Source: Verrucomicrobiaceae bacterium (GTDB taxonomy: Bacteria > Verrucomicrobiota > Verrucomicrobiia > Verrucomicrobiales > Akkermansiaceae). From it: a stretch of 64,000 nt of DNA. This document shows positions 1-64,000 of the stretch, in pieces. The translations under genes were made by a program, and so were the position numbers. The notes beneath the pieces were generated by a model. It had not been told where the DNA came from. It worked only from the letters and a program-made list of their open reading frames with translations, and did not search any database. The stretch lies in the NCBI GenBank assembly GCA_027484055.1, contig JAIXQH010000054.1, forward strand, positions 1 to 64,000. The letters are read 5' to 3'. Positions within the stretch are counted from its first letter, which is position 1, and every line of letters begins with the position of its first letter.

Positions 1-474
1 GCGACGGGAAAAGGCGACGGAGCGAAGGCGAAAGCAGGATTAGTCCGCGCCATCATGGCCGACAAGGGCTGGGAAGCGGATGCACGGCGCTGGGCCGGGC
101 AAGTCTCGAAGCGGTATCGGATGATCTTGCTAGAAGAGGGCGAGGAGAAGACGCGGGAGACGATTGATGCCAAAGGAGCATGCGTGATCGAGGTGGTGAA
201 AAAGGGAATGGCTAAAGCGACGGTTGCGGCGGAGCTGGCGGATTTAGAGAATCGTGAAGATGTGGCACTAAGGCAAGTGCTGCGCTGGCGGGCGAGGTAC
301 TTTACGGATGGGGCCGTGGTGGGAAGTCGCGCCTTTGTAGATGCATTTTTTCACGAATGCCGTGAACGATTTGGGGCAAAACGGAAAACGGGAGCCCGAA
401 AGATGCGAGGAAGCGCGAGCGGCGCGGCTGAGCTGCTATGGAGCGCGAGAGATCTTCGACGCGATGTGGGTTGA
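1..474 (+). CDS. REP-associated tyrosine transposase (RAYT), C-terminal part
   Basis: The reading frame is open from the first base, so the gene starts left of the window; the ATG at 55 is internal. The last 60 residues contain the ending I associate with Y1-type REP-associated transposases: a phrase close to VVGSRAFVDAFFHECRERFG, then KRKTGARKMRG and a final WSARDLR. In the family these proteins move or maintain short palindromic REP sequences as single-stranded DNA. The HUH motif and catalytic tyrosine would lie outside the window, so activity cannot be judged. A REP-like palindrome pair occurs at 32199-32249, but no link to this gene is shown. The family call rests on C-terminal similarity only. 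Confidence 0.7.
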   Translation, partial: ATGKGDGAKAKAGLVRAIMADKGWEADARRWAGQVSKRYRMILLEEGEEKTRETIDAKGACVIEVVKKGMAKATVAAELADLENREDVALRQVLRWRARYFTDGAVVGSRAFVDAFFHECRERFGAKRKTGARKMRGSASGAAELLWSARDLRRDVG

Positions 475-545
475 AGCGGAGACGGTGAAAATAATCGCGC
501 TGGATTTTCGTTTTCATCCGTGGATTCGCCGCCACGCTCTAGGGC

Positions 546-1112
546 ATGTGGCGCTTGTTGTTTTTGTTCTCCATCATCCCCATCGCCGCTGCGCTGATCG
601 CCCGGTGGTTTTTCGGCCTGCGTGTGTTGGCGACGGATGGGCCGCGCTTGTGCCGCTGCGATTTAGCCACTTGGATGCCGTCGCCGGATGATCAGTCGGT
701 GGTCCACCGCAATGAAGATTCCGCGCAGGAATTCGGCCGCCAGCTACGGCTCAAAGCACTGGCCGAGTGGAAAGAAACCGATCCAAAAGCCGCGAAGTCC
801 CGGGAAAATACCCGCCGCTTCGGCATGGCCGTGCCGCCCTTCAGTGGCATCGTCGCACTGATGGCAGTCTTGGTGGCGAAGATCCCGGTCATGGGTGGAC
901 TCTCGGTGCTGCTAGCTGCCACCGCCCTCTCTGCGGTGACGGGGATTCTGTCCCTTCCGCAGGAGTTAAGCGCCATCGCCAAGGCCACGAAAAAACTCAG
1001 GGCATCGAAAAATTTCCCCCATTCGGATGACGAAAGCGCCGTCAGCCGCTGCGCCATGGCCCATGCGTGGAAGGAAGCTCTACCGCCCATTCTCAACTTG
1101 CTGCAACGCTGA
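546..1112 (+). CDS. Hypothetical membrane protein
   Basis: A 188-residue protein I do not recognise. It opens with a hydrophobic segment (about residues 3-23), continues with a polar stretch rich in charged residues (about 50-95), and has a second hydrophobic block (about 98-140, probably two closely spaced membrane segments). The C-terminal 45 residues are soluble and charged. It lies 31 bases before the secreted protease gene on the same strand and could be co-transcribed with it. No catalytic motif is visible. The call as a real gene rests on the coherent membrane topology and on the lack of a competing frame. Confidence 0.55.
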   Translation: MWRLLFLFSIIPIAAALIARWFFGLRVLATDGPRLCRCDLATWMPSPDDQSVVHRNEDSAQEFGRQLRLKALAEWKETDPKAAKSRENTRRFGMAVPPFSGIVALMAVLVAKIPVMGGLSVLLAATALSAVTGILSLPQELSAIAKATKKLRASKNFPHSDDESAVSRCAMAHAWKEALPPILNLLQR

Positions 1113-1142
1113 GCGGGCCGTAAATTCTGCTCGATTCGGAAA

Positions 1143-3161
1143 ATGGCCAGGTCGTTCACTCTCATCTCCGCAGCGCTGGTTCTCGGGCTGAACAGTTCCC
1201 AGCAAGTGCTGGCAGATTGGCGGGATGACGTCGGCTACACCCGCCTGCTCGACCTCTCTGCGGCAGATCTGCCCGCCGCTCCGAGCCGTGGCTTTTCACA
1301 AATCGAAGCGACTCAGGCCGCCAGCCCGGTGACCTTTTTACCCGATTCACAGAACCCGCTGTTCGCCGGGAAAACCTTCACCAACCGGTCCGCCGCAAGT
1401 GGCAACGGCATCAGCGAGCACGCGACACGGGTGGCTAAAAATTTCTTTGGCACCGCCACGAGCCTCATCACGGGAAACTGCCAGATCGACAACTACTTCG
1501 TGGACGAGTGGCTCTTTGGCGATTTCCTCAGAACCGGCAACATCCTGGAGCCGCTCACCGAGTCACGGGCGGTGCAAAATCACAGCTGGGTCGCAGCGAG
1601 CGCTGGCTTCCCCGAGGCGTCTGCCCAAGAAATCAATCGTCGGCTGGACTTCGCCATCAACCGCGACGGCTTCGTCTGCTGCGTCGGCTCGGACAACGCT
1701 GGGGCGAGCATCCTCCCACAACTGCTCTGCCAGAGCTACAACACCATTTCAGTCGGACGCGACGATGGCAACCACAGCGCGGGGCTGACGGATTTCGACG
1801 GTCCAGGCCGCACGAAACCGGACATAGTCGCCCCCAGCGCCAGTCCTGAGTTTGCCACCAGTTGGACCACGCCGATGGTGGCCGGCGCGGCGGGGTTACT
1901 CCACGCCAAGCTTGTCGCCGCGCCCTACTCGCTCACGGGAGCCAATCTACCACGGGTTATTAAATCCTTACTCCTCGCCACAGCGACCAAGACGTCGAAC
2001 TGGGCGAACACATCGACCCGACCGCTGGATCCTGAATACGGCGCGGGAGTCCTCAACGTCTATCATGCCTACCAAGCCCTACGCAGCGGACGAGTGAGCG
2101 CCTCTAATAGCGTGGCCCATCCCCCACGCGGCTGGGCGGCGGAAACGGTGAACGGAAATTCCAGTAAAACCTACTACTTCACCATCCCAGCAGGAGTCGT
2201 CGCCACCCCATTTCGCGCAGCGCTCACCTGGCACCGCTCGGTGACAAAGTCGGTGCGTGGCACGTGGAACTCCAGTCTGGCCAACTTGAACCTGCGACTC
2301 TATCAGGCAAATGGATTTTCCCTCGGCAGCCTGCTGACCTCCAGCCTCAGCACGGTGGATAATGTGGAGTTCTTGGACCTCACCGCGCAGACACCGGGCA
2401 GCTATGCCTTGGTCGTTGAAAATAGTTCCAGCACAAACACAGCCTATGCACTCGCTTGGCATAGCCTGCCGACGGTGAAGGCGCTCGCCACCCAGCCATT
2501 GGCGCGGGAAATCGACTCGCAGGCCGCGCTGGTTACGGTGACCCGCACCGGGACGACGACTCTACCCCTCCGCGTGCCACTTAGCTACGGCGGCACGGCA
2601 GTGGCGGGTGTGGATTTCCCTGCGCTGCCCAGCAGCATCATCATCCCAGCGGGTCAGACCTCTGCCACCTTAGAAATTTCAGTGATTGCGGACAATCGGC
2701 CCACAGGAAATCGCACGCTGGAGGTCGGTATCGGTGCAGATTTCGGACTGCTCCGGGATGCACTGCAACCCGCGCTGGTGACCTTGGAGGATAAGCCCTT
2801 CGACGCCTGGCGATTCACCCATTTCACCAACTCGGAGCTCGGAATCAGTTTAGAGCTCGCAGACCCGGACGCAGACTCGCTGCCCAACTTGATCGAGTAT
2901 GCACTCGCGCTCGATCCGCACTCGCCCAGTATCTCAGCACTCAGCCCCAGTCGCGCTGGCGACTACCTCAGCCTGACTGCTGCGAAGAATCCAAGCGCCA
3001 GCGATCTACTCTGGTCCGCCGAAACGAGTGGCGATCTCGTCTCGTGGCAGGACGCCGTGATCTTGGTGAATACCAGCAGCAGCTTTTCCGCCCGCGACAG
3101 CGTGCCACTTGGCAATCCAGGCCCACGCTTCATCCGGCTGAAAATCACCCGCAGTCCTTAG
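1143..3161 (+). CDS. Secreted S8-like (subtilase) serine protease with Calx-beta-like domain
   Basis: 672 residues with an N-terminal signal peptide (hydrophobic to about residue 24). The catalytic histidine is probably His93 in EHATRVA and the serine Ser240 in TSWTTPMVAG, matching the HGTxVA and GTSxATPxVAG blocks of subtilases. The usual aspartate before the histidine is not obvious; QIEA at about 53-56 sits where it would be expected. Residues about 455-540 resemble a Calx-beta module, and the region from about 555 (DPDADSLPNLIEYAL) is a calcium-binding-like tail common in exported proteins of this phylum. It probably digests extracellular protein. Its end overlaps the convergent moaE-MOSC gene by 17 bases. 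Confidence 0.75.
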   Translation: MARSFTLISAALVLGLNSSQQVLADWRDDVGYTRLLDLSAADLPAAPSRGFSQIEATQAASPVTFLPDSQNPLFAGKTFTNRSAASGNGISEHATRVAKNFFGTATSLITGNCQIDNYFVDEWLFGDFLRTGNILEPLTESRAVQNHSWVAASAGFPEASAQEINRRLDFAINRDGFVCCVGSDNAGASILPQLLCQSYNTISVGRDDGNHSAGLTDFDGPGRTKPDIVAPSASPEFATSWTTPMVAGAAGLLHAKLVAAPYSLTGANLPRVIKSLLLATATKTSNWANTSTRPLDPEYGAGVLNVYHAYQALRSGRVSASNSVAHPPRGWAAETVNGNSSKTYYFTIPAGVVATPFRAALTWHRSVTKSVRGTWNSSLANLNLRLYQANGFSLGSLLTSSLSTVDNVEFLDLTAQTPGSYALVVENSSSTNTAYALAWHSLPTVKALATQPLAREIDSQAALVTVTRTGTTTLPLRVPLSYGGTAVAGVDFPALPSSIIIPAGQTSATLEISVIADNRPTGNRTLEVGIGADFGLLRDALQPALVTLEDKPFDAWRFTHFTNSELGISLELADPDADSLPNLIEYALALDPHSPSISALSPSRAGDYLSLTAAKNPSASDLLWSAETSGDLVSWQDAVILVNTSSSFSARDSVPLGNPGPRFIRLKITRSP

Positions 3162-4086
3162 TCCGCAGCACTCCGTCGCTCAGAATCCTCGCTCGCAGGC
3201 CACCGCGGAACTTGGCTTTGAGAAATTCTTCCGCACCTGGGGCAACGACTTCATCCATCCAGTAACAAGGCTTGCACTCCTCGCTCGCCTCGAAGTCGAT
3301 CCCTTGAAACCGGAAGCGCTTCCCCACCCACTCGGCGAGGTCGATGCCTTTCACGATGAGGTTGCGGCGGAAAACGGCGCTGGAAAGATCCGGTTGGGAA
3401 AACTGCTCGCGCACCGCCTCCACCGCAGCGGCGTCAAAAAAACTGACCTGGCCCTTGAAATCTGGCTTGTAGCCGAAATAGCGATCGCCCCGTAGGCCCA
3501 TGCCCGCCACGCACTCGACGCTCGGCACGCTGCGGATTCCGTGCTCAAGGCGGCCTTTTTCATGCCGCCCGCGGAAGTCATTCCCCTCTGAAATCCAGAT
3601 TTCAAGCAGATCCGCCTGCCACTCTGGCAGGGACTCGCCCGTTTCTGCGGAGCGTAAATCCGGGCCGACCCACTCAGTGTGACCGTCGGCATAGGTTTCT
3701 TTTTTCCAAATCGGCAACTCGTATTTCAGCCGCTCCATGATGGCCCGGGCCGCGTCGAAAGCCGCCGCACGGTGAGCCGATGCCACTCCGACCCACACAG
3801 CAACGTCGCCAATCGCAAGTGCCCCGGTGCGGTGCGCGGCTTGAACGGCGAGCAGCCCATGGCGGGCCGCTTCTTCGGCGAGGATTTTCTGCCCCGTGGC
3901 GAGTGCAAGCACGGCGTAGGCTTGGTATTCGAGATGACTCACGGCTTGGCCCGCGTTGTGATTCCGCACCCGACCGTCGAAGGTGACGATCGCACCCGCC
4001 GCCGGATCGCCGAGTGGCGCGGACAGGGCGGGGATGTCCAGCGCTTGGTCGCTAAGGGAAAAATGGATGGGCAATGGTGAATTCAT
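3145..4086 (-). CDS. moaE: Molybdopterin synthase large subunit MoaE fused to a MOSC domain
   Basis: 313 residues made of two recognisable parts. Residues 1 to about 145 are MoaE: the GAIVTFDGRVRNHN block, the HRTGALAIGD block and the PIWKKE motif carrying the catalytic lysine. MoaE with MoaD inserts the dithiolene sulfurs into precursor Z. Residues about 160-313 are MOSC-like: EHGIRSVPSVECVAGMGLRGD opens the domain, FRRNLIVKGIDL and the ECKPCYWMD cysteine motif follow. MOSC domains handle sulfur or the cofactor itself, as in molybdenum cofactor sulfurases. It is last in the minus-strand operon, 5 bases after moaD. Fusing the two would join cofactor dithiolene formation to a later sulfur or carrier step (inference). 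Confidence 0.88.
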   Translation of the reverse strand: MNSPLPIHFSLSDQALDIPALSAPLGDPAAGAIVTFDGRVRNHNAGQAVSHLEYQAYAVLALATGQKILAEEAARHGLLAVQAAHRTGALAIGDVAVWVGVASAHRAAAFDAARAIMERLKYELPIWKKETYADGHTEWVGPDLRSAETGESLPEWQADLLEIWISEGNDFRGRHEKGRLEHGIRSVPSVECVAGMGLRGDRYFGYKPDFKGQVSFFDAAAVEAVREQFSQPDLSSAVFRRNLIVKGIDLAEWVGKRFRFQGIDFEASEECKPCYWMDEVVAPGAEEFLKAKFRGGLRARILSDGVLRTKDCG

Positions 4087-4091
4087 AACAG

Positions 4092-4331
4092 TTATCCGCC
4101 GGACATCGGTGGAAGGAAAGCGACACGATCATTCTCATGCAGTGGCCGATCCCAAGCGGCAAATTCATCATTCACCGCGGCCCGGAAATGCTCAACTTGC
4201 AGCCCGAGCTGGTGACCGGCATCGAGCTCAGCATAAAGTTCCGCCGGTGTGGCAGCGGCGCTGGTGATGGATTCCTCGCGGAGTCCACGGCGCTCGGCTA
4301 ACAGCCCGAAATAACAGACCTGATACGTCAT
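4092..4331 (-). CDS. moaD: Molybdopterin synthase small subunit MoaD
   Basis: 79 residues with the beta-grasp, ubiquitin-like profile of MoaD and the required C-terminal Gly-Gly (ending FLPPMSGG), which is thiocarboxylated to donate sulfur. I place the start at MTYQVCYFG because this ATG overlaps the mobA stop as ATGA; a longer in-frame start seven codons upstream would run further into mobA. It pairs with the MoaE half of the next gene, 5 bases downstream. The overlap points to translational coupling within the operon. Confidence 0.9.
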   Translation of the reverse strand: MTYQVCYFGLLAERRGLREESITSAAATPAELYAELDAGHQLGLQVEHFRAAVNDEFAAWDRPLHENDRVAFLPPMSGG

Positions 4332-4915
4332 GACTGGTTGGCAGTTTCCCAATCTTCTGGGGTGTTCGCATTATCGAGCGCACGCGGGCTAACGGGTTCT
4401 AGCAAGCGGCATTCATGGCGGATCAAAATTTTCCGTGGGCAGCGGAAATCCGCCGCTTGTGCCTCTGCTAGGATCGGCACCGCGGCCGGTGTATAGAGGG
4501 TGCAAAGCGGCTCAGGCAGTTGGTCGAACTCACTGCGGTAGGCGAGGAATTTTTCCTCCGGTGCCAGTGACTCGACGAGGTGGATCAGAGTGCTCGCATC
4601 CAGCCGTGGGAGATCACACGCCACCACCAACCAAGTCGCAGCGGGCGCTTTTTTCATCCCAGAAACCATCCCCACCATCGGCCCAAGGCTTTCTCCCGCC
4701 GGGTCGCGGACGATGTTTAGACCCTCTAGGCCCGCTGGGATTTCTTGATCGTGGCGGAGTGAAATGCTGACCGATTCACAGCCCGCCTGCGCCAGTAAAT
4801 CGGCACACCGCCGCACCAGCGAGCGACCATCTGGGTGGATCAGCGTGGCCTTGTCTCGCCCCATACGAGCGCTGCGGCCGCCCGCGAGAACGAGTCCGTG
4901 TAGGGGAAATTTCAT
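4328..4915 (-). CDS. mobA: Molybdenum cofactor guanylyltransferase
   Basis: 195 residues starting with the nucleotidyltransferase signature LVLAGGRSARMGRDKA (about residues 9-24), followed by the VACDLPRLD metal and nucleotide site near residue 105. MobA adds GMP to molybdenum cofactor to make the bis-MGD form used by DMSO-reductase-type enzymes. The start ATG overlaps the moaC stop, and the stop overlaps the moaD start, both as ATGA. A partner molybdoenzyme is not in the window, so the user of bis-MGD is unknown here. Confidence 0.9.
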   Translation of the reverse strand: MKFPLHGLVLAGGRSARMGRDKATLIHPDGRSLVRRCADLLAQAGCESVSISLRHDQEIPAGLEGLNIVRDPAGESLGPMVGMVSGMKKAPAATWLVVACDLPRLDASTLIHLVESLAPEEKFLAYRSEFDQLPEPLCTLYTPAAVPILAEAQAADFRCPRKILIRHECRLLEPVSPRALDNANTPEDWETANQS

Positions 4916-5403
4916 GAACGTGAATCGGCGTGGTAATCACCGGACTTGCCGCCGGTTTTCGAGAGGAGGCGGAGATCGAGAATGCGGATGCCCTTATTCA
5001 TCGCCTTGCACATGTCATAAACTGTCAGCGCCGCGACGCTTGCACCGGTCATGGCCTCCATTTCGACCCCGGTCTTGCCAGTGGTGGAGACCTCACAACG
5101 GATGCACAGGCCGGTGGCGGTGGGCGTGAGGGTGAAGTCGCATTTCTCCACCGGCAGCGGGTGGCAAAAGGGGATGAGTTCACTGGTTTTTTTCACCGCC
5201 ATGGTTCCGGCGATGATGGCCGTCTGGCACACCGGGCCTTTCGGCCCTTGAAGATCATTCGCTTGGAAGCGGTCGATGATGGCAGCGCCGAGTTCGACCC
5301 AGACCTCCGCCACCGCCGTGCGGCTGGCTGGGGATTTCTCGGTGATATCAACCATCGTCGGTTGACCCGCGCGGAGGTGGGTGAAGGTGGATTCTAGAGC
5401 CAT
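4912..5403 (-). CDS. moaC: Cyclic pyranopterin monophosphate synthase
   Basis: 163 residues with the family's landmarks: MVDITEKSPASRTAVA near the N-terminus, the IPFCHPLPVEKCDF block and the GVEMEAMTGASVAALTVYDM block with the active-site residues. MoaC converts 3',8-cyclo-GTP into precursor Z. Its normal partner MoaA, the radical SAM enzyme that makes the substrate, is not encoded in this window. The start overlaps the end of moeA by 10 bases; a later in-frame Met (MVDITEK) is possible but would lose conserved sequence context. The gene is part of the moeA-to-moaE operon. Confidence 0.93.
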   Translation of the reverse strand: MALESTFTHLRAGQPTMVDITEKSPASRTAVAEVWVELGAAIIDRFQANDLQGPKGPVCQTAIIAGTMAVKKTSELIPFCHPLPVEKCDFTLTPTATGLCIRCEVSTTGKTGVEMEAMTGASVAALTVYDMCKAMNKGIRILDLRLLSKTGGKSGDYHADSRS

Positions 5404-6581
5404 GCTGTGAAGGGAAATGCGACCGCAGACGTGCCGCTGGGCGGAAGAGTGACGAAGCCTGCGCTCTTGAGCAAGCCGATGAAATCCCCACTATTCCCGA
5501 TCGCCGCCGCTTCGGCCCGGCCATCGGCCCGCAGAGTTACCGGCAGGTGACGAGTGAAGCCCGGGAGCTGCGAGCGAGTATCATCCAACGTGACCATGCG
5601 GCGGGGTTGTGGTGTAACCCCACTCGCCGCTAACAGGGAGGGCAGCACGAAGGTGTGCAGCCCGGTGAGGGCAGAAACGGGATTTCCCGGCAGGGCGAAG
5701 ATGAGCTGCCCACGCGGGCCGAGCCATGCACCCGCCGGTTTTCCCGGACGGTGAGCGACTCCATGGAAGAGCCTATTGCATCCAAGATCATTCAGCAAAC
5801 TCGGCACAAAATCCCGAGCACCCATCGAGACCGCTCCGGTCAGGACCAAGAAATCGTGATCTGCGAGATAAGCCTCCAAGCGCGGTCGTGCGGCAGCAGC
5901 ATCGTCATGGAGCACCGCGACCGTGGCTGGCGGAAAATCGGCGCGAGTGAGCGCCGCTGCTAGCGAATGGGCATTTGACTGCCGGATCTGGTGGGCGGCA
6001 GGAATCTCATGCACCGCCACCAACTCGTCTCCGGTGGCAATGATGGCGAGCCTCGGTAAACACGACACTTGTAACCACGCCGCACCACAGGACGCCGCCA
6101 CGCCGATTTCCCGTGAGCCGAGTAAAGTCCCCACCTCCAACAACACCTCCCCTGCCCCTGCATCGCTACCACAGCGGTGGATCGAGCGGCCTGCTTCGGG
6201 ATTTGCCGTGTCGGAAAAATGCACCACTCCCCTCTCCCCCGCCCTGCTTTCCTCCACTGGAATGATGCAGTCAGCCCCCTCTGGGCAGGGCGCTCCGGTC
6301 ATGACTTCCAGACAGGTCCCAGCGGCACTGCTCAACGAAGCTCGCGGGCGGCCCGCTGGAGCACTGCCGGTGACTTGAAAGGATCTAAGTCCGGCCTGCC
6401 AATCCGAAAAACGCAGCGCGTAGCCATCCATCATCACCCGGTCAAACGCCGGATAGGCCCGATCCGCCACGACCTTTTCACGCAACACACGCCCGGCAGC
6501 CATTTCCAAGGAACATGACTCTACGCCGCTGAGTGGGGTGTGGCACAGGAGTGAATCGAGTGCCTCGTGGAAGGAAACCAT
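5394..6581 (-). CDS. moeA: Molybdopterin molybdenumtransferase
   Basis: 395 residues from the chosen start (MVSFHEALD); upstream in-frame Met codons precede sequence unlike the family. Landmarks are FDRVMMDGYALR (about 42-53), the AIIATGDELV block of the MogA-like domain, GAVSMGARDFV and ALPGNPVSALTGLHTFVLP. MoeA inserts molybdate into adenylylated molybdopterin. It is the first gene of the minus-strand Moco operon. The 295 bases upstream (6582-6876), shared with a divergent gene, contain no gene or riboswitch I can recognise. Confidence 0.92.
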   Translation of the reverse strand: MVSFHEALDSLLCHTPLSGVESCSLEMAAGRVLREKVVADRAYPAFDRVMMDGYALRFSDWQAGLRSFQVTGSAPAGRPRASLSSAAGTCLEVMTGAPCPEGADCIIPVEESRAGERGVVHFSDTANPEAGRSIHRCGSDAGAGEVLLEVGTLLGSREIGVAASCGAAWLQVSCLPRLAIIATGDELVAVHEIPAAHQIRQSNAHSLAAALTRADFPPATVAVLHDDAAAARPRLEAYLADHDFLVLTGAVSMGARDFVPSLLNDLGCNRLFHGVAHRPGKPAGAWLGPRGQLIFALPGNPVSALTGLHTFVLPSLLAASGVTPQPRRMVTLDDTRSQLPGFTRHLPVTLRADGRAEAAAIGNSGDFIGLLKSAGFVTLPPSGTSAVAFPFTAWL

Positions 6582-6876
6582 GACCGGAGTTTCGCCGCGA
6601 TCGCTTGCACGCCAAGCGTAAATCGCCCTAGTAATCAGACGCCACGAGCAAGACTTGTCGGGTAAACTCTGAGAACATCCCCGCCAGCCAGGGAGAGCTG
6701 CCCGTCCAGCAGTCGCTCGATCGGCCACTCTAGCATCTGAATCATGCGGCTGCGGCATAGCTCTAGGCAAGAATCTGCCTCGACAATCGAGCGACTTACG
6801 CTACCAATTTCCCTGTAATCTGGGATAGTCTGCCTATTGGATTTCACAGAACACTCGACATTTCAAATCAGATACT

Positions 6877-7671
6877 ATGAAACTTCACTTCATCAAAATT
6901 GGAGCATTCGCATTCAGCTTAATTCCTGCCACTGGGTATTCACAATACGCCTACAGTCAGAATGCGACATTTTCGCTCACCGTTACCGTTCCTCTCCCCA
7001 CCCTTACGGCCAGAGACCCTGAGGGTAGAGTGCTCACCGGTCAGGGCCTCAAATATGAGAATGAATATACAACCACCAAGGGAACTATCGAAACGAAGGT
7101 CGTTGAGTCGGGATCTAAAATGGCTCCGTTCAAAATTTCAAATAGAGAAATTCTTGAGGAACTCGTCTCAGACGGTGTCATTGGGTCGATAACCGGCTAT
7201 TCCATCACGCTCTATACAATAGACAATGAAACTGAAGAGGCCGACACCTTTGCCTATTATCTCACCAAAAAAGGCGCAACTCCTATCAATATCACTGATA
7301 AAATCTCATTCGGACCGACGGAGTCTGAGGCCATATCTGCGACTTTTAACGAACGCTCTGTGACGACTACAAATTCGGTTACATCTGCCTCATTAACAAC
7401 TTACACAAAAACCGCTAGTGTCAAAGGTTTATATGGACTGAATATCAATGCCGGCGAAATTTCCGTTTACGGAAACAGTATCTTTACGTTTTCAGAAGCT
7501 TACAAAATTTTTGGTAGGGGCGCAGAAAGATACGGTTCAGAAGTTCCTGGCGCTTCCAAATTAGGGGGCATTATTGGATACATTTCACCCAATGATCAGG
7601 TCAATTTCGTGGTAGAGGGAACGATCTCCCATTCAGCGGGCGTCCCAATAAGCCTTCCACCCGCTCCGTGA
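6877..7671 (+). CDS. Secreted hypothetical protein
   Basis: 264 residues; I do not recognise the family. A signal peptide spans about residues 1-22 (hydrophobic core AFAFSLIPATGYS). The mature part is rich in Thr, Ser, Ile and Asn, predicted beta-rich, with no cysteines and no visible catalytic motif; the C-terminus is proline-rich. Base use is clearly richer in A/T than in neighbouring genes, which fits recent acquisition. It is transcribed away from moeA and has no obvious partner, although the next gene to the right is an AT-rich lipoprotein on the other strand. Confidence 0.6.
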   Translation: MKLHFIKIGAFAFSLIPATGYSQYAYSQNATFSLTVTVPLPTLTARDPEGRVLTGQGLKYENEYTTTKGTIETKVVESGSKMAPFKISNREILEELVSDGVIGSITGYSITLYTIDNETEEADTFAYYLTKKGATPINITDKISFGPTESEAISATFNERSVTTTNSVTSASLTTYTKTASVKGLYGLNINAGEISVYGNSIFTFSEAYKIFGRGAERYGSEVPGASKLGGIIGYISPNDQVNFVVEGTISHSAGVPISLPPAP

Positions 7672-7797
7672 AATCCCCCCCTTTTTTCCCGCCTCCGGTG
7701 CGGCCACCCGCTCTTCTTGGGCGGGCTTAGCAATGCGAAGCCCCCTTAACGGCCTTCACCCCCAAAGCAATTTCCTAGCAACAAAAGTGTTCACATC

Positions 7798-8487
7798 CTA
7801 TAGCCCAAGAGTCTGAGCCTGAAAATGGGATAAACACTTTTGAGCACCTATTTTCAGCTCCTTCTTCAGTCTCGCAGCACCATCGCGCATGAGTTCTTGG
7901 TAACTGGGAGAATTTGAATTTTTTTCTGGCAGACCTGTACCGCAGACATCTTGTGCAACAACTGCCCCGGTCTTGCAATCGATCATCCTTAATTGTGCTG
8001 AGTAACCCACCCAATAGGTAGCCCAATTGAACGGGAAATAAGAAAATGACCAGCCCGTTGTCGCTACGTCGAGAGCGTAATCAGCGTCGCGGCAGCAATC
8101 GGCGATCTCTTGAGTTTTGTTGACTGACAATCGTCGTGATCCTTTACGCTGCATTCCATGTTTGCGCTCCATTTTCTTGAGTAGTTCCTCGGAAATCCAG
8201 TTTGCAGGATCTTCGATTCTATTGTTTGCGACGATTGAGTTTCCTTCCTCAGTCATAAGTGACGTTGAAATTCCCGATCCGATTGGTCCCAAAGCTCCCG
8301 CAACGGCAGCCTTATCCGCCGTGGAAGCTAGAAAATCAGGCTTTGACCTCTCTACTTTTACAATGCTCTTACCGGCTAACTTTTGTGCATCGCTAGGCGA
8401 AAGCGGCTTCATGCTGGCGCACGAAGCAAACCAAGGCAGTATAAGAGCGAGGGTAAGAATGCGAGGTTCTCGAAATATTCCAATCAT
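7798..8487 (-). CDS. Hypothetical lipoprotein
   Basis: 229 residues from the start MIGIFREPRILTLALIL, chosen because it gives a lipoprotein signal with lipobox WFASC; longer in-frame extensions read through non-hydrophobic sequence. Residues about 60-85 include a small Gly/Ala-rich hydrophobic stretch (AAVAGALGPIGSGIS). Two cysteines follow at DCCRDADY, and two more in DCKTGAVVAQDVC. I do not recognise the family. It may be envelope-anchored and stress-related, but nothing in the context supports a specific role. It shares the AT-rich base use of its right-hand neighbour at 6.9-7.7 kb. Confidence 0.6.
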   Translation of the reverse strand: MIGIFREPRILTLALILPWFASCASMKPLSPSDAQKLAGKSIVKVERSKPDFLASTADKAAVAGALGPIGSGISTSLMTEEGNSIVANNRIEDPANWISEELLKKMERKHGMQRKGSRRLSVNKTQEIADCCRDADYALDVATTGWSFSYFPFNWATYWVGYSAQLRMIDCKTGAVVAQDVCGTGLPEKNSNSPSYQELMRDGAARLKKELKIGAQKCLSHFQAQTLGL

Positions 8488-8878
8488 TGTAAGTGACCGA
8501 TATGCTGCGGCGATGAACAAAAAAATCAACCCATACTTCGTTCGCGGTCTACTTCGGGGTTTCGGCACCAGCCCCGAATAAAAGACATTACACTCACCAA
8601 AAAAGCCCGGCCCAGATGGCACTGGGGCGGGCTGATTGGGAGAAGGAGGTTTTCCTAGCCGATAAAGGGGCGGTCTTGGGGGAGGTGGAAGGCGGTGCGG
8701 GCGGGGGCGCCATCGGCTTGGAGGAGGCGTTGTTTCTGGCGGGCGGCGGCTTGGACTTTTCGCGTACTATTCGTCGGACACTTGCGGAAGCTGGGAAACT
8801 CCTTGTAACTTCAGGGAAATCGAGGATGGTCTGGCACCTCACAGCGGGTTGGTTTTTTCACATGTCCCATATTCACCC
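8488..8878. other. Intergenic stretch with no confirmed gene
   Basis: About 390 bases between two divergently oriented genes. The middle (8640-8760) is strongly G-rich on the plus strand, which creates long but unconvincing frames. The only solid signal is an intrinsic terminator reading to the left (8599-8632). One minus-strand frame ending in LPQDRPFIG with the stop near 8661 has protein-like composition over some 40 residues but no start codon, so it may be a decayed gene end. Confidence 0.4.
8599..8632 (-). terminator. Intrinsic terminator, minus strand
   Basis: An 11-base stem (8605-8615 with 8622-8632, one mismatch) around the loop ATGGCA is followed on the minus strand by six T (8599-8604). 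No intact minus-strand gene ends immediately upstream of it, so it must end either a short RNA, a decayed gene, or antisense transcription. Confidence 0.75.
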
Positions 8879-9730
8879 ATGAACTTCCGCGTCACTTGTG
8901 AGTTGGATTACCGCTTGCATAGCCCTGCGACATTTTTGTTTGCACTGAACTGCTTGAAGACGAAGGGCCAAGCGGTGACGCGGGAGCACTTGCACACCGA
9001 TCCTTTTATCACGACTGAGGAGTTAGAACTGCCGGGTGGGCTGAATCGCTTCACTCGGATTCACACGCTGAATGCCGGACTGCTGAATTTATCTTATCAG
9101 GCCGATGTGCGGATCTCACCGAAGACAGTGCCTGCGCGGTTGATCAGAGGGGGTGAGTTGGCGAATTTGCGGGCGGATGTGCTGCCGTATCTTTTCCCGA
9201 GTCGCTACTGCCAGTCCGACCGCCTGCGGCAAATGGGCAGCGAGTTATTTGGACATTTGGCGTGCCCGTTTGCTACGGCGACGGCGGTGAGTGACTGGAT
9301 TTTTGAAAACATTTCCTACGTGGCGGGCAGCACTGGGGAGAATCACTCCACCATCGACACCCTAGACCATGGCCAAGGTGTGTGCCGTGACTTCGCGCAC
9401 CTTGGGATTTCGTTTTGCCGGGCGCTGAATATACCGGCCCGCTACACGGCGTGCTATGCCTATCAACTGAACCCACCGGATTTCCATGCCTGCTTCGAAG
9501 TTTACATCGGCAGTGCATGGTATCTTTTCGACGCGACGCGCTTGGCCCCACTCAATGGCTTGGTCCGAATCGCCACTGGGAGGGACGCGGCGGATGCGGC
9601 GGTGTGCACGATCTTTGGCAACCCCGAACTGATGCGAAGCGTGGTGACATGCGAGTGCCTAGACACGCAATTTTCCCCGATCACCCGCGATTCGCTGACC
9701 GCACAAAACGCGGCCATCTGCTTGCCGTAA
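8879..9730 (+). CDS. Transglutaminase-like cysteine peptidase family protein
   Basis: 283 residues. The catalytic triad of the transglutaminase-like fold is readable: Cys in GVCRDFAHLGISFCRAL, His in DFHACFEVYIG and Asp in WYLFDATRLAP. The N-terminal half (about 1-110) is the beta-rich domain usual in bacterial members, starting MNFRVTCELDYRLHSPATF. Bacterial members of this group act as peptidases or amidases on proteins or cell wall peptides rather than as cross-linkers. There is no signal peptide, so it is probably cytoplasmic. The start was chosen at MNFRV; an ATG ten codons upstream adds an unrelated stretch. It ends 9 bases from the convergent Lrp-type regulator. Confidence 0.85.
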   Translation: MNFRVTCELDYRLHSPATFLFALNCLKTKGQAVTREHLHTDPFITTEELELPGGLNRFTRIHTLNAGLLNLSYQADVRISPKTVPARLIRGGELANLRADVLPYLFPSRYCQSDRLRQMGSELFGHLACPFATATAVSDWIFENISYVAGSTGENHSTIDTLDHGQGVCRDFAHLGISFCRALNIPARYTACYAYQLNPPDFHACFEVYIGSAWYLFDATRLAPLNGLVRIATGRDAADAAVCTIFGNPELMRSVVTCECLDTQFSPITRDSLTAQNAAICLP

Positions 9731-9739
9731 GCCGCTGGG

Positions 9740-10225
9740 TTAGGGAGAAACAGCGAGTCGCTCGGTGGTGGTGGCACGCTCGAAGAGGAAGCCGTTTTCC
9801 TTGTAGGTCTTGAGCCGGAAATGCGTGGCGGTGGAAATAACGCCGTCGAGGGAACTGAGTTTTTCTGAAACGAAGCGCGCGACTTCCCTGAGGTCCGAAC
9901 CTTCGACCACGACCATCAAGTCATAGCCACCGCTGGCGAGGTAGCAGGAGACGACTTGATCGAAACGGGCGACACGCATGGCGAGTCGGTCAAAGCCGCC
10001 GCCGCGCTCGGGGGTGACTTTTACCTCAATGAAGGCGGAAACGGAGGTGTCGCCGGTGACTTCGGGATCGATGACCGCGTGGTAGCCGAGAATGGTCCCG
10101 TCCCCCTCCCAAGTGGCGATGCGGGTTGCGATGGTAGCGGCGTCCGAGGAAAGGAGCGAGGCGAGCTCGAGATCGGTGAAGCGGGCTTTACGACGGAGAA
10201 GTTGGAGCAGTGGATCTGGGGACAT
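9740..10225 (-). CDS. Lrp/AsnC-family transcriptional regulator
   Basis: 161 residues from MSPDPLLQLLRRK. The first 60 residues form the winged-helix DNA-binding part (FTDLELASLLSSD, helix-turn-helix like) and the rest is the RAM/AsnC ligand domain: ILGYHAVIDPE, VSAFIEVKVTPE, YDLMVVVEGSDL and a C-terminal ISTATHFRLKTYKENG. Such proteins form dimers or octamers and sense amino acids. The ending with LKTYKENG resembles members encoded next to aminotransferase genes, but here the neighbour is phosphofructokinase, 31 bases upstream on the same strand, so co-transcription with pfkA is possible. Confidence 0.85.
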   Translation of the reverse strand: MSPDPLLQLLRRKARFTDLELASLLSSDAATIATRIATWEGDGTILGYHAVIDPEVTGDTSVSAFIEVKVTPERGGGFDRLAMRVARFDQVVSCYLASGGYDLMVVVEGSDLREVARFVSEKLSSLDGVISTATHFRLKTYKENGFLFERATTTERLAVSP

Positions 10226-10256
10226 GGCGGAATGGTGGAGTGTGAGGAAAATAGGA

Positions 10257-11330
10257 TTAGTCGCCGAAGCAAATGCCGACGGCCTTCGCGGCGATGACGA
10301 GCTCGCTGTCTGGCTGGACGAGCCGGAGCTGATTGACGGCGTCTTGGATCGGGACGGAATCGACATGGTAAGATTGGTAACTGACCATCCGGCCGAATTT
10401 CCCCTCAGCAGCGAGTTTCACCGCCATCACGCCGAAGCGCATGCCGAGGATGCGGTCGAGAGCGGTGGGAGCACCACCGCGCTGGAGATGACCGAGGGTG
10501 CAGGAGCGCGTTTCTTTGCCAGTGAGGGTTTGCAGAGTGCTGGCGACCCGATCGCCGATGCCGCCGAGACGGACTTCACCACCGGCGTTGGCGTCGAGTG
10601 TGACGAGATCCCCGGCGGGTAGCTTGGCACCTTCTGCGACGACGACGAGGGTGCTGTGATTTCCTTGGAGTTCGCGCTGCTTGATCCGCTCGACGAGTTT
10701 TTCAAAGCAAAATGGCATTTCTGGGACGAGCACGATGTTCGCCCCACCGGCGATGCCTCCCCAGAGGGCGATCCAGCCGGCATGGCGGCCCATGACTTCG
10801 AGGACCATGATGCGCTTGTGACTTTCCGCCGTGGTGTGGAGGCGGTCCAAGGCATCCACCACGGTGGAAACGGCGCTGTCGAAGCCGAAAGTGATGGCGG
10901 TGGCGCTGAGATCATTATCGATGGTCTTCGGCACACCGATGATGGGCCAGCCAGCGCGGAAGAGCTGAAGCCCGGTGGTGAGTGAGCCGTCGCCACCGAC
11001 GATGATGAGCGCGCCGATTTCGAGCTGGTCCATGGTCGCCTTGGCCTGGGCGACGATGTCGGCAGGCACTTCGGCGATGCTGCCTTTACCGACTTTCGCC
11101 GCGAAATGGCCTTTGTTTGTGGTGCCCAGAATCGTGCCGCCGAGCTTGAGGATACCGATGGTGTCCCTGGGCGTGAGGCGGGTGAAACTGGCAGGTGGCA
11201 GCAGCCCCTCGAAGCCGTCGCGAAAGCCGATGACTTCGAAGCCAAGCTGATCCGCTGCGCCGACGATGCCGTGGATGACGGCATTCAATCCAGGGCAATC
11301 GCCGCCGCTGTTGAGGACTCCAATTTTCAT
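10257..11330 (-). CDS. pfkA: 6-phosphofructokinase
   Basis: 357 residues. It begins MKIGVLNSGGDCPGLNAVI and carries GGDGSLTTG, GVPKTIDNDL, the EVMGRHAGWIAL block and GHLQRGGAP. The start is the Met that opens the conserved GGDCPG region. In the family, Gly at the GGDG position favours ATP, while Lys in PKTIDND is typical of pyrophosphate enzymes. The Gly/Lys combination seen here is that of the mixed group, usually considered ATP-using. It phosphorylates fructose 6-phosphate in glycolysis. It follows the carboxypeptidase gene by 5 bases and precedes the Lrp-type regulator, giving a three-gene minus-strand unit. Confidence 0.9.
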   Translation of the reverse strand: MKIGVLNSGGDCPGLNAVIHGIVGAADQLGFEVIGFRDGFEGLLPPASFTRLTPRDTIGILKLGGTILGTTNKGHFAAKVGKGSIAEVPADIVAQAKATMDQLEIGALIIVGGDGSLTTGLQLFRAGWPIIGVPKTIDNDLSATAITFGFDSAVSTVVDALDRLHTTAESHKRIMVLEVMGRHAGWIALWGGIAGGANIVLVPEMPFCFEKLVERIKQRELQGNHSTLVVVAEGAKLPAGDLVTLDANAGGEVRLGGIGDRVASTLQTLTGKETRSCTLGHLQRGGAPTALDRILGMRFGVMAVKLAAEGKFGRMVSYQSYHVDSVPIQDAVNQLRLVQPDSELVIAAKAVGICFGD

Positions 11331-11335
11331 GGGGA

Positions 11336-12301
11336 TTACTGCGGGCTTGGGAGATTGAGGATTTCCCGCTCCCTGTTCTGCACAAGTGCGCCAGCTTCGA
11401 GCCATGGATCGTAAATCGACCAGCCTTGGCTGATGAGTGAACGGGCACGGTTGAAGCGGTCTGGGTTATTTAAAACCACGACGATCAGGCGCCGCGGAGT
11501 GGCTCCTTTATTGCCGTCTGGCTTGAGACGAACGAGTGGCTCGCGGTCCATGCAGATGGAGACGCAAGGGCCAGCAGCGGCGGTGGTGCCGGTCTTGACA
11601 CCGAGGATGCCTGGCTCGCCGATGAGTTCGTTGGTGTTTTTCACGCGGAAGCTGCGCTTGCCGGTGGTAGTGGTGAGGGAGATTTTTCGATCGGTCTGGC
11701 GGACGATGAAGTTAAAGGCATTCCGCCGCATGCCATAAGCGGAGAGTCGGGCGACGTCGGTGGCGGTGGAGTAGGCCGAGGTGCCGGGGCGCTCTAGACC
11801 GTGCGGGTTCGCAAACTTCGTCTGGGTCATGCCGAGGGCTTTGGCAAGTTGGTTCATCTCGACGACGAAGGCCGCGACGGGATCGCCACTTTTTCCACGT
11901 CGGGTGAGGATTTCACGGCCGACGTGGTCTGCGATGGCGAGGGCGGCGAGATTGTCCGAGCCGAGCAGCGCTGAGTAAAGTGCATCGCGCAGGGAGAGCT
12001 GGTCGCCAGGCTGGAGGTTCATGGGATTCGGCCCGCCGACGAGAGTGATGGTCTGAGGCACCGTGAGCAGGGTCGCGCCGAGGTCCGTGCCTGTGGCAGT
12101 GGCCCAATCGACAGTGACGACAGCGGTGGCGATCTTCGTAAGACTGGCGATTGGGCGCTTTACCGTGGGGTTTTGAGCGATGAGAATTTTCCCCGAATAG
12201 GACTCCACGACCATGATGCTCTCGGAGGTTTGAGCGGTCACGAGAGGGGCGGAGAATGCGGCGAGGAGCGCCAGCGTTTTACAAATCAGAAATGGCTTCA
12301 T
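11336..12301 (-). CDS. D-alanyl-D-alanine carboxypeptidase (PBP5/6-type)
   Basis: 321 residues with a signal peptide (about 1-23). The three penicillin-binding-protein motifs are present: SLTK (Ser-x-x-Lys nucleophile, about residues 53-56), SDN in LLGSDNLAALA, and KTG in ILGVKTGTTAAAGPC. It trims the terminal D-Ala from peptidoglycan pentapeptides in the periplasm. It lacks the long C-terminal beta domain and amphipathic anchor of E. coli PBP5, so it is a short form. Five bases separate it from pfkA. The 138 bases upstream are its probable promoter region. Confidence 0.88.
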   Translation of the reverse strand: MKPFLICKTLALLAAFSAPLVTAQTSESIMVVESYSGKILIAQNPTVKRPIASLTKIATAVVTVDWATATGTDLGATLLTVPQTITLVGGPNPMNLQPGDQLSLRDALYSALLGSDNLAALAIADHVGREILTRRGKSGDPVAAFVVEMNQLAKALGMTQTKFANPHGLERPGTSAYSTATDVARLSAYGMRRNAFNFIVRQTDRKISLTTTTGKRSFRVKNTNELIGEPGILGVKTGTTAAAGPCVSICMDREPLVRLKPDGNKGATPRRLIVVVLNNPDRFNRARSLISQGWSIYDPWLEAGALVQNREREILNLPSPQ

Positions 12302-12439
12302 ACAGGGGCAGGCGCGGAGACTACCCTGATGGAACGGTAACTCAACCCCAAAGGCGACATTGAATTAGAGCCAAGCAGTCTATTCTCGCCTTTCTCTTCC
12401 ATTCAAAATTAATCGCCTCCGCTAGAAGATCCGGATTCA

Positions 12440-12513
12440 GCCGGGAAACCAAGACCAGCTCATGCGGCATGAGATGGATCGCCTGCTTGCCCGACGAGGC
12501 GGTCTTCGGTCTA
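12440..12513 (-). pseudogene. Relic of a type I restriction hsdR 5' end (second copy)
   Basis: On the minus strand, directly after the vapC stop, the DNA matches the hsdR start relic at 14112-14211 with a few substitutions and one-base indels. Pieces of the HsdR opening can be read in two frames: EDRLV in one, QAIHLMPHEL in another, against canonical ED-LVEQPAIQL. It has no open frame and is not functional. The call rests on its similarity to the better preserved copy. Confidence 0.55.
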
Positions 12514-12518
12514 GCCGC

Positions 12519-12905
12519 TTATTTTCCCATGGCTTTGGAGATCATCGCGAAATGTCGATCCCGCTCCAACAGCTCCACCCCGTGGCGCCGGGCGCAGGCT
12601 GAGACCAACACGTCGCCGAAGGGCACATTCACTCCAGATCGCAAGCAAATCCTTGCGGTCGCGGCCGCCTCGGCCCAACAAGCGTCATCAAATTCAAGCC
12701 AGTGGCTAAGCTCCCGCCAGCCCTTCAGATTTTCCTCATCACGTTTTCCTTTGGCTCCTTGGTGGAGTTCCATCCACACCGGCCATGTCATTGCTGTGCG
12801 TCCGGCACGAAGCAAATCAGCAAGCTCCGCCCTCAACGATTCGTCCCCAGTCTTGCGGGAAACTTCCACCCACACCGAGGTGTCGATGAGGATCGCGGGC
12901 TTCAT
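12519..12905 (-). CDS. vapC: PIN-domain toxin, VapC-type ribonuclease
   Basis: 128 residues with the PIN acidic set: Asp in ILIDTSVWVE near the N-terminus, Glu in PVWMELHQG, Asp in PFGDVLVSACARRHG and the final ERDRHFAMI. VapC toxins are Mg-dependent RNases acting on tRNA or rRNA. The start overlaps the antitoxin stop (ATGA), the normal VapBC arrangement. It sits inside a region containing restriction-modification relics, consistent with a former defence locus. Confidence 0.88.
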   Translation of the reverse strand: MKPAILIDTSVWVEVSRKTGDESLRAELADLLRAGRTAMTWPVWMELHQGAKGKRDEENLKGWRELSHWLEFDDACWAEAAATARICLRSGVNVPFGDVLVSACARRHGVELLERDRHFAMISKAMGK

Positions 12906-13135
12906 GATCCAAGGCCTCCGGCTTCCCTCAAGGCGATCTCCTCAAGGTCTCCTGCCTCGATCTCGTCATTGCTCGCGAAATCCAGCGTGCCGAAGCTCGC
13001 AATCAAATCGTTTACCCGCTGCTGGCGGTTATAACTTTCCAAAGCCTTCACCACCGCCTCGCGCTTCGTCTTCGCACCGGTGAAGCGCATGGCATCCGCC
13101 AAAGCCGCCTCAGGAATATCAATCGTCGTTTTCAT
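12902..13135 (-). CDS. vapB: VapB-type antitoxin
   Basis: 77 residues, beginning MKTTIDIPEAALADAMRFTG, a ribbon-helix-helix DNA-binding start, followed by TKREAVVKALESYNRQQRV and an acidic tail that would fold onto the toxin (about residues 50-77). A longer start five codons upstream is possible. It precedes and overlaps vapC. It should bind the toxin and repress its own promoter just to the right. Confidence 0.88.
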   Translation of the reverse strand: MKTTIDIPEAALADAMRFTGAKTKREAVVKALESYNRQQRVNDLIASFGTLDFASNDEIEAGDLEEIALREAGGLGS

Positions 13136-13271
13136 GGAATCCAAATACATGGAAAATTGGAATCCAGCAAGGTGTAAATCGAGTGGGCGTAGACCTTTGC
13201 CGATCTCTTGTAGCGCGCGGTCTGCGACCGTCGTACTTCACCCTCTCCCGCCGGAGGCTTTTCTAAATCCT

Positions 13272-13365
13272 AAAGTTCACCGCAAAGGCGCTAAGGTCGC
13301 CAAGGAAAAACCACGATAGCCAACTTTGCAATTCTCTGCGGCCTTGGCGTCTCTGCGGCAAATTC
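13272..13365. repeat. Intergenic imperfect inverted repeat
   Basis: Two arms (about 13272-13306 and 13329-13365) built of the phrase 'CACCGCAAAGGCGC...CGCCAAGG' and its inverted counterpart, AT-richer between. It belongs to the same type of housekeeping-free intergenic repeat seen at 55350 and 60740-61057. The 276-base gap 13136-13410 holds nothing else I can support besides the probable vapBC promoter. Confidence 0.55.
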
Positions 13366-13410
13366 ATCGATCTCTTTGGCAGCGTCACGTCTATGCCCGT
13401 GTCGCACTGC

Positions 13411-13884
13411 TCACTGCTTCATCGCTTTCTTCTGCTCCTGCACTTCCTTTTTGAAAGCAGCGATCGCCTTGGAGTCACCGTCTAGTTCCGTGCGGGTCGA
13501 TGAAGCCAACAGCTTCGTCCCGTCCGAATTAAATACGAGAAACTCCACCCATGCACCGGTCGTGAATTTCTTCGCGGCACGGGCTTTCAACGCAGATGGG
13601 AATCCACTGATGTCCGCCTTGTTCAGAGCCTCTGCCCGCGCGAACACTTTCACCACGCCCCCGCCCACGGCCTTCTCGCCGCTGTCCATCGCAGCTACGC
13701 AATGCGGACAATCGTCGTCAGCACCCTTTACGGCGATCACCAGCAACTGCTTCTTCTCCACCGCCTCCGCCTTGGCTTCCGCCAGCTCGGAAATCGGCTG
13801 AAACCCGCGCGGTGCATCGTCCTTCGCAGACAATCCACAGATCCCGAGCAAGGAAACAACCAGACAGCAAATTGAATTTTTCAT
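13411..13884 (-). CDS. Exported thioredoxin-like protein
   Basis: 157 residues: signal peptide (about 1-20), then a coil-forming ELAEAKAEAVEKKQLLVIAVKG segment, the redox motif CPHC in DDDCPHCVAAMDSGEKA, and a C-terminal Lys-rich helix. The fold order (beta, CxxC, helix, then VEFLVFNSDGTKLLASS) fits thioredoxin-like proteins of the DUF255/thioredoxin_7 kind, though the usual cis-proline loop is not clear. It is probably periplasmic. It stands alone on the minus strand between vapBC and the restriction relics, without an obvious client. Confidence 0.65.
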   Translation of the reverse strand: MKNSICCLVVSLLGICGLSAKDDAPRGFQPISELAEAKAEAVEKKQLLVIAVKGADDDCPHCVAAMDSGEKAVGGGVVKVFARAEALNKADISGFPSALKARAAKKFTTGAWVEFLVFNSDGTKLLASSTRTELDGDSKAIAAFKKEVQEQKKAMKQ

Positions 13885-14111
13885 GATCCATGAGCTGATC
13901 CCGGATCCTCCCCCACGTCAAGCTCCCGGGCGCCCGACTTCTTCTGCTTCAATCGTCACCACACCGCTTCATAGACACGCTCGCCGCTCTCCGAATACTT
14001 ATCCAACACATGCTGGAAGAGCAGCCCGCACTTCTGTTTGAATAACTATTCCCGCTTCCCTGGGTGTGACAAAACAATACGATCCCACCCCTGATTACTG
14101 ACATCGCCGTT

Positions 14112-14211
14112 CTACTCGTTACAGCAAATCACAAACTCCCAGCCCAGCTCAAGCTCCATGAAGCTGAATCGCCGGCTGCTCGACGAGGTGGTCATCGGTG
14201 TAGGCTGGCAT
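14112..14211 (-). pseudogene. hsdR: Relic of the hsdR 5' end (type I restriction endonuclease subunit R)
   Basis: An ATG 22 bases after the GIY-YIG gene opens MPAYTDDHLVEQPAIQL, the usual beginning of one HsdR group. A one-base slip then continues as FMELELGWEFVICCNE before a stop at 14112-14114. Both parts fit the canonical start (…EDHLVEQPAIQLFAELGWE). Nothing else of the roughly 1000-codon gene remains; about 220 bases to the left are empty. Thus the restriction subunit has been lost by deletion. Confidence 0.75.
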
Positions 14212-14233
14212 AAACTGGCGATTCTATCTGGAG

Positions 14234-15088
14234 CTAGTCTAGCCCATTCCGCTTCACTTCATCGAGCGTCTTTCCGTCGGAATATTTCCATTCAAGCCAA
14301 CCGTTCGCATTGCGAGCAAGGACTATGGCGGCGGCCTGGCTTGGGGAATTGAAAACATGGTCTTTCACAAATCGAAGCGTGTCCTCGTCGATCAACTCAA
14401 TCACTCCGTCCTTGATCAGCCCATCTCTTGTCGCCTCGACGTAGGCATGCGAAGATTTGGTGAAAACCCGGTTGGCAACCGAACCTGCAAAAACTATCAG
14501 TCCGTCTTCAGTGTATTCACCGGCGGCTTGGGCCTTCTTCCCTTTGCAAACGAGGCGGTCTTTGGTCTTGGGCTGCTGGATGAGATCGAAAAGTGGATAG
14601 CCCAGTGTGGAGGTGAGTGTCCGAATGGATTCAAAATGGTCCATCAGATCCGCCACCACCGATTCTGAAACGTGGGATTTGGGCGGGATATTGCCATTCT
14701 CCAGCTTGTAACGACCGGCAACCTCCGCTTGTTGGTGAGAATACCACTCGAGGTATTTCACGTGAGCCTTGGTGAACTCTGCGGTTTTTGAAATGCAGAC
14801 CAACGCCACTCCCCACCAATCCTTCGATTTATTGTGCTGCTTAAGACGACTGGCGCAATCCTCCGCCTCGCCAATATAAAGTAGCGGCAGATTACCTCCG
14901 CTAGTATCACCAAAGAGCAGATAGAGCCCCACGTTTTTCAGTTCCGAGCGGGTGCAGGCAAAGTCCAATTGAGCCCGTGGCACCAATACCGCCTGAATCG
15001 TACGGCTCGTGAACTCCGCAATCTTCACGCCACGTGGATTACCGTCGGGAAGAAAGATTTGAATCGTTTTGCCACGTGCTTGGGTCAT
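14234..15088 (-). CDS. GIY-YIG nuclease-family protein with DUF4357 C-terminus
   Basis: 284 residues. The GIY-YIG core lies at about 50-110: GLYLLFGD and LLYIGEAEDCASRLKQH give the two name motifs and the catalytic arginine region. The C-terminal 60 residues (VFNSPSQAAAIVLARNANGWLEWK) are DUF4357. Proteins of this architecture often sit between hsdS and hsdR in type I restriction-modification operons; their role is not settled. Here the ATG overlaps the stop of an hsdS relic and an hsdR relic follows, so the gene has outlived its operon. The reading frame and motifs look intact. Confidence 0.88.
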   Translation of the reverse strand: MTQARGKTIQIFLPDGNPRGVKIAEFTSRTIQAVLVPRAQLDFACTRSELKNVGLYLLFGDTSGGNLPLLYIGEAEDCASRLKQHNKSKDWWGVALVCISKTAEFTKAHVKYLEWYSHQQAEVAGRYKLENGNIPPKSHVSESVVADLMDHFESIRTLTSTLGYPLFDLIQQPKTKDRLVCKGKKAQAAGEYTEDGLIVFAGSVANRVFTKSSHAYVEATRDGLIKDGVIELIDEDTLRFVKDHVFNSPSQAAAIVLARNANGWLEWKYSDGKTLDEVKRNGLD

Positions 15089-15204
15089 GAGTCGGAGCTG
15101 GATAGGAGTTGCGGCAACAGAAGGTCGCGGGTGAAGGTCTTAGGCATGAGTTCGCTGAATCCTAACTCCTCAGTGGCTACCGGGAAGGAGAAAGAGCGTG
15201 AATC
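15085..15204 (-). pseudogene. hsdS: Relic of the hsdS 3' end (type I specificity subunit)
   Basis: A minus-strand frame, open from about 15204, ends in KTFTRDLLLPQLLSSSDS with its TGA overlapping the GIY-YIG start as ATGA. The phrase TRDLLLPQLLS matches the conserved end of HsdS proteins (TRDLLLPRLISG). The sequence upstream is closed by a TGA at 15205-15207. So only the last 40 codons remain. The gap up to 15350 contains nothing else. Confidence 0.7.
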
Positions 15205-15350
15205 TCAGCGAGGCGGGATGGCAGCGAGGCCACCGCTTGGCCCACCACGCTCGCCGCTGCACTGAGGCGTTGAGGATTTTTCTGTCATTTTCCTAGGGGA
15301 AGCCATACGGCTGTCCCACCTCGTCATGGGGCTGATTTCCTTCGTTCTAC

Positions 15351-16595
15351 ATGCCTGCTAAAAATTTCCACGTCCGCCAAGCTGCTGTCTCCGCTCTCCG
15401 CGCCTGGGCGAAGGGGCATGACTATGCTGAAACATTGATCGACCGCCATTCGCAGCGGCGGAAACTTTCCTCGTCGGATCGGGGGCTGTTGCAGGCGATT
15501 TTGTTCGGCGTGCTGCGGCATCGGCGGCTGTTGGACCACTGGATCGGGAAATTGCGCGATGGCAAGGTGGACGCGGAAACACGCGACATCTTGCGGGTGG
15601 GGCTGTGCCAATTACTGATCCTCAATTTACCCGATCACGCAGCGGTGAATGAAACGGTGGAGGCGGGAAAAGCCAGCGTCCGCAGCTTGATCAACGCGGT
15701 GCTCCGCCGGGCAACGGTGGCGCGGAAGCCGCTGCTGGAAGGGGTGTCGGATTTACCACAGCCGGTGGCGCATTCGCACCCGGACTGGTTGTATAATCGT
15801 TGGCGCGCGGCCTTCGGCACCCGGAATGCCATTTCTCTGATGGAGTGGGACAATCTCCCGGCGCAGACCTATTTCCGCACCAATCCACTGGTCGCAGCAC
15901 CCGAATCCCTGCCGGGTAGCCCGGTGGAGGGCGCGGCAGGATTTTTTAAATTGGAAGGCTCGCTGCCCACCGCCTTGCTGGCCTCCGGGGCGATTTACAT
16001 TCAGGACCCGGCGACGCGGCATTCTGTCGAGCTACTGGCGCCGCAGCCAGGTGAGCGGATCTTGGACGCCTGCGCGGCGCCGGGAGGAAAGGCCTTTCTC
16101 ATCGCCGCTGCCATGGGTTCTGCCGAGGGGCTGGTCTGCACGGACTCGAACGAGAAACGCCTGCCACGGCTTGAGGAAAATCTCGCCCGCCTTCACGCGG
16201 GAAAGGCAAGCGTCGCAGTGCACGATTGGTCACAGCCCGCACCGGCGGAATGGCATGCGAGCTTCGACGGGATTTTGCTGGATGTGCCGTGCTCGAACAC
16301 CGGAGTGATCCGCCGCCGGGTGGATGTCCGGTGGCGCTTGCAGGCTCCGGACATTGATAAAATCGCGATCACGCAGCGGAAAATTTTAGAAAACGCCTTC
16401 ACCTGCCTCAAGCCGGGTGGGCGGATCGTTTACTCGACCTGCTCGATCGAGCACACCGAGAATCTAGCCCTAGTCGAGGCATTTCTCGCGGATCACCCGG
16501 AGCTGGAACTCCGTGCCACGCGGGATGCCCTGCCATTTCGCGATCAGATAGACGGAGCTTTCGCGGCGCGGATCGAGTGGAAAGCTCAGCCCTGA
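15351..16595 (+). CDS. rsmB: 16S rRNA m5C967 methyltransferase RsmB
   Basis: 414 residues. An N-terminal NusB-like RNA-binding domain (about 1-135, with DRGLLQAILFGVLRHRRLLD and HAAVNETVEAGKASVRSLINAVLRR) precedes a class I SAM methyltransferase. In the latter, DACAAPGGKAFL is the SAM motif, DVPCSNTGV holds the motif IV cysteine and YSTCSIEHTEN the catalytic motif VI cysteine. It methylates C967 of 16S rRNA. The stop is followed 4 bases later by a small membrane protein gene on the same strand. Confidence 0.93.
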   Translation: MPAKNFHVRQAAVSALRAWAKGHDYAETLIDRHSQRRKLSSSDRGLLQAILFGVLRHRRLLDHWIGKLRDGKVDAETRDILRVGLCQLLILNLPDHAAVNETVEAGKASVRSLINAVLRRATVARKPLLEGVSDLPQPVAHSHPDWLYNRWRAAFGTRNAISLMEWDNLPAQTYFRTNPLVAAPESLPGSPVEGAAGFFKLEGSLPTALLASGAIYIQDPATRHSVELLAPQPGERILDACAAPGGKAFLIAAAMGSAEGLVCTDSNEKRLPRLEENLARLHAGKASVAVHDWSQPAPAEWHASFDGILLDVPCSNTGVIRRRVDVRWRLQAPDIDKIAITQRKILENAFTCLKPGGRIVYSTCSIEHTENLALVEAFLADHPELELRATRDALPFRDQIDGAFAARIEWKAQP

Positions 16596-16599
16596 TGTC

Positions 16600-16767
16600 A
16601 TGTCCTGCCTTCGGAAACTCGTCATCCTCGTGCTCTGCTTCGTCGTCATCGTCGGGGCCGGGGTGCTATTTTATCTAAGCTACACCACCGAGTTCTCACG
16701 GGTTAAAAATGATCCGGGCATCCTAGTGAAACCGCGACTCATTCCCCGGGCCGTCCCGGTGCGTTAG
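16600..16767 (+). CDS. Small membrane protein (55 residues)
   Basis: An ATG 4 bases after rsmB opens a 55-codon frame. It begins with a short basic start (MSCLRKL), one strong membrane helix (about residues 6-27, VILVLCFVVIVGAGVLFYL) and a basic, proline-rich tail outside it. This is the layout of a single-pass protein with a short periplasmic or cytoplasmic tail. Function unknown. Its stop overlaps the stop of the convergent J-domain gene by 4 bases. Support comes from spacing and amphipathic layout only. Confidence 0.55.
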   Translation: MSCLRKLVILVLCFVVIVGAGVLFYLSYTTEFSRVKNDPGILVKPRLIPRAVPVR

Positions 16768-17312
16768 GCAAGCCGCGCGAAACAACTGCGTAGGCTCGTC
16801 TTCCACTTTTCCAAAAACGTCAGACTCCGCACGTGCTGCCATGCCAGCTCTGTATCGATTTCCGCGGCTTTCTCGAATTCCGGGAAATCCGCACACTCCG
16901 CCGCGATCTTCCCCTCCACGTTGGAAATCAGCGCCGCCACCGCCTCTCGGCAGGAGTGGGTCTCATGCTCTAGCAGTGCCTTTGCGAGTGCCGATTTTGC
17001 GTCCTCACGCTTGCGGATCAGCGCCTCCGCCCTCTGAGTGGCTGAGCCGACCTCGGAGAAAAGATCCATCAAGCCCGTATCGATGCTGCCACGGATTTCT
17101 CCAGACGCGCCACGCAGCTCAAGCCACAGTCTGAGCCGCTGGCCGGGGCTTGAGAGCAAGGCATAAGCCTCCCGCAGCGCGGCGAAGTCCCCTTCCGCGC
17201 CGCCGGCGTCTGGATGGAGACGTTTCCCCGCCTCGCGGAATTTCTCGCGAAGTTCCTCCTCGGACAGCCCCAAGCCCACCGCCACGCCCATGATTTCAAA
17301 CGCATTGCTCAC
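16764..17312 (-). CDS. J-domain co-chaperone-like protein
   Basis: 182 residues. The N-terminal 65 form a J domain: ALGLSEEELREKFREAGKRLHPDAGG has the HPD signature, followed by FAALREAYALLSSPGQRLRLWLE. The C-terminal half is helical and charged, reminiscent of HscB, the co-chaperone for iron-sulfur cluster assembly, but I cannot see isc genes nearby. J proteins stimulate DnaK-type ATPases. The gene is convergent with rsmB and the small membrane gene and divergent from nadD. Confidence 0.8.
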   Translation of the reverse strand: MSNAFEIMGVAVGLGLSEEELREKFREAGKRLHPDAGGAEGDFAALREAYALLSSPGQRLRLWLELRGASGEIRGSIDTGLMDLFSEVGSATQRAEALIRKREDAKSALAKALLEHETHSCREAVAALISNVEGKIAAECADFPEFEKAAEIDTELAWQHVRSLTFLEKWKTSLRSCFARLA

Positions 17313-17392
17313 GGCTGGAGGAAATGCCCAGAATTTCCCCGCGCGGTAAAGTGGATTGAAACCCCGCAGTCCATCTCATAGCTTCCAGCCAG

Positions 17393-17968
17393 ATGTTAGC
17401 TCCGAGAAAAGTCGCCCTCTTCGGTGGCACCTTCGACCCCGTTCACCTAGGCCACCTGCACCTCGCCGCGCTGGCTAAGGAGACGCTCGGGCTGGATGAA
17501 GTGCGTTTCCTGCCCTGCCAGATTTCCCCGCACAAACTCGGCAGCTCGCCGGCCAGCGCCACGGATCGTCTGGAAATGCTGCGTCTGGCCACGGCTGAAC
17601 TGCCGTGGGCGGTGGTCGATGACTTCGAGCTTCACCGCCAGGGCCCATCGTATTCGTATCAAACCGCCGAGGCCATGGCCGCGCGCTTTCCAGATGCGCG
17701 GCTCTTCTGGATCATGGGCAGCGATCAATGGGACGCGCTCGCGGATTGGAAAGCCCCAGAAATATTAGCTGCGCTGTGTGAATTCATCGTCCTCACCCGG
17801 GGACAAGCGCCTCAGGCACGCAGGGGCTACCGTCTGCATGCGATTTCTGAAGAGCACCCCGCCTCCGCGACGGACATTCGCAAGGCCATTTCGGAGGGTC
17901 GCCTGCCGCCAGCGTGGCTTCACCCGCAAGTGGCGAGATGGATCGCGGAGCATCGACTTTATCGGTAA
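17393..17968 (+). CDS. nadD: Nicotinate-nucleotide adenylyltransferase
   Basis: 191 residues with the HIGH-type nucleotidyltransferase start ALFGGTFDPVHLGHL, the substrate region CQISPHKLG, the WIMGSDQWDAL block and the C-terminal SATDIRKAI (ISSTxIR motif). It makes nicotinate adenine dinucleotide in NAD synthesis. Its last 10 bases overlap the end of the convergent heme A synthase gene. The start at MLAPRKVALFGG is the only plausible one. Confidence 0.93.
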   Translation: MLAPRKVALFGGTFDPVHLGHLHLAALAKETLGLDEVRFLPCQISPHKLGSSPASATDRLEMLRLATAELPWAVVDDFELHRQGPSYSYQTAEAMAARFPDARLFWIMGSDQWDALADWKAPEILAALCEFIVLTRGQAPQARRGYRLHAISEEHPASATDIRKAISEGRLPPAWLHPQVARWIAEHRLYR

Positions 17969-18957
17969 TTTTTCGAAACGCCAAAGCGCCACAACCAGAT
18001 GCCCGCGAGTAAAATCGCCGCCAGCCCCACGTGGAGCACTTGGACCCATGAATAAATGTGGACCTGCGCCATCACCAGACCGAGCAGCATCTGGGTGAGC
18101 ACGATGCCAAGCACCACTCGCTCCACGCGCCCCGGCCCGCCCACGCGGTGGCGCTTGGTCAAGAACCAAGCCCAGCTGACGGCCGCGAGCACCGCCCATG
18201 AGAAGCTACGGTGAATGAGATACATCCACGAGCTTTCCAGCTCCACTCGCCAGCCCGAGCGCGGCATGCCGGTGTGGAGCTTGGCCAACTCGTCCGTCAT
18301 TTCACGGACTTGAGAGCCCATGATTCCCTCAGCGACGACCGTGAGCAGCAGCATCGACACCGCCCAGCGCAGTTTCACCAAGGGACCGGCGGCCATTTCC
18401 ACCCGCCAGGGCTGGTCAGTGCCCGCCCATGCCGCGTAGGCCAGCATCCCGATCAGACTCATCGCCAAGGCCAAATGCGCCGTAAGCACCCCTGGCGCCA
18501 AGCCACTGAAGACCACCCGCGCGCCCATCCACGCATTGATCAGCACCACGGCAAGGGCCGCGAATGCCATCCAGAACACAAGGGGACGGCGTAGGCGTTG
18601 CCAAAATCCAGCGATGAAGGTGGCTAGGCAAAAAAAGCCCACCGGCAGGCTGGCGAGGCGATTTGAGAACTCTGTCCAGACGTGCCGTGGATTGAACTCT
18701 TGGCGCAGACTTTCCACCGTGATGGTGGCGGGGTCACGGCCCATGCGCTCGGCTTTTTTCTGGAATTTTTCAATCGGCAGCTTCGAGAAATCCACCTGAT
18801 TGACATTCGTCGGCGGGATCAAGCAGCCCCAGCAAGTCGGCCAATCTGGACAGCCCATCCCCGCCCCTGTCACCCGCACGATCGCCCCGGCAAACATCAA
18901 AAAAAGCACCGATACCAGCGCCGCCGCTGCCAATTTCTGAAACCGCATCATCCCCAT
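17959..18957 (-). CDS. ctaA: Heme A synthase (COX15/CtaA family)
   Basis: 332 residues with about eight membrane helices. Heme-binding histidines are in NPRHVWTEFSNRLASL, LTAHLALAM, LIHRSFSW and VLHVGLAA. The family's extracytoplasmic start GAIVRVTGAGMGCPDWPTCWG carries the paired cysteines. The enzyme oxidises the heme O methyl group to formyl. It serves an aa3-type oxidase, not the cbb3 oxidase also present in this window, so a second terminal oxidase is implied elsewhere. Three closely spaced Met codons (MGMM) leave the exact start uncertain by up to three residues. Confidence 0.9.
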   Translation of the reverse strand: MGMMRFQKLAAAALVSVLFLMFAGAIVRVTGAGMGCPDWPTCWGCLIPPTNVNQVDFSKLPIEKFQKKAERMGRDPATITVESLRQEFNPRHVWTEFSNRLASLPVGFFCLATFIAGFWQRLRRPLVFWMAFAALAVVLINAWMGARVVFSGLAPGVLTAHLALAMSLIGMLAYAAWAGTDQPWRVEMAAGPLVKLRWAVSMLLLTVVAEGIMGSQVREMTDELAKLHTGMPRSGWRVELESSWMYLIHRSFSWAVLAAVSWAWFLTKRHRVGGPGRVERVVLGIVLTQMLLGLVMAQVHIYSWVQVLHVGLAAILLAGIWLWRFGVSKNYR

Positions 18958-19026
18958 GCGCCGACCATGCTCAGGGTGCGTGGGAATTCCAGTGTAAATC
19001 CCAAGCCGCAGCTTCGCACGCCAGCC

Positions 19027-19545
19027 TTAGGGCCGGATCTGGTCCAGTTCTTTGATGAGTTGAGAAATGTTTTCCCTCGCGGCTCCCTCAGTCGCCTTGC
19101 GGACGCGGACCGCCCCGACGAAGGCCTCTCCCACAGGGGCGGTGTAGATGGATTTGAGGCTCTTCCGCCAGACCACAGCACCGTTTTTCTTGAGGGTGTA
19201 GCTCACTTCCATTTTCACGGTCATGCTGATTCCTATGGCTGGCTGCTGCACAGAGATGATGAAAGCATCGACTTCGTAGCCACCACTGCCCACACGGCTG
19301 AACATGCCACTTTTCGTCAATGAGGATTCGAGGGCTGCGGCAAAGTCTTCGTTAGAGACATTGGCCAGCACATCGCTACTTGGATTCCCGCCCAGGACCT
19401 TGGCAGAAATCGGCTTGGCCGTGCGGTGAACTGCGGTGGTGCTAGAAATCAGCGTCGCAGGGTCCATGCGCCCGGCGCAACTGACGAATAGGAGGCAGAG
19501 AAGACTGCTGCTGGCATAAAGGAAATGACGGATGGAAGTTTTCAT
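19027..19545 (-). CDS. Hypothetical lipoprotein
   Basis: 172 residues from MKTSIRHFLYASSS; the lipobox LFVSC gives a lipidated cysteine at about residue 23. The longer in-frame extension upstream does not look like a signal. The mature part includes SNEDFAAALESSLTKSGMFS and a pattern of beta strands ending in ENISQLIKELDQI, reminiscent of envelope-stress lipoproteins that use DUF4136-like or TolB-like folds, but I cannot name the family. Located between ctaA and the regulator of the cbb3 operon, all on the same strand. Confidence 0.6.
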   Translation of the reverse strand: MKTSIRHFLYASSSLLCLLFVSCAGRMDPATLISSTTAVHRTAKPISAKVLGGNPSSDVLANVSNEDFAAALESSLTKSGMFSRVGSGGYEVDAFIISVQQPAIGISMTVKMEVSYTLKKNGAVVWRKSLKSIYTAPVGEAFVGAVRVRKATEGAARENISQLIKELDQIRP

Positions 19546-19700
19546 GATTGAAGAAGTCGTTGTTGAATACGTACTTAGGAATATCGGCAAAAGGCCGCTG
19601 GCGCACTCAAAATCTGCCGGTAAAACCATGCGTGACGCGATCGTCACTTGGGTCATGCATGCCCTAGCAGGCGACGCTGCTCACCGAGTCTAGCTAATCA

Positions 19701-20615
19701 TCAAGACGCCACGCTCAAGAGCTCTTCCGCACGGAATTGGGACGGTGAGCGCCCGGTGACCCGCGCGAAGCTTCGATTGAACTGAGACAGCGATTGATAG
19801 CCGATGAGGAAGGCAATCTCGGAAATGCGGGTCTCTGATTTAAGCAGTTCTTTCTTCGCCCACTGGATGCGGCGGCGATTCACGTAGTCGGTCAGTGTCA
19901 CCCCGGTCCCTTCCCGGAACACCCGGCAGAAATGGGACTCGCTGAGCCCGGCCTTGCGCGCGACGAGCGCCAGCGGGAGTGGTTCTGAGAGATTCTTGTC
20001 GATGAACTCGCGTGCTTTGGCAATGGCGGCTGGCTGACTACCATCATGCACGGTCAGCAATTTATCCGCATGATCGCTCAGCTGCTCCGCGAAGGTGGAG
20101 AGCAAGGTGATCATGCTCTGGTAGCGCTCAGGTGCGACACTGCGAGTTTCAAGATACGCTTCTCGGAGTTTCCCGGTCACCGCCGTGGTGAGCCCGTGAC
20201 GTAGTAGAGTCTTGGAAACGAGATTGAAAGTCGCTGGGGTCGGAACTCGATTGAAAACTTGCCCTGTTTTCAGAAATCCGATGAGTCGCTCGCCGCAGCG
20301 GATCGGCACCGCCGTCGCCGCCATCCCGGCGAAGCAATGACAGGTCGATGGGCCATCTACAGACGCTTTTTCCATGAGTTTACGGTTTGTCTCAATGCAG
20401 GCGGCACAGGCACTGCTGCAGAGATTGAGCGTCTCACAGAAACCACTTCGATTGAGTTTTTCATCATCGAGGCACCACTCGGTGACGTCGGCACCCACGA
20501 AACGCAGCGGCAGGCCAGTGGCAGAACGAAAGGCATCCTGATAGGTGGAAAAAAGCTCAGAATGCTTGAGTTTTTCAAATAGGGCGTGGTCGTAAGCGGT
20601 CGGATCCTGAATCAT
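19701..20615 (-). CDS. AraC-family regulator with PocR-type sensor domain
   Basis: 304 residues from MIQDPTAYDHALFEKL; an alternative Met 13 codons earlier (start 20654) would overlap ccoI by 80 bases instead of 41. The first 170 residues match the PocR sensor layout: cysteines in CSSACAACIETNRKLMEKA and TCHCFAGM, followed by AVPIRCGERLIGFLKTGQVF. The last 100 residues are the AraC double helix-turn-helix (LALVARKAGLSESHFCRVFREGTG and ISEIAFLIGYQSLSQFNRSF). PocR domains bind small molecules in known cases. Its overlap with the oxidase assembly gene suggests that it is co-transcribed with, and may regulate, the cbb3 operon (inference). Confidence 0.8.
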   Translation of the reverse strand: MIQDPTAYDHALFEKLKHSELFSTYQDAFRSATGLPLRFVGADVTEWCLDDEKLNRSGFCETLNLCSSACAACIETNRKLMEKASVDGPSTCHCFAGMAATAVPIRCGERLIGFLKTGQVFNRVPTPATFNLVSKTLLRHGLTTAVTGKLREAYLETRSVAPERYQSMITLLSTFAEQLSDHADKLLTVHDGSQPAAIAKAREFIDKNLSEPLPLALVARKAGLSESHFCRVFREGTGVTLTDYVNRRRIQWAKKELLKSETRISEIAFLIGYQSLSQFNRSFARVTGRSPSQFRAEELLSVAS

Positions 20616-23040
20616 GATGGCTAGCAGGCGGTTGCGCACCTTGGTGGTGAACATGGACCGTCTTCGCATCAAGATCAACTCTTCGATTTCTCCCCACCCA
20701 CCCCCGCAGCCCAAAGGTGACGATCGCCAGCGAAACGACTGAGCTCAACGGCATCAAGATCGCTGCGAGTAGCGGACTCATGTGCCCCAGCAGACTGATG
20801 AAGATGGCCGTGAAATTGTAACACAGGGCGAATGCAAAGGCGCAGCGCACCACTCGCCGGCGGCGCTTGGCGAGCACGAGCAGCTTGGGTAAAAAGCTCA
20901 AACTCTGCCCCATGAAGTAAAAATCCGCCTTTGCTTCCAGCAGGCTCCGATCCACCACCGGAGTCCCCGTGGTCCACGCCGCATTGAAGGCGAGCGAGTC
21001 ATTTGCACCGTCACCAAGGTATAATGTATCGTTCCGGTCGAGCTGCTCGACGATAGCTTCTTTCTCACCCGGTTGAAGCGAGGCATGCGTGTCGCTGGCA
21101 GCAATGCCGAGTCGATTCGCGGCGTCAGAGACCTTCGCCTCGCGGTCACCCGAGAGGATCACGAGGCGGTAGCGCAGATTTTTCAAGCACCCGAGCGCAG
21201 CAATTGCGTCCGCCCTGAGTGATTCTTGAAAGCGGAAATGACAGATCATTTCTCCATTCATGACCAATTCCGCATCGTGTTGGGAGACGCCCGTCAGCAG
21301 ATCCGGGCTACGCCACCCTGGCTTACCAAGCGACCACTCGGCCCCCTCCTCCATGAACCTCCGGCCCGCTCCAGGAACATCCTCCACCACGACAGCCTGC
21401 TCCTCCCGCAGCATCGCTTGCCCCTCACGACCAAGAGCTTCCAGTAAGGACCGAGAAACAGGGTGCAGTGAGCCGCTAGCCAACCGCGCCAAGGCGAGGC
21501 GTGCGGCACGGGGTAAGCTTGCGACCACTTCAGGATTCACCAGCACTGGGCGCTCAAGTGTCAAGGTGCCGGTTTTATCGAAAATGACCGTTTTCACCCG
21601 GCACAAGCGAGTCCACAACAAGGGCTGGCGGATAAAGACCCCGAGCCGCTCCATCATCGAACCTGCAATCTCATCTGCCATGGGCAAGGACACTCCCAGT
21701 GAGCAAGGACACGAGACCACAAACACAGAAATCATCACCTGCAAGGCGAGCGCGGCACCATGAAAGTAACTCCACCACCAAAAACCCATCACACCGACTG
21801 CCAGCACCGCTAGGAGATAGAACTTTAACAATCTCTCTAAAGCAAGCACCCGCACCGCGGGCCTTTCACTGGATACCAGTTTGGCTAACATCGATTCCGC
21901 CCATGTCTCAGAGGCCGTGAGTATCACCGGGGATTTCCCCAGATAGATCGATCCCGCCGGCACAGTCCGCCCTGCCGAGAAATTGCAACACTCCGCTTCT
22001 CCATTAATCCATTCCAAGGAAAAGTCAGCTGTCGCATGGTCAAGCACCGCAGCGACGGGCACAGACTGTCCGGGATTGATTTCAAAACGCAGACCACCCA
22101 CCAACTCAGAGAGACTCACCTTCTCCAACCGATCCGGTGAGCGCATCATGTCCGGAATGGGACGCTGACGCTGCAGGCTCAGGCGATTTTTATCCATCGC
22201 AGCAAGCTGCAGATATCGACCGATCAGCATCAAAAAAACAAAGGTCGAAACAAAATCAAAATACATCAGTCCACGGATGTGCCACAACCAACCGATGATT
22301 GATCCTATATAAGCAATAAGCAGTCCAAGCGCGATGGGCAGGTCGATGTGTAGAATCTTCATCCGCACCGCCTTCCAAGCGCGGGTGATAAAATAACTCG
22401 CCCCGACCATCATCGACAAGGTCGCCGTAAGCAGGCCCACCAATTCAAACAAGCCTGCAAAAGCAAAGTCATCTGGCATCCCGAGATAACTGGGTAGAGC
22501 AAAGCCCATCGCATTCATCATGAACGCACCACAAAGCCCGAGCCTAGCTCCAATCGCACCCGACTCAGAAGCCACCGTCCCACCACGCCGCGGTGCTAAC
22601 GTGTAACCGAACGACACCAACTCATGCGCAAAGGCCAGCAAATCCATTTCCCCCCGCACCCAGGAAAGGTGCACCCGCCCCGACGCCGGATGCGTTGACG
22701 CTTCCAGCGCACCGGGCCTGCGAAGAAACAACTTCTCCACCAACCAAACACAGCCGATGCATGAAATTCCTTCCAAGGAAAACTCTCCTTCGAGCCTCTT
22801 CACTGCCGGTGACTTCACCTGAGCCTCATGCACGAATTCCTCTAACCAAGTAAAATCATGAGTCTCGAAAGGAACACTCCGCACTGGCTTAATCGAGATC
22901 CCTTCACGCAATGTATAATAACGATCCAAGCCCTCCTCATGGATCAACTCATGGACAAATTCACAACCTTTACAACAGAACGACTCGTTTAGATTCGTAC
23001 TCGTAAATGTAGTCCCACAATGGATGCAATCTGAGGTCAT
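20575..23040 (-). CDS. ccoI: CcoI/FixI-type copper-translocating P1B ATPase
   Basis: 821 residues from MTSDCIHCG. It begins with a metal-binding cysteine cluster (DCIHCG at 4-9, FCCKGCEF at 21-28), then an HMA domain with GISCIGCVW, several membrane helices, the transmembrane CPC in VVSCPCSLGVSL, the phosphorylation loop DKTGTLT, and the hinge GDGANDS. Such ATPases supply copper to cbb3 oxidase. The last 40 residues after the final helix are His/Arg-rich and differ from the family's usual end. It follows the SafE-like gene by 5 bases and overlaps the regulator's start. Confidence 0.92.
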   Translation of the reverse strand: MTSDCIHCGTTFTSTNLNESFCCKGCEFVHELIHEEGLDRYYTLREGISIKPVRSVPFETHDFTWLEEFVHEAQVKSPAVKRLEGEFSLEGISCIGCVWLVEKLFLRRPGALEASTHPASGRVHLSWVRGEMDLLAFAHELVSFGYTLAPRRGGTVASESGAIGARLGLCGAFMMNAMGFALPSYLGMPDDFAFAGLFELVGLLTATLSMMVGASYFITRAWKAVRMKILHIDLPIALGLLIAYIGSIIGWLWHIRGLMYFDFVSTFVFLMLIGRYLQLAAMDKNRLSLQRQRPIPDMMRSPDRLEKVSLSELVGGLRFEINPGQSVPVAAVLDHATADFSLEWINGEAECCNFSAGRTVPAGSIYLGKSPVILTASETWAESMLAKLVSSERPAVRVLALERLLKFYLLAVLAVGVMGFWWWSYFHGAALALQVMISVFVVSCPCSLGVSLPMADEIAGSMMERLGVFIRQPLLWTRLCRVKTVIFDKTGTLTLERPVLVNPEVVASLPRAARLALARLASGSLHPVSRSLLEALGREGQAMLREEQAVVVEDVPGAGRRFMEEGAEWSLGKPGWRSPDLLTGVSQHDAELVMNGEMICHFRFQESLRADAIAALGCLKNLRYRLVILSGDREAKVSDAANRLGIAASDTHASLQPGEKEAIVEQLDRNDTLYLGDGANDSLAFNAAWTTGTPVVDRSLLEAKADFYFMGQSLSFLPKLLVLAKRRRRVVRCAFAFALCYNFTAIFISLLGHMSPLLAAILMPLSSVVSLAIVTFGLRGWVGRNRRVDLDAKTVHVHHQGAQPPASHHDSGSDRLRPRPI

Positions 23041-23045
23041 ATCAT

Positions 23046-23750
23046 TCAATCGTGACAACACTCCGGCAGTGTCTGTTCGCGGCTTTGGCGGTGAAAAAAC
23101 GGCACGGTATCCTGCAAGCGCCACATCATCACAAGCGCTGCCATTAAAGCCAGTCCACGCTGCATCCGCACCATGGTCTGTGGAGTGAAAACCCGTTTAA
23201 TCCGATGCAATTGCACCTGGGCCAGCCATAACAATGGAACCGTCCCCAACCCAAAAGCGAATGCAAACTCCGCACCACGCCAACCGGAACCACTCAGGAT
23301 GGCCGCGCCAAAAAGTAGGTAGAGTGGCCCACAAGGTAACATCGGCGTCATGAGCCCGAGGGCGATGCCACTGCGCAGTGGCGTGAGTCGAGATGTTTTA
23401 AATCTCCAACGCGCCGCCCATTTAAACAATGCCGCCGGTCTCGGTAAACGTCGTTCCAAACCAAATCCAAACACCAAAAACACCCCCACAAGGATCCACG
23501 GTAGAAGCACTGCGGGTGAATGAAAAACCCAGCGCAAAGGCTGCTGACCTAGGGCACCACAGATTCCGCCAATCACCGCGTAAGCCGTCAGACGAGAGCC
23601 ATGATACGCAGAGGCGGCTATGAGACGTTCGCTCTCACTCGCAGGCATCGCGGACAGCCCACAGGCGATCGGACCACACATCCCGACGCAATGAACGCTC
23701 GCCACTACGCCAGCGATCAAGGCACCTAAAGTGGTATGAATGGAGTCCAT
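23046..23750 (-). CDS. SafE/UreH-type membrane protein of cbb3 assembly operons
   Basis: 234 residues with about six membrane helices. The HCVGMCGPI motif in helix 1 and PMLPCGPLY in the middle are typical of the sulfite exporter TauE/SafE-annotated (UreH-like) proteins that accompany ccoI. The role in cbb3 biogenesis, perhaps copper transport, is inferred from such neighbourhoods. The start MDSIHTTLG was chosen because the extension upstream is polar and overlaps the small gene before it. Confidence 0.85.
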   Translation of the reverse strand: MDSIHTTLGALIAGVVASVHCVGMCGPIACGLSAMPASESERLIAASAYHGSRLTAYAVIGGICGALGQQPLRWVFHSPAVLLPWILVGVFLVFGFGLERRLPRPAALFKWAARWRFKTSRLTPLRSGIALGLMTPMLPCGPLYLLFGAAILSGSGWRGAEFAFAFGLGTVPLLWLAQVQLHRIKRVFTPQTMVRMQRGLALMAALVMMWRLQDTVPFFHRQSREQTLPECCHD

Positions 23751-23757
23751 TGCGAAC

Positions 23758-23889
23758 TTAGCGGGAGTGATGCATCGGCACTGGGATTTGCTCTGGCGCA
23801 AATTTTGTTGCAATAACAATCAGTGACGACCACGCCGCGATGAGAACGAGGAATGCACCTACTACAAAAAACCAAGGACGGATTGTCAT
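23758..23889 (-). CDS. Small membrane protein in the CcoH/FixH position (43 residues)
   Basis: A 43-codon frame between ccoG (9-base gap) and the SafE-like gene (7-base gap). It begins MTIRPWFFVVG, has one membrane helix (about 6-28) and a short tail ending HHSR. FixH/CcoH, usually about 150 residues, normally stands here and also starts with a PW-containing helix. This looks like a reduced or replaced CcoH. The assignment is by position and hydropathy only; the reading frame itself is well supported by operon spacing. Confidence 0.65.
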   Translation of the reverse strand: MTIRPWFFVVGAFLVLIAAWSSLIVIATKFAPEQIPVPMHHSR

Positions 23890-23898
23890 TTTCGTGAA

Positions 23899-25314
23899 TC
23901 AGGGTTGGTGAAAAAGATGAGGATTTGGCCCGAGAAACTCGACTTCATGACGAACGGTCGAGTTCCCGGGTTCTGAATGAATCATGAGAGTGAGGGTGCG
24001 CGAGCCTTCATAGAACTCATTCGGCACGATCACTACGAGTGGCCTAGCCAATTCTTGCAAAGCTTCCAATTTGAGATCTTCACCCAAGCCGGTGATTGCA
24101 TAGCCCGGGGGAGGATTTTGAAGAGATACGGAAAAACGCATGGCTTGGTTCCGTTTGTTAAACAATCGAAGCTGATAGTGATTTCTCACCAAGGTCGGAT
24201 CGAGGTAAAACGATGGACCGCGCATCCGCGTCACATCTGCATTCATCGGTTTCGCGCGTGAAAAGGCCGTCACTCCTAGAGCTGTGAGTCCCAAAAGTCC
24301 TAAAAATGCATAAGCCAGCAGACGAGGTCGGAAGATCCGCCGTTTTTGCCCGGCTAGCCCCCGCGAGGAATCGTAACGAACCAGTCCAATCGGCCGCTTG
24401 AGCTTCACCATGATGTCATCACAAGCATCGATACAAGCCGCACAGCCGATGCATTCAAGCTGCAAACCATTGCGGATATCAATTCCCGTCGGACAGACCG
24501 TCACGCAGCGATTGCAATCGATACACGCACCCGCACTGGGATCACTTGCTTTACCACGGGGCTCACCACGCTTTGCATCGTAGCCGATAATCATCGTGTC
24601 ATCGTCTGTGAGGGCAGATTGAAGACGGCCATAAGGACACATCAGAATGCAGAATTGCTCGCGAAAGTGAGCAAAACAAAAATAGAGAGTGCCCGTCAAA
24701 AACATCACCACCCCGAATGATGTCGCATGTTCGAGAGGCCCCTGCTGCATGAATGTGTAGAGTCGTGGTATCGATACAAAATAGGAAAGAAAAACATGCG
24801 CGATCAAAGCCGAGCAAAGGATATACAATCCATGCTTCGCGATCCGTTTTGATAATTTACCAATTCCCAATGGTGCATTGGCAAGTTTCCGCCGAGCTTG
24901 GGCGTCGCCGTCGATCCACCGCTCGATACGTCGGAAAATATGATCTAAAAAAACCGTATAAGGACAGGCCCAGCCACACCAAATCCGTCCTAAAACGGCT
25001 GTGATGACGAAAAGCAAAAAGCCTAAGCCACTGATCGCAAAAAACAGAACCCACATGTCCTGCGCGACCATCGTCAACCCAAACAGGTGAAAGCGTCTCA
25101 TTTCTACATCAAAGAACACCGCAGGGGCACCATTGATGGGAATCCACGGCATGGCACAATAGCCAGCGATCATGAGGGCCGCTACAAAGCGCCTAGCTAG
25201 AGTAAATCGCCCACTGACATCAGCGGGGTGTAAAATGTGGTGCGAGCCATCCGAATTGATGGTCGTGACCGAGTCAAGGTTGGGACGCTTGATGATTTCT
25301 GGGTGATTTGACAC
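23899..25314 (-). CDS. ccoG: Cytochrome oxidase accessory iron-sulfur protein CcoG
   Basis: 471 residues: four or more membrane segments in the first 220 residues, including the GRIWCGWACPYTVFLDH motif, then the CPYGRLQSA segment, and two ferredoxin-type 4Fe-4S motifs, CIDCNRCVTVCP and CIGCAACIDACD. A periplasmic beta domain (Ig-like, about 340-471) ends the protein. CcoG (FixG, RdxA) reduces copper for delivery to CcoN in the known systems. It follows ccoP by 8 bases. Confidence 0.94.
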   Translation of the reverse strand: MSNHPEIIKRPNLDSVTTINSDGSHHILHPADVSGRFTLARRFVAALMIAGYCAMPWIPINGAPAVFFDVEMRRFHLFGLTMVAQDMWVLFFAISGLGFLLFVITAVLGRIWCGWACPYTVFLDHIFRRIERWIDGDAQARRKLANAPLGIGKLSKRIAKHGLYILCSALIAHVFLSYFVSIPRLYTFMQQGPLEHATSFGVVMFLTGTLYFCFAHFREQFCILMCPYGRLQSALTDDDTMIIGYDAKRGEPRGKASDPSAGACIDCNRCVTVCPTGIDIRNGLQLECIGCAACIDACDDIMVKLKRPIGLVRYDSSRGLAGQKRRIFRPRLLAYAFLGLLGLTALGVTAFSRAKPMNADVTRMRGPSFYLDPTLVRNHYQLRLFNKRNQAMRFSVSLQNPPPGYAITGLGEDLKLEALQELARPLVVIVPNEFYEGSRTLTLMIHSEPGNSTVRHEVEFLGPNPHLFHQP

Positions 25315-25322
25315 AAGGTAGT

Positions 25323-25964
25323 TTAATTGTGAGCATCTGGAAAATCTTTAGGATTTTGACTCATGATGAAGGAGACCAATTCCACAATTTTAATAGGAGC
25401 CATTTGTTGACCCCAAGGTGCCATGCGAGCACCGTTGTTTCCAGCGCTTTCGGGTGGAGTTCCTAAGTTAATGAGTTTGAAAAGATCCATCGGCTGTGAG
25501 CCGTATTTCCACTGACCGTCGACCAGTGATAGTCCGGGTAAAGGAACCGATTGACCGTTTCCGAGATCCATTTTTGCATCCAAATTTTGACCATGGCAGG
25601 CCGTGCAGTTGGCCATATACGTCTCGCGTCCGTTGGCGACGACCGTTGCATCTTTTGCCCATTTGTCATTCAAGACACTGTTATCAAGATGAGCCATCAT
25701 GTCCTGTAGATCTTTCGCCTTTGCCATTTCGATTTGCGCCATTTTTTGCGTGATTACCTCTTCATCGGGACGCATGAATCCGAGTTGGTAGTAAGCCAAC
25801 CAGCAAAGTGGGAAAAAGAGAATTGCTCCGTAAAAGATGAATAACCACCAATTCGGCAGAGTTTGGTCATACTCTTGGATCCCATCGTATTCATGGGGTC
25901 GAATCACAATTTTGCTTTTCCCGTCGGCATAGGATGCGACTTTAATCTCTGGCTCGGATGACAT
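25323..25964 (-). CDS. ccoP: cbb3 oxidase subunit III (CcoP), single-heme form
   Basis: 213 residues. The N-terminal cbb3 subunit III domain has HEYDGIQEYDQTLPNWWLFIFYGAIL with one membrane helix (about 40-60). A single heme c site, CTACHG (Cys120, Cys123, His124), follows; the axial Met is probably in ARMAPWGQQM. Canonical CcoP has two heme domains; this one is short with one, as in some other phyla. It carries electrons to the catalytic CcoN. Six bases separate it from the ccoQ-like gene. Confidence 0.92.
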   Translation of the reverse strand: MSSEPEIKVASYADGKSKIVIRPHEYDGIQEYDQTLPNWWLFIFYGAILFFPLCWLAYYQLGFMRPDEEVITQKMAQIEMAKAKDLQDMMAHLDNSVLNDKWAKDATVVANGRETYMANCTACHGQNLDAKMDLGNGQSVPLPGLSLVDGQWKYGSQPMDLFKLINLGTPPESAGNNGARMAPWGQQMAPIKIVELVSFIMSQNPKDFPDAHN

Positions 25965-25969
25965 AAAAC

Positions 25970-26140
25970 TTAGTGGTTAAAAGTGGAATCGTTCAAAGGA
26001 AGATTCGCCAATTCCTCACGACGACTTTTGGACAGTTTAAGTGCACGGATCGATACATAGGTAAAGACCGAGGCTGTGAAAAAAAAGGCGATCATGGCCA
26101 TTAGGATGGACCCGTCTTCAAATAGAATGCGTTGGAACAT
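25970..26140 (-). CDS. ccoQ: CcoQ-like small cbb3 oxidase subunit (56 residues)
   Basis: A 56-codon frame between ccoNO (15-base gap) and ccoP. It begins MFQRILFEDGSILMAMIAFFFTAS, with a membrane helix at about 12-32, then a basic linker SKSRREELANLPLND. Small single-pass proteins called CcoQ stand in this place and stabilise the complex. Sequence conservation in CcoQ is low, so the name depends on position, length and topology. Confidence 0.75.
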   Translation of the reverse strand: MFQRILFEDGSILMAMIAFFFTASVFTYVSIRALKLSKSRREELANLPLNDSTFNH

Positions 26141-26155
26141 GGTAATTTCAGGTGA

Positions 26156-28657
26156 TTATTTAGCTTCCACCTTAGGGCTAGGACTTGAGAGACGCCGATA
26201 GCTATCTGGATCAAGCGGACGACCTTCTTTGCTAGTGGGTTTTTCGACCTCTTGATACGCTCCTAGTTTTTGAATATAAGCGATCATGGCGACCACTTTG
26301 CTATCGGCGAGTTGATTGCGTAATTCGTCGTGACTCAGATTGGGTTTTTGCGGGAGATAGGCTCCAGCCTTAACGAGTGACTCAGCGAGCTCCATCCCCT
26401 GATCGCGGGCGCTCTGCTCAATCGCATCCCCGGTCATGGCTGGCCAAGGCACACCGAGTTGAGTTTGCACGGCGATTTTCTTGGGCAGTTCCTTGAGGTC
26501 CGCCTTCGTATCAAACAACCATGGATAGGGAGGCATGTTCGAGCCGGGCGAGGTTTGCCGCGGATTCATGAAGTGGTTGAAATGCCAGAGATTGTCGCGC
26601 TTGCCGATCCGCAACACTTTCGAGTCCTTCGCGATTGCTCCTCCTTCACGCGCAAGGTCGGGCCCTGTACGTTTTGATCCCCATTGATAAGGATGGTCAA
26701 ATAGAGATTCTCCGAGACGACTGTATCCCTGATTTTCCGTAGGTCCATAGCGCATCACATCAGGAACCAAGGTGCGGATCATTTGTGAGTGGCAATTATA
26801 GCAACCTTCTGACACATAGAGATCCCGTCCACAAAGTTCGAGCGGCGTATAGACCACTTGCATCCGATCTTCCACATTGACGGCTTTATTCACCAACAGT
26901 GAGGGGATGATTTGCACCGCACCACCGATGGCAGCGGCTAAGAAAATCAGAACGGTGAATGGAAGGTAGTTTTCAATCAAACGATCAAAGAAATCCGACC
27001 ATTGGGTTCCATTTTTCTTGAACAATTTCACGGCTCGAATGACCAGAATGACTGCCACTGCAAAGGCAGCTTTGTCCGCATGGGCCGGTAAAAAGATCCA
27101 GAGGATCATGAAAGCAAGGGCTAAGATGATGTGAGTTACAGGGTCACTTTTGAAGGTTTCCCCGAGACGCATGTTGTCTTTTTGGTCTTGGTTGAGGACC
27201 ACCACTTCAACCGAAACATCACTTGCTTTGCCTGAGCGCGCGGTCATGAAGATATTCACAGCACACATCAGGAACCCGAGTAGGTATAAGGCACCGCCGA
27301 AGGATCGGAAGATGTAGAATATTTTGATTTGTTGCAGCGTTTCAAGGAATTCATACTTCAGCGTAGCGCCTCCAGGGTTGGTTTCACTGAGCATGAGTCC
27401 CTGCATGATTCCGGCAGCCCACATCGCCGCGACGTAGAGTAGGATGCCGACTAGACCAATCCAGAAGTGCATGTTTGCCAACGACTTTGACCAAAGTTTG
27501 GTATTCCACAGGCGTGGTGCGAGCCAGTAGAACATACCAGCTGCCATAAAGCCATTCCAACCAAGTGCTGCGGAATGCACATGCCCGATGGTCCAGTCGG
27601 TGTAATGTGAGAGCGCGTTGACTGCGCGGATCGAAAGCAATGGCCCCTCGAATGTTGCCATTCCGTAAAATGTCACCGCAGCTGCGAAGAACTTGAGAAT
27701 TGGATCCGTTCTGAGCTTATCCCATGCCCCGCGCAGCGTGAGCAGTCCATTTAACATACCAGCCCATGAAGGTGCCCAGAGCATCAGTGAAAAAAGCATT
27801 CCTAAGTACTGAAGCCACTTGGGTAAGGCGGTGTTAAGTAAGTGGTGAGGGCCCGCCCAAATATAGATGAATACCAAAGCCCAAAAATGGATGATGGAGA
27901 GTCGATACGAGTAAACCGGACGGTCAGCGGCTTTAGGGATAAAATAATACATGATCCCTAAAATCGGAGTCGTCAGGAAAAAGGCGACGGCGTTGTGTCC
28001 ATACCACCATTGCACCAGTCCGTCTTGCACGCCGCCGAATATCGGATAGGAGTGGACCCATGAGGTCGGGATCGACAGGTGGTTAACGATGTAGAGCATC
28101 GCGATGGTGACGATGGTCGCGATGTAGAACCAGATCGAGACGTAGAGTGCCCGCTCGTTTCGTCTGGCGAGGGTCCAGAAGAAGTTAACTCCAAAAACCA
28201 CCCAGATCACCACGACCGCGATGTTTAGCGGCCAAATTAACTCAGCATATTCTTTGCCACGGGTGAGGCCGGCGGGGAGTGAGAGCGCCGCGCCAAGGAT
28301 GATGGCCTGCCAGCCCCAGAAATGAATGCCCGAGAGCCAATCCGATGCCGTTCTAACTTTGCAAAGGCGCTGGGTGGAGTAGTAAATCCCGGCAAAGGCC
28401 ATGTTTCCCACAAATGCAAAAATAACCGCGTTTGTGTGCAGTGGCCGGATTCTACCGAAGGTGATATAGGAGAGTCCATCTGCTTTAAATAGGCCAAAGG
28501 TGAGCGTCTCTAAAAACTTCCCGTTCATTTGCCACCAGGAAAGCTGAGTCGCGGCAAGCACGCCGACTAACATGCCGATGATGCCCCAGCAGAGTGAAGC
28601 TATCATAAATCGGCGAACACTGCGGTCGTCGTAGGTAATCGTGGTAGTGGTAGACAT
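26156..28657 (-). CDS. ccoNO: Fused cbb3 oxidase subunits I and II (CcoN-CcoO)
   Basis: 833 residues. Residues 1 to about 475 are CcoN, the heme-copper catalytic subunit: His74 (RPLHTN), the copper ligands His221 (YGHN) and His271-272 (GPHH), and the heme ligands His359 and His361 (GHVH). Residues about 510-833 are CcoO, joined by a linker with two membrane segments; its heme c motif is CYNCH (619-623). It reduces oxygen with high affinity and pumps protons. Fused CcoNO is known from Bacteroidota and related groups. Motifs are complete, so a working enzyme is expected. Confidence 0.94.
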   Translation of the reverse strand: MSTTTTITYDDRSVRRFMIASLCWGIIGMLVGVLAATQLSWWQMNGKFLETLTFGLFKADGLSYITFGRIRPLHTNAVIFAFVGNMAFAGIYYSTQRLCKVRTASDWLSGIHFWGWQAIILGAALSLPAGLTRGKEYAELIWPLNIAVVVIWVVFGVNFFWTLARRNERALYVSIWFYIATIVTIAMLYIVNHLSIPTSWVHSYPIFGGVQDGLVQWWYGHNAVAFFLTTPILGIMYYFIPKAADRPVYSYRLSIIHFWALVFIYIWAGPHHLLNTALPKWLQYLGMLFSLMLWAPSWAGMLNGLLTLRGAWDKLRTDPILKFFAAAVTFYGMATFEGPLLSIRAVNALSHYTDWTIGHVHSAALGWNGFMAAGMFYWLAPRLWNTKLWSKSLANMHFWIGLVGILLYVAAMWAAGIMQGLMLSETNPGGATLKYEFLETLQQIKIFYIFRSFGGALYLLGFLMCAVNIFMTARSGKASDVSVEVVVLNQDQKDNMRLGETFKSDPVTHIILALAFMILWIFLPAHADKAAFAVAVILVIRAVKLFKKNGTQWSDFFDRLIENYLPFTVLIFLAAAIGGAVQIIPSLLVNKAVNVEDRMQVVYTPLELCGRDLYVSEGCYNCHSQMIRTLVPDVMRYGPTENQGYSRLGESLFDHPYQWGSKRTGPDLAREGGAIAKDSKVLRIGKRDNLWHFNHFMNPRQTSPGSNMPPYPWLFDTKADLKELPKKIAVQTQLGVPWPAMTGDAIEQSARDQGMELAESLVKAGAYLPQKPNLSHDELRNQLADSKVVAMIAYIQKLGAYQEVEKPTSKEGRPLDPDSYRRLSSPSPKVEAK

Positions 28658-28674
28658 AGGCGAGTGAGGAAATT

Positions 28675-28830
28675 TTATGGAAGATTTTTTTCTGGAGCGT
28701 CGTTTAAAGGCAACAACGAGTCACGCTCTAGGCTCTTGTGCCATCGGAGCCGATACTCTAGGGCAAAGCAGCAGATGAAGATCCCAGCCAGACAGGAGCT
28801 GACGAGGATGGTAAGACCGAGGACGTTCAC
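28675..28830 (-). CDS. ccoS: CcoS-type cbb3 assembly protein (51 residues, GTG start)
   Basis: A 51-codon frame starting with GTG and ending 17 bases before ccoNO. One membrane helix (about 3-25) is followed by LEYRLRWHKSLERDSLLPLNDAPEK. CcoS has this plan: a helix, then a short Asp-rich tail. The family's usual W-A-V-x-x-G-Q-x-D-D turn is not preserved, so the call is partly by position as the first gene of the operon. No ATG is available in the frame; no clear Shine-Dalgarno sequence precedes the GTG. Confidence 0.65.
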   Translation of the reverse strand: MNVLGLTILVSSCLAGIFICCFALEYRLRWHKSLERDSLLPLNDAPEKNLP

Positions 28831-28995
28831 AGGTGAGAGGCTACGCGGACCTCACGAAAACCGCCTCGCATTCCTTGCTCAAAACTGAGCGGATTTTCTG
28901 ATTTAGGAGGCTGTGGGACGACGATTCAGCCTTCTGATGAGCCCTGGTGAAAACCGCTTTGGGCAGACGTCCAAGCAACTTTCAAGCTGGCTCCC

Positions 28996-29577
28996 TCAAC
29001 TTTTCTCCTCTTCCCATGCGCGCTTCAAGGCAGGCCCCAGCGCGCTCGACAGCGCCTCCTGCCACTCATCACTCGTCTGGATGAGCGAAAGTTCGGGTAA
29101 GATCCGCACTGGTAGCTCTTCCCCCGCCACCTCAGCGCTCTTAGCCGTGAAATAGCTCCCACCCGTCGGCGTCGGTCCATGGACCCGGTGAGTCGTCCGG
29201 CCAAGTCCCAGCATGGCCGTATGGACCCAGCGCGCGCCCAGATGCGGACAAAGGACTTCTCCCTGCGCGTGCACCTTAAATTCCTCGCTCGTCCCACCGA
29301 AGTCGATTTCCCAGCCCTCGCTGCGATAGACCCCGCCCACGGCTTGCCACCGCTCCGCCAAGCGCGGTAGCACCCAGAAGCGCACCGACTCATGACCATC
29401 CTCCGGCGTGACCTGTAGCCTCAACCGCAGCTCGGACAAGCCGCGCAACTGCCGTAAGGTCGTCACCACCGTCGCCCGGTAGCGTCGCGCCGCCTCTTCA
29501 GCACCATGCTCAGCAGCCATTTCCGGAAATACGCTGCCGACGATGGGTTCTTGGAGCTTCAGAGTCAGTAATCTCAC
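28996..29577 (-). CDS. Divergent DUF2064/TIGR04282-like glycosyltransferase-type protein
   Basis: 193 residues. The order of elements recalls DUF2064 (TIGR04282) proteins: an N-terminal MRLLTLKLQEP strand, HGAEEAARRYRATVVTTLRQL helix, LRLQVTPEDG, a central helix, then PTPTGGSYFTA where the family has its ADGGYYLIG turn, and a helix ending PALKRAWEEE. The family's KTRL and SDCP motifs are missing, so the nucleotide-sugar site may be lost. I regard it as a decayed or specialised relative rather than a sure member. It is divergent from ftsK. Confidence 0.5.
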   Translation of the reverse strand: MRLLTLKLQEPIVGSVFPEMAAEHGAEEAARRYRATVVTTLRQLRGLSELRLRLQVTPEDGHESVRFWVLPRLAERWQAVGGVYRSEGWEIDFGGTSEEFKVHAQGEVLCPHLGARWVHTAMLGLGRTTHRVHGPTPTGGSYFTAKSAEVAGEELPVRILPELSLIQTSDEWQEALSSALGPALKRAWEEEKS

Positions 29578-29693
29578 CCGAAGAGCGTGATCCTTCCGCG
29601 TGGGTCCTCCAAGTCTCGATTGCTTCAGACAACCTTATTTTCAACCTTGCTCCACACGCGAGTTCAAGAGACTCTCACCCCGTAACGCAGCTC

Positions 29694-32165
29694 ATGGCCA
29701 CCAAGGATAACAAGAAACGGGGAGAAGTCCCGGAGCCTAGCCGCTGGTCGAATGAGATCATCGGCATTCTCTGGATCGCCAGTGGACTGGTATTGTTGTT
29801 GTCTTTGATCAAATACAGCCCTGCCGACCTACGAGGCATGTCCAAGTGGTCGAGTATCAGCTCATTTGCCGACCCATCGGGTGCCAAGTCCGTCAATCTC
29901 ATCGGCCCAGTCGGCGGCATTCTGGGATTTATCCAGTTTCTCCTCTTCGGCGCGGCAGGATACTTGCTCTCCTTGGGCTTCATCTGGTTCGGCATCGTCA
30001 AGCTCGCCTTCGACACCAGGATTTGGCCACGCGCCGTGCTCGGATTCTCCGTCTTGATGATCGCTGGTGCAGCCTGGCTAGACACCGTGGACTATTTCTT
30101 TAAGGACTGGGCGGAAAACTTTCACCTCAGCGGTCCCGGCGGCCTCATTGGGAAATGCATCTCCGACTATTTCCTCACTCAGATCATCGGTCGCGCTGGC
30201 ACGCTCATCGTCACCACTACGATTTACCTCATCGCCCTGATCCTCCTCACTGGCCAGCACCCCATTCGTTTCACCAAAACCTGCTACCGCCTCGCTCGGC
30301 TGAAGTTTCACGACTGGCAGGCTTCCCGCACCGCCGCCGGTAAAATCCACGCCCGTGAGTCCGAAATGCTCGCCGAGCGCGAACGCCAACGCGAGCAACG
30401 CCGCAAAGACCGCGAGTCTGGGAAAGCCGCCGAAGCCAAAGTCCTCGCCGAAACCCCACAAACCCTCCTCCCTCTCCGCGAGACTCCCCCACCCCAGATC
30501 ATCGACGCCTCACAACGGCGCGCCAACGAACCCCACACCGTCGGCGACAAGCCCTTCGAGCGGAAAAAACCCACCGGCCACCAATTCCTTTCCGTCACCG
30601 GTTTCGAAAATTACGAACTCCCCGGCTTCGACCTGCTCGACATCGACGAATCCGTCGAAGCGCCCGAAGCGAACCGCGACGAGCTCCTCTCGATGCAGCG
30701 CACCATCATCGACACCCTCCAAGCCTTCGGCATCGAGGTCACCGCTGGCGATATCACCCGCGGCCCCACCATCACCCGTTACGAGATTTACCCCTCCACC
30801 GGCCTCCGCGTCTCCCGCATTTCCCAGCTCGAGGCCGACCTCGCCCGCGCCACCTGCGCCGAGCGCATCAACATCCTCGCCCCCATCCCCGGGAAAGACA
30901 CCGTCGGCATCGAAATTGCCAACAACCAGAAAGTCGCAGTCCCCCTTCACGAACTCCTCCACGACCCCGAGTTCCGCTCCGCCAAAAAGAAAATCCCCCT
31001 CGCGCTTGGCAAGGACGTTTATGGGAAAACCGTCATCGGCGACCTCGCCGCCATGCCCCACTGCCTCGTCGCAGGTGCCACTGGCTCCGGGAAATCCGTC
31101 TGCATCAACTCCATCATCGCCTCCATGCTCTTCAAGTTTGGCCCCGATGAACTCCGCTTCATCATGGTCGATCCCAAGGTCGTGGAAATGCAGATGTACA
31201 ATCGCCTCCCCCACCTCGTCGTACCCGTCGTCACCGACCCCAAGAAAACCGTCGCCGCCCTCAAGTGGGTCGTCAACGAAATGGAAAAACGCTACCGCAT
31301 CTTCGCCAAAGAAGGCGTGCGGAACTTCGACAGCTTCAACTCCCGCCCCCGCCCGGAAAAAACGGATCTCCCACCCGAGGACGAAACCCCGCTCGAGCCA
31401 GAAGTCCTCGCCACCGAAGAAGAACTCGAAGCCATCGCCCTCGCTCTCGAGTCCGGCGAACTCGGCCCCGAGGCCGATCTCGATGACGAAGAACTCCTCT
31501 TCGAGGAAAAAATCCCCGACCGTTTCCCCTACATCGTCGTCCTCATCGACGAGCTCGCCGACCTCATGCAGACCGCCCCGGCCGATGTGGAAATGTGCAT
31601 CGCCCGCATCGCCCAGAAGGCCCGTGCCGCCGGCATCCACCTCATCATCGCCACCCAAACTCCCCGTGCCGACGTCGTCACCGGCATCATCAAGGCGAAC
31701 ATCCCCTGCCGCATCGCCTTCCAAGTCTCCTCCGCCCTAGACTCCCGCGTCATCCTCGACACCAAGGGCGCTGACAAACTCGTAGGCAAGGGCGACATGC
31801 TCTACCTCCCACCTGGCTCTGCCAAACTCGAACGCGCCCAAGGAGCCTTCGTCACCGACGCCGAGATCGAGCGCATCATCGACCACTGCGCCAAACAGGG
31901 AAAACCCAAGTTTGAAACCGACATCCAAGCCTCCATCAACGGCGACGATGACAACGACGAAGAAGACGTCTCCCAAGCCGACGAAGAACTCATCATGCGC
32001 TGCATCGAAGTCGTCCGTCAGGAGCAAAAAGCCAGCACCTCCCTGCTCCAGCGCCGCCTCCGCCTCGGCTACACCCGCGCCGCCCGCATGGTCGATATTT
32101 TAGAGCAACGCGGAATCGTCGGCCCCGGAGAAGGAGCCAAAGCCCGCGAAGTATTTTTAAAATAA
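29694..32165 (+). CDS. ftsK: DNA translocase FtsK/SpoIIIE
   Basis: 823 residues. Four membrane helices occupy about 20-200; then a charged linker (about 205-300), the FtsK alpha and beta motor domains with Walker A GATGSGKSV and Walker B VVLIDELADLM, and the gamma winged-helix DNA-binding domain (SLLQRRLRLGYTRAARMVDILEQRG). An acidic insertion of about 60 residues (rich in Glu and Asp, near 560-620) sits between the two motor motifs, long compared with other FtsK proteins I know. It pumps chromosomal DNA during division. The last codons (AKAREVFLK) recur at 34872-34903. Confidence 0.93.
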   Translation: MATKDNKKRGEVPEPSRWSNEIIGILWIASGLVLLLSLIKYSPADLRGMSKWSSISSFADPSGAKSVNLIGPVGGILGFIQFLLFGAAGYLLSLGFIWFGIVKLAFDTRIWPRAVLGFSVLMIAGAAWLDTVDYFFKDWAENFHLSGPGGLIGKCISDYFLTQIIGRAGTLIVTTTIYLIALILLTGQHPIRFTKTCYRLARLKFHDWQASRTAAGKIHARESEMLAERERQREQRRKDRESGKAAEAKVLAETPQTLLPLRETPPPQIIDASQRRANEPHTVGDKPFERKKPTGHQFLSVTGFENYELPGFDLLDIDESVEAPEANRDELLSMQRTIIDTLQAFGIEVTAGDITRGPTITRYEIYPSTGLRVSRISQLEADLARATCAERINILAPIPGKDTVGIEIANNQKVAVPLHELLHDPEFRSAKKKIPLALGKDVYGKTVIGDLAAMPHCLVAGATGSGKSVCINSIIASMLFKFGPDELRFIMVDPKVVEMQMYNRLPHLVVPVVTDPKKTVAALKWVVNEMEKRYRIFAKEGVRNFDSFNSRPRPEKTDLPPEDETPLEPEVLATEEELEAIALALESGELGPEADLDDEELLFEEKIPDRFPYIVVLIDELADLMQTAPADVEMCIARIAQKARAAGIHLIIATQTPRADVVTGIIKANIPCRIAFQVSSALDSRVILDTKGADKLVGKGDMLYLPPGSAKLERAQGAFVTDAEIERIIDHCAKQGKPKFETDIQASINGDDDNDEEDVSQADEELIMRCIEVVRQEQKASTSLLQRRLRLGYTRAARMVDILEQRGIVGPGEGAKAREVFLK

Positions 32166-32167
32166 CC
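32134..32167 (+). repeat. Direct repeat, copy 1 (ftsK 3' end)
   Basis: The last 11 codons of ftsK plus two bases. It matches 34872-34905 in 32 of 34 positions, 25 of them consecutive. Confidence 0.9.
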
Positions 32168-32198
32168 GGCAGCAGCCGCGCGCGGAGCCCCAAGGAGT

Positions 32199-32249
32199 GT
32201 GGGCGTCTCGCCCACTCTCTTTCTCTTCCCTAGTGGGCGAGACGCCCAC
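32199..32249. repeat. Inverted pair of REP-like palindromes (REPIN-like)
   Basis: Two 17-base palindromes, GTGGGCG-TCT-CGCCCAC at 32199-32215 and GTGGGCG-AGA-CGCCCAC at 32233-32249, are in inverted orientation with a 17-base pyrimidine-rich spacer; homology extends to about 32191-32258. This is the layout of a REPIN, mobilised in other bacteria by RAYT transposases such as the one at the left edge. It may also end ftsK transcription. Confidence 0.75.
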
Positions 32250-32346
32250 TCTCCTTGATCTGGCCAGGACCAAGTGATGAAAGTCATTCTCTCGCCCTCG
32301 GTGACTCTCTCCTTCCCTTCAAGCGCAATCTTGATACCCTCCTCCC

Positions 32347-32568
32347 ATGCTAAACGTCTGCGAACAAATCCCCAATCTCACAACGGCTGAAAAGCTGATG
32401 GCGATGGAAGCCCTGTGGAGCAGCCTTCACCAGAATTTTGAAGACTCCGCCCCACCGGAATGGCATCGTGAAATCCTGAATCACAGGATGTCGTTGATAG
32501 AATCCGGCGAGGCGCTTTACGAAGACTGGAGCCAAGTCAAAAAAGAGTTGAGAGAACGGACTGCGTGA
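32347..32568 (+). CDS. Addiction-module antitoxin-like protein (PF09720 type)
   Basis: 73 residues; LTTAEKLMAMEALWSSLHQN and PPEWHREIL, then a Glu-rich helix ending in EDWSQVKKELRER, follow the unstable-antitoxin family PF09720 usually paired with a RelE/ParE toxin. No such toxin follows: the next gene is a DUF433 antitoxin 43 bases away. So this is an orphan, either partnering a distant toxin or a left-over of a lost pair. It is the first gene of the cassette bounded by the ftsK tail repeats. Confidence 0.8.
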   Translation: MLNVCEQIPNLTTAEKLMAMEALWSSLHQNFEDSAPPEWHREILNHRMSLIESGEALYEDWSQVKKELRERTA

Positions 32569-32611
32569 AAATCGAGACTCCCGGCCCGATCAATATTACG
32601 AACTTCCTGCC

Positions 32612-32830
32612 ATGACTACCCGAATCACCTTTAATCCCGATCAATGTGGTGGCCGCCCCTGCATCCGAGGAATGCGCATCCGCGTAAAGGATGTGCTGGA
32701 CCTACTGGCCGCTAAAGTGCCGGAGAATGAAATTCTCGAAGATTTCCCCTACTTGGAGCCAGAAGACATCACCGCTTGTCTGGAATACGCTGCCGCTGAG
32801 GCGGATCACGCCGTGCTCATCGCCCGCTAG
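32612..32830 (+). CDS. DUF433 antitoxin
   Basis: 72 residues: ITFNPDQCGGRPCIRGMRIRVKDVLDLLA, EDFPYLEPEDITACLEYAAAE is the DUF433 pattern, a helical DNA-binding antitoxin domain. It precedes a DUF5615 PIN-like gene by 3 bases, forming a standard two-gene toxin-antitoxin unit. It should neutralise the downstream nuclease and may repress the pair. Confidence 0.88.
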   Translation: MTTRITFNPDQCGGRPCIRGMRIRVKDVLDLLAAKVPENEILEDFPYLEPEDITACLEYAAAEADHAVLIAR

Positions 32831-32833
32831 GTC

Positions 32834-33163
32834 ATGAGATTTCTAGTCGATGCCCAGCTGCCACCTGCCCTGGCACGGTTCCTCACAGCGCATGGCCATC
32901 ATGCAGAACATGTGGCAGACATCGGCCTGCGCGATGCGGACGACTCGCCGATCTGGCGCTACGCGCTCCAGCATGGTGCCGCCATCATCACCAAGGATGA
33001 AGACTTCCCCCACCGCCTCCGCCAGAGCACCGTCGCTCCCGTCGTCGTCTGGCTTCGGATGGGAAATGCCAGCCGAAAGATACTGCTCCAGAGTTTCCAG
33101 CCACTGGTTCCACAAATCATCGCACTCATCGAGCAGGGAGACCGCTTGATCGAAGTCCGCTGA
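32834..33163 (+). CDS. DUF5615 PIN-like toxin
   Basis: 109 residues beginning MRFLVDAQLPPALARFL, with VADIGLRDADD, IITKDEDF and a C-terminal VVVWLRMGNASRKIL. These are the DUF5615 (Mut7-C/PIN-like) acidic residues: Asp6 and the KDEDF pair. It is probably a ribonuclease toxin held by the DUF433 protein. Confidence 0.87.
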   Translation: MRFLVDAQLPPALARFLTAHGHHAEHVADIGLRDADDSPIWRYALQHGAAIITKDEDFPHRLRQSTVAPVVVWLRMGNASRKILLQSFQPLVPQIIALIEQGDRLIEVR

Positions 33164-33246
33164 GGCAGGAGCAGTGCCGGGCTGGCGCAAGTTTCACTAA
33201 TTTCCCATCGCCACCCGGCGTAGAAATCTTTAGAGCATGAACCGCG

Positions 33247-34434
33247 ATGAGGCCCCTCACCTTTTCCCGCTCCATTCTCGCGCTATACCTGCTCGGCACG
33301 ATGGCAGCCTCCGCGCAGATGCCCCTATCCGTCACCCAAGGCCGGGCGGCGCAACGGGCGGGGACGAAGCTGGTGGATGTGTATTATGATGTGAGCGGTG
33401 GGACGGCTCCTTACACCGTCAGTCTCCAAGGCTCTGCGGATGGCGGGGCGACATGGACGCTGCCGGTCACGACGGTGAGCGGGGATGTGGGCGCAGTCAC
33501 GGCGGCAGGGACGAACCGGCTCGTCACATGGAATGTCGGAACCGACTGGTCCGGGCAGTTCTCAGCTAATGTGAAGTTCCGGGTGAATGTGACGGATGCG
33601 GCGGTGCCGGATGGCTTCGCTCTCATCCCTGCAGGAGCCTTCACCATGGGGCGAACCAGTGGCGACGCGGACAGCGATGCCCAACCCGTTTCGGTGACGG
33701 TGAGTGCGTTTTACATAGGGAAATACGAAGTCACGAAAGCCCTATGGGATGAGGTTAGGATATGGGCTGCCGCCAATGGCTACACCGATCTCAGCGTGGG
33801 CGGAGGAAAAGCGAGTAATCACCCAGTGCATAGGATCAGTTGGTTTGACATAGTCAAATGGTGCAATGCGCGCAGCCAGAAAGATGGTCTGACACCGGTT
33901 TACACCGTGAGTAGCACGGTAATGAAGACCGGAACTTCGGCACCAGCAGCGAACTGGAGTGCGAGTGGCTATCGCTTACCTACGGAAGCAGAGTGGGAAA
34001 AAGCAGCACGCGGCGGGGTGAACGGTAGGCGTTTCCCTTCGGGATCAGACACCATCAGCCACAGCCAGGCGAATTATTACAGTTCAACGAGCTACACTTA
34101 CGATGTGAGTCCGACTCGGAACTACCATCCGACCTACGCCACAGGATCATTTCCCTGGAGTTCGCCAGTAGGGAGTTTTGCGCCGAATGGGTATGGGCTG
34201 TATGACATGGCGGGGAATATGTGGGAGTGGTGCTGGGATTGGTATGAAGCATCGACGTATGCGGATGGTGCTACCAATCCCAGGGGGTCTTCTTCGGGCA
34301 CGAACAGGGTGTTCCGGGGCGGCAGTTGGTCCGGCCTCGCGATCGCCTGCCGGGCGGCGCTCCGCTATGGCAACACCCCGACGGACACGTACAACTACGT
34401 CGGGTTCCGCTTGGCCCGCAGATCAGTCCCCTAA
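33247..34434 (+). CDS. Secreted SUMF1 (formylglycine-generating enzyme-like) protein
   Basis: 395 residues. A signal peptide (about 1-23) is followed by a beta-sandwich segment (about 25-115) typical of exported Verrucomicrobiota members, then the SUMF1 fold from FALIPAGAFTMGRTSGD: YIGKYEVTKALWDEV, YRLPTEAEWEKAARGG, GLYDMAGNMWEWCWDWY and FRGGSWSGLAIACRAALRYG. Cysteines near the C-terminal catalytic site are limited to CRAALR and WCW, so catalytic formylglycine formation is doubtful; many exported members are thought to bind rather than modify. Part of the ftsK-tail cassette. Confidence 0.85.
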   Translation: MRPLTFSRSILALYLLGTMAASAQMPLSVTQGRAAQRAGTKLVDVYYDVSGGTAPYTVSLQGSADGGATWTLPVTTVSGDVGAVTAAGTNRLVTWNVGTDWSGQFSANVKFRVNVTDAAVPDGFALIPAGAFTMGRTSGDADSDAQPVSVTVSAFYIGKYEVTKALWDEVRIWAAANGYTDLSVGGGKASNHPVHRISWFDIVKWCNARSQKDGLTPVYTVSSTVMKTGTSAPAANWSASGYRLPTEAEWEKAARGGVNGRRFPSGSDTISHSQANYYSSTSYTYDVSPTRNYHPTYATGSFPWSSPVGSFAPNGYGLYDMAGNMWEWCWDWYEASTYADGATNPRGSSSGTNRVFRGGSWSGLAIACRAALRYGNTPTDTYNYVGFRLARRSVP

Positions 34435-34504
34435 AAATCATTGGAAATAGCGGTCAAATCCACCTGCAAAAATCATCGATAAACTTAAGTTACCCACCAC
34501 TACT

Positions 34505-34867
34505 TTGAAAAAAGTTTCAATCAACACCTCGGTATTCGTCGCCCCATTGCTCAGCTTATTTTCGATCGCTCATGCCGATACTGCATTCACCGTCACCACA
34601 GCCATCACGGTGGACACACGGGATGCTTCCGTGCAGAAAATAGGGGCAATCACTCAGAGGAGCCCGGAGAATGGCGGCGGAGTCGGGGTTTCATGGGCTT
34701 CCATGGCCGGGCAGTTCTATAACATGGAACGCAGTTACGATTTGAAGAACTGGGTGGTCATTTCAGAAAACACTGCCGCTACGCCGCCGCAGAATACCTT
34801 GGTGGATGCCGCCGCCCCGCCTTCCGGCAAGGCGTTTTACCGCTTGGTCATTTTGGAAAGCCCGTGA
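34505..34867 (+). CDS. Exported hypothetical protein (TTG start)
   Basis: 120 residues with a signal peptide (KKVSINTSVFVAPLLSLFSIAHA) and a short beta-rich domain containing FYNMERSYDLKNW and a C-terminal FYRLVILESP. Similar YxLExSxDLxNW/FYRL modules end many secreted proteins of this phylum, such as the subtilase at 1143-3161, and may mediate sorting or binding. The start is TTG, with no ATG in the frame. It closes the cassette, 4 bases before the second ftsK-tail copy. Confidence 0.6.
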   Translation: MKKVSINTSVFVAPLLSLFSIAHADTAFTVTTAITVDTRDASVQKIGAITQRSPENGGGVGVSWASMAGQFYNMERSYDLKNWVVISENTAATPPQNTLVDAAAPPSGKAFYRLVILESP

Positions 34868-34871
34868 AAAA

Positions 34872-34905
34872 GAGCCAAAGCCCGCGAAGTATTTTTGAAA
34901 TAGCC
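34872..34905 (+). repeat. Direct repeat, copy 2 (ftsK 3' end)
   Basis: Matches 32134-32167 in 32 of 34 positions. Read in the ftsK frame it still spells AKAREVFLK and a stop; the two differences are synonymous (TTA to TTG for leucine, TAA to TAG for stop). It lies just after the last gene of the 2.7-kb cassette. Confidence 0.9.
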
Positions 34906-34955
34906 AAGGCTCGCGTCCAAGGCTGACCCGTGCAATGCTTCGTCACCACCCGACC

Positions 34956-35351
34956 ATGTCCCTAGAACCTCTCAAAGACGGTATCCGCTCGAATGTCCGC
35001 ATCGATTTCTACGGTCACGTCCACAAACGGCTCCGCGGCACCGACGCCGACAAACGCTACGCGATGGAAGTCGCCGTCCTCAAAGTCCTCGAAGAGCGCG
35101 GCTGTCCCTACGTCCCCCGCCTGCTCGAAGAACATCCCGCAGAACTCTACTTCGTCTCCACCAACTGCGGCAGACCCGCACCGCAGCTCTCGAAGGAAAA
35201 GGCCGACAAAATCTTCGCCAACTTGGAGCGAGACTTCGGCGTTCGCCACCTCGACGCCGAGCCTCGTAACATTACCTACTCCGACAAGCTCGGCACTTTC
35301 TGCGTCATCGATTTCGAACTCGCAGAAATCCTCCCCATGCCCCAAGCCTAA
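34956..35351 (+). CDS. Minimal kinase-fold protein
   Basis: 131 residues, far shorter than a usual protein kinase (about 260), but with the catalytic set in order: Lys24 (VHKRL), Glu38 (AMEVAVLKVL), a hinge-like LYFVSTNCGRP, the catalytic loop RHLDAEPRNITY (Asp100, Asn105) and the metal Asp119 in VIDFELA. No Gly-rich loop is visible. This is closer to RIO/Kdo-kinase-like small kinases than to Hanks-type. The start MSLEPLKDG was preferred over an ATG seven codons earlier. The PP2C gene follows by 32 bases, so the two may act on the same target. Confidence 0.75.
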   Translation: MSLEPLKDGIRSNVRIDFYGHVHKRLRGTDADKRYAMEVAVLKVLEERGCPYVPRLLEEHPAELYFVSTNCGRPAPQLSKEKADKIFANLERDFGVRHLDAEPRNITYSDKLGTFCVIDFELAEILPMPQA

Positions 35352-35383
35352 GCCCACCCACTCAACCGCACAAAAAACCCACC

Positions 35384-36226
35384 GTGCCCTCCGCCCCCAC
35401 TCTCCACTGGGCCGCCCACAGCCACAACGGTTCCAAGAAACCTCGGAACGAAGACTCCCTCATCGTCTTCGCCTCCGATCCAAACGGCGCTGACATCCTG
35501 CCCGCCAGCGGCAGCCACCCCCTCTCTGACCACGACCTCGTTTTCGCCCTGTCAGACGGCATGGGTGGCGGAAATGCTGGCGACATTGCCTCGGCGACCC
35601 TCCTCCAGCAGATGACTCAGATCATCCCAGAAACCTTCAAAGCCGCTGCCTCAGGCCTTTTTCCAGACTCACTCGCCCACCTCTCCCACGCCCTCAACAC
35701 CGTCCACCAACAGATCAACGCCGTCGGTTCTGCCAGCCCAGACACCGCAGGCATGGCCGCCACTCTTGCCCTCACGTGGTTCACTCCAGAAAACCTCTAC
35801 CTCGCCAACGTTGGCGACTCCCGCATCTACCGCTTCCGCCACGGCGAACTCACCCAGCTCAGCCACGACCACACCGCCGCTTGGTGCCAGTGGAAACGCC
35901 AGGAAATTAGCGAAATCCAATACCGCTCCCACCCCCGCCGCTCCATTCTCTACCAAATCGTCGGCGCTGGCCGTCCCGCCCTCCATCCCCACCTCGCCGC
36001 CCTGCCCTACCAAGTCGGCGATCGCTTCCTGATTTGCTCAGATGGCCTCATCGACGGCCTCTCAGAACGCCAACTCGCGCGCGGCCTCAGCCTGTCCGGC
36101 TCCAGCCCCCACGAAATTGTCATAACTCTTTTACAACGTGCTATCGACAACTCCGGATTCGACGATACAAGCCTCATCGTCATCGACGTCGTAGCTCCTC
36201 AAAACAGCCACCTCGCCGAAGGATAA
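35384..36226 (+). CDS. PP2C-family Ser/Thr phosphatase
   Basis: 280 residues with the PP2C metal motifs in order: SKKPRNEDSL (about 17-26), FALSDGMGGGNAGD (about 54-67), YLANVGDSRIYRF (about 140) and the C-terminal DGLIDGL and FDDTSLIVI. It dephosphorylates Ser/Thr residues with Mn/Mg. Cytoplasmic: no signal or membrane helix. It follows the minimal kinase gene, and the sigma-54 promoter of glnA begins just 13 bases after its stop. A role in nitrogen control is only an inference from neighbourhood. Confidence 0.9.
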   Translation: MPSAPTLHWAAHSHNGSKKPRNEDSLIVFASDPNGADILPASGSHPLSDHDLVFALSDGMGGGNAGDIASATLLQQMTQIIPETFKAAASGLFPDSLAHLSHALNTVHQQINAVGSASPDTAGMAATLALTWFTPENLYLANVGDSRIYRFRHGELTQLSHDHTAAWCQWKRQEISEIQYRSHPRRSILYQIVGAGRPALHPHLAALPYQVGDRFLICSDGLIDGLSERQLARGLSLSGSSPHEIVITLLQRAIDNSGFDDTSLIVIDVVAPQNSHLAEG

Positions 36227-36238
36227 AACTCCCGTGGC

Positions 36239-36255
36239 TTGGCACACATGATGCT
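36239..36255 (+). promoter_or_regulatory. Candidate sigma-54 (RpoN) promoter of glnA
   Basis: TTGGCAC-ACATG-ATGCT: the -24 GG (36241-36242) and -12 GC (36253-36254) have the required 12-base distance, and the -24 half matches the consensus TTGGCAC exactly. It closely resembles the E. coli glnAp2 promoter. Transcription would start near 36266, giving a leader of about 108 bases to the glnA ATG. Confidence 0.75.
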
Positions 36256-36265
36256 AAAATCATGT

Positions 36266-36285
36266 CTGTCAGTCACTCCTGACAG
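36266..36285 (+). promoter_or_regulatory. Inverted repeat at the predicted glnA transcript start
   Basis: A perfect 7-base inverted repeat, CTGTCAG (36266-36272) and CTGACAG (36279-36285), around TCACTC. It lies at the expected transcription start and could be a leader hairpin or an operator. Confidence 0.5.
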
Positions 36286-36373
36286 GCGCGGATGTGTCTC
36301 CATTTCTTGCGCCATGTTCAGGAGAATCTGAAATCAAAACTACCGTTTATTACCCCAAATCATCACGATTATC

Positions 36374-37399
36374 ATGGCTAAATACAAATTGGAATATCTC
36401 TGGCTCGACGGTTACACCCCCGTGCCAAACCTCCGTGGCAAAACTCAAATCAAAGAGTTCGCCAGCTTCCCAACCCTCGAAGAACTCCCACTCTGGGGCT
36501 TCGACGGTAGTTCCACCCAGCAAGCCGAAGGCCGCAGCTCAGATTGCGTGCTCAAGCCCGTCGCCATTTACCCAGACAGCACTCGCAAGAACGGTGCCGT
36601 GGTGATGTGCGAAGTCATGATGCCAGACGGCTTGACACCTCACCCAAGCAACGGCCGCGCCACCATCCTCGACGATCCCGGCGCATGGTTCGGCTTCGAA
36701 CAGGAATATTTCCTCTACCAAGACGGTCGCCCACTCGGCTTCCCCGTGGATGGCTTCCCCAAGGTTGGCCAAGGCCCGTACTACTGCGGCGTCGGCTACA
36801 AATACATGGGCGACATCGCCCGCCAGATCGTCGAGGAGCACCTCGACCTCTGTCTCGACGCAGGAATCAACCACGAAGGCATCAACGCCGAGGTCGCTAA
36901 AGGCCAATGGGAATTCCAAATCTTCGGTAAAGGCTCCAAAAAATGCGCCGACGAAATGTGGGTCGCTCGTTATTTCCTCAACCGCCTTTGCGAAAAATAC
37001 GGCATCGACGTGGAATATCACTGCAAGCCACTCGGAGATTCCGACTGGAACGGCTCCGGTATGCACGCCAACTTCTCCACCGAATACCTCCGCGAAGTCG
37101 GCGGCAAGGCCTACTTCGAAGCGCTCATGGCTGCCTTCAGCGAGCATTGCGAAGAGCACATCGCCGTTTATGGACCTGACAACCACATGCGCCTCACCGG
37201 CCTCCATGAGACTCAGTCCATCGACATGTTCTCCTACGGCGTCGCCGACCGTGGTGCCTCCATTCGCGTGCCACACAGCTTCGTCAAAAACGACGCTTAC
37301 CGTGGCTACCTCGAAGACCGCCGTCCAAATTCCCAAGGCGATCCCTACCAAATCGCTTCACGGATTCTCAAGACCATCTCATTGGTGCCTAAGCCCTAA
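36374..37399 (+). CDS. glnA: Glutamine synthetase, type II (GSII)
   Basis: 341 residues, the short eukaryote-like form. LEYLWLDGY and GFDGSSTQQAEGRSSD are the beta-grasp and Asp-50-type loop; WFGFEQEYFLY, GINHEGINAEVAKGQWEFQ, GSGMHANFST and NHMRLTGLHET form the catalytic metal and glutamate site; GASIRVPHS follows. It makes glutamine from glutamate, ammonia and ATP. GSII in bacteria is mostly known from actinomycetes, rhizobia and some Verrucomicrobiota and Bacteroidota. Upstream is a sigma-54 promoter and downstream a strong terminator, so it is a single-gene unit. Confidence 0.95.
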   Translation: MAKYKLEYLWLDGYTPVPNLRGKTQIKEFASFPTLEELPLWGFDGSSTQQAEGRSSDCVLKPVAIYPDSTRKNGAVVMCEVMMPDGLTPHPSNGRATILDDPGAWFGFEQEYFLYQDGRPLGFPVDGFPKVGQGPYYCGVGYKYMGDIARQIVEEHLDLCLDAGINHEGINAEVAKGQWEFQIFGKGSKKCADEMWVARYFLNRLCEKYGIDVEYHCKPLGDSDWNGSGMHANFSTEYLREVGGKAYFEALMAAFSEHCEEHIAVYGPDNHMRLTGLHETQSIDMFSYGVADRGASIRVPHSFVKNDAYRGYLEDRRPNSQGDPYQIASRILKTISLVPKP

Positions 37400-37426
37400 T
37401 TCGGTTCGTCTGAGTTCCTAATTTCA

Positions 37427-37462
37427 AAGCCATCTTCCCCATCTCGGGAAGATGGCTTTTTT
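37427..37462 (+). terminator. Intrinsic terminator of glnA
   Basis: A perfect 13-base stem (37427-37439 with 37446-37458), loop CATCTC-like (37440-37445), followed by a run of T (37457-37462). It begins 27 bases after the glnA stop. Confidence 0.93.
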
Positions 37463-37508
37463 CATGGGCCTGAGGAACGAGAATCACAAGGCTACCTCAT
37501 GTTGTTTC

Positions 37509-37808
37509 TTAACCCGAACTCCGAAGTTGCAGGGGTGATTCGTTGGATTTTTGACCACGGATTTTACGGATTTTACGGATGATGAAGAGGTTGTGAAAAT
37601 GATTCGAAAACCTGTTTGATGCATTCTGAAATCCGTAAAATCCCTTTAATCCGTGGTTAAATTGCTGTTTTCGGGTTAACCGCGAATGGACGTCAATGAA
37701 CGCGAATGAAGCCAAATTTACCTACCCGAGCATCGGTATGGAGACCATTTGATCAAACCTTCGGTTTTGTTTCTGTTCATTCGCGTCTTTTTGCGTTCAT
37801 TCGCGGTT
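37509..37808. repeat. Cluster of nested intergenic inverted repeats
   Basis: Three inverted pairs fill the gap between glnA and corA: TTAACCCGAA at 37509 with TTCGGGTTAA at 37670; about 30 bases at 37551-37580 with 37631-37660 (motif CCACGGATTTTACGGAT); and about 34 bases at 37676-37710 with 37775-37808 (motif CGCGAATGAACG). Such repeats occur many times in genomes of this phylum. No gene is present in 37400-37889. Confidence 0.75.
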
Positions 37809-37889
37809 GGTGTTTTCAGAATGAAGCGGCCCTGACGAGACTCCAGACCCAGCTTGCCTCCTAGGTCCACTCTCGCTAAGTTAGTGGGC

Positions 37890-38981
37890 ATGTTCACCAA
37901 ACGTCGCAATTCTCCTGGCTCGCCCCCCGCCACGCTGAGCCCTCATTTGGTGGACGGACAAGTCCGCAAGCCCGCGATTCAGATCATCGAGTATGACGGT
38001 GAGCATTTCGAGGAGCGGGAAATCCACGATATGAACGAACTCGCGGCCCACCTCGATAATCCCTTTGTCACGTGGATCAATATCGACGGCTTGGGAGATG
38101 TGGAGGCGCTCAAGCTACTTGGAGAAAAATTTCACCTCCACCCACTCGCACTCGAAGACGTGCTCAACACGGGGCAGCGGCCGAAGATCGAGATTGGTCC
38201 AGACTACCTCTTCATCGTGGCTCAGATGGTGTATCAGAACCGTGAAGCGACAATCTGCGGCGAGCAAATCAGCCTGTTTATGGGGAAAAATTTCCTCATC
38301 ACCGTGCAAGAGGAAGGTGAGTATGATGTCTTCGAACCAGTCAGGGGCCGAATCCGCGGTGGACGTGGGACGATCCGAAATCTGAAGGAAGACTACCTCA
38401 CTTATGCGTTGATGGATTCGATCATCGACCACTTTTACCCCGTGCTGGAAGAAATCGGCTCGAAGATTGAAATCCTAGAGGACGAGCTACTGGAGCGCCC
38501 CTCGCGGACCATGGTGCAAACCCTGCACGAGTATAAGCGCAGTCTCACGCAGATGCGGCGCTTCGTCTGGCCGCTGCGCGATGTGGTGAACAGCCTGCTG
38601 CACGAGAGCTCCGGCCACATCACACAGTCCACTCAAGTTTACCTCCGGGACTGCTATGACCACACCGTGCAGCTGATGGACTTGGTGGAGACCTACAAGG
38701 AAATCACCGCTGGACTCATGGAACTCTATCACTCCAGCGTAGGCCTCCGGACGAATGAAGTGATGCGGGTGCTGACGGTCATCACCTCCATTTTTATCCC
38801 GCTAACCTTCATCGTGGGAATCTATGGCATGAACTTCGCGCCCGCCACGCCGGATGGGAAGGCGCTCCCGCTGAATATGCCGGAACTCTACCAGCCCCAC
38901 GGCTACATCGGCCTGATGGCGATCATGGCAGTCATCGCGGTGGTGCAGTTGATCGTTTTCAGAAAGATGAAATGGCTATGA
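37890..38981 (+). CDS. corA: Magnesium/cobalt transporter CorA
   Basis: 363 residues from MFTKRRNSP. A long cytoplasmic funnel domain (to about 290) includes HPLALEDVLNTGQRPKIE; two membrane helices follow, the first ending in the selectivity signature GMN (VGIYGMNFAP), the second closing with the basic tail FRKMKWL. It forms pentamers conducting Mg2+. The start was taken at the Met before the basic KRR segment; an upstream start would add 12 residues of non-family sequence. Confidence 0.93.
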   Translation: MFTKRRNSPGSPPATLSPHLVDGQVRKPAIQIIEYDGEHFEEREIHDMNELAAHLDNPFVTWINIDGLGDVEALKLLGEKFHLHPLALEDVLNTGQRPKIEIGPDYLFIVAQMVYQNREATICGEQISLFMGKNFLITVQEEGEYDVFEPVRGRIRGGRGTIRNLKEDYLTYALMDSIIDHFYPVLEEIGSKIEILEDELLERPSRTMVQTLHEYKRSLTQMRRFVWPLRDVVNSLLHESSGHITQSTQVYLRDCYDHTVQLMDLVETYKEITAGLMELYHSSVGLRTNEVMRVLTVITSIFIPLTFIVGIYGMNFAPATPDGKALPLNMPELYQPHGYIGLMAIMAVIAVVQLIVFRKMKWL

Positions 38982-39060
38982 GCTGGATTTTTAATCCGTA
39001 AGCGAGGGCTTCAGGTGGGGACTGATTTCCGAGCAATCCCGCCTACTTTCGGACCTTCAC

Positions 39061-40443
39061 TTAGAGTTCGACGAACTGATCTTGATACACACCCGCCGCG
39101 ACGGTTTTGCGCTCGGCGGAGGTGTTTTTAAACTCGACGTTGCCGACGATCACCACTCCAGCGGCGAAATGCACGGCTCCTGAAACTTTGAGTGACTGAC
39201 AGTTTAACAGACTTGGAACGCCGAGTGGTTCAAGTTGATCAACGAGTTTGTAATCGTCTGAGAGTGAAATCGTCGGCGGCACGCCTTGGCGCGAGGCCGC
39301 CAAGCGGACTTGGCCATTTTCAAGTACTTCATAGGCGTCCGAGCGCAGGGCGAGTAAATCGCCCGTCGTCTTGACCGGTGCAAATCGGCTGCGTGGGACA
39401 TCGAGCGCGGTGGCTCCCTCGAAGCACTCGATGGCTGCCCCCATGGCGATTTCCAGCTGCACCACGGCCGTGGATTTTTTATCGCGCGGGTCCACGGTTT
39501 TATTATTCCGAATCATCGGTAAGGGCAGCACGCCAGAATCCGCGACGAGTTGCTCTTTGAGTAAATCGAGACGCAGCCAAAGACTGTTGGTGTTGAAATA
39601 CTGGTGGCGGTCGATGTCTTGGAACTCCGCTAAATTTTCCTCCGGGCACTGGGCCACTTCGCGAAGGAGCAGGCGTCCATCTGACTTTCTCAAGGCAAGG
39701 TGCCCACCCTTTCGGTCTGCGGCGGTACGACGAGTGACCTCCATGAGAAATGGCGCACCGGATTGAGCGAAATAGCTTAAAATTGCCGGATCGAGGATAG
39801 CTCCGAGATTATCCGAATTGGAGACAAAGGCGTATTTGACTCCGTCCGCCAGCAGACGGTCGAGCCAACCGCTGCCGACGAGGGCCGGGTAAAGATCTCC
39901 GTGACCCGGCGGGCACCACTCATGCGCCGGATCAGCCGGCCACTCGGCGGGGGCGAATGTCGTGGCTTCGATTTTCGGGATCTGATTTTGCATCAGCTCG
40001 ACTTCCGCCGCATCCGCCAAGCCATCTGCGCGGTAGCTTTCTAAATGGGCGAGCGTTTCTGCGCTGGTGCTGAAGCTATTCATCAGAAGCAGGCGAACAG
40101 AGGCACCGCTGGATTTCCGTAAATCGAGAATTTGGCGGACCATGAGATCCAGGAAGTTCACACCTGGGCGCACCGACAGCAGGCTCTTCGGACCTTGTAG
40201 GCCCATACTGGTTCCGAGCCCCCCGTTGAGTTTGATGACGACCGCTTGTGAAAGTAAGGATGCATCTCCTGCCCCGATTTCATCAAACGAAGCGAGTCCC
40301 GCTGCGGGTGAAATCGTCTCTTCTGGGATCATTCCCGTTTCGTTGCGGAGCAGAGCTTCGTAATTGCGGCGGAAGGCTCGGATGGCAGCGTCGCCCATTC
40401 CGGCAGCCGTCATTTTCGTTTCAAAGGCAGTGAAGTTTCCCAT
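39061..40443 (-). CDS. UTP-glucose-1-phosphate uridylyltransferase, eukaryote-type (UDPGP family)
   Basis: 460 residues from MGNFTAFETKM. KLNGGLGTSMGLQGPKSLL is the nucleotide-binding signature of the eukaryotic-type UGPase; WCPPGHGDLYPALV and YAFVSNSDNLGA bind uridine and metal; a left-handed beta-helix follows at the C-terminus (VPSLLNCQSLKVSGAVHFAAGVVIVGNVE). It makes UDP-glucose for glycans. It is unlike bacterial GalU. Convergent with corA, 79 bases apart. Confidence 0.9.
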   Translation of the reverse strand: MGNFTAFETKMTAAGMGDAAIRAFRRNYEALLRNETGMIPEETISPAAGLASFDEIGAGDASLLSQAVVIKLNGGLGTSMGLQGPKSLLSVRPGVNFLDLMVRQILDLRKSSGASVRLLLMNSFSTSAETLAHLESYRADGLADAAEVELMQNQIPKIEATTFAPAEWPADPAHEWCPPGHGDLYPALVGSGWLDRLLADGVKYAFVSNSDNLGAILDPAILSYFAQSGAPFLMEVTRRTAADRKGGHLALRKSDGRLLLREVAQCPEENLAEFQDIDRHQYFNTNSLWLRLDLLKEQLVADSGVLPLPMIRNNKTVDPRDKKSTAVVQLEIAMGAAIECFEGATALDVPRSRFAPVKTTGDLLALRSDAYEVLENGQVRLAASRQGVPPTISLSDDYKLVDQLEPLGVPSLLNCQSLKVSGAVHFAAGVVIVGNVEFKNTSAERKTVAAGVYQDQFVEL

Positions 40444-40464
40444 AAGAATCAATGATGAAGAGCG

Positions 40465-40541
40465 TGGTGCGCCTGACTGGATTCGAACCAGTGACCGTCC
40501 GCTTAGAAGGCGGGTGCTCTATCCAACTGAGCTACAGGCGC
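40465..40541 (-). tRNA. tRNA-Arg (anticodon TCT)
   Basis: A full cloverleaf on the minus strand: acceptor GCGCCTG/CAGGCGC, D-arm AGCTCAGTTGGATAGAGC, anticodon stem CCGCC/GGCGG-type with loop CTTCTAA (anticodon TCT, reads AGA), T-arm with GGTTCGAATCC. The 3' CCA is encoded (40465-40467). Confidence 0.96.
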
Positions 40542-40666
40542 TACGGCGGCAGTGAGTATCAAGCTTGTGCGGGGAAGTCAAAATCCACGTCGGATTTCGC
40601 TCATTTTGTTTTCCCGACTCGAAAATTAGGGTTTCGGTCCTTCAATTCCCTCCTTAGCCTTCCGAG

Positions 40667-41161
40667 ATGCGCACTGCGGTTTACGCTGGTTCCTTTGACC
40701 CTCCAACAAATGGCCACCTCTGGATGATCCAGCGGGGATTGGAAATGTTTGATCACTTGATCGTCGCCATTGGCAACAACCCCTCGAAGCACTACTCCTT
40801 CAGCGTCGAAGAACGCCTCGACCTACTCCGAGCCTCCACCGTGCCCTGTGAGCGTTTGGAAATCGCCCATTTCGACAATCGCTACCTCGTGGACTACGCG
40901 AAAAAAATGGACGCCAAATACGTCCTCCGCGGCATCCGCTCGCCCAACGACTACGAATACGAACGCGGGATGCGCCACATCAACGCGGACATGGCCCCAG
41001 AAATCACCACCGTATTCCTCATGCCGCCACGCGACATCGCGGAACTTTCTTCCAGCATGATCAAAAGCCTAACCGGCCCAAGCGGTTGGGAAGATATCGT
41101 CCACCGCTACGTGCCGGAACCGGTTCTCACTGCGCTCGCCGCTCGTGGTGGCGCGATCTGA
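40667..41161 (+). CDS. coaD: Pantetheine-phosphate adenylyltransferase
   Basis: 164 residues with GSFDPPTNGHL (HxGH nucleotide motif), GNNPSKHYSFSVEERLDLL, the YVLRGIRSPNDYEYE active-site block and SSSMIKSL. It makes dephospho-CoA in CoA synthesis. The window's right edge has another CoA-pathway gene, panC, but they are far apart. Start at MRTAVYAGSFDPP. Confidence 0.94.
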   Translation: MRTAVYAGSFDPPTNGHLWMIQRGLEMFDHLIVAIGNNPSKHYSFSVEERLDLLRASTVPCERLEIAHFDNRYLVDYAKKMDAKYVLRGIRSPNDYEYERGMRHINADMAPEITTVFLMPPRDIAELSSSMIKSLTGPSGWEDIVHRYVPEPVLTALAARGGAI

Positions 41162-41246
41162 GCAGCATCCCGAAAAGCGGTCTTGGCAAAATCGGCGAAT
41201 CGGCCATGATGCAGTCCAGTGACATACTAGAACTCCATTATTACCC

Positions 41247-41633
41247 ATGAAAATCGCATCCAATCTCGCCGGTGGCCTCTTAGGGCTTCTTTTCTTCATC
41301 TTCGGGCTGAACTTCTTCTTGAAATTCATTCCAATGCCTCCCGGTCCACCAGAAGGCTCCCCCGCCGCATTATTCTTCGGGGCCTTCGCTCCCACGGGCT
41401 ATCTCGCGTTCGTGAAAGTGATCGAAATCCTCGGTGCCTTGCTGGTGGCGATCCCGAAAACTCGCAACATCGGCCTACTTTTCCTCGGTCCAGTGATCAT
41501 CAACATCCTTTGTTTCCACATCTTTTTGGTCAATCCTGCAACTCTTCTCGATCCAATGCTCATTCTCATCTGCGCACTGGCCGGCTTTCTGTTGTGGAGT
41601 GGTCGTAAAGCCTTCTGCGGCTTGCTTCAATAA
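41247..41633 (+). CDS. DoxX-like membrane protein
   Basis: 128 residues with four membrane helices (about 5-25, 45-68, 74-92, 98-120). GLLFFIFGLNFFLKFIPMP and YLAFVKVIEILGALLVAIPKTRNIGLLFLGPVI follow the DoxX/DUF417-like pattern. Function of these proteins is poorly known; some relate to redox or quinone chemistry. No operon partners. Confidence 0.75.
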   Translation: MKIASNLAGGLLGLLFFIFGLNFFLKFIPMPPGPPEGSPAALFFGAFAPTGYLAFVKVIEILGALLVAIPKTRNIGLLFLGPVIINILCFHIFLVNPATLLDPMLILICALAGFLLWSGRKAFCGLLQ

Positions 41634-42053
41634 CAGGCACCAGTCCATGCTAGTTTTCAAAAAATCCTGCACGAACTAGGGGGATAATTCGAAAACACCT
41701 ACATTCTTTTTGAGTTCACGCCATCGCCTCACTCGCCGCAGCCCATAGCTATGCCGAGCCGAAATGGATGCGAACCACTCACTGGAATGCCTCACGACCT
41801 TACTCGATCTGGATGCCAGTCAGCAGGATCAAGCCTTTTCAAGGCTAGCCCGCCAATCCGAACCAGATTGAAACGAGTCCGACATCTCCCGTCTCATCGA
41901 AGTCTATACCCACTTGTAACCTGGGAATTAGACACCGTTCTGTCCTCACTTTGTGGTCAGTCATATCACCTTAACCTGAGCGCCGCTGCGGTATCGATCA
42001 CAGCTCCGGCGATTTCCCCCCGTGCGCGTGGCGTCCTCGATAACGCGACTCCT
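41634..42053. other. Intergenic stretch with a decayed short frame and direct repeat copy 1
   Basis: A plus-strand frame at 41764-41919 (MDANHSLECLTTLLDLD... ending LIEVYTHL) has a protein-like composition but an in-frame TGA at 41869-41871, so it is a pseudogene or chance. Two blocks of it, 41717-41729 and 41891-41914, recur directly joined at 44976-45012 on the other side of the acylation genes. Nothing else is visible. Confidence 0.5.
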
Positions 42054-43298
42054 TTATTTTACAGAGGCGTTGTAGGTTTGTTTCAGGAAGTCGACGAGGT
42101 TCTCGGTGAACTCGATCTGGGCGGCGTCGGTGAAGTGGACGAGGTCATCGAAGGCGTCCGCGGTGGGGCGGAGGTAGAGGCCGGCGTCGGTGACGATGAC
42201 GTTGCCTGGGTGGCGGGATTTGAGATCCGCAAGGAAGCGATCCATGTCTTGGCGGACGGCGGGGCTGAGGTTTTTTTCAAGGGCGGGGTGGACGTCGCCG
42301 TCTACGATGATGAGCTTGCAGCCGAGGGCGGCGAGCTCATCTGACATGCGCATGAAGGAGGCTTTTTCAAAGGTGGCGCCGGGGCTGAGGTGCAGGCCGG
42401 AGGCGTTCTGAGAGCCTTGCAATTCCAGATCCGGGACGAGGGTGCTGTCGTGGCGAAACTGATCGATGCCCATGATTTCCCAGCTCAGGACGCGCTGGGA
42501 GATGGACTCGCGGTAGCGGAAGAGCGGGATGAGCCTGCCGGCGATGCCGCTGCGGACGGAGCCGGGCGAGAGCTTGTTCCAACCGCCGAGCTCTATGAGG
42601 TCGTCCAAGTCCGCGAAGTGCAGGAACTTGGGCGGGACGATGCCGCTGCCGGCTCCGTAGAAAACAATTTCTGAAAGGTAGGAGATGACCCAGTCGCCCT
42701 TGCGCAGGGGGATGTCGCGCTCGAGGATGAGCATGTCGAAGCCACGGGTGCCGGGCTGGGTGAGATCGGTGCTCCAGATTTTTTCGCCGAGTTTGGCGTT
42801 GAGGATTTTTTCGTCGATACTGCGGTTTGTTTGGCTGTTTCCGAGCAGGACGAGGCGTTGCCTGCCGGTGTCCTCGCTGAAGAGTTTCCGCTTGATGTGG
42901 TATTGGGCGAAGTTGTCGATGTGGACCTTGTCGTAAAACAGGGACCAGAAGAGGACGGTGTTGCCGCAGGCAAGGACGAGGAGATTGAGGCCGACGAAGA
43001 CAAGGATACCGTCGCGGAGACCCCGTATCGCGCGGTTTTGATAGAAGCGGTCGATTAGCCCTCGGAGTGTGAGACCTGCGGCGATGATGGCTGCGGTGAT
43101 GTAGAAAAGGAAGACGGCTTCATTGATCCTTCCGAGGACGAAGGAGACGGGATCGGTGAATTTCCCGTCGCCGACGCGCGCGAGGACGGGGCCGAATTTT
43201 TCCGCGAGGATGGCGGCGAGCTTGTCTCCGAGGGCTAGCCAGAGGATCAGCGGGAGGAGGAGGGCGGCGAGAAGAAGGAGTTTTTTAGGGAGTTTCAT
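42054..43298 (-). CDS. SGNH-type, DltD/AlgX-like accessory protein of O-acylation
   Basis: 414 residues from MKLPKKLLLL. Three or four membrane helices (to about 155) are followed by a periplasmic domain with RLVLLGNSQTNRSIDEKIL (SGNH block I, Ser in GNSQ) and a C-terminal LVHFTDAAQIEF where the Asp-x-x-His of SGNH hydrolases lies (DDLVHF). Such proteins partner MBOAT enzymes to add acyl groups to extracellular polymers. The start codon overlaps the MBOAT stop (TGATG). Confidence 0.78.
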   Translation of the reverse strand: MKLPKKLLLLAALLLPLILWLALGDKLAAILAEKFGPVLARVGDGKFTDPVSFVLGRINEAVFLFYITAAIIAAGLTLRGLIDRFYQNRAIRGLRDGILVFVGLNLLVLACGNTVLFWSLFYDKVHIDNFAQYHIKRKLFSEDTGRQRLVLLGNSQTNRSIDEKILNAKLGEKIWSTDLTQPGTRGFDMLILERDIPLRKGDWVISYLSEIVFYGAGSGIVPPKFLHFADLDDLIELGGWNKLSPGSVRSGIAGRLIPLFRYRESISQRVLSWEIMGIDQFRHDSTLVPDLELQGSQNASGLHLSPGATFEKASFMRMSDELAALGCKLIIVDGDVHPALEKNLSPAVRQDMDRFLADLKSRHPGNVIVTDAGLYLRPTADAFDDLVHFTDAAQIEFTENLVDFLKQTYNASVK

Positions 43299-44719
43299 CA
43301 GAACTGGAAGTAGATGAAAGATGAGCCCTCGAAGACTCCGATTACGAAGATAGCGGTGAGCGTGGCGGCGACGACGGCTGTCTGGAAACCACTCTTCCAG
43401 GTGGAAAAGCGGTCCATCTGGCGGTGGGATGCCTGAAGCATAAAGGCGAGTGTGCCGAGCAGCAGGACGGGCCATGCGAAGCCGCTTACGGTGGCGGGGA
43501 ATTTCCAGAGGACTTTCAGGTAGCTGGCAATGAGATCCCATTGGCTAATATCGCGCGGGACGGTGCCGGCGCGGAAAAGCAGCCAGCCGATGCAGGTGAT
43601 GTGGAAGAAGATGAAGACGGCAAGCAGACCCCGCATTTTCCCGGTGGATGGCTGGATGTGCCTTTTCCGGTTGTGATCCCAGACGCGATGGAGGACGAGA
43701 AGGAGCCCGTGGAAAAGGCCCCATGCGAGGAAGGCGAATCCCGCACCGTGCCACAGGCCGCCGAGGAGCATGGTGAGCATGAGGTTGCGGAAGGTGAGGA
43801 GTTTCCCCCCGCGGTTGCCCCCGAGCGGGATGTAGAGGTAGTCGCGGAGCCAGACTGAGAGGCTGATGTGCCAGTTTTTCCAGAAAGCGGCGGGGTTGGA
43901 AACGAGGTAGGGTGCTTTGAAATTATGCATCAGCTCAAAGCCCATGAGCTTCGCAAGGCCACGGGCGATATCCGAGTAGCCCGAGAAATCACCGTAGATC
44001 TGGAGCGCGAAGGCGTAGAGAAAGAGCCAGGAATTAGCATCCTGCATAGGGGTCTGCCCGCCACTGAAACCCCAGTCCACGAAGGGCGCGAGCCTGTCCG
44101 CGATGACGATTTTTTTCAGGTAGCCGAGGAGGCAAAGCCAAATGCCATCAAGGACCTGGTCCTGCTTGATGGCGCGCGGGCTGCGGCACTGGGGAAGAAG
44201 ATCCTGAGCGCGGACGATGGGGCCGGCGACGAGGTGAGGGAAGAAGGAGACGTAGAGCATGAAGTCCAAGGGGTTCTTCGATGCCTTCAGATGCCCCCGG
44301 TACACATCGATGGTGTAGCTCATCGAGAGGAAGGTGTAGAATGAAATGCCGAGGGGGAGAATGACCTGGAGGGTGGGCACGTCCGCCCTCATGCCGAAGG
44401 TTTCTAAGACGCGGGCGAAGCTGTCGGCGAAAAAGTTGAAGTATTTGAAAAAACCGATGACTGAGAGGTTCACCGTCATGCTTGCGGCGAGGAGCAGTTT
44501 CCGCTTTTTCCCGGAGACGCAGGACTCGATCCAGCGGGCGCAGGCGTAGTCGAAGAAGGTGGTCGCGACCAGAAGGCCGAGGAAGCGCCAGTCCCACCAG
44601 CCGTAGAAAACGTAGCTGGCGATGACGAGAATGACGTTCTGCGCCTTGTGCCGCGTTCTGTAATACAGCGTCAGGACGATGGCCAGGAAGACGAGGAAGA
44701 CGATGGAGTTGAAAACCAC
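43298..44719 (-). CDS. MBOAT O-acyltransferase (AlgI/DltB-like)
   Basis: 473 residues starting with GTG (MVFNSIVFLVFLAIVL, the family's common start); an upstream ATG adds an unrelated 27-residue extension. Ten or more membrane helices; YKTFLSM-like and PHLVAGPIVRAQDLLPQ, FWKNWHISLSVWLRDYLYIPLGGNR and LGGLWHGAGFAF with the catalytic His are all present. It transfers acyl groups to polysaccharide across the membrane. Together with the next gene it makes a complete minimal unit. Confidence 0.92.
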   Translation of the reverse strand: MVFNSIVFLVFLAIVLTLYYRTRHKAQNVILVIASYVFYGWWDWRFLGLLVATTFFDYACARWIESCVSGKKRKLLLAASMTVNLSVIGFFKYFNFFADSFARVLETFGMRADVPTLQVILPLGISFYTFLSMSYTIDVYRGHLKASKNPLDFMLYVSFFPHLVAGPIVRAQDLLPQCRSPRAIKQDQVLDGIWLCLLGYLKKIVIADRLAPFVDWGFSGGQTPMQDANSWLFLYAFALQIYGDFSGYSDIARGLAKLMGFELMHNFKAPYLVSNPAAFWKNWHISLSVWLRDYLYIPLGGNRGGKLLTFRNLMLTMLLGGLWHGAGFAFLAWGLFHGLLLVLHRVWDHNRKRHIQPSTGKMRGLLAVFIFFHITCIGWLLFRAGTVPRDISQWDLIASYLKVLWKFPATVSGFAWPVLLLGTLAFMLQASHRQMDRFSTWKSGFQTAVVAATLTAIFVIGVFEGSSFIYFQF

Positions 44720-45106
44720 TGCGGGAACTAGAGACAGGGGTAGAGGGGATGAGCGAGAAAATTCCAGACCAGGGTGGCGTGGTCCGGGAAATGCGCTCAA
44801 GCGTAGCTTCTGCCGAGGCTTTTCGTTTTGCCCTGTCGCGGCTCTTTGGGAGAGGGCTTCGTTCCAGATCGGGGAAAGTGTGGCGCTTCGTTATAGTTTA
44901 ACTGTCACTTTGTCATGGTGACACCGGTGTGCAACATTGAGCAAAATTTTCTGTCCTAAATTCCTCTACTGGAGCCACGCCATCGCCTGTCTCAACGAAG
45001 TCTTTACCCACTATTAACTTGAGAATTGAACTCCTTTGTCTTCCAAGGCAGGAGACGGACCTATGGGCAGGGCAGTCCATGCCTGAAGACGGGCGAATCA
45101 ATACCA
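44720..45106. other. Regulatory gap with direct repeat copy 2 and a candidate operator
   Basis: Upstream of the acylation genes on the minus strand. Contains TGTCA-TGG-TGACA (44911-44923), overlapped by ACACCGGTGT (44921-44930), a pair of palindromes which could be an operator. 44976-45012 is the second copy of the repeat found at 41717-41914. No gene is seen. Confidence 0.45.
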
Positions 45107-45874
45107 TCACTTTGCCTGCGCGGCAGACTCCATCAAGTCACTGGCGGCGAGCACGACATTTGACGGCACTGGATTGGAATCGCTCTCACCCTTCGGGCTG
45201 AAGCGATTGATGCCGATGCCGAGGAATTTCCCCTCTCCGTTAAAGACAGGCATGCCGATCGACTGGGTGCCGAGCTTGCCGAAAATCCGTGGCTTGGTGA
45301 CCATGGAAATGATTTCATTGGTCATGACGACCGGCTCACGGTTGAGCTCTTTCCCGAGGCGGCCAATGATGATGACGTCATCCAAAACTTTCATGGGAGC
45401 GCTGTTAGCTGTGTCGATTGGGGTCAGCTTGACGTCAGCAGGTTTCTCTGGACGGATGTAGGCGAGATCGAGATCGGTGTCCTTGAAGCCGACTTTCGCC
45501 GCCACTTCAGAGCCGTCTGGCATGAGGATTTTCACCTCCTTGGTGGTGCCTTTCGCAGAGAGTTTCATCGGCCCTTGCTGGGTGTTGATCGTGCGCCCGT
45601 CGATGGTGGAGGCGACGTCCAAAGTGGAAAGTGGCACGACGATAAGGCCGTCTTGCCCGATGACGGTGCCGAGGGTTTCGATTTTCCGCTCTTCTTTTTT
45701 CGGAGCGTTTTCACCGGCGGTAATTTCGATTTCCACTACTGCGGTGATGAAGAGGACAGAATCCTTGTGAGCTGTGGAGAGAGCGAGTGCGTGTTCCTTG
45801 AGCGAACCATCCGCCGCGATGGCGAAGGGGGTGGCGAGGAGCGCGGCGAGTAGGGTCAAGTGGTGTTTCATCAT
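45107..45874 (-). CDS. Degenerate trypsin-like (S1C) protease-fold protein
   Basis: 255 residues: signal peptide (about 1-20), then a chymotrypsin-like double barrel. Aligning by eye with the HtrA gene beside it, DLDLAYIRP retains the Asp region and LGTQSIGMPVFNGEG the serine loop (weakened), but the His is replaced (VVPLSTLD in place of TNHHV). It is probably a non-catalytic paralogue, perhaps a substrate-binding partner or regulator. 30 bases after HtrA, the same strand, so co-expressed. Confidence 0.75.
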   Translation of the reverse strand: MMKHHLTLLAALLATPFAIAADGSLKEHALALSTAHKDSVLFITAVVEIEITAGENAPKKEERKIETLGTVIGQDGLIVVPLSTLDVASTIDGRTINTQQGPMKLSAKGTTKEVKILMPDGSEVAAKVGFKDTDLDLAYIRPEKPADVKLTPIDTANSAPMKVLDDVIIIGRLGKELNREPVVMTNEIISMVTKPRIFGKLGTQSIGMPVFNGEGKFLGIGINRFSPKGESDSNPVPSNVVLAASDLMESAAQAK

Positions 45875-45904
45875 GAATGTGGGGCGGGGTAGAGAGAGAT
45901 GGAG

Positions 45905-47920
45905 TTACCAAGTCGGCTCCAGCTCGATGTAGCAGGTGGCGATGCCACGGCGGACGAATAGGACGAAGGGACTCCGCAGGTTTTTTTCGAGATCGGCAAG
46001 GATGGGTTTCAGGGAATCGACAGAATCCACGGATTTACCATCGATAGAGAGCAAAATATCCCCGGCGGAAAGCCCACCCAGCGCAGCCCAGCCGGCAGGT
46101 GTGACAGCGGTGACGAGCACGCCTTTAAAATCGGCAGGGAGTTTCTCGCTGACCCGGTCGGCTTGACCGAGGTCGCGGGCGTTAAATTCCAGAGTCTCGC
46201 ATTCGTAGGTGGCGAGCTCTGAAGTGCCTTCCGGGCTGGCGTCGAGCTTGACACGGATGACGAGGTCTTCTTTCCCCCGGCGGACCGTGAGCGCGACTTC
46301 TGAGCTGATGCGGTATTGGCGAATGAGTGAGGAAAAAACGTCCGCATCCTCAGGACGGGAGGTGGGGATGACGGTGCCGTCGAGTTTGAGGAGGAGGTCA
46401 CCGGTTTTTAACCCGGCTTTTTCCGCCGTACTGCTGGGGTGGACTTGGGTGACGCGCACGCCCTTGGCTCCGGGGATGCCGAGCGCTTCGGCGAGATCTG
46501 AGGAAATGACTTGGGTGTCGATGCCGATCCACGCCTTTTTCACGAGGCCGGGCTTGTCAGGGTCTGGCTCGGCACCGATTTTCACCACGGTGAGGAAGCT
46601 GCGACCGGCTCGCTCGTAGGAGACGAGCACGGGGACTGGCTCGGTCTTATCTTTTGTGAGTTCGGCACTCACGCGGATGAGTTCGCCCAGGTTCGGCGTA
46701 GGCTGTCCTTGGACTTCTAAAATCAAATCTCCAGGCGCAATGACGGGCTTGGAAGTGGCGGCAGCACCGCCGGGGCGCAGACTCTGGACGAGCACGGCCT
46801 TGTTGTCATCCCGCAGAAGTTCGCGCGCACTCAACTCGGTCAAATCACGGGCGGTGATGCCCCATGAGAGCAGTTCTTTTTCCCGTGGCTCGGCTGGCTC
46901 ACGCTCGGTGCTGGTGACTTTCCAGATCATCGCCTGTCCTGCACGGCTGCCAGCGAGGATGATTTCCTTGCCGATGGCGGACTCGAGTAAAATGCGATTG
47001 AAGACCGGGATGTCTTCCGGGGAGCGGGAGGCAGGGATTTCGGTGGCGTTGCAGCGCGTCACCAGATCGCCCGCTTGCAAGCCCGCCTTGGCGGCGGGCG
47101 AGTCGCTGATGACGCCACCGACGAGGATGCCGGCTTTGGCATCGTGGCTTTTCAACAAGGGCTGCGCTAAGAGCCCCACCCAGCTCCGCTCAACGTGGCC
47201 CTTGGCGATAAGTTCGTCTGCGATTTTCCGGGCTAAATTGGAAGGAATCGCCCCGCCGAGACTGCCGATGCCCACTTCATTTACCCCCACGATTTCACCC
47301 TGTAAATTCACCAAGGGGCCGCCGGAATTCCCCGGAAAAATCACCGCGTCATGGCCGATCCAGCGCACCAGTTCGCCCACCGCCTCGCCGTCCAGCCGCA
47401 TTGAGCCGCCTGGGGCGATCATCTCGGTGTTGGCCACGATTCCCTGCGTGACGGATTGGGATAGCCCAGCCGGACTGCCCATGGCCAGCACGGGATCCCC
47501 CACTTCGAGGGCCGAGCTGTCCCCGAATTTCGCAACCGGCAGCGGGGCTGAGGGATCGCGCAGGTATTTTTTATCAATCTTCAAGACCGCCAAGTCTGCC
47601 AGCGGGTCAGTGCCGATGAGGGTCGCGCGGAGCTCTTGGCGGTCCGCCAATCGCACGGTGATCCGCGTCGCCCGGCCCGCTACGTGGTGATTGGTGAGGA
47701 TGTAGCCGTCCGGAGAAATGATCGTGCCCGAGCCGCTGGCCCGTCCCTTCTGCATCCGCCCACCGCCGCCCTCTTCGGACACCACATGGATCCGCACGAG
47801 GGCCGGATAAACTGCGCTTACCGCCGCTGCCACTTGGCTGTCAGCCTTGGCGTGAACCTGACTGGAGCTCATTGAAATTAGAAAAAGCGCGGCGAAGGCA
47901 GACTTAGGGGAAAATGGCAT
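45905..47920 (-). CDS. HtrA/Deg-type serine protease with three PDZ domains
   Basis: 671 residues with a signal peptide (about 1-24). The catalytic triad is clear: His in ILTNHHVAG, Asp in DPLADLAVLKID and Ser in FPGNSGGPLV. PDZ-like modules follow at about 240-320 (GILVGGVISDSPAAKAGLQAGD), about 370-450 and 480-560 (GVRVTQVHPSSTAEKAGLKTGD), plus a further one at about 590-660 (GVLVTAVTPAGWAALGGLSAGD). It degrades or refolds damaged envelope proteins. It starts the two-gene minus-strand unit with the degenerate paralogue. Confidence 0.92.
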   Translation of the reverse strand: MPFSPKSAFAALFLISMSSSQVHAKADSQVAAAVSAVYPALVRIHVVSEEGGGGRMQKGRASGSGTIISPDGYILTNHHVAGRATRITVRLADRQELRATLIGTDPLADLAVLKIDKKYLRDPSAPLPVAKFGDSSALEVGDPVLAMGSPAGLSQSVTQGIVANTEMIAPGGSMRLDGEAVGELVRWIGHDAVIFPGNSGGPLVNLQGEIVGVNEVGIGSLGGAIPSNLARKIADELIAKGHVERSWVGLLAQPLLKSHDAKAGILVGGVISDSPAAKAGLQAGDLVTRCNATEIPASRSPEDIPVFNRILLESAIGKEIILAGSRAGQAMIWKVTSTEREPAEPREKELLSWGITARDLTELSARELLRDDNKAVLVQSLRPGGAAATSKPVIAPGDLILEVQGQPTPNLGELIRVSAELTKDKTEPVPVLVSYERAGRSFLTVVKIGAEPDPDKPGLVKKAWIGIDTQVISSDLAEALGIPGAKGVRVTQVHPSSTAEKAGLKTGDLLLKLDGTVIPTSRPEDADVFSSLIRQYRISSEVALTVRRGKEDLVIRVKLDASPEGTSELATYECETLEFNARDLGQADRVSEKLPADFKGVLVTAVTPAGWAALGGLSAGDILLSIDGKSVDSVDSLKPILADLEKNLRSPFVLFVRRGIATCYIELEPTW

Positions 47921-48010
47921 GTCAGGAAGAAACCCCGGCGGGGTCTGTCCTACAACAGCGAAACGAGTGACGACTCTTGTTTCAGTTTCTCAACGCCTCA
48001 CCTATCAGCT

Positions 48011-48436
48011 TCACCCATCATCCATGTCATTGAAACTTCCACCATAGCCGGGGCGATAGAGCAGGAGGCACGTGTGCTTGGCGATTTCCTGGAAATGTGC
48101 GTCGATGGTGTAGAGGCGCACGACATCGTGGATGGCGATGGCGGCGATGAGGACGTCGAGCCATGGGACGGTGAGACCTTTGCCCCGGAGCCGCCAAGCC
48201 AGGGCGACGGCGCGGTCCCAGTCGTCCTCGCGGCAGGGGCGGTATGGAATGACTGAAAAGCGCTTTCCGAGATGCGCCCGCTCCTCCAAACGGGCCCCCC
48301 CGAGAACCTCCAGACGGACCGGCGAACACCACTGAGCTTCATACGCTTCCAGCAGACCTTCGACGGCGAGCTTGACCCTCATGTCGCCATTCCGGCGGAG
48401 GCTCTCAATCCAGGCAGATGAATCAACAAGGACCAT
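48011..48436 (-). CDS. vapC: PIN-domain toxin, VapC-type
   Basis: 141 residues. MVLVDSSAWIESLR, VRLEVLGG, TVPWLDVLIAAIAIHDVVRLYTIDAHFQEIA contain the PIN acidic residues, with Asp in LVDSSAW, Glu in RLEVLGG, Asp in WLDVLI and TIDAHF. Its cognate antitoxin lies 6 bases upstream. The terminal 15 residues beyond the fold are variable. Confidence 0.88.
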   Translation of the reverse strand: MVLVDSSAWIESLRRNGDMRVKLAVEGLLEAYEAQWCSPVRLEVLGGARLEERAHLGKRFSVIPYRPCREDDWDRAVALAWRLRGKGLTVPWLDVLIAAIAIHDVVRLYTIDAHFQEIAKHTCLLLYRPGYGGSFNDMDDG

Positions 48437-48442
48437 GGCAGC

Positions 48443-48676
48443 TTAGTCTTGGTAAAGCGGAGGGACTGGGTTGGCTGGATCTAAGCCTGCCGCATCTGCG
48501 CTTGGAGTTGGATAGTCGAAGACGCCTTCCCGGATCATCCGACCAAATTCGCGAGCTTGTTTGCGCCGCACGAACTCCGTGACTGCCCGCGCCACAGCTG
48601 GACTCTTGTTCTTGTCCCCTGTGATCTTCAGCAACTCGGCTAGGACGTCATCTTCAATATCTACCGTGATTCTCAT
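48443..48676 (-). CDS. vapB: VapB-type antitoxin
   Basis: 77 residues: MRITVDIEDDVLAELLKITGDKNKSPAVARAV is a ribbon-helix-helix-like N-terminus, then a basic helix VRRKQAREFGRMIREGVFDYP, and a flexible proline/Ala tail ending in PPLYQD. Divergent from mfd by 75 bases. Confidence 0.87.
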   Translation of the reverse strand: MRITVDIEDDVLAELLKITGDKNKSPAVARAVTEFVRRKQAREFGRMIREGVFDYPTPSADAAGLDPANPVPPLYQD

Positions 48677-48750
48677 GCCCTACTTATACCCTCATTTTGC
48701 ATCATTACAAGACATATAAATCATCATTTTGATGTAAATTTCTCAAAAAT

Positions 48751-51700
48751 ATGGAATTCATCCCGAGCTTGCCCCGGTTGATTTCCGACACTAAGTCTCG
48801 GCCACTCCTCAGAATGGATTCCACCACACACGGCTGGCTGCGACTGGCTGTTACACAACCTGATTTCTCGAAACGCCTGGCAGCACTTGCCACCGGTAAA
48901 CGCGAAGTCGTGCTCGATCACTCGGCGGAGGCGGCTCACTCGTTCCTTGCGGCGATGGTGGTGATGGCGGCGGCGGATTTGAAAAAAAAGCGGCTGTGGC
49001 TGGTTTGCGACCTGCCGCGCCACCGGGAACGCCTTGCTGCCGAACTAGAACTCTGGGGAGTGACGGCGTTGATTTTACCGGAAGGCCCGGTGGAAACAGG
49101 AGACGGAGCCATCGCCGATCCCGAGTCGGCGGCGGAGTGGTTCGCCGTTTTAGAAATCCTCGCCCGCGCTGAAGGCTGTGCGGTGATTTGTGGCAGTGAT
49201 GGGTTTTCCGGGAAAGCCCCCTCCCCGGCTGCGCTACGGGCCAGCCGCACGGAGTTGAAACCGGGAAATGCGTTGGACCCGGCGGCGCTGGCGAAATCCC
49301 TGACGGAGCATGGTTACGAGCGAGTGCCAACGGTGACGACGCGCGGGCATTTCGCGGTGCGTGGCGGGATCTTGGACTTGTTTGCCTGGCAAGCGGCCAA
49401 GCCCTTGCGGCTGGAATTTTTCGACACCGAACTGGAGTCGATCCGCGAGTTTGACCTCGATTCACAGGCATCGACCGGGAAACTCACAGCAGCGGATTTA
49501 CTACTCGCCGAGCCGTCCTCCGAGGCCACCGTGGCGGATTACCGGCGGAAGACGGACCTGATCATTTCCTTCGGCGCAGAAATCGCAAAGCCGGATGTGC
49601 GAATCATCGACGGCGCGGCGGAATTCAATAGCGAGGAGGATTTCACGCTCGCCTGCTTCGGCAGCCCACTCGGCACCTTCGAGGCGGGTGACTTCGTGCT
49701 GGAGGAAACGCGGCGGGAGACGTTTTTCAAACAACTCAACGACTGGAAACGCGAAGGCTGGGACATCGCGATGGTCTTCGGCAACAAGGGCGAGGAAGAG
49801 CGCTTCACCGAGCTGGCGGGCAAGGATCTCAAGCGCGATCTCGGGCTCACGCCGATCCGTGGCGAGCTGATGGCAGGCTTCACCGTGCCGGTCTCGAAGC
49901 TGGCGGTGCTGTCCTCGTCCGAGCTATTTGGCCGCTACCGCACGCCGGGCGCGCCGAGGCGTTCGTTGCTGGAAAAGGCACGGGCGGCGAGGGCGCGGGC
50001 GACCATCGATGAAATGGAAGAGGGCGATCTGGTGGTGCATTACGAATACGGCGTCGGTCGCTTCCGCGGCATCCAACAGGGCGATGAAGGAGATGAATTG
50101 GTGCTGGAATACCGCGACGGCGCGCTGCTCGGCGTGCCGCTCGAACAGGCTCACCTCGTCGGGAAATACGTGGGTCTCGGCGGCAAAACCCCTGAGTTCA
50201 ACAAACTCGGCGGCAGCGCGTGGAAAACAGCACGCAAGGCAGCGGAGAAATCCATCATGGACTACGCCGCGCAACTACTTCGGGTGCAGGCGGAACGCGC
50301 GTCCGAAGAAGGATTCGCTCACCCGCCGGATTCGCGATGGATGTGGGAATTTGAACGCTCATTTCACTTCACCGAGACCACCGACCAGCGGCGGGCGATC
50401 GAAGAAACCAAGCTGGACCTGGAATCAACCCGCCCGATGGATCGGCTGATTTGTGGCGATGTCGGATTCGGAAAAACCGAGGTCGCCATCCGTGGTGCCT
50501 TCAAGGCGGTGACGAGCGGCAAGCAAGTGGTCATCCTCGTGCCGACGACCGTGCTTGCCGAACAGCATTGGCGGACTTTCCGCGAACGCATGTCGGATTA
50601 TCCGGTGAGGATCGACCTCATGAACCGCTTCCGAACGGCCAAGGAAATCCGCGAAACGCTGGCGGGCCTCGCCGACGGCTCAGTGGACATCGTCATCGGC
50701 ACGCACCGCTTGGTCTCTGGCGACGTGAAATTCAAAGACCTCGGCCTAGTGGTGGTGGATGAGGAGCAGCGCTTCGGCGTGGCGCATAAGGAAAAATTTA
50801 AGCAGCTCTTCCGCCAAGTGGATGTGCTCACGCTTTCCGCCACACCGATCCCACGGACGCTTTACATGGCGCTCATGGGAGCACGCGACATGTCCACCAT
50901 CGACACGCCACCGCCGAACCGCGTGCCTGTTTCCACGACTGTCTGCGCATACGACGAGCGCATCATCCGCGATGCCATCCGCCGCGAAATGAAGCGCGGT
51001 GGGCAAGTGTTTTTCCTGCACAACCGGGTAAAAACCATCGACATGATGGCCTCGAAAATCCGCGAACTCGTGCCGGAAGCGCGGGTGCTCATTGGCCACG
51101 GGCAAATGGATAAGGACGATCTGGAGGTGGTGATGCATTCCTTCGTGAAGGGTGAGGCGGACGTGCTTTTGGCCACGACGATCATCGAGACCGGCATCGA
51201 CATCCCGAATGCGAACACCATCCTCATCGACCGCGCGGATCGATTTGGCCTAGCGGATCTCTACCAACTCCGCGGCCGGGTCGGTCGCGCTGGGGAAAAA
51301 GCCTACGCCATTTTACTCCTCCCGCGCGACATGATGACCGTGGGAGACGCCCGGAAACGGATCAACGCGATCAAGGAATACACCGCGCTCGGCTCGGGAT
51401 TTAAGATCGCGATGAAGGACTTGGAAATCCGTGGCGCGGGAAATTTGCTCGGCACCAAGCAGTCTGGCCACATTTCGCAAATCGGATTCGAGCTCTACTG
51501 CCAGCTCCTCCGCCAATCGGTGGATCGGCTCAAGGGGCGCAAGGACGCACCGCGTGGTGAGACGAGCTTCAAGGCGGATTTCATTTCCTTCAGCGAGACC
51601 GCCTTCGCCCGTGAAGATCCGCAGTTCATGCTGCCCGCATTCTTGCCGATCGCCTGGCTAGAAGAGACAAAAGTGCGGATCACTGCTTATCGCGAGCTCT

Positions 51701-51981
51701 CAGAAGCCGGCACAGAAAAAGCAATCGCCGCGCTCGAAACGTCGTGGCGCGACCGCTTCGGCAGAATTCCCGAGGCCGCCCAGAGACTTTTAGAAATCAC
51801 ACGAATCAAGGCGCTCGCAGCTGCAGAGGGCATTTCCTCGGTCGAAATCCAAGCCCAGCGTCTCATGCTCCACCGGAATGGCGACTACATCTTGCTGGAA
51901 GGTCGTCGCTTTCCCCGCTTGCAATCCGCGAGTCCGCAAGGGAAGCTCGCCGAAGCAGCCACTATGTTGCTCAATTTCTGA
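48751..51981 (+). CDS. mfd: Transcription-repair coupling factor
   Basis: 1076 residues. A UvrB-homology region occupies about 30-380, then the RNA polymerase-interacting domain with [18 protein letters not shown] (about 425-445), the RecG-like helicase with [18 protein letters not shown], the DEEQRFGV box, [14 protein letters not shown] and [28 protein letters not shown] and a TRCF C-terminal domain complete it. It removes stalled RNA polymerase and recruits UvrA. An alternative start 21 codons later (48814) cannot be excluded. SurA-like gene follows by 6 bases. Confidence 0.94.
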
Positions 51982-51987
51982 CTCTCC

Positions 51988-53025
51988 ATGACTCTTATAA
52001 ATTCGCGATTTGGTTTGGCACTGGTGGCTACGATTTCCTCCGCCGCATTGTCAGGTTCCGTAGCCTCCGCTCAAGCGCTAGGACCTGTCCGCCCCTCCGG
52101 CCCCGTGGAAGTCAATGGCATCGCCGCCAAGGTTAATGGCCACGTCATTACCAAGAACCAGATTTCATTCATGCTGGCCCCCGTTTACGCCCAGCTCTCC
52201 GCCCAATTTCCCCGCCGCGGCCCTCAGTTCGACGCGAAGTTCAAGGAATCCAAGTCCAACATCATTCAAGAACTGGTGGACCGTCAGATCATCCTCGACG
52301 AGTTCAAGCAGCTCGGCGCCTTCATCAAGCCTTACATCATTGACGATGAGGTGAAGCGCCAGATCCGCGAACTCTACAACGGCGACGAAGTCAAATTCCG
52401 TGAAGAACTCAAGCGCAGCCGCCTGACCATGGACGGCTATCGCGAAATGACCAAAGAAAAAATGGTCGTCCAGTCCATGCGTGCCCAGCAGTTTTCGGAC
52501 GCGCCTCCGCCACTGCCTAACGAGATCAGTAAGGAGTACGATGAAATCAAAAAGACCCTTCGCGACGTCTCCAAAGATGTCATCACCTTCCAGAAAATCT
52601 TCATCCCTGCCACCGACGCTGAAAACCCTGCATCCACCCCAGACAGCCAGCTAAGTCTCGCAGAAAGTCTAGCTGCAAAACTCAGCAATGGTGCCGACTT
52701 CACCGAGCTCGCCAAGGCCAACTCGAAAGACGCCTATGCCGAAAACGGTGGTCTCCAAGAAAATGTTCCACGTCCTGACCTCTCTCCAGAATTTGCCTCT
52801 ATCCTCTTCGAAGCCGAGCCTGGAAAAATCGTCGGCCCCCTGATGGATCCCCAAGGCTTCACCCTCGTTAAGCCGGTCAAAATCGAATATGGCCCTGCAC
52901 CAGCTCTCGACGACTCAGTCCGCAGTATGCTCGAAGAGCGCGTCCGCCGCAAAAAGACTTCCCAGCAATACGAGCACTGGATTCAAACGAAGAGGAAACG
53001 CGCGATGATTGACCTCCGCGAGTGA
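51988..53025 (+). CDS. surA: SurA-like periplasmic peptidyl-prolyl isomerase
   Basis: 345 residues with a signal peptide (about 1-28). VNGIAAKVNGHVITKNQISFM starts the SurA N-terminal helical domain; IIQELVDRQIILDEF continues it. A parvulin-like domain covers about 195-300 (ITFQKIFIPATDAENP, AAKLSNGADFTELAKANSKDAYAENGG, ILFEAEPGKIVGPLMDPQGFTLVK). It escorts unfolded outer-membrane proteins. Organisation after mfd suggests a shared transcript. Confidence 0.85.
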   Translation: MTLINSRFGLALVATISSAALSGSVASAQALGPVRPSGPVEVNGIAAKVNGHVITKNQISFMLAPVYAQLSAQFPRRGPQFDAKFKESKSNIIQELVDRQIILDEFKQLGAFIKPYIIDDEVKRQIRELYNGDEVKFREELKRSRLTMDGYREMTKEKMVVQSMRAQQFSDAPPPLPNEISKEYDEIKKTLRDVSKDVITFQKIFIPATDAENPASTPDSQLSLAESLAAKLSNGADFTELAKANSKDAYAENGGLQENVPRPDLSPEFASILFEAEPGKIVGPLMDPQGFTLVKPVKIEYGPAPALDDSVRSMLEERVRRKKTSQQYEHWIQTKRKRAMIDLRE

Positions 53026-53088
53026 CACAACCGACCTTTTGGGATTGTTCAGCCGACTCCCAGCCCATCCCCAGACTCTCCAGCCTTC

Positions 53089-54597
53089 ATGTCGAGCGTT
53101 CTGCGGACCACTAACAACCTAGCGATGACAAGAGATCTAACTGCATACCCGGCATGGCAAGAAGACGATTTAGGAATTCCACTTCCCGACTCTTCGCACG
53201 CCTGCTCAGTCTGCTTGCCAACATGGCAATCCGTGCTCGACTACGAAGAAGGTCGTGAAAAAGTTCTGAAAAAGCTCCGCACCGGTTACCCTCGGTTTTT
53301 TAAACACCCCGTCGTCGAGCGCCTATTCAGCGCGGCCAGGGCCGAAGTCGCTAGCGAGCAGGAAGATGTCATCGTCCTCCCCACCCGCGCCTCCGTCCAG
53401 CGCGCTCACCGCTGGGTCGAGCTTCGCTCAGAATCCGCCGTGCGGATCGCCAGTTTCCACGGACTCCAAGCACTCGTCGTCCCGCTCAAGGCCAAGGCCG
53501 ATGCAGATGCCTACTGGCGCTTCTCCGGCGAAGTCGTAAGCAGCAGGCAGGCGCAAGACTTTCTCGACGGGAAACTCCGCGAAGGTTCGAAGTCACATTT
53601 GCTCTCCAGAGCACTCTCCAAGTTCACCGGTGCCGCTGCAGAGGACACCTTCATCTTCACCAGTGGCATGGCCGCCGTCACTGCCGTGCTCCGTGCTTTA
53701 CCTGGTCTCAGAGAAGGCAAAAAAACACTCCAACTCGAGTTCCCCTATGTGGATTGCTTGAAAGTCCAAGAACTCTTCGGGAACGGCGTGGTCTATCTGA
53801 ATGAAGCCAACGGTGAATCCTTCGACGAGGCACTCATGCGAATCCGCCAAGGCGAATTTGCAGGCGTCTTCACCGAGGTCCCCAGCAATCCTCTACTCGG
53901 CACCGTGGACCTCCACCGCGTGGCCAAGGCCTGTCAAGATGGCTCCACGCCTTTCATCGTCGATGACTCCGCCAGCGGTCCGCTCAACGTAGAAAGCATC
54001 CGCTATGCCGACGTCGTCACCGGCAGCCTCACGAAATGGATTTCTGGCGGTGGCGACGTCATGGCTGGCGTGGCCTCGATCCGGGCCGACTCGCCCCTTG
54101 CCGAGACTTTCCGCGAGTCGCTCAAGACAGATGCCACCGACAGCGCACCCCTCTACATCGCGGATGCCGAAGTCCTGCTCTCCAATATCAAGGGCTACCC
54201 GAAGCGCATGAAAACGGTCAACCAGAACGGCAGCGCCCTCGCCGCCTGGCTCGCCGCTCACCCCGCCGTCGCGGAAGTGTGGCACCCCTCGCTCACCCAC
54301 ACTGCCAACTACGAAGCCGTCATGCGGAAAGGCGGAGGCTACGGCGGGCTCCTATCCTTCATCATCAAGGCTCCCAAGAAGACTCCTAAAGTCTATGACG
54401 CCCTGCGCGTCTGCAAGGGACCAAGCTTCGGCACCTCCTTCACTCTCGTCTGCCCCTACACCCTCCTCGCCCACTATCATGAGTTAGAGTGGGCAGAAGG
54501 CTGCGGCGTCTCGGCGAATCTCCTGCGCGTCTCCTGCGGACTGGAACCGATCGAACAAATCATCGCCGCCTTTGAAGAAGCTCTCTCACACGCCTGA
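53089..54597 (+). CDS. PLP-dependent Cys/Met-metabolism enzyme (cystathionine gamma-synthase-like)
   Basis: 502 residues. An N-terminal extension of about 190 residues (with HACSVCLPTWQSVLDYE) precedes the Cys/Met-metabolism fold: TFIFTSGMAAVTAVLRAL, VFTEVPSNPLLGTVDL, FIVDDSASGPLN and the Schiff-base lysine in VVTGSLTKWISGGGDVMAG. RVSCGLEPIEQII ends the domain. The long N-terminal part is more like fungal cystathionine gamma-synthases than typical bacterial MetB (about 390 residues). Likely in methionine or cysteine synthesis. A later start (MTRDLTAYPAW, 53125) is also possible. Confidence 0.82.
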   Translation: MSSVLRTTNNLAMTRDLTAYPAWQEDDLGIPLPDSSHACSVCLPTWQSVLDYEEGREKVLKKLRTGYPRFFKHPVVERLFSAARAEVASEQEDVIVLPTRASVQRAHRWVELRSESAVRIASFHGLQALVVPLKAKADADAYWRFSGEVVSSRQAQDFLDGKLREGSKSHLLSRALSKFTGAAAEDTFIFTSGMAAVTAVLRALPGLREGKKTLQLEFPYVDCLKVQELFGNGVVYLNEANGESFDEALMRIRQGEFAGVFTEVPSNPLLGTVDLHRVAKACQDGSTPFIVDDSASGPLNVESIRYADVVTGSLTKWISGGGDVMAGVASIRADSPLAETFRESLKTDATDSAPLYIADAEVLLSNIKGYPKRMKTVNQNGSALAAWLAAHPAVAEVWHPSLTHTANYEAVMRKGGGYGGLLSFIIKAPKKTPKVYDALRVCKGPSFGTSFTLVCPYTLLAHYHELEWAEGCGVSANLLRVSCGLEPIEQIIAAFEEALSHA

Positions 54598-54605
54598 GGC
54601 TCGTC

Positions 54606-55130
54606 TCACAATAGTCCGCCCGTCCCCGTCGCTGGACCATCAAGGTATCTTTCGAGAAATCGCCCCCAGATCATCCGCCCCTGAGGCGTGAGCGCTGCCG
54701 TCATTTTCCCCACACAAGGACTGCACATCATCAAAGGCAGCGCCCCCTCGACCAGGCTCCCACCCGAGTCAAATAGCGCAGAAATCCCATAGCCCATCAG
54801 CCCCGACCGCGGCGCACGGCAGGAGACACAATGGTGAAATCGCCCCGTCGCATCAGCGTCGAGCATGAACTCCTTCACCCGTGCCTCCCAATCGATCTGC
54901 GCCTCAAGAAAAGTCCGCACCGCCTGCTTGGAAGCCTCATCCATCGGCTCCATCACCCGTTCCCGGCACGGCTGGCAAATAGCATATTCCATCACACACT
55001 CCTCCCCGACAAACTCCTTGTTCACCAACCAAGGTTCATCGATTTCCACCAAGGGAAGCCGACAGCATACACAAAGCGAAAACGCCTCCCCCGTCTCCTC
55101 CGACGCCAGCCATTCATCCATGGAACGCAT
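54606..55130 (-). CDS. Cysteine-rich hypothetical protein (zinc-ribbon-like)
   Basis: 174 residues I do not recognise. Four CxxC-type pairs, CVCC, CQPC, CVSC and CSPC, are spaced as two potential zinc ribbons: CVCCRLP... CQPCRERV in the first half and CVSCRAP... CSPCVGK in the second. This suggests two similar domains in tandem. Cytoplasmic, no signal. It is convergent with the PLP enzyme gene (9 bases apart). Confidence 0.6.
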   Translation of the reverse strand: MRSMDEWLASEETGEAFSLCVCCRLPLVEIDEPWLVNKEFVGEECVMEYAICQPCRERVMEPMDEASKQAVRTFLEAQIDWEARVKEFMLDADATGRFHHCVSCRAPRSGLMGYGISALFDSGGSLVEGALPLMMCSPCVGKMTAALTPQGRMIWGRFLERYLDGPATGTGGLL

Positions 55131-55317
55131 GCGCGCAGGCTATTCAGGAAATCAGGTGAGGTAAAGCATCTTGAAGCCGCCTACTAGAGGGCAAAGCCCA
55201 AGCCTTTTCTGATCCGTGCACATCCGTTAAAATTTGAGGAATGATTTAGAAATAGTCAATTCCTCCATGTCCGCTGGCCTCCCATTGTGGTCAAAGAACT
55301 CTTCTGAACTTCAAAGA
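55131..55317. other. Intergenic, AT-rich, repeats only
   Basis: Nothing gene-like. The segment contains the phrase ATCCGTGCACATCCGTTAAA, recognisable from intergenic repeats elsewhere. It leads into repeat sequence that has replaced the end of the next small frame. Confidence 0.4.
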
Positions 55318-55503
55318 TCAGAGAATTTCAACCACGGATAGCAGGTTGAACGCAGATAAGATTTTTTCACTGCCAAGCCGCCAAGAGTGCCAAGTTTTTG
55401 AGAGATGGTAGCGAATAACTTCATTCAAATTCCTAGACGTGCCTAGCCAGTAACCGATAAGTTCGAGGCAATTCTCGAAAAGATCTTTGGGGTTCGGCTT
55501 CAA
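55318..55503 (-). CDS. Small hypothetical protein, probably truncated (TTG start)
   Basis: A 61-codon frame whose TTG start overlaps the DUF4279 gene's stop (TTGA), the style of coupled genes. The first 35 residues (KDLFENCLELIGYWLGTSRNLNEVIRYHL) look like ordinary protein. The part from about residue 38 is encoded by intergenic repeat DNA (CTTGGCGGCTTGGCAGTG...). The real gene has therefore probably lost its 3' part. I do not recognise it. Confidence 0.4.
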   Translation of the reverse strand: MKPNPKDLFENCLELIGYWLGTSRNLNEVIRYHLSKTWHSWRLGSEKILSAFNLLSVVEIL

Positions 55504-56225
55504 TCGTCATCGCCACCAAAATATATATCCCACCCTACTTCGATATTAAGCTCAGATAGTCTTTTCATTTGATAAGGGGATAACATTGGTCCTCCGTTTG
55601 CAGACTTAGATACCCAAAACGAAGTAATTTCAAACCGAAAACCTTGCCTCATCATATCATGAATGATGATCTTTTTGTCCTGTATTTGATCAACAATCCA
55701 ATCAATATGACGTCTCGTATCGAAGGACTCCACCTTCTGACTTGAACTTAAGGACCACCTATTGGTGATCGCGGGTCGCCTACCCCCTGCAATCTTCACC
55801 CCCTTAATACTCTGCTCAGTGGGTTCTACATTGAGCAAAGCTGTAACTTCGATAGGTGAAACATCATCGTGCCTAATGTGCAGAGTCGAAAATGTCTCTG
55901 AACATGAGCTGTAGTCATCACGGTAAGTAGGAGTATCCACGCTGGTTTGTCTTAGATTATTGCCGGTCGATTTAGAGACACCAGTTTCCCGAAGTCCTAA
56001 TCCCAGATCCCGACGTGCGTAATTACCGCACCGGGATCCTCGAAAAAATGCACACGAAAGGAGCATACCTTGTTGGTGAGGATTCATGCAGGATTGGGTG
56101 GCTGGCACAATCTTTCTTTGGGGGTTCTCCGCAACGTCGGGTCCATTCAACTTCCCAGACAAATTGACTAATATCTCAACCTGAAACCATACCGATGCGG
56201 GGCTTGCCGTTTGGACCACACGCAT
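55500..56225 (-). CDS. DUF4279 protein
   Basis: The C-terminal 130 residues fit DUF4279: ETFSTLHIRHDDVSPIEVTALLNVEPTEQ, NRWSLSSSQKVES, HIDWIVDQI, FRFEITSFWVSKSANGGPMLSPYQMKRLSEL and a final WDIYFG. The frame is open for 241 codons, but the first 100 residues lack family resemblance and are rich in Arg and Ser; the true start may be near 55900. DUF4279 proteins are small orphans with immunity-like features. AT-richer than neighbours. Confidence 0.6.
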   Translation of the reverse strand: MRVVQTASPASVWFQVEILVNLSGKLNGPDVAENPQRKIVPATQSCMNPHQQGMLLSCAFFRGSRCGNYARRDLGLGLRETGVSKSTGNNLRQTSVDTPTYRDDYSSCSETFSTLHIRHDDVSPIEVTALLNVEPTEQSIKGVKIAGGRRPAITNRWSLSSSQKVESFDTRRHIDWIVDQIQDKKIIIHDMMRQGFRFEITSFWVSKSANGGPMLSPYQMKRLSELNIEVGWDIYFGGDDD

Positions 56226-56340
56226 TTCACCGCTGTTTCAAACACTCGCAGCCTAAAATCACTGCCCATGCATGTCGCGGGTTGCGCCGTTGCTTGATCT
56301 TGTTACCCTTTGGCCGCTCCCTAGCACTTTTCTCTCCTAC

Positions 56341-57543
56341 ATGATCGGCCTCGCTCTTAAAATGCTCTTCGGTGATACCGCGAAATATCTCATGCTCGTC
56401 GCGGGTTTGTTTTTTGCCACCTTTCTCATCGTGCAACAGGCCTCGGTCTTTTGCGGCTTAATGCGCTGGACGACCGCCACGCTGAAAAACGTCGCCGCTC
56501 CCATCTACGTCGTCGAAGAACGCGTGGACCAAGTCAACGAAACCAACCCCATGCGCGACACCGACGTCGCCCGCATTCGCTCCATCTCCGCTGTGCGTTG
56601 GGCGATGCCGCTCTACTCCGGCATCCAGCGCGTCCGCCTAGGCGATGGTTCATTTAAAACGGTCCAGCTCATCGGCATCGACGCCGCTTCACTCGCCGGT
56701 GCGCCGGGCCGGATGATCGAGGGAAATCTGGAAGATCTCCGCCTGCCGAATACCGTGGTCATCGACGAACTCGCCACCGAGCGCCTCTCTTCCAACCCCA
56801 AGGATCCCAGCACGAAAATCAAGATCGGCGACCAATTTGAAATCAACGACGTCGAGGCCCGCGTCGTCGGGATCTGCCAAGCAATGCGCTCATTCACCGG
56901 TGGCCCCTACATCTGGACGACCTACGAGCGCGCACTTTCTTACACCCCTTCCTCACGGAAAATGCTTTCCGCCGTCATCGCCGCACCCATCGCAGGCATG
57001 ACCCCCGACCAAGCCGCCGCCCAGATCGAGCGGGAAACGGGCCTCCGCGCCTACGTCAACCAAGACTTCGGTGCCAACCCACGCGACATCGCCACCCCGA
57101 AAGGCAATAAATACGGCGACTTCAACACCTCGACCGTCTGGTGGTATGTCAAAAATACCGGCATCCCCATTTCCTTCGGCACCACTGTCGTCATCGGCTT
57201 CATCGTAGGCATCGCCATCGCCTGCCAGACCTTTTACGCCTTCGTGCTGGATAATTTGAAGCACCTCGGAGCCCTCAAGGCCATGGGCATGTCGAACTTC
57301 CGCCTCAGCATCATGCTCATCGTGCAAGCGGTCACCGTCGGCCTCATCGGCTTCGGCCTTGGCCTTCTCGCCACCGCAGGATTTGCCAACGGCGCCATCG
57401 CCAACGGCCAGCCGCCCTTCTACATGCCCTGGCAAATCCCCGTCGCGGCCTTCTTTGCCATCCAGCTCATTTGCATGCTGGCTGCTCTGATGGGCATCAT
57501 CCGCCTTAGCCTCTACGAACCCGCAATGGTCTTCCGTGCCTGA
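56341..57543 (+). CDS. ABC exporter permease (FtsX/DevC-like)
   Basis: 400 residues from MIGLALKMLFGDTAKYL. One membrane helix near the N-terminus (about 17-37), a periplasmic domain of about 220 residues, and three helices in the C-terminal half, with the FtsX-like QTFYAFVLDNLKHLGALKAMGMSNFRL. This is the DevC/MacB-permease plan. An upstream start adds 23 residues not needed for the fold. Overlaps the ATPase gene by 8 bases, so coupled. Confidence 0.87.
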   Translation: MIGLALKMLFGDTAKYLMLVAGLFFATFLIVQQASVFCGLMRWTTATLKNVAAPIYVVEERVDQVNETNPMRDTDVARIRSISAVRWAMPLYSGIQRVRLGDGSFKTVQLIGIDAASLAGAPGRMIEGNLEDLRLPNTVVIDELATERLSSNPKDPSTKIKIGDQFEINDVEARVVGICQAMRSFTGGPYIWTTYERALSYTPSSRKMLSAVIAAPIAGMTPDQAAAQIERETGLRAYVNQDFGANPRDIATPKGNKYGDFNTSTVWWYVKNTGIPISFGTTVVIGFIVGIAIACQTFYAFVLDNLKHLGALKAMGMSNFRLSIMLIVQAVTVGLIGFGLGLLATAGFANGAIANGQPPFYMPWQIPVAAFFAIQLICMLAALMGIIRLSLYEPAMVFRA

Positions 57544-58288
57544 TTCCTCCTCATCTTCTGACATCGTTATCGACGCCCGCGCCGTGGAGAAATCCTTTGG
57601 CGACGGCTCCGACCGCATCCACGTGCTCAAAAAGGTCAATTTCCAAGCGCGCACCGGGGAAATCACCATGCTGGTCGGCCCCTCGGGTTGTGGAAAAACC
57701 ACCCTCCTCAGCGCCATCGCCGGGACGATGCGCATCGACGCGGGTGACATCTCCGTCTTCGGCAGTGATCTGGTAAAAATGTCCGGCGGTGCACTCACCC
57801 GCTTCCGCGCCAAGAAAATCGGCTTCATCTTCCAGCAGTTCAACCTCATCCCCACCCTCACCGTCGCCGAGAACGTCGGCGTCCCGCTCCTCATCCAGGG
57901 TGTCTCCGCCAGCAAAGCCCTCAAACGCTCCCGCGAAATCCTCGAACAAGTCGGTCTCGGCACCCGCTGGAAAGACCGCCCCAACAAGCTCTCCGGCGGC
58001 CAGCAGCAGCGAGTCGCGATCGCTCGCGCCCTCGTCCACCAACCACCACTGGTCATTTGTGACGAGCCCACCGCCGCGCTCGACGCCCAGAACGGGGAAA
58101 TCGTCATGGACCTTTTCCGCCAAGTCGCCCGCTCGCCAGACCGCGCCGTCATCATCGTCACCCACGACAACCGCATTTTCTCCTACGCCGACCGCATCGC
58201 CCGCATGGACGATGGCGAAATCGTCGAAGTTAAAGAACAAGCCACCGACTCCGCCCCAGAATTCCAGCACGAACACGCCCTTGAATAA
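57536..58288 (+). CDS. ABC exporter ATPase (DevA/LolD-like)
   Basis: 250 residues, GTG start (overlapping the permease end by 8 bases). Walker A GPSGCGKTTLLS, Q-loop FQQFNLIPTLTV, signature LSGGQQQRVAIARAL, Walker B LVICDEPTAALD and the switch histidine in VIIVTHDNRI are all present. It powers the neighbouring permease. Confidence 0.93.
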   Translation: MPDSSSSSDIVIDARAVEKSFGDGSDRIHVLKKVNFQARTGEITMLVGPSGCGKTTLLSAIAGTMRIDAGDISVFGSDLVKMSGGALTRFRAKKIGFIFQQFNLIPTLTVAENVGVPLLIQGVSASKALKRSREILEQVGLGTRWKDRPNKLSGGQQQRVAIARALVHQPPLVICDEPTAALDAQNGEIVMDLFRQVARSPDRAVIIVTHDNRIFSYADRIARMDDGEIVEVKEQATDSAPEFQHEHALE

Positions 58289-58299
58289 GGCCACACCCC

Positions 58300-59268
58300 A
58301 TGAACTTCCTTTCTAAACTCCTCCGCTACGGCAGCATTGCTGCGGCCATTTTCGGCCTCGTCGCCATCATCCTCGTCTCCCGCACCCAAGCCGAGCGGCA
58401 AATGCCTCCCGCAGGTGACCCACCAGTCTCGCCACCCGCCAAGCCCTACCCACAAGCCGTCGCCGCCACCGGCATCCTCGAAGCACTCAGCGAGAACGTC
58501 GCCATCGGCGTCCCCCTCTCCGGCCTCGTCAGCGAAGTCACCGTCAAGGTCAACGATGTCGTCAAAAAAGACCAAGTCCTCTTCAAACTCGACCACCGCG
58601 ATCTCCAGGCCGACTTCCTCTCCACTCAAGCCCAGCAGGAAATCCACCGCGCCCAGATCACCGTCAACCAAGCGCAACTCGCCAAACTGCAGTCCCAACT
58701 CGCTCGACTCACCGCCGTCACCGACACCCGTGCCGTGAGCCAAGACGACCTTGAAAATCGCCAGCAAGACGTGCTCGTCGCCCAGGCTCAACTCACCGCC
58801 GCACGCGCCCAGCTCACCGCTTCCGAGATTTCACTCCAGCGCATCACCCTCCTCATCGAGCGCCTCACCATCCGCGCGCCTCGTGACGGCAGCATCATCC
58901 AGGTCAATGTCCGCGCCGGCGAGTTCGCCGCCACCTCGCCCAAGAACCCCGCCATCCTCCTCGGCGATACCGAAAAACTCCAAGTCCGCGCCGACATCGA
59001 CGAGCAGAACGCCGCTCGCATCCGCCAAGGCCAGCCCGCTTATGGCTATCTAAAAGGCGACCCCAAAATCACCTTTCCCCTCACCTTCATCCGCATCGAG
59101 CCCTACGTCATCCCCAAGACCTCCCTCACCGGAGCCAGCACCGAGCGGGTCGATACCCGCGTCCTCCAAGTCATCTACTCCCTCACCCGCCCCACCGATC
59201 CTCCGCTTTACGTCGGTCAGCAAGTTGACGTATTCATCGAGGCACCCGACCGGATCAAAACACCATGA
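58300..59268 (+). CDS. HlyD/MacA-type membrane fusion protein
   Basis: 322 residues. An N-terminal membrane anchor (about 8-28) precedes a lipoyl/hairpin region: VAIGVPLSGLVSEVTVKVNDVVKKDQVLFKLD, a coiled-coil helix pair rich in Gln and Ala (about 105-190) and IRAPRDGSIIQVNVRAGE. It bridges the ABC permease to the outer-membrane channel. Its stop overlaps the TolC-like gene (ATGA). Confidence 0.9.
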   Translation: MNFLSKLLRYGSIAAAIFGLVAIILVSRTQAERQMPPAGDPPVSPPAKPYPQAVAATGILEALSENVAIGVPLSGLVSEVTVKVNDVVKKDQVLFKLDHRDLQADFLSTQAQQEIHRAQITVNQAQLAKLQSQLARLTAVTDTRAVSQDDLENRQQDVLVAQAQLTAARAQLTASEISLQRITLLIERLTIRAPRDGSIIQVNVRAGEFAATSPKNPAILLGDTEKLQVRADIDEQNAARIRQGQPAYGYLKGDPKITFPLTFIRIEPYVIPKTSLTGASTERVDTRVLQVIYSLTRPTDPPLYVGQQVDVFIEAPDRIKTP

Positions 59269-60692
59269 AATCTCCTTTTATCCTCCTTTTTCCAGCGGCC
59301 CTCATCCTCAGCGCCTGCAAGCTGGGGCCAGATTTCCAGCTCCCCGGACTCACCCACTCCGCCAAGTGGAAAGAAGCCACCGCCACCGCCACCTCCCCCA
59401 CCCGCCTCCCTGACGCTTGGTGGCGACTCTTTAACGACAGTGACTTAAATCAACTCACCCAGCGCGCCCTCCAGAATAACAACGACCTCGCCGCCGCGAA
59501 AGCCCGCTTCGACACCGCCCGCGCCCTCGTCGGCCTTGATCGCGCCCGCCTCTTCCCCACTCTCAACCTCAACGGCTCTGATTCCACCGTTCGCGCCTCC
59601 CAAGCCGGTGTCGCCGCCAATCTCCCGCCCGGAGTCTCCATCGACCTCGAACAACGCCGCTATCGCGCCACCTTCGACCTCGCCTATGACCCCGACCTCT
59701 GGGGCCGGAACAAACGCCTGCTAGAAGCCTCCTCAGCAACCGCCGCTGCCAGTGAAGCCCTGCTCGACTCCCAACGCCTCGGCACCGCCAGCGAAGTCGC
59801 CCGCCAGTATTTCCTCCTCCGTGGTCTCGATGCCCAAGAGTCCGTGCTGAACGACACCGTAAAAAGCCGCAAAGACGAACTCGAAATCCAACAGTCAAAG
59901 ACCGACGCCGGCCTCATCGACGGGCTCTCCACCAGCCGCGCCCGCACCGAGCTAGAACTCGCCCACAACGACCTCTCCTCCATCCAGCGCCAGCGTGGCT
60001 CCGCCGAACACGCACTCGCCGTCCTCTGCGGTGCCGCCCCTTCTGATTTCAGCATTCCTGCCAAAATCACCGCCAGCGCCATGCCCACCATCCGCCCCGG
60101 CCTCCCCGCCGAGGTTCTCAACCGCCGCCCAGACGTCCGCGCCGCCGAGCAGACCCTCCGCGCCGCCAGCGCCCGCATCGGCGTGGCAAAGGCCGCGTTT
60201 TATCCGAATTTCAACCTCACCTCCGGCCTAGGTTTTGAGTCACTCGACATCAAAGATTTCCTCAACTGGGAAAACCGCGTGCTCTCGCTCGGCGCTGGAC
60301 TCGCCGCCCCCATCTTCGACGGCGGCAGCAACCGCGCGAACTACCAAGCCGAGCTAAGCCGCTACCAAGAAGCCCTCGCCGCCTACCGCCAAGCCCTCCT
60401 CATCGCCCTCCGCGAGGTCGAAGACGCACTCGTCGATCTGAAAGGCCTCACCACCTCCCACGCAGCCCTCAGCCGCGCCCTCACCAGCGCCCGAGACACC
60501 AAGGCCATCGCCCAAGAACGCTTCGACAAAGGCCTCACCAGCTACCTCGAAGTCGTCGATTCCGACCGCAGCATCCTCCAAATCCGCCTCACACTCAGCG
60601 AGAACGACTCCCAACAACGCATCACCCTCACCGCCCTCGCCAAAGCACTCGGCGGCGGCTGGAGCGGAAAAAGTGTAGCGTCGCGTCTATGA
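59265..60692 (+). CDS. TolC/NodT-type outer-membrane efflux lipoprotein
   Basis: 475 residues with a lipobox (LILSACKLGPDF). DAWWRLFNDSDLNQLTQRALQNNNDL, two repeats of the OEP helical barrel, VLNRRPDVRAAEQTL and the last repeat (ERFDKGLTSYLEVVDSDRSIL) are characteristic. It gives the exporter its own exit channel. The four genes form a single coupled operon: permease, ATPase, fusion protein, channel. Substrate unknown; a MacAB-like or DevBCA-like lipid/peptide exporter is likely. Confidence 0.93.
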   Translation: MKSPFILLFPAALILSACKLGPDFQLPGLTHSAKWKEATATATSPTRLPDAWWRLFNDSDLNQLTQRALQNNNDLAAAKARFDTARALVGLDRARLFPTLNLNGSDSTVRASQAGVAANLPPGVSIDLEQRRYRATFDLAYDPDLWGRNKRLLEASSATAAASEALLDSQRLGTASEVARQYFLLRGLDAQESVLNDTVKSRKDELEIQQSKTDAGLIDGLSTSRARTELELAHNDLSSIQRQRGSAEHALAVLCGAAPSDFSIPAKITASAMPTIRPGLPAEVLNRRPDVRAAEQTLRAASARIGVAKAAFYPNFNLTSGLGFESLDIKDFLNWENRVLSLGAGLAAPIFDGGSNRANYQAELSRYQEALAAYRQALLIALREVEDALVDLKGLTTSHAALSRALTSARDTKAIAQERFDKGLTSYLEVVDSDRSILQIRLTLSENDSQQRITLTALAKALGGGWSGKSVASRL

Positions 60693-60739
60693 CCGTGGCG
60701 CTTCACCCTCCTCCGCCGGGGGCTCTGCTTCAGTGAAAA

Positions 60740-61057
60740 GTTTCACCGCAGAGCCGCAAAAGCCGCAAAAGCCGCAAAAGCCGCAAAAGCCGCAAAGGAG
60801 CGCAAAGGGGCGCAAAGCAGAATTGAGGGATTCAAACGAAACGCGGAGGCGGGGAGGTCGCGGAGAGATTCGCGGAGGTGTTTGATCTCCCATCCCCTAT
60901 CCATCTCTCAAAACTTGTCGTCCTTCCCCCCTTGGCGGTTTGTCCAATAGGCAAGTTTCCTCATTTCTTGGCGATCCATGCACAAAGCGGGCAGAGGCCG
61001 CTTCTCCGTATTTCCTCCGCGTCCCTTCGCGACCTTTGCGGCTCTGCGGTGAACTTT
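60740..61057. repeat. Long inverted repeat with 9-base tandem copies
   Basis: The arm 60742-60760 (TTCACCGCAGAGCCGCAAA-like) is the inverse of 61036-61054; a second pair (about 60838-60862 with 61013-61034) is nested inside. Five tandem copies of GCCGCAAAA run from 60753 to 60797. Between the arms there is no convincing gene. The rest of the 60693-61441 gap is non-coding, with the AT-rich patch 61130-61440 upstream of the next gene. Confidence 0.7.
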
Positions 61058-61441
61058 TAGCAACGCTGTAAAATTCTGAAACGCCAAGATGCCAAAGTTC
61101 AAAACAGCTAGAATCATTCTCCTGATCACCGCGTTTCAGTGTCCACTGATGACGTCATCATCCTACAAAATGAAAATTTTTTCAGAATCCGGGCCCAACC
61201 ACCCAAGAACCCATCCCACGAATACCGTCAAACCTATACGCACGTAAGCACAAATCAGAAACATGGCGGGTTGAACCCTAGTTTTACCGACCAAAATCCA
61301 CCTGATTTGAGAGATATATTTATGTAGTCATTTGTAGTATTGTAATCATTTTGACTACACAGCTGATAGCATAACTCAACAAATGAAAATTAATCAAAAA
61401 TATATCTTGTGAGACGGGTCAGTCTCTGAAATCAAGAGGCC

Positions 61442-62239
61442 GTGAAAGCAAACCTACTCCTACTCCCCATCGCCTTGGTCAGCCTAACCCTCGGAGCAAG
61501 CGCCCAAGAAATAAGCCCCGTTCAATCGGCAGCTCGCCCCTACGATCTGGACATCATTGCCCCTGTGCAAATAGCCGGATCTGACGCCGCTTCGCTGGCC
61601 TTCCAAAAAAACGTGCTTCCGAGCATGATGGAATTGGTTGATAGAAACCTGAATGAGTATCAAAGACTCGGCAGCAAAAAAATCGCCGCCCTGGCACTCG
61701 ATCCATCCTCCCTGAAGCTCACAAATGACACGGTCGCCCGCGTTTACTTCTTGGGTGAAGGCGCCGGTTATCACAACAGCCTCGGCATTTCAACGACTGG
61801 CTTCGCCGCATTCGGCGAAGATGCACAATTGATCTTCCCTGATGCCTCCAGTGGCTGGGATCGTTCCGACGATGAGCCGCTACAAGCTGGAGACTTCGTG
61901 GACCTAGGAACCTTCAAGGCGGGAACGCTCTTAGACTTCTTCCTCATCGCCGACGGTGCTTACGGTGGAAGCGATGTTTATTCCACGAACACCTCCTTAA
62001 ATCCGGACGGCATTGTCCACACGGTGAGCCTCGCCCCCAATGGCTCCCCTTACTTGATCATCAGCTTTGAAGATCTCTATGGCGGTGGAGACATGGATTT
62101 CAACGACCTCGTCTTCGCGGTGTATCTGGGAAAAGAAAACATCAGCAAGTTCAAAGGACTCGGTGCACCTGAGCCAAGCCTCGCAGCGGGTGGCCTGCTC
62201 GCACTTGGCGCGATCTTCGGCCGCAAGCGCCGCCGCTAA
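61442..62239 (+). CDS. Exported DUF4114 protein with PEP-CTERM-like anchor
   Basis: 265 residues, GTG start; signal peptide MKANLLLLPIALVSLTLGASAQ. The DUF4114 part holds FLGEGAGYHNSLGIS, FFLIADGAYGG and ISFEDLYGGGDMDFNDLVFAVYLG, the calcium-binding-like end. The tail GAPEPSLAAGGLLALGAIFGRKRRR (PEP, helix, basic cluster) is a PEP-CTERM sorting signal, read by exosortase and associated with extracellular matrix. A ribosome-binding-like AAGAGG precedes the GTG by only two bases, an unusually close spacing. Confidence 0.87.
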   Translation: MKANLLLLPIALVSLTLGASAQEISPVQSAARPYDLDIIAPVQIAGSDAASLAFQKNVLPSMMELVDRNLNEYQRLGSKKIAALALDPSSLKLTNDTVARVYFLGEGAGYHNSLGISTTGFAAFGEDAQLIFPDASSGWDRSDDEPLQAGDFVDLGTFKAGTLLDFFLIADGAYGGSDVYSTNTSLNPDGIVHTVSLAPNGSPYLIISFEDLYGGGDMDFNDLVFAVYLGKENISKFKGLGAPEPSLAAGGLLALGAIFGRKRRR

Positions 62240-62269
62240 ACCTTCCCCCCTCTCTTTCATAACATCTAG

Positions 62270-62302
62270 GCCGGGCTGCATGAAAATGCGGCCCGGCTTT
62301 TT
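62270..62302 (+). terminator. Intrinsic terminator of the DUF4114 gene
   Basis: GCCGGGC (62270-62276) pairs with GCCCGGC (62291-62297), followed by TTTTT (62298-62302). Additional pairing is possible within TGCAT/ATGC. It starts 31 bases after the stop. Confidence 0.9.
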
Positions 62303-62423
62303 CTTGCAGCCTGCTCTAGACTCCGTTTTTTACCTCAATCCGACTGCCAAAGAAGCCCCGACTCGGACAGACTCGCATTCGCACCTTGACCGGATCAGGC
62401 CCAGCCCCTACCACAGCACCCGC

Positions 62424-63623
62424 ATGGGATTTGACACACTTGGGCTCTCCGCAGCCGTTCTGGAAGCCATTGAGGAATCCGGTTACACCACACCTACACC
62501 GATTCAGGCGCAGGCGATACCACTCATTCTTGAAGGGCGCGACCTCATCGGTGCCTCGCAGACGGGCACCGGGAAAACCGCCGCCTTCGCGCTGCCGAGC
62601 CTCTCGAAAGTCGTAAAAATGGGAAAACCCCAAATCCTTGTGCTCGAGCCGACCCGTGAGCTTGCCCACCAAGTGGCCGTGCAATTTGAAAAATACGGCA
62701 AGCACACTGGTTTAAAGGTCGCGCTGCTCTACGGAGGCGTCGGTGCCGGCACCCAGACTGACCAGTTGGCCGCCGGGGCTGACATCGTCGTCGCCACACC
62801 GGGTCGTCTGGTGGATCACTTTTACCGCGCGACGATGCGCTTCGGCGAAATTAAAGTGCTCATTCTCGACGAAGTGGACCGCATGCTCGATATGGGTTTC
62901 CTTCCCCAAGTCCGGAAAATCGTCAATTTATGCCCGTGGGAAGGCCGTCAGACCTTGTTTTTCTCAGCGACGATGCCCCCGGCCATCCAAACCTTCGCCC
63001 AGTGGTGCCTTACCGACCCGCAAAGCATCGAGATCGCCCGCACTTCCATCCCGACAAGTGTGACCCATGCCTTTTATCCAGTGGCCATGGATCAGCGGGA
63101 TGAGCTGCTGCTGGAGCTGCTGAAACAGACGGAATACCACTCGGTCATGATTTTCACCCGCACCCGCAAGGAGGCAGACCAGCTCACCTCCCTCATCAAG
63201 GGCACCGGCCAGACCAAGGTCGCCGCGATGCACTCGGACATCAGCCAGGTGGACCGGATGAAGGCACTCGCCGGCTTCAAAGCCGGTGAATATGAAATCC
63301 TCGTCGCCACTGACGTCGCCGCACGCGGGATCGATATTTCTGGAGTGTCCCATGTGATCAACTACCGCGTCCCGGAAAACGCAGAAGACTACGTCCACCG
63401 CATCGGTCGGACCGGGCGGGCACAGGCGGAGGGCGATGCCTTCACCATCCTCACGGCGGATGAACTCGACTACGCCAAGTCCGTAGAAATCTTCATCGAC
63501 AAGGCCATTCCACGGCGACGCTTGGAGGATTTTGACTACATCTACACCGCGCTGCTCGACGATTCACCGATCAAACCCGTGCGCCGGAAAAAAATCGGTG
63601 GCGGTGGTAAGAAACGTCGCTAA
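62424..63623 (+). CDS. DEAD-box-type RNA helicase (RhlE-like)
   Basis: 399 residues from MGFDTLGLSAAVLEAIEESGYTTPTPIQ, the Q-motif. ASQTGTGKT (I), PTRELAHQ (Ia), TPGRLVDHFYR (Ib), LDEVDRMLDMGF (II, DEVD in place of DEAD), FSATMP (III), VATDVAARGIDI (V), HRIGRTGRA (VI). The last 40 residues are basic (KPVRRKKIGGGGKKRR), probably RNA binding. It unwinds RNA in ribosome assembly or decay. Upstream in-frame starts would extend through the terminator, so the internal Met was chosen. Confidence 0.92.
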   Translation: MGFDTLGLSAAVLEAIEESGYTTPTPIQAQAIPLILEGRDLIGASQTGTGKTAAFALPSLSKVVKMGKPQILVLEPTRELAHQVAVQFEKYGKHTGLKVALLYGGVGAGTQTDQLAAGADIVVATPGRLVDHFYRATMRFGEIKVLILDEVDRMLDMGFLPQVRKIVNLCPWEGRQTLFFSATMPPAIQTFAQWCLTDPQSIEIARTSIPTSVTHAFYPVAMDQRDELLLELLKQTEYHSVMIFTRTRKEADQLTSLIKGTGQTKVAAMHSDISQVDRMKALAGFKAGEYEILVATDVAARGIDISGVSHVINYRVPENAEDYVHRIGRTGRAQAEGDAFTILTADELDYAKSVEIFIDKAIPRRRLEDFDYIYTALLDDSPIKPVRRKKIGGGGKKRR

Positions 63624-63656
63624 GCCGCAAGGACTTTTCAGCTACGTAGGCACTCC

Positions 63657-64000
63657 ATGGACATCGCCGAAACGAGCCAGACCCTGCGGGAAATGATGCG
63701 GAATGCGCCGCGCCCTTGTGTGCTAGTTCCGACGATGGGGTCCTTACACCTCGGGCACGTGGCGCTCATCCAGCGGGCACGTCAGGCCGCTGGCCCCAGC
63801 GGGACGGTCATCGTTTCCATTTTCGTCAACCCGATCCAATTCGACCGCCCAGCAGATTTGCTCGCCTACCCCCGCCCTCTCGCTGCAGATCTCGCCCAGT
63901 GCGAGGCGGCTGGAGTCGATCTCGTTTTCACCCCCACGGCAGAGTCGATGTATTTTCCTAACCGCTCAGTGACCGTCACCGAGTCGTCGCTGTCCCTGGG
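63657..64000 (+). CDS. panC: Pantoate-beta-alanine ligase, N-terminal part
   Basis: The first 114 codons; the gene runs past the right edge. [22 protein letters not shown] (HxGH-type site, with His at LHLGH), [39 protein letters not shown] and MYFPN match PanC. The enzyme makes pantothenate for CoA. 33 bases after the helicase gene. Confidence 0.92.

Follow-up and report, generated by a model that had tools for sequence, protein, structure and literature searches.

How is the gene for a glutamine synthetase, a central enzyme, switched on in a member of the Verrucomicrobiales, and does the start of its mRNA add anything to that control? The question is raised by a locus in which a GSII-type glutamine synthetase gene (glnII) is preceded by what a sequence-only reading had taken to be a sigma-54 promoter, with an inverted repeat at the expected transcription start. 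The window analysed here is the whole stretch of 64,000 nucleotides that carries this gene, and it belongs to a genome of 4.4 Mb that is 95% complete in 70 contigs. Comparison with related genomes makes it very probable that glnII has a sigma-54 promoter, that it shares a nitrogen regulon with the genes for P-II and the ammonium transporter AmtB, and that its transcript begins with a 5' stem-loop followed by an open tract. The features on which the argument turns are these:

35384..36226, + strand: PP2C-type protein phosphatase gene (open reading frame and Pfam), ending 12 bases before the -24 element
36239..36255, + strand: -24/-12 (sigma-54) promoter element TTGGCACACATGATGCT (sequence, plus conservation at the matching position before GSII)
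36266..36266, + strand: predicted transcription start, placed from the -12 position
36266..36285, + strand: 7-bp inverted repeat CTGTCAG-N6-CTGACAG, which may fold early on as an alternative RNA hairpin (sequence and folding)
36269..36331, + strand: predicted longer RNA hairpin of the 5' leader, which cannot coexist with the 7-bp one (folding and covariation)
36332..36373, + strand: largely unpaired tract before the ATG (folding, with two weak 4-bp helices predicted)
36374..37399, + strand: GSII-type glutamine synthetase (GlnII), 341 amino acids (open reading frame; Pfam Gln-synt_N and Gln-synt_C)

The best NCBIfam model for the GSII protein is GlnII (NF041605), matched over nearly its full length at 355 bits with a cut-off of 500. 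Its closest counterparts among named genomes (L105-L118, 86-93% identity) come from metagenome-assembled genomes labelled Akkermansiaceae, Akkermansia, Prosthecobacter, Verrucomicrobiaceae or Verrucomicrobia. The protein is also 81-84% identical to GSII of alphaproteobacteria (Rhizobiales, Methylobacterium), as high an identity as it has to GSII of several other verrucomicrobial families, and this suggests gene transfer between Verrucomicrobia and alphaproteobacteria. Downstream of glnII, two imperfect inverted repeats lie side by side (37550-37661 and 37678-37808), with arms of 31 and 33 nt that are 87% and 82% complementary and are separated by 50 and 65 nt; their appearance suggests small mobile or REP-like elements, and no further copies were found elsewhere in the window.

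The geometry of the putative promoter was confirmed to the base. The element consists of TTGGCAC (36239-36245), ACATG (36246-36250) and ATGCT (36251-36255), so that GG (36241-36242) and GC (36253-36254) are spaced 12 bases apart as had been claimed, and TTGGCACACATGATGCT matches 11 of 13 scored positions in a TGGCAC-N5-TTGC-like context. Counting 12 bases on from the C of GC places the predicted +1 at 36266, where CTGTCAG begins; the perfect 7-base inverted repeat of the original claim does occupy 36266-36285, with its first base on this position. The ATG of GSII lies 118 bases downstream of the -12 element. The pattern YTGGCACRNNNNWTGCW occurs once in the 64-kb window against a shuffle mean of 0.07, a comparison that has to be read with the fact that the pattern was picked after the site had been seen. 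Across the genome, YTGGCAYN6TGCTW has 11 matches and the reversed pattern has 10. Since the motif is no commoner than its reversed control, the bare motif is not significant by sequence alone; it is its conservation and position that are significant.

Conservation was assessed in three sets of regions, each region reaching up to 400 bases upstream of a GSII gene: 55 regions from 54 genomes that share the window's genus or order, its own included (set 1); 72 further named loci (80 minus 8 duplicates), split by record titles into 26 Verrucomicrobia and 46 alphaproteobacteria (set 2); and 55 regions (58 loci minus 3 duplicates) from the family of one exceptional genome (set 3). An element was counted when it scored at least 9 of 13 and lay 60-155 nt before the ATG, with dinucleotide shuffles as control. 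It was found in 51 of the 55 regions of set 1 (19/1100 shuffles), in 25 of the 26 verrucomicrobial (8/500) and 45 of the 46 alphaproteobacterial regions (33/920) of set 2, and in 52 of 55 in set 3 (23/1080). The totals are 128/136 verrucomicrobial and 45/46 alphaproteobacterial regions against 2-4% of shuffles, which bears out the expectation of the sequence-only reading that the -24/-12 letters would be conserved in relatives; the sets come from different database releases and may share species, only loci with identical upstream ends having been removed (L031 and L130 are the same stretch).

The exceptions are few. Under a strict pattern, L022, L031, L043, L054 and L055 of set 1 were unmatched and L008, L019 and L020 weak or misplaced; a looser pattern recovers the element in 53 of the 55 regions, and the score cut-off removes L008 and L043 (score 8). 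In L156 and L235, also counted as misses, the promoter falls off the contig. The element was absent from the scanned upstream regions of the GSII genes of G037 (two copies, L054 and L055), G118 and G094. One of the G037 copies carries in its place what we read as a sigma-70-like TTGACA-N17-TTATCT. When the ten closest species were aligned (window included, L008 left out), the -24/-12 letters were nearly frozen, TTGGCAYRYATGATGCT, and most flanking letters varied. In two of these ten, L004 and L006, the sequence further upstream is different and the promoter unchanged; the promoter thus seems to travel with GSII, and the PP2C gene is for the same reason not thought to be part of the glnII unit but a neighbour.

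Genes for the sigma factor itself are widespread: rpoN is present in the window's own genome and in 57 of 59 genomes overall, as the earlier inference of RpoN control would require. Three of the 11 genome-wide motif matches lie directly before glnII, the P-II gene and amtB. In the own genome, the start of the element lies 44 nt ahead of the predicted ATG at P-II and 92 nt ahead of the ATG at amtB (this genome only), where it reads TTGGCACGGTCCTTGCT. Among relatives, the P-II element was present in all 30 loci taken as the best 30 of 54 genomes with a match, at 41-52 nt before the ATG in 29 of them and at 113 in L104. G037 has two P-II genes, one lacking the element and one with a weak match, which brings the P-II count to 30 of 32 regions. 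The remaining genome matches are of other kinds: L065, L069 and L071 lie within longer open reading frames, L067 at the start of one, and L070, L073 and L074 at 48, 125 and 177 nt before open reading frames, those after L070 and L073 having no Pfam match; no open reading frame is in reach of L068. Because rpoN is present, the element is conserved and the same motif stands before P-II and amtB, GSII can be placed in a sigma-54 nitrogen regulon: a control element common to glutamine synthetase, P-II and amtB is one of the marks of an Ntr regulon.

Published work elsewhere is in keeping with this assignment. In Bradyrhizobium sp. DOA9, glnII (TGGCACGCGAAATGC), amtB and glnB are reported among the genes lowered in RpoN mutants (PMC13207237), glnII of S. 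meliloti is reported to be under NtrB/NtrC control (PMC8829014), and genes annotated ntrB and ntrC are recorded in Methylacidiphilum, another verrucomicrobial lineage (PMC5623727). In open-licence papers we found no description of a sigma-54 nitrogen regulon in Verrucomicrobia. The clean set of promoters described here leads us to predict one, and would extend to Verrucomicrobia the textbook sigma-54 nitrogen regulon of glutamine synthetase, P-II and amtB. Transcription of glnII would then run from the promoter at 36239-36255, starting at about 36266, with the sigma-54 polymerase presumably opened under nitrogen limitation by a resident sigma-54 activator.

Which activator this may be is the next question. 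The own genome encodes three strong sigma-54 activators (L058, L059 and L060) besides two weak AAA matches, and all three have GSFTGA or GAFTGA in the AAA+ loop. L058 (G000:C34, 1060-2442) is an orphan, L059 adjoins a PAS histidine kinase and L060 a hybrid kinase; HTH_8 was detected in L059 and not in L058 or L060. None of them passes the curated NtrC model TIGR01818, which they match at 422, 400 and 383 bits against a cut-off of 558.6. Many genomes keep only two activators (E 1e-30), and in four small ones (G007, G031, G011 and G001; 1.8-3.3 Mb) the two are of the L058 and L059 types. The L058 type is the most widespread, with orthologues in 56 of 59 genomes, and in 67 of 74 when the query was taken from another family. 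Its receiver is degenerate in the window's genus: among 23 aligned sequences, the phospho-acceptor position holds Ala in 15 and Ser in one of the 16 from this genus, and Glu in six and Asp in one of the seven from other families, with the sigma-54-contact loop intact in all 23. In two genomes (G054:C138 and G039:C5) a sigma-54 activator gene is a near neighbour of a P-II gene, in divergent orientation.

Enhancer sites gave no lead. No conserved site was found in the alignment within 200 nt upstream, and the best NtrC-like dyads at glnII, P-II and amtB, searched with a consensus from other phyla, did not stand out from shuffled sequence (106 to 200 of 200 shuffles); the frequent GACGA dyads fall in the stretch read as PP2C coding sequence. 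The proposal of NtrC/RpoN-type control therefore divides. Its RpoN half stands, on rpoN, the conserved element and the motif common to glnII, P-II and amtB. Its NtrC half is supported only in part: there are three strong sigma-54 activators, but all three fall short of the curated NtrC cut-off, the regions searched yielded no NtrC-like enhancer site, and the most widespread activator is without the phospho-acceptor Asp in the genus.

The pattern of losses points, as a hint, to the L058 type. In G037 (96% complete) the L058-type activator and the promoter element are both absent, a joint loss that is suggestive although counter-examples exist: the element is kept where no L058 type was detected in G022, G092, G076 and G097 (90, 80, 52 and 58% complete), and G118 and G094 have the activator and lack the element. 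In G105 (95%) the L058-type activator is missing and the promoter lies beyond the end of the contig, and G033, G059 and G080 have neither an L058-type activator nor a GSII match. We regard the L058-type orphan as the more likely activator and the kinase-paired L059 type as the less likely. That an NtrB/NtrC-like L059 type does the work instead is nonetheless a real possibility, though one we hold at somewhat over a third of our belief, and it overlaps with the main reading: L059 has its PAS histidine kinase next to it, an intact Asp and HTH_8, and its type occurs in all four of the small genomes inspected, but G037 retains an L059 orthologue (60%) even though its GSII genes lack the element. 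With the L058-type orphan as the preferred activator, a larger scheme can be imagined for Verrucomicrobiales, in which GSII, P-II and ammonium transport are run by an orphan activator that has ceased to need phosphorylation and needs no conserved enhancer nearby, with a widespread stem-loop in the glnII leader as a second, post-transcriptional layer; we think this scheme as a whole rather unlikely. The degenerate receiver does pose a testable question, namely how nitrogen status is sensed in these bacteria.

The second layer itself had been suggested from the inverted repeat. CTGTCAG (36266-36272), TCACTC and CTGACAG (36279-36285) form a combination that, allowing one mismatch, occurs once in the window against a shuffle mean of 0.01, having been chosen after it was seen. 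Folded on its own, the first 35 nt give the 7-bp hairpin at -12.4 kcal/mol (z -1.8, with 11 of 200 shuffles as stable). When the whole leader is folded, a longer hairpin at 36269-36331, which uses the same bases, wins over it at -31.6 kcal/mol (z -4.2, a stability that none of 200 shuffles equals). The suggestion of a hairpin is upheld in so far as the leader has a conserved RNA structure, but the longer hairpin competes with the 7-bp one, and we would rather assign the inverted repeat to this longer predicted hairpin at the 5' end of the mRNA. The tract that follows (36332..36373) is A/C-rich and, as we read it, holds no Shine-Dalgarno sequence. In the own genome the amtB leader (L064) likewise starts with a hairpin, of 11 bp (z -2.8); the P-II leader, 17 nt by hand count, is too short for one.

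Covariation favours the longer structure. Among ten close species, the window included, its 19-pair consensus is paired in 88.9% of cells, eight pairs are changed on both sides (1/500 shuffles), and neither any of 500 shuffles nor any slid version attains its covariation score. The 7-bp hairpin is paired in 84.3% of cells in the same species, and 80 of 500 shuffles attain its covariation score. In a second genus, 22 leaders share another hairpin in the same place, in which a 4-bp mini-hairpin precedes an 8-bp basal stem that is 93.2% paired; 0/500 shuffles attain its covariation score, but 161/500 attain its count of doubly changed pairs. For all three hairpins the structures counted were derived from the same sequences. 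The second-genus alignment used 22 of 29 leaders, leaving out L256, which was folded, and six unfolded leaders (L253, L258, L260, L269, L276 and L282); a model built from the 22 (R2) finds L260 and L282 strongly and L253 and L276 weakly, does not find L256, L258 and L269, and has no match in the window's genus. In a third clade of seven leaders the consensus is an 8-pair hairpin with no double changes and an unfavourable covariation term, and single-sequence folds favour a longer hairpin. The model built from the window's clade (R1) has one match in each of 10 of 59 whole genomes, at glnII only, and all ten are training sequences; among 68 loci, it also matches L111, L109 and L110, which are not training sequences. 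R1 therefore finds the leader only in the close clade, and its single match per genome, at glnII, disposes of a multi-copy regulatory RNA.

Folding statistics extend beyond these clades. Folding z averages -1.69 across 94 less-redundant verrucomicrobial leaders and -0.27 in the stretch upstream of the promoter (Wilcoxon p 2e-7, too small a value given sequences related by descent), and z falls below -2 in 34 of the 94 leaders against 7 of 93 controls; for 32 alphaproteobacterial leaders the means are -0.69 and 0.07. In 93 verrucomicrobial leaders the first 45 nt have pairing probabilities of 0.50-0.66 against 0.31-0.45 in whole-leader shuffles, and the last 30 nt before the ATG average 0.14 against 0.41. 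This profile is partly base composition (G+C is 0.55 in the first 45 nt and 0.39 in the last 30), a bias that shuffling whole leaders leaves uncorrected and that does not affect the z values. The last 30 nt of alphaproteobacterial leaders stand at 0.45 against 0.54, with no open tract. A predicted 5' stem-loop of about 60 nt is thus supported by covariation in two clades, not in the third, and by folding statistics. If real, it gives the mRNA of a central enzyme a conserved leader structure that Rfam does not contain.

What such a leader might do is a much less certain matter than the promoter. After its first 60 or so nt, folded as the stem-loop, the transcript would run through a mostly unpaired, A/C-rich tract, at which the ribosome may load in the absence of a Shine-Dalgarno sequence; the hairpin would shield the 5' end of the mRNA and keep the start region unpaired. 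This role is a guess that we hold tentatively. That the structure keeps its position as its sequence drifts hints at a mechanical function and not at a pocket for binding a ligand.

The leader could instead be a metabolite- or protein-sensing switch (a riboswitch, an attenuator or the target of a GstI-like inhibitor) of which the two hairpins are the states, and we consider this unlikely. The two are mutually exclusive, and both are able to form in most of the ten close species; the leader also contains a weak terminator-like site at 36284-36299 on the + strand, with six pairs, three of them G-C, and the tail CCATTTCTTG; and GstI is described as a translational inhibitor of GSII in rhizobia (PMC8829014). 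Yet the covariation of the short hairpin does not go beyond shuffles in the window's clade, the T-rich tail is, on our reading of the alignment, not evident at the corresponding place in relatives, and Rfam had no match at the gathering score in the window or 20 related loci. At a relaxed threshold Rfam returned three matches to other families at chance level (E 2.5-2.8, far below gathering scores), and a known riboswitch was rejected on these Rfam results. Open-licence papers yielded no glnA leader or glutamine riboswitch in Verrucomicrobia.

Terminator-like sites in the leader number two, against 0.2 in shuffles: the one at 36284-36299 (+) and one at 36285-36266 (-), the latter being the inverted repeat followed by ACATGATTTT. 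As a terminator for PP2C the 7-bp hairpin was rejected, having no T run after it on the + strand; for the minus-strand site, the list of open reading frames shows no evident convergent gene that it would serve.

A mechanical stem-loop, our preferred if tentative reading, also has to be set against the view that the inverted repeat is a DNA operator, bound by a repressor or activator at the start site. The perfect dyad sits exactly on the predicted +1, as an operator might. Several of its pairs are, however, kept by G-U in the ten species (UG in 7/10 at columns 9-23, GU in 4/10 at columns 12-20, UG in 3/10 at columns 7-25), and this argues against an operator because a DNA dyad needs no G-U; the leader starts with other letters in other clades as well. 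An operator seems to us improbable. Least probable is that the -24/-12 site arose by chance and that glnII is transcribed from a housekeeping promoter such as TGCTAAAAT at 36252-36260, which in our reading resembles an extended -10: the sigma-54 motif does occur at chance frequency genome-wide, but the element is conserved in 128/136 regions, the ten-species alignment conserves the -24/-12 letters and not TAAAAT, and a scan of 36100-36420 found no sigma-70-type pair.

The sigma-54 promoter and its leader can be compared with four known systems. The E. coli promoter glnAp2 is likewise a sigma-54 -24/-12 promoter before a glutamine synthetase gene, but that gene, glnA, encodes a GSI and is served by well-defined NtrC enhancers, whereas the window has a GSII and no enhancer was found for it. 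Glutamine riboswitches (the glnA RNA and the downstream-peptide RNA) resemble the predicted leader in being RNAs that can precede a glutamine synthetase gene, and differ in that neither the window nor the 20 related loci gave a match at the gathering score. The rhizobial glnII genes of Bradyrhizobium, Sinorhizobium and their relatives resemble the window's in protein, at 81-84% identity, and in promoter: 45 of the 46 alphaproteobacterial regions have a -24/-12 element, 73-115 nt upstream of the ATG. The leaders of these genes, unlike those of Verrucomicrobia, have no open tract before the ATG and pair only slightly above shuffles. The control of glnII translation by GstI in rhizobia would, like a functional leader hairpin, be a second, post-transcriptional layer on GSII; gstI is described there as the divergent neighbour of glnII (PMC8829014), whereas the upstream neighbour in the window is the PP2C gene. 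Sigma-54 control of GSII in the window thus appears ordinary, like that of rhizobial glnII, and is well supported; to a promoter of this well-known kind the locus adds, as a modest new detail, a hairpin that relatives keep while its letters change.
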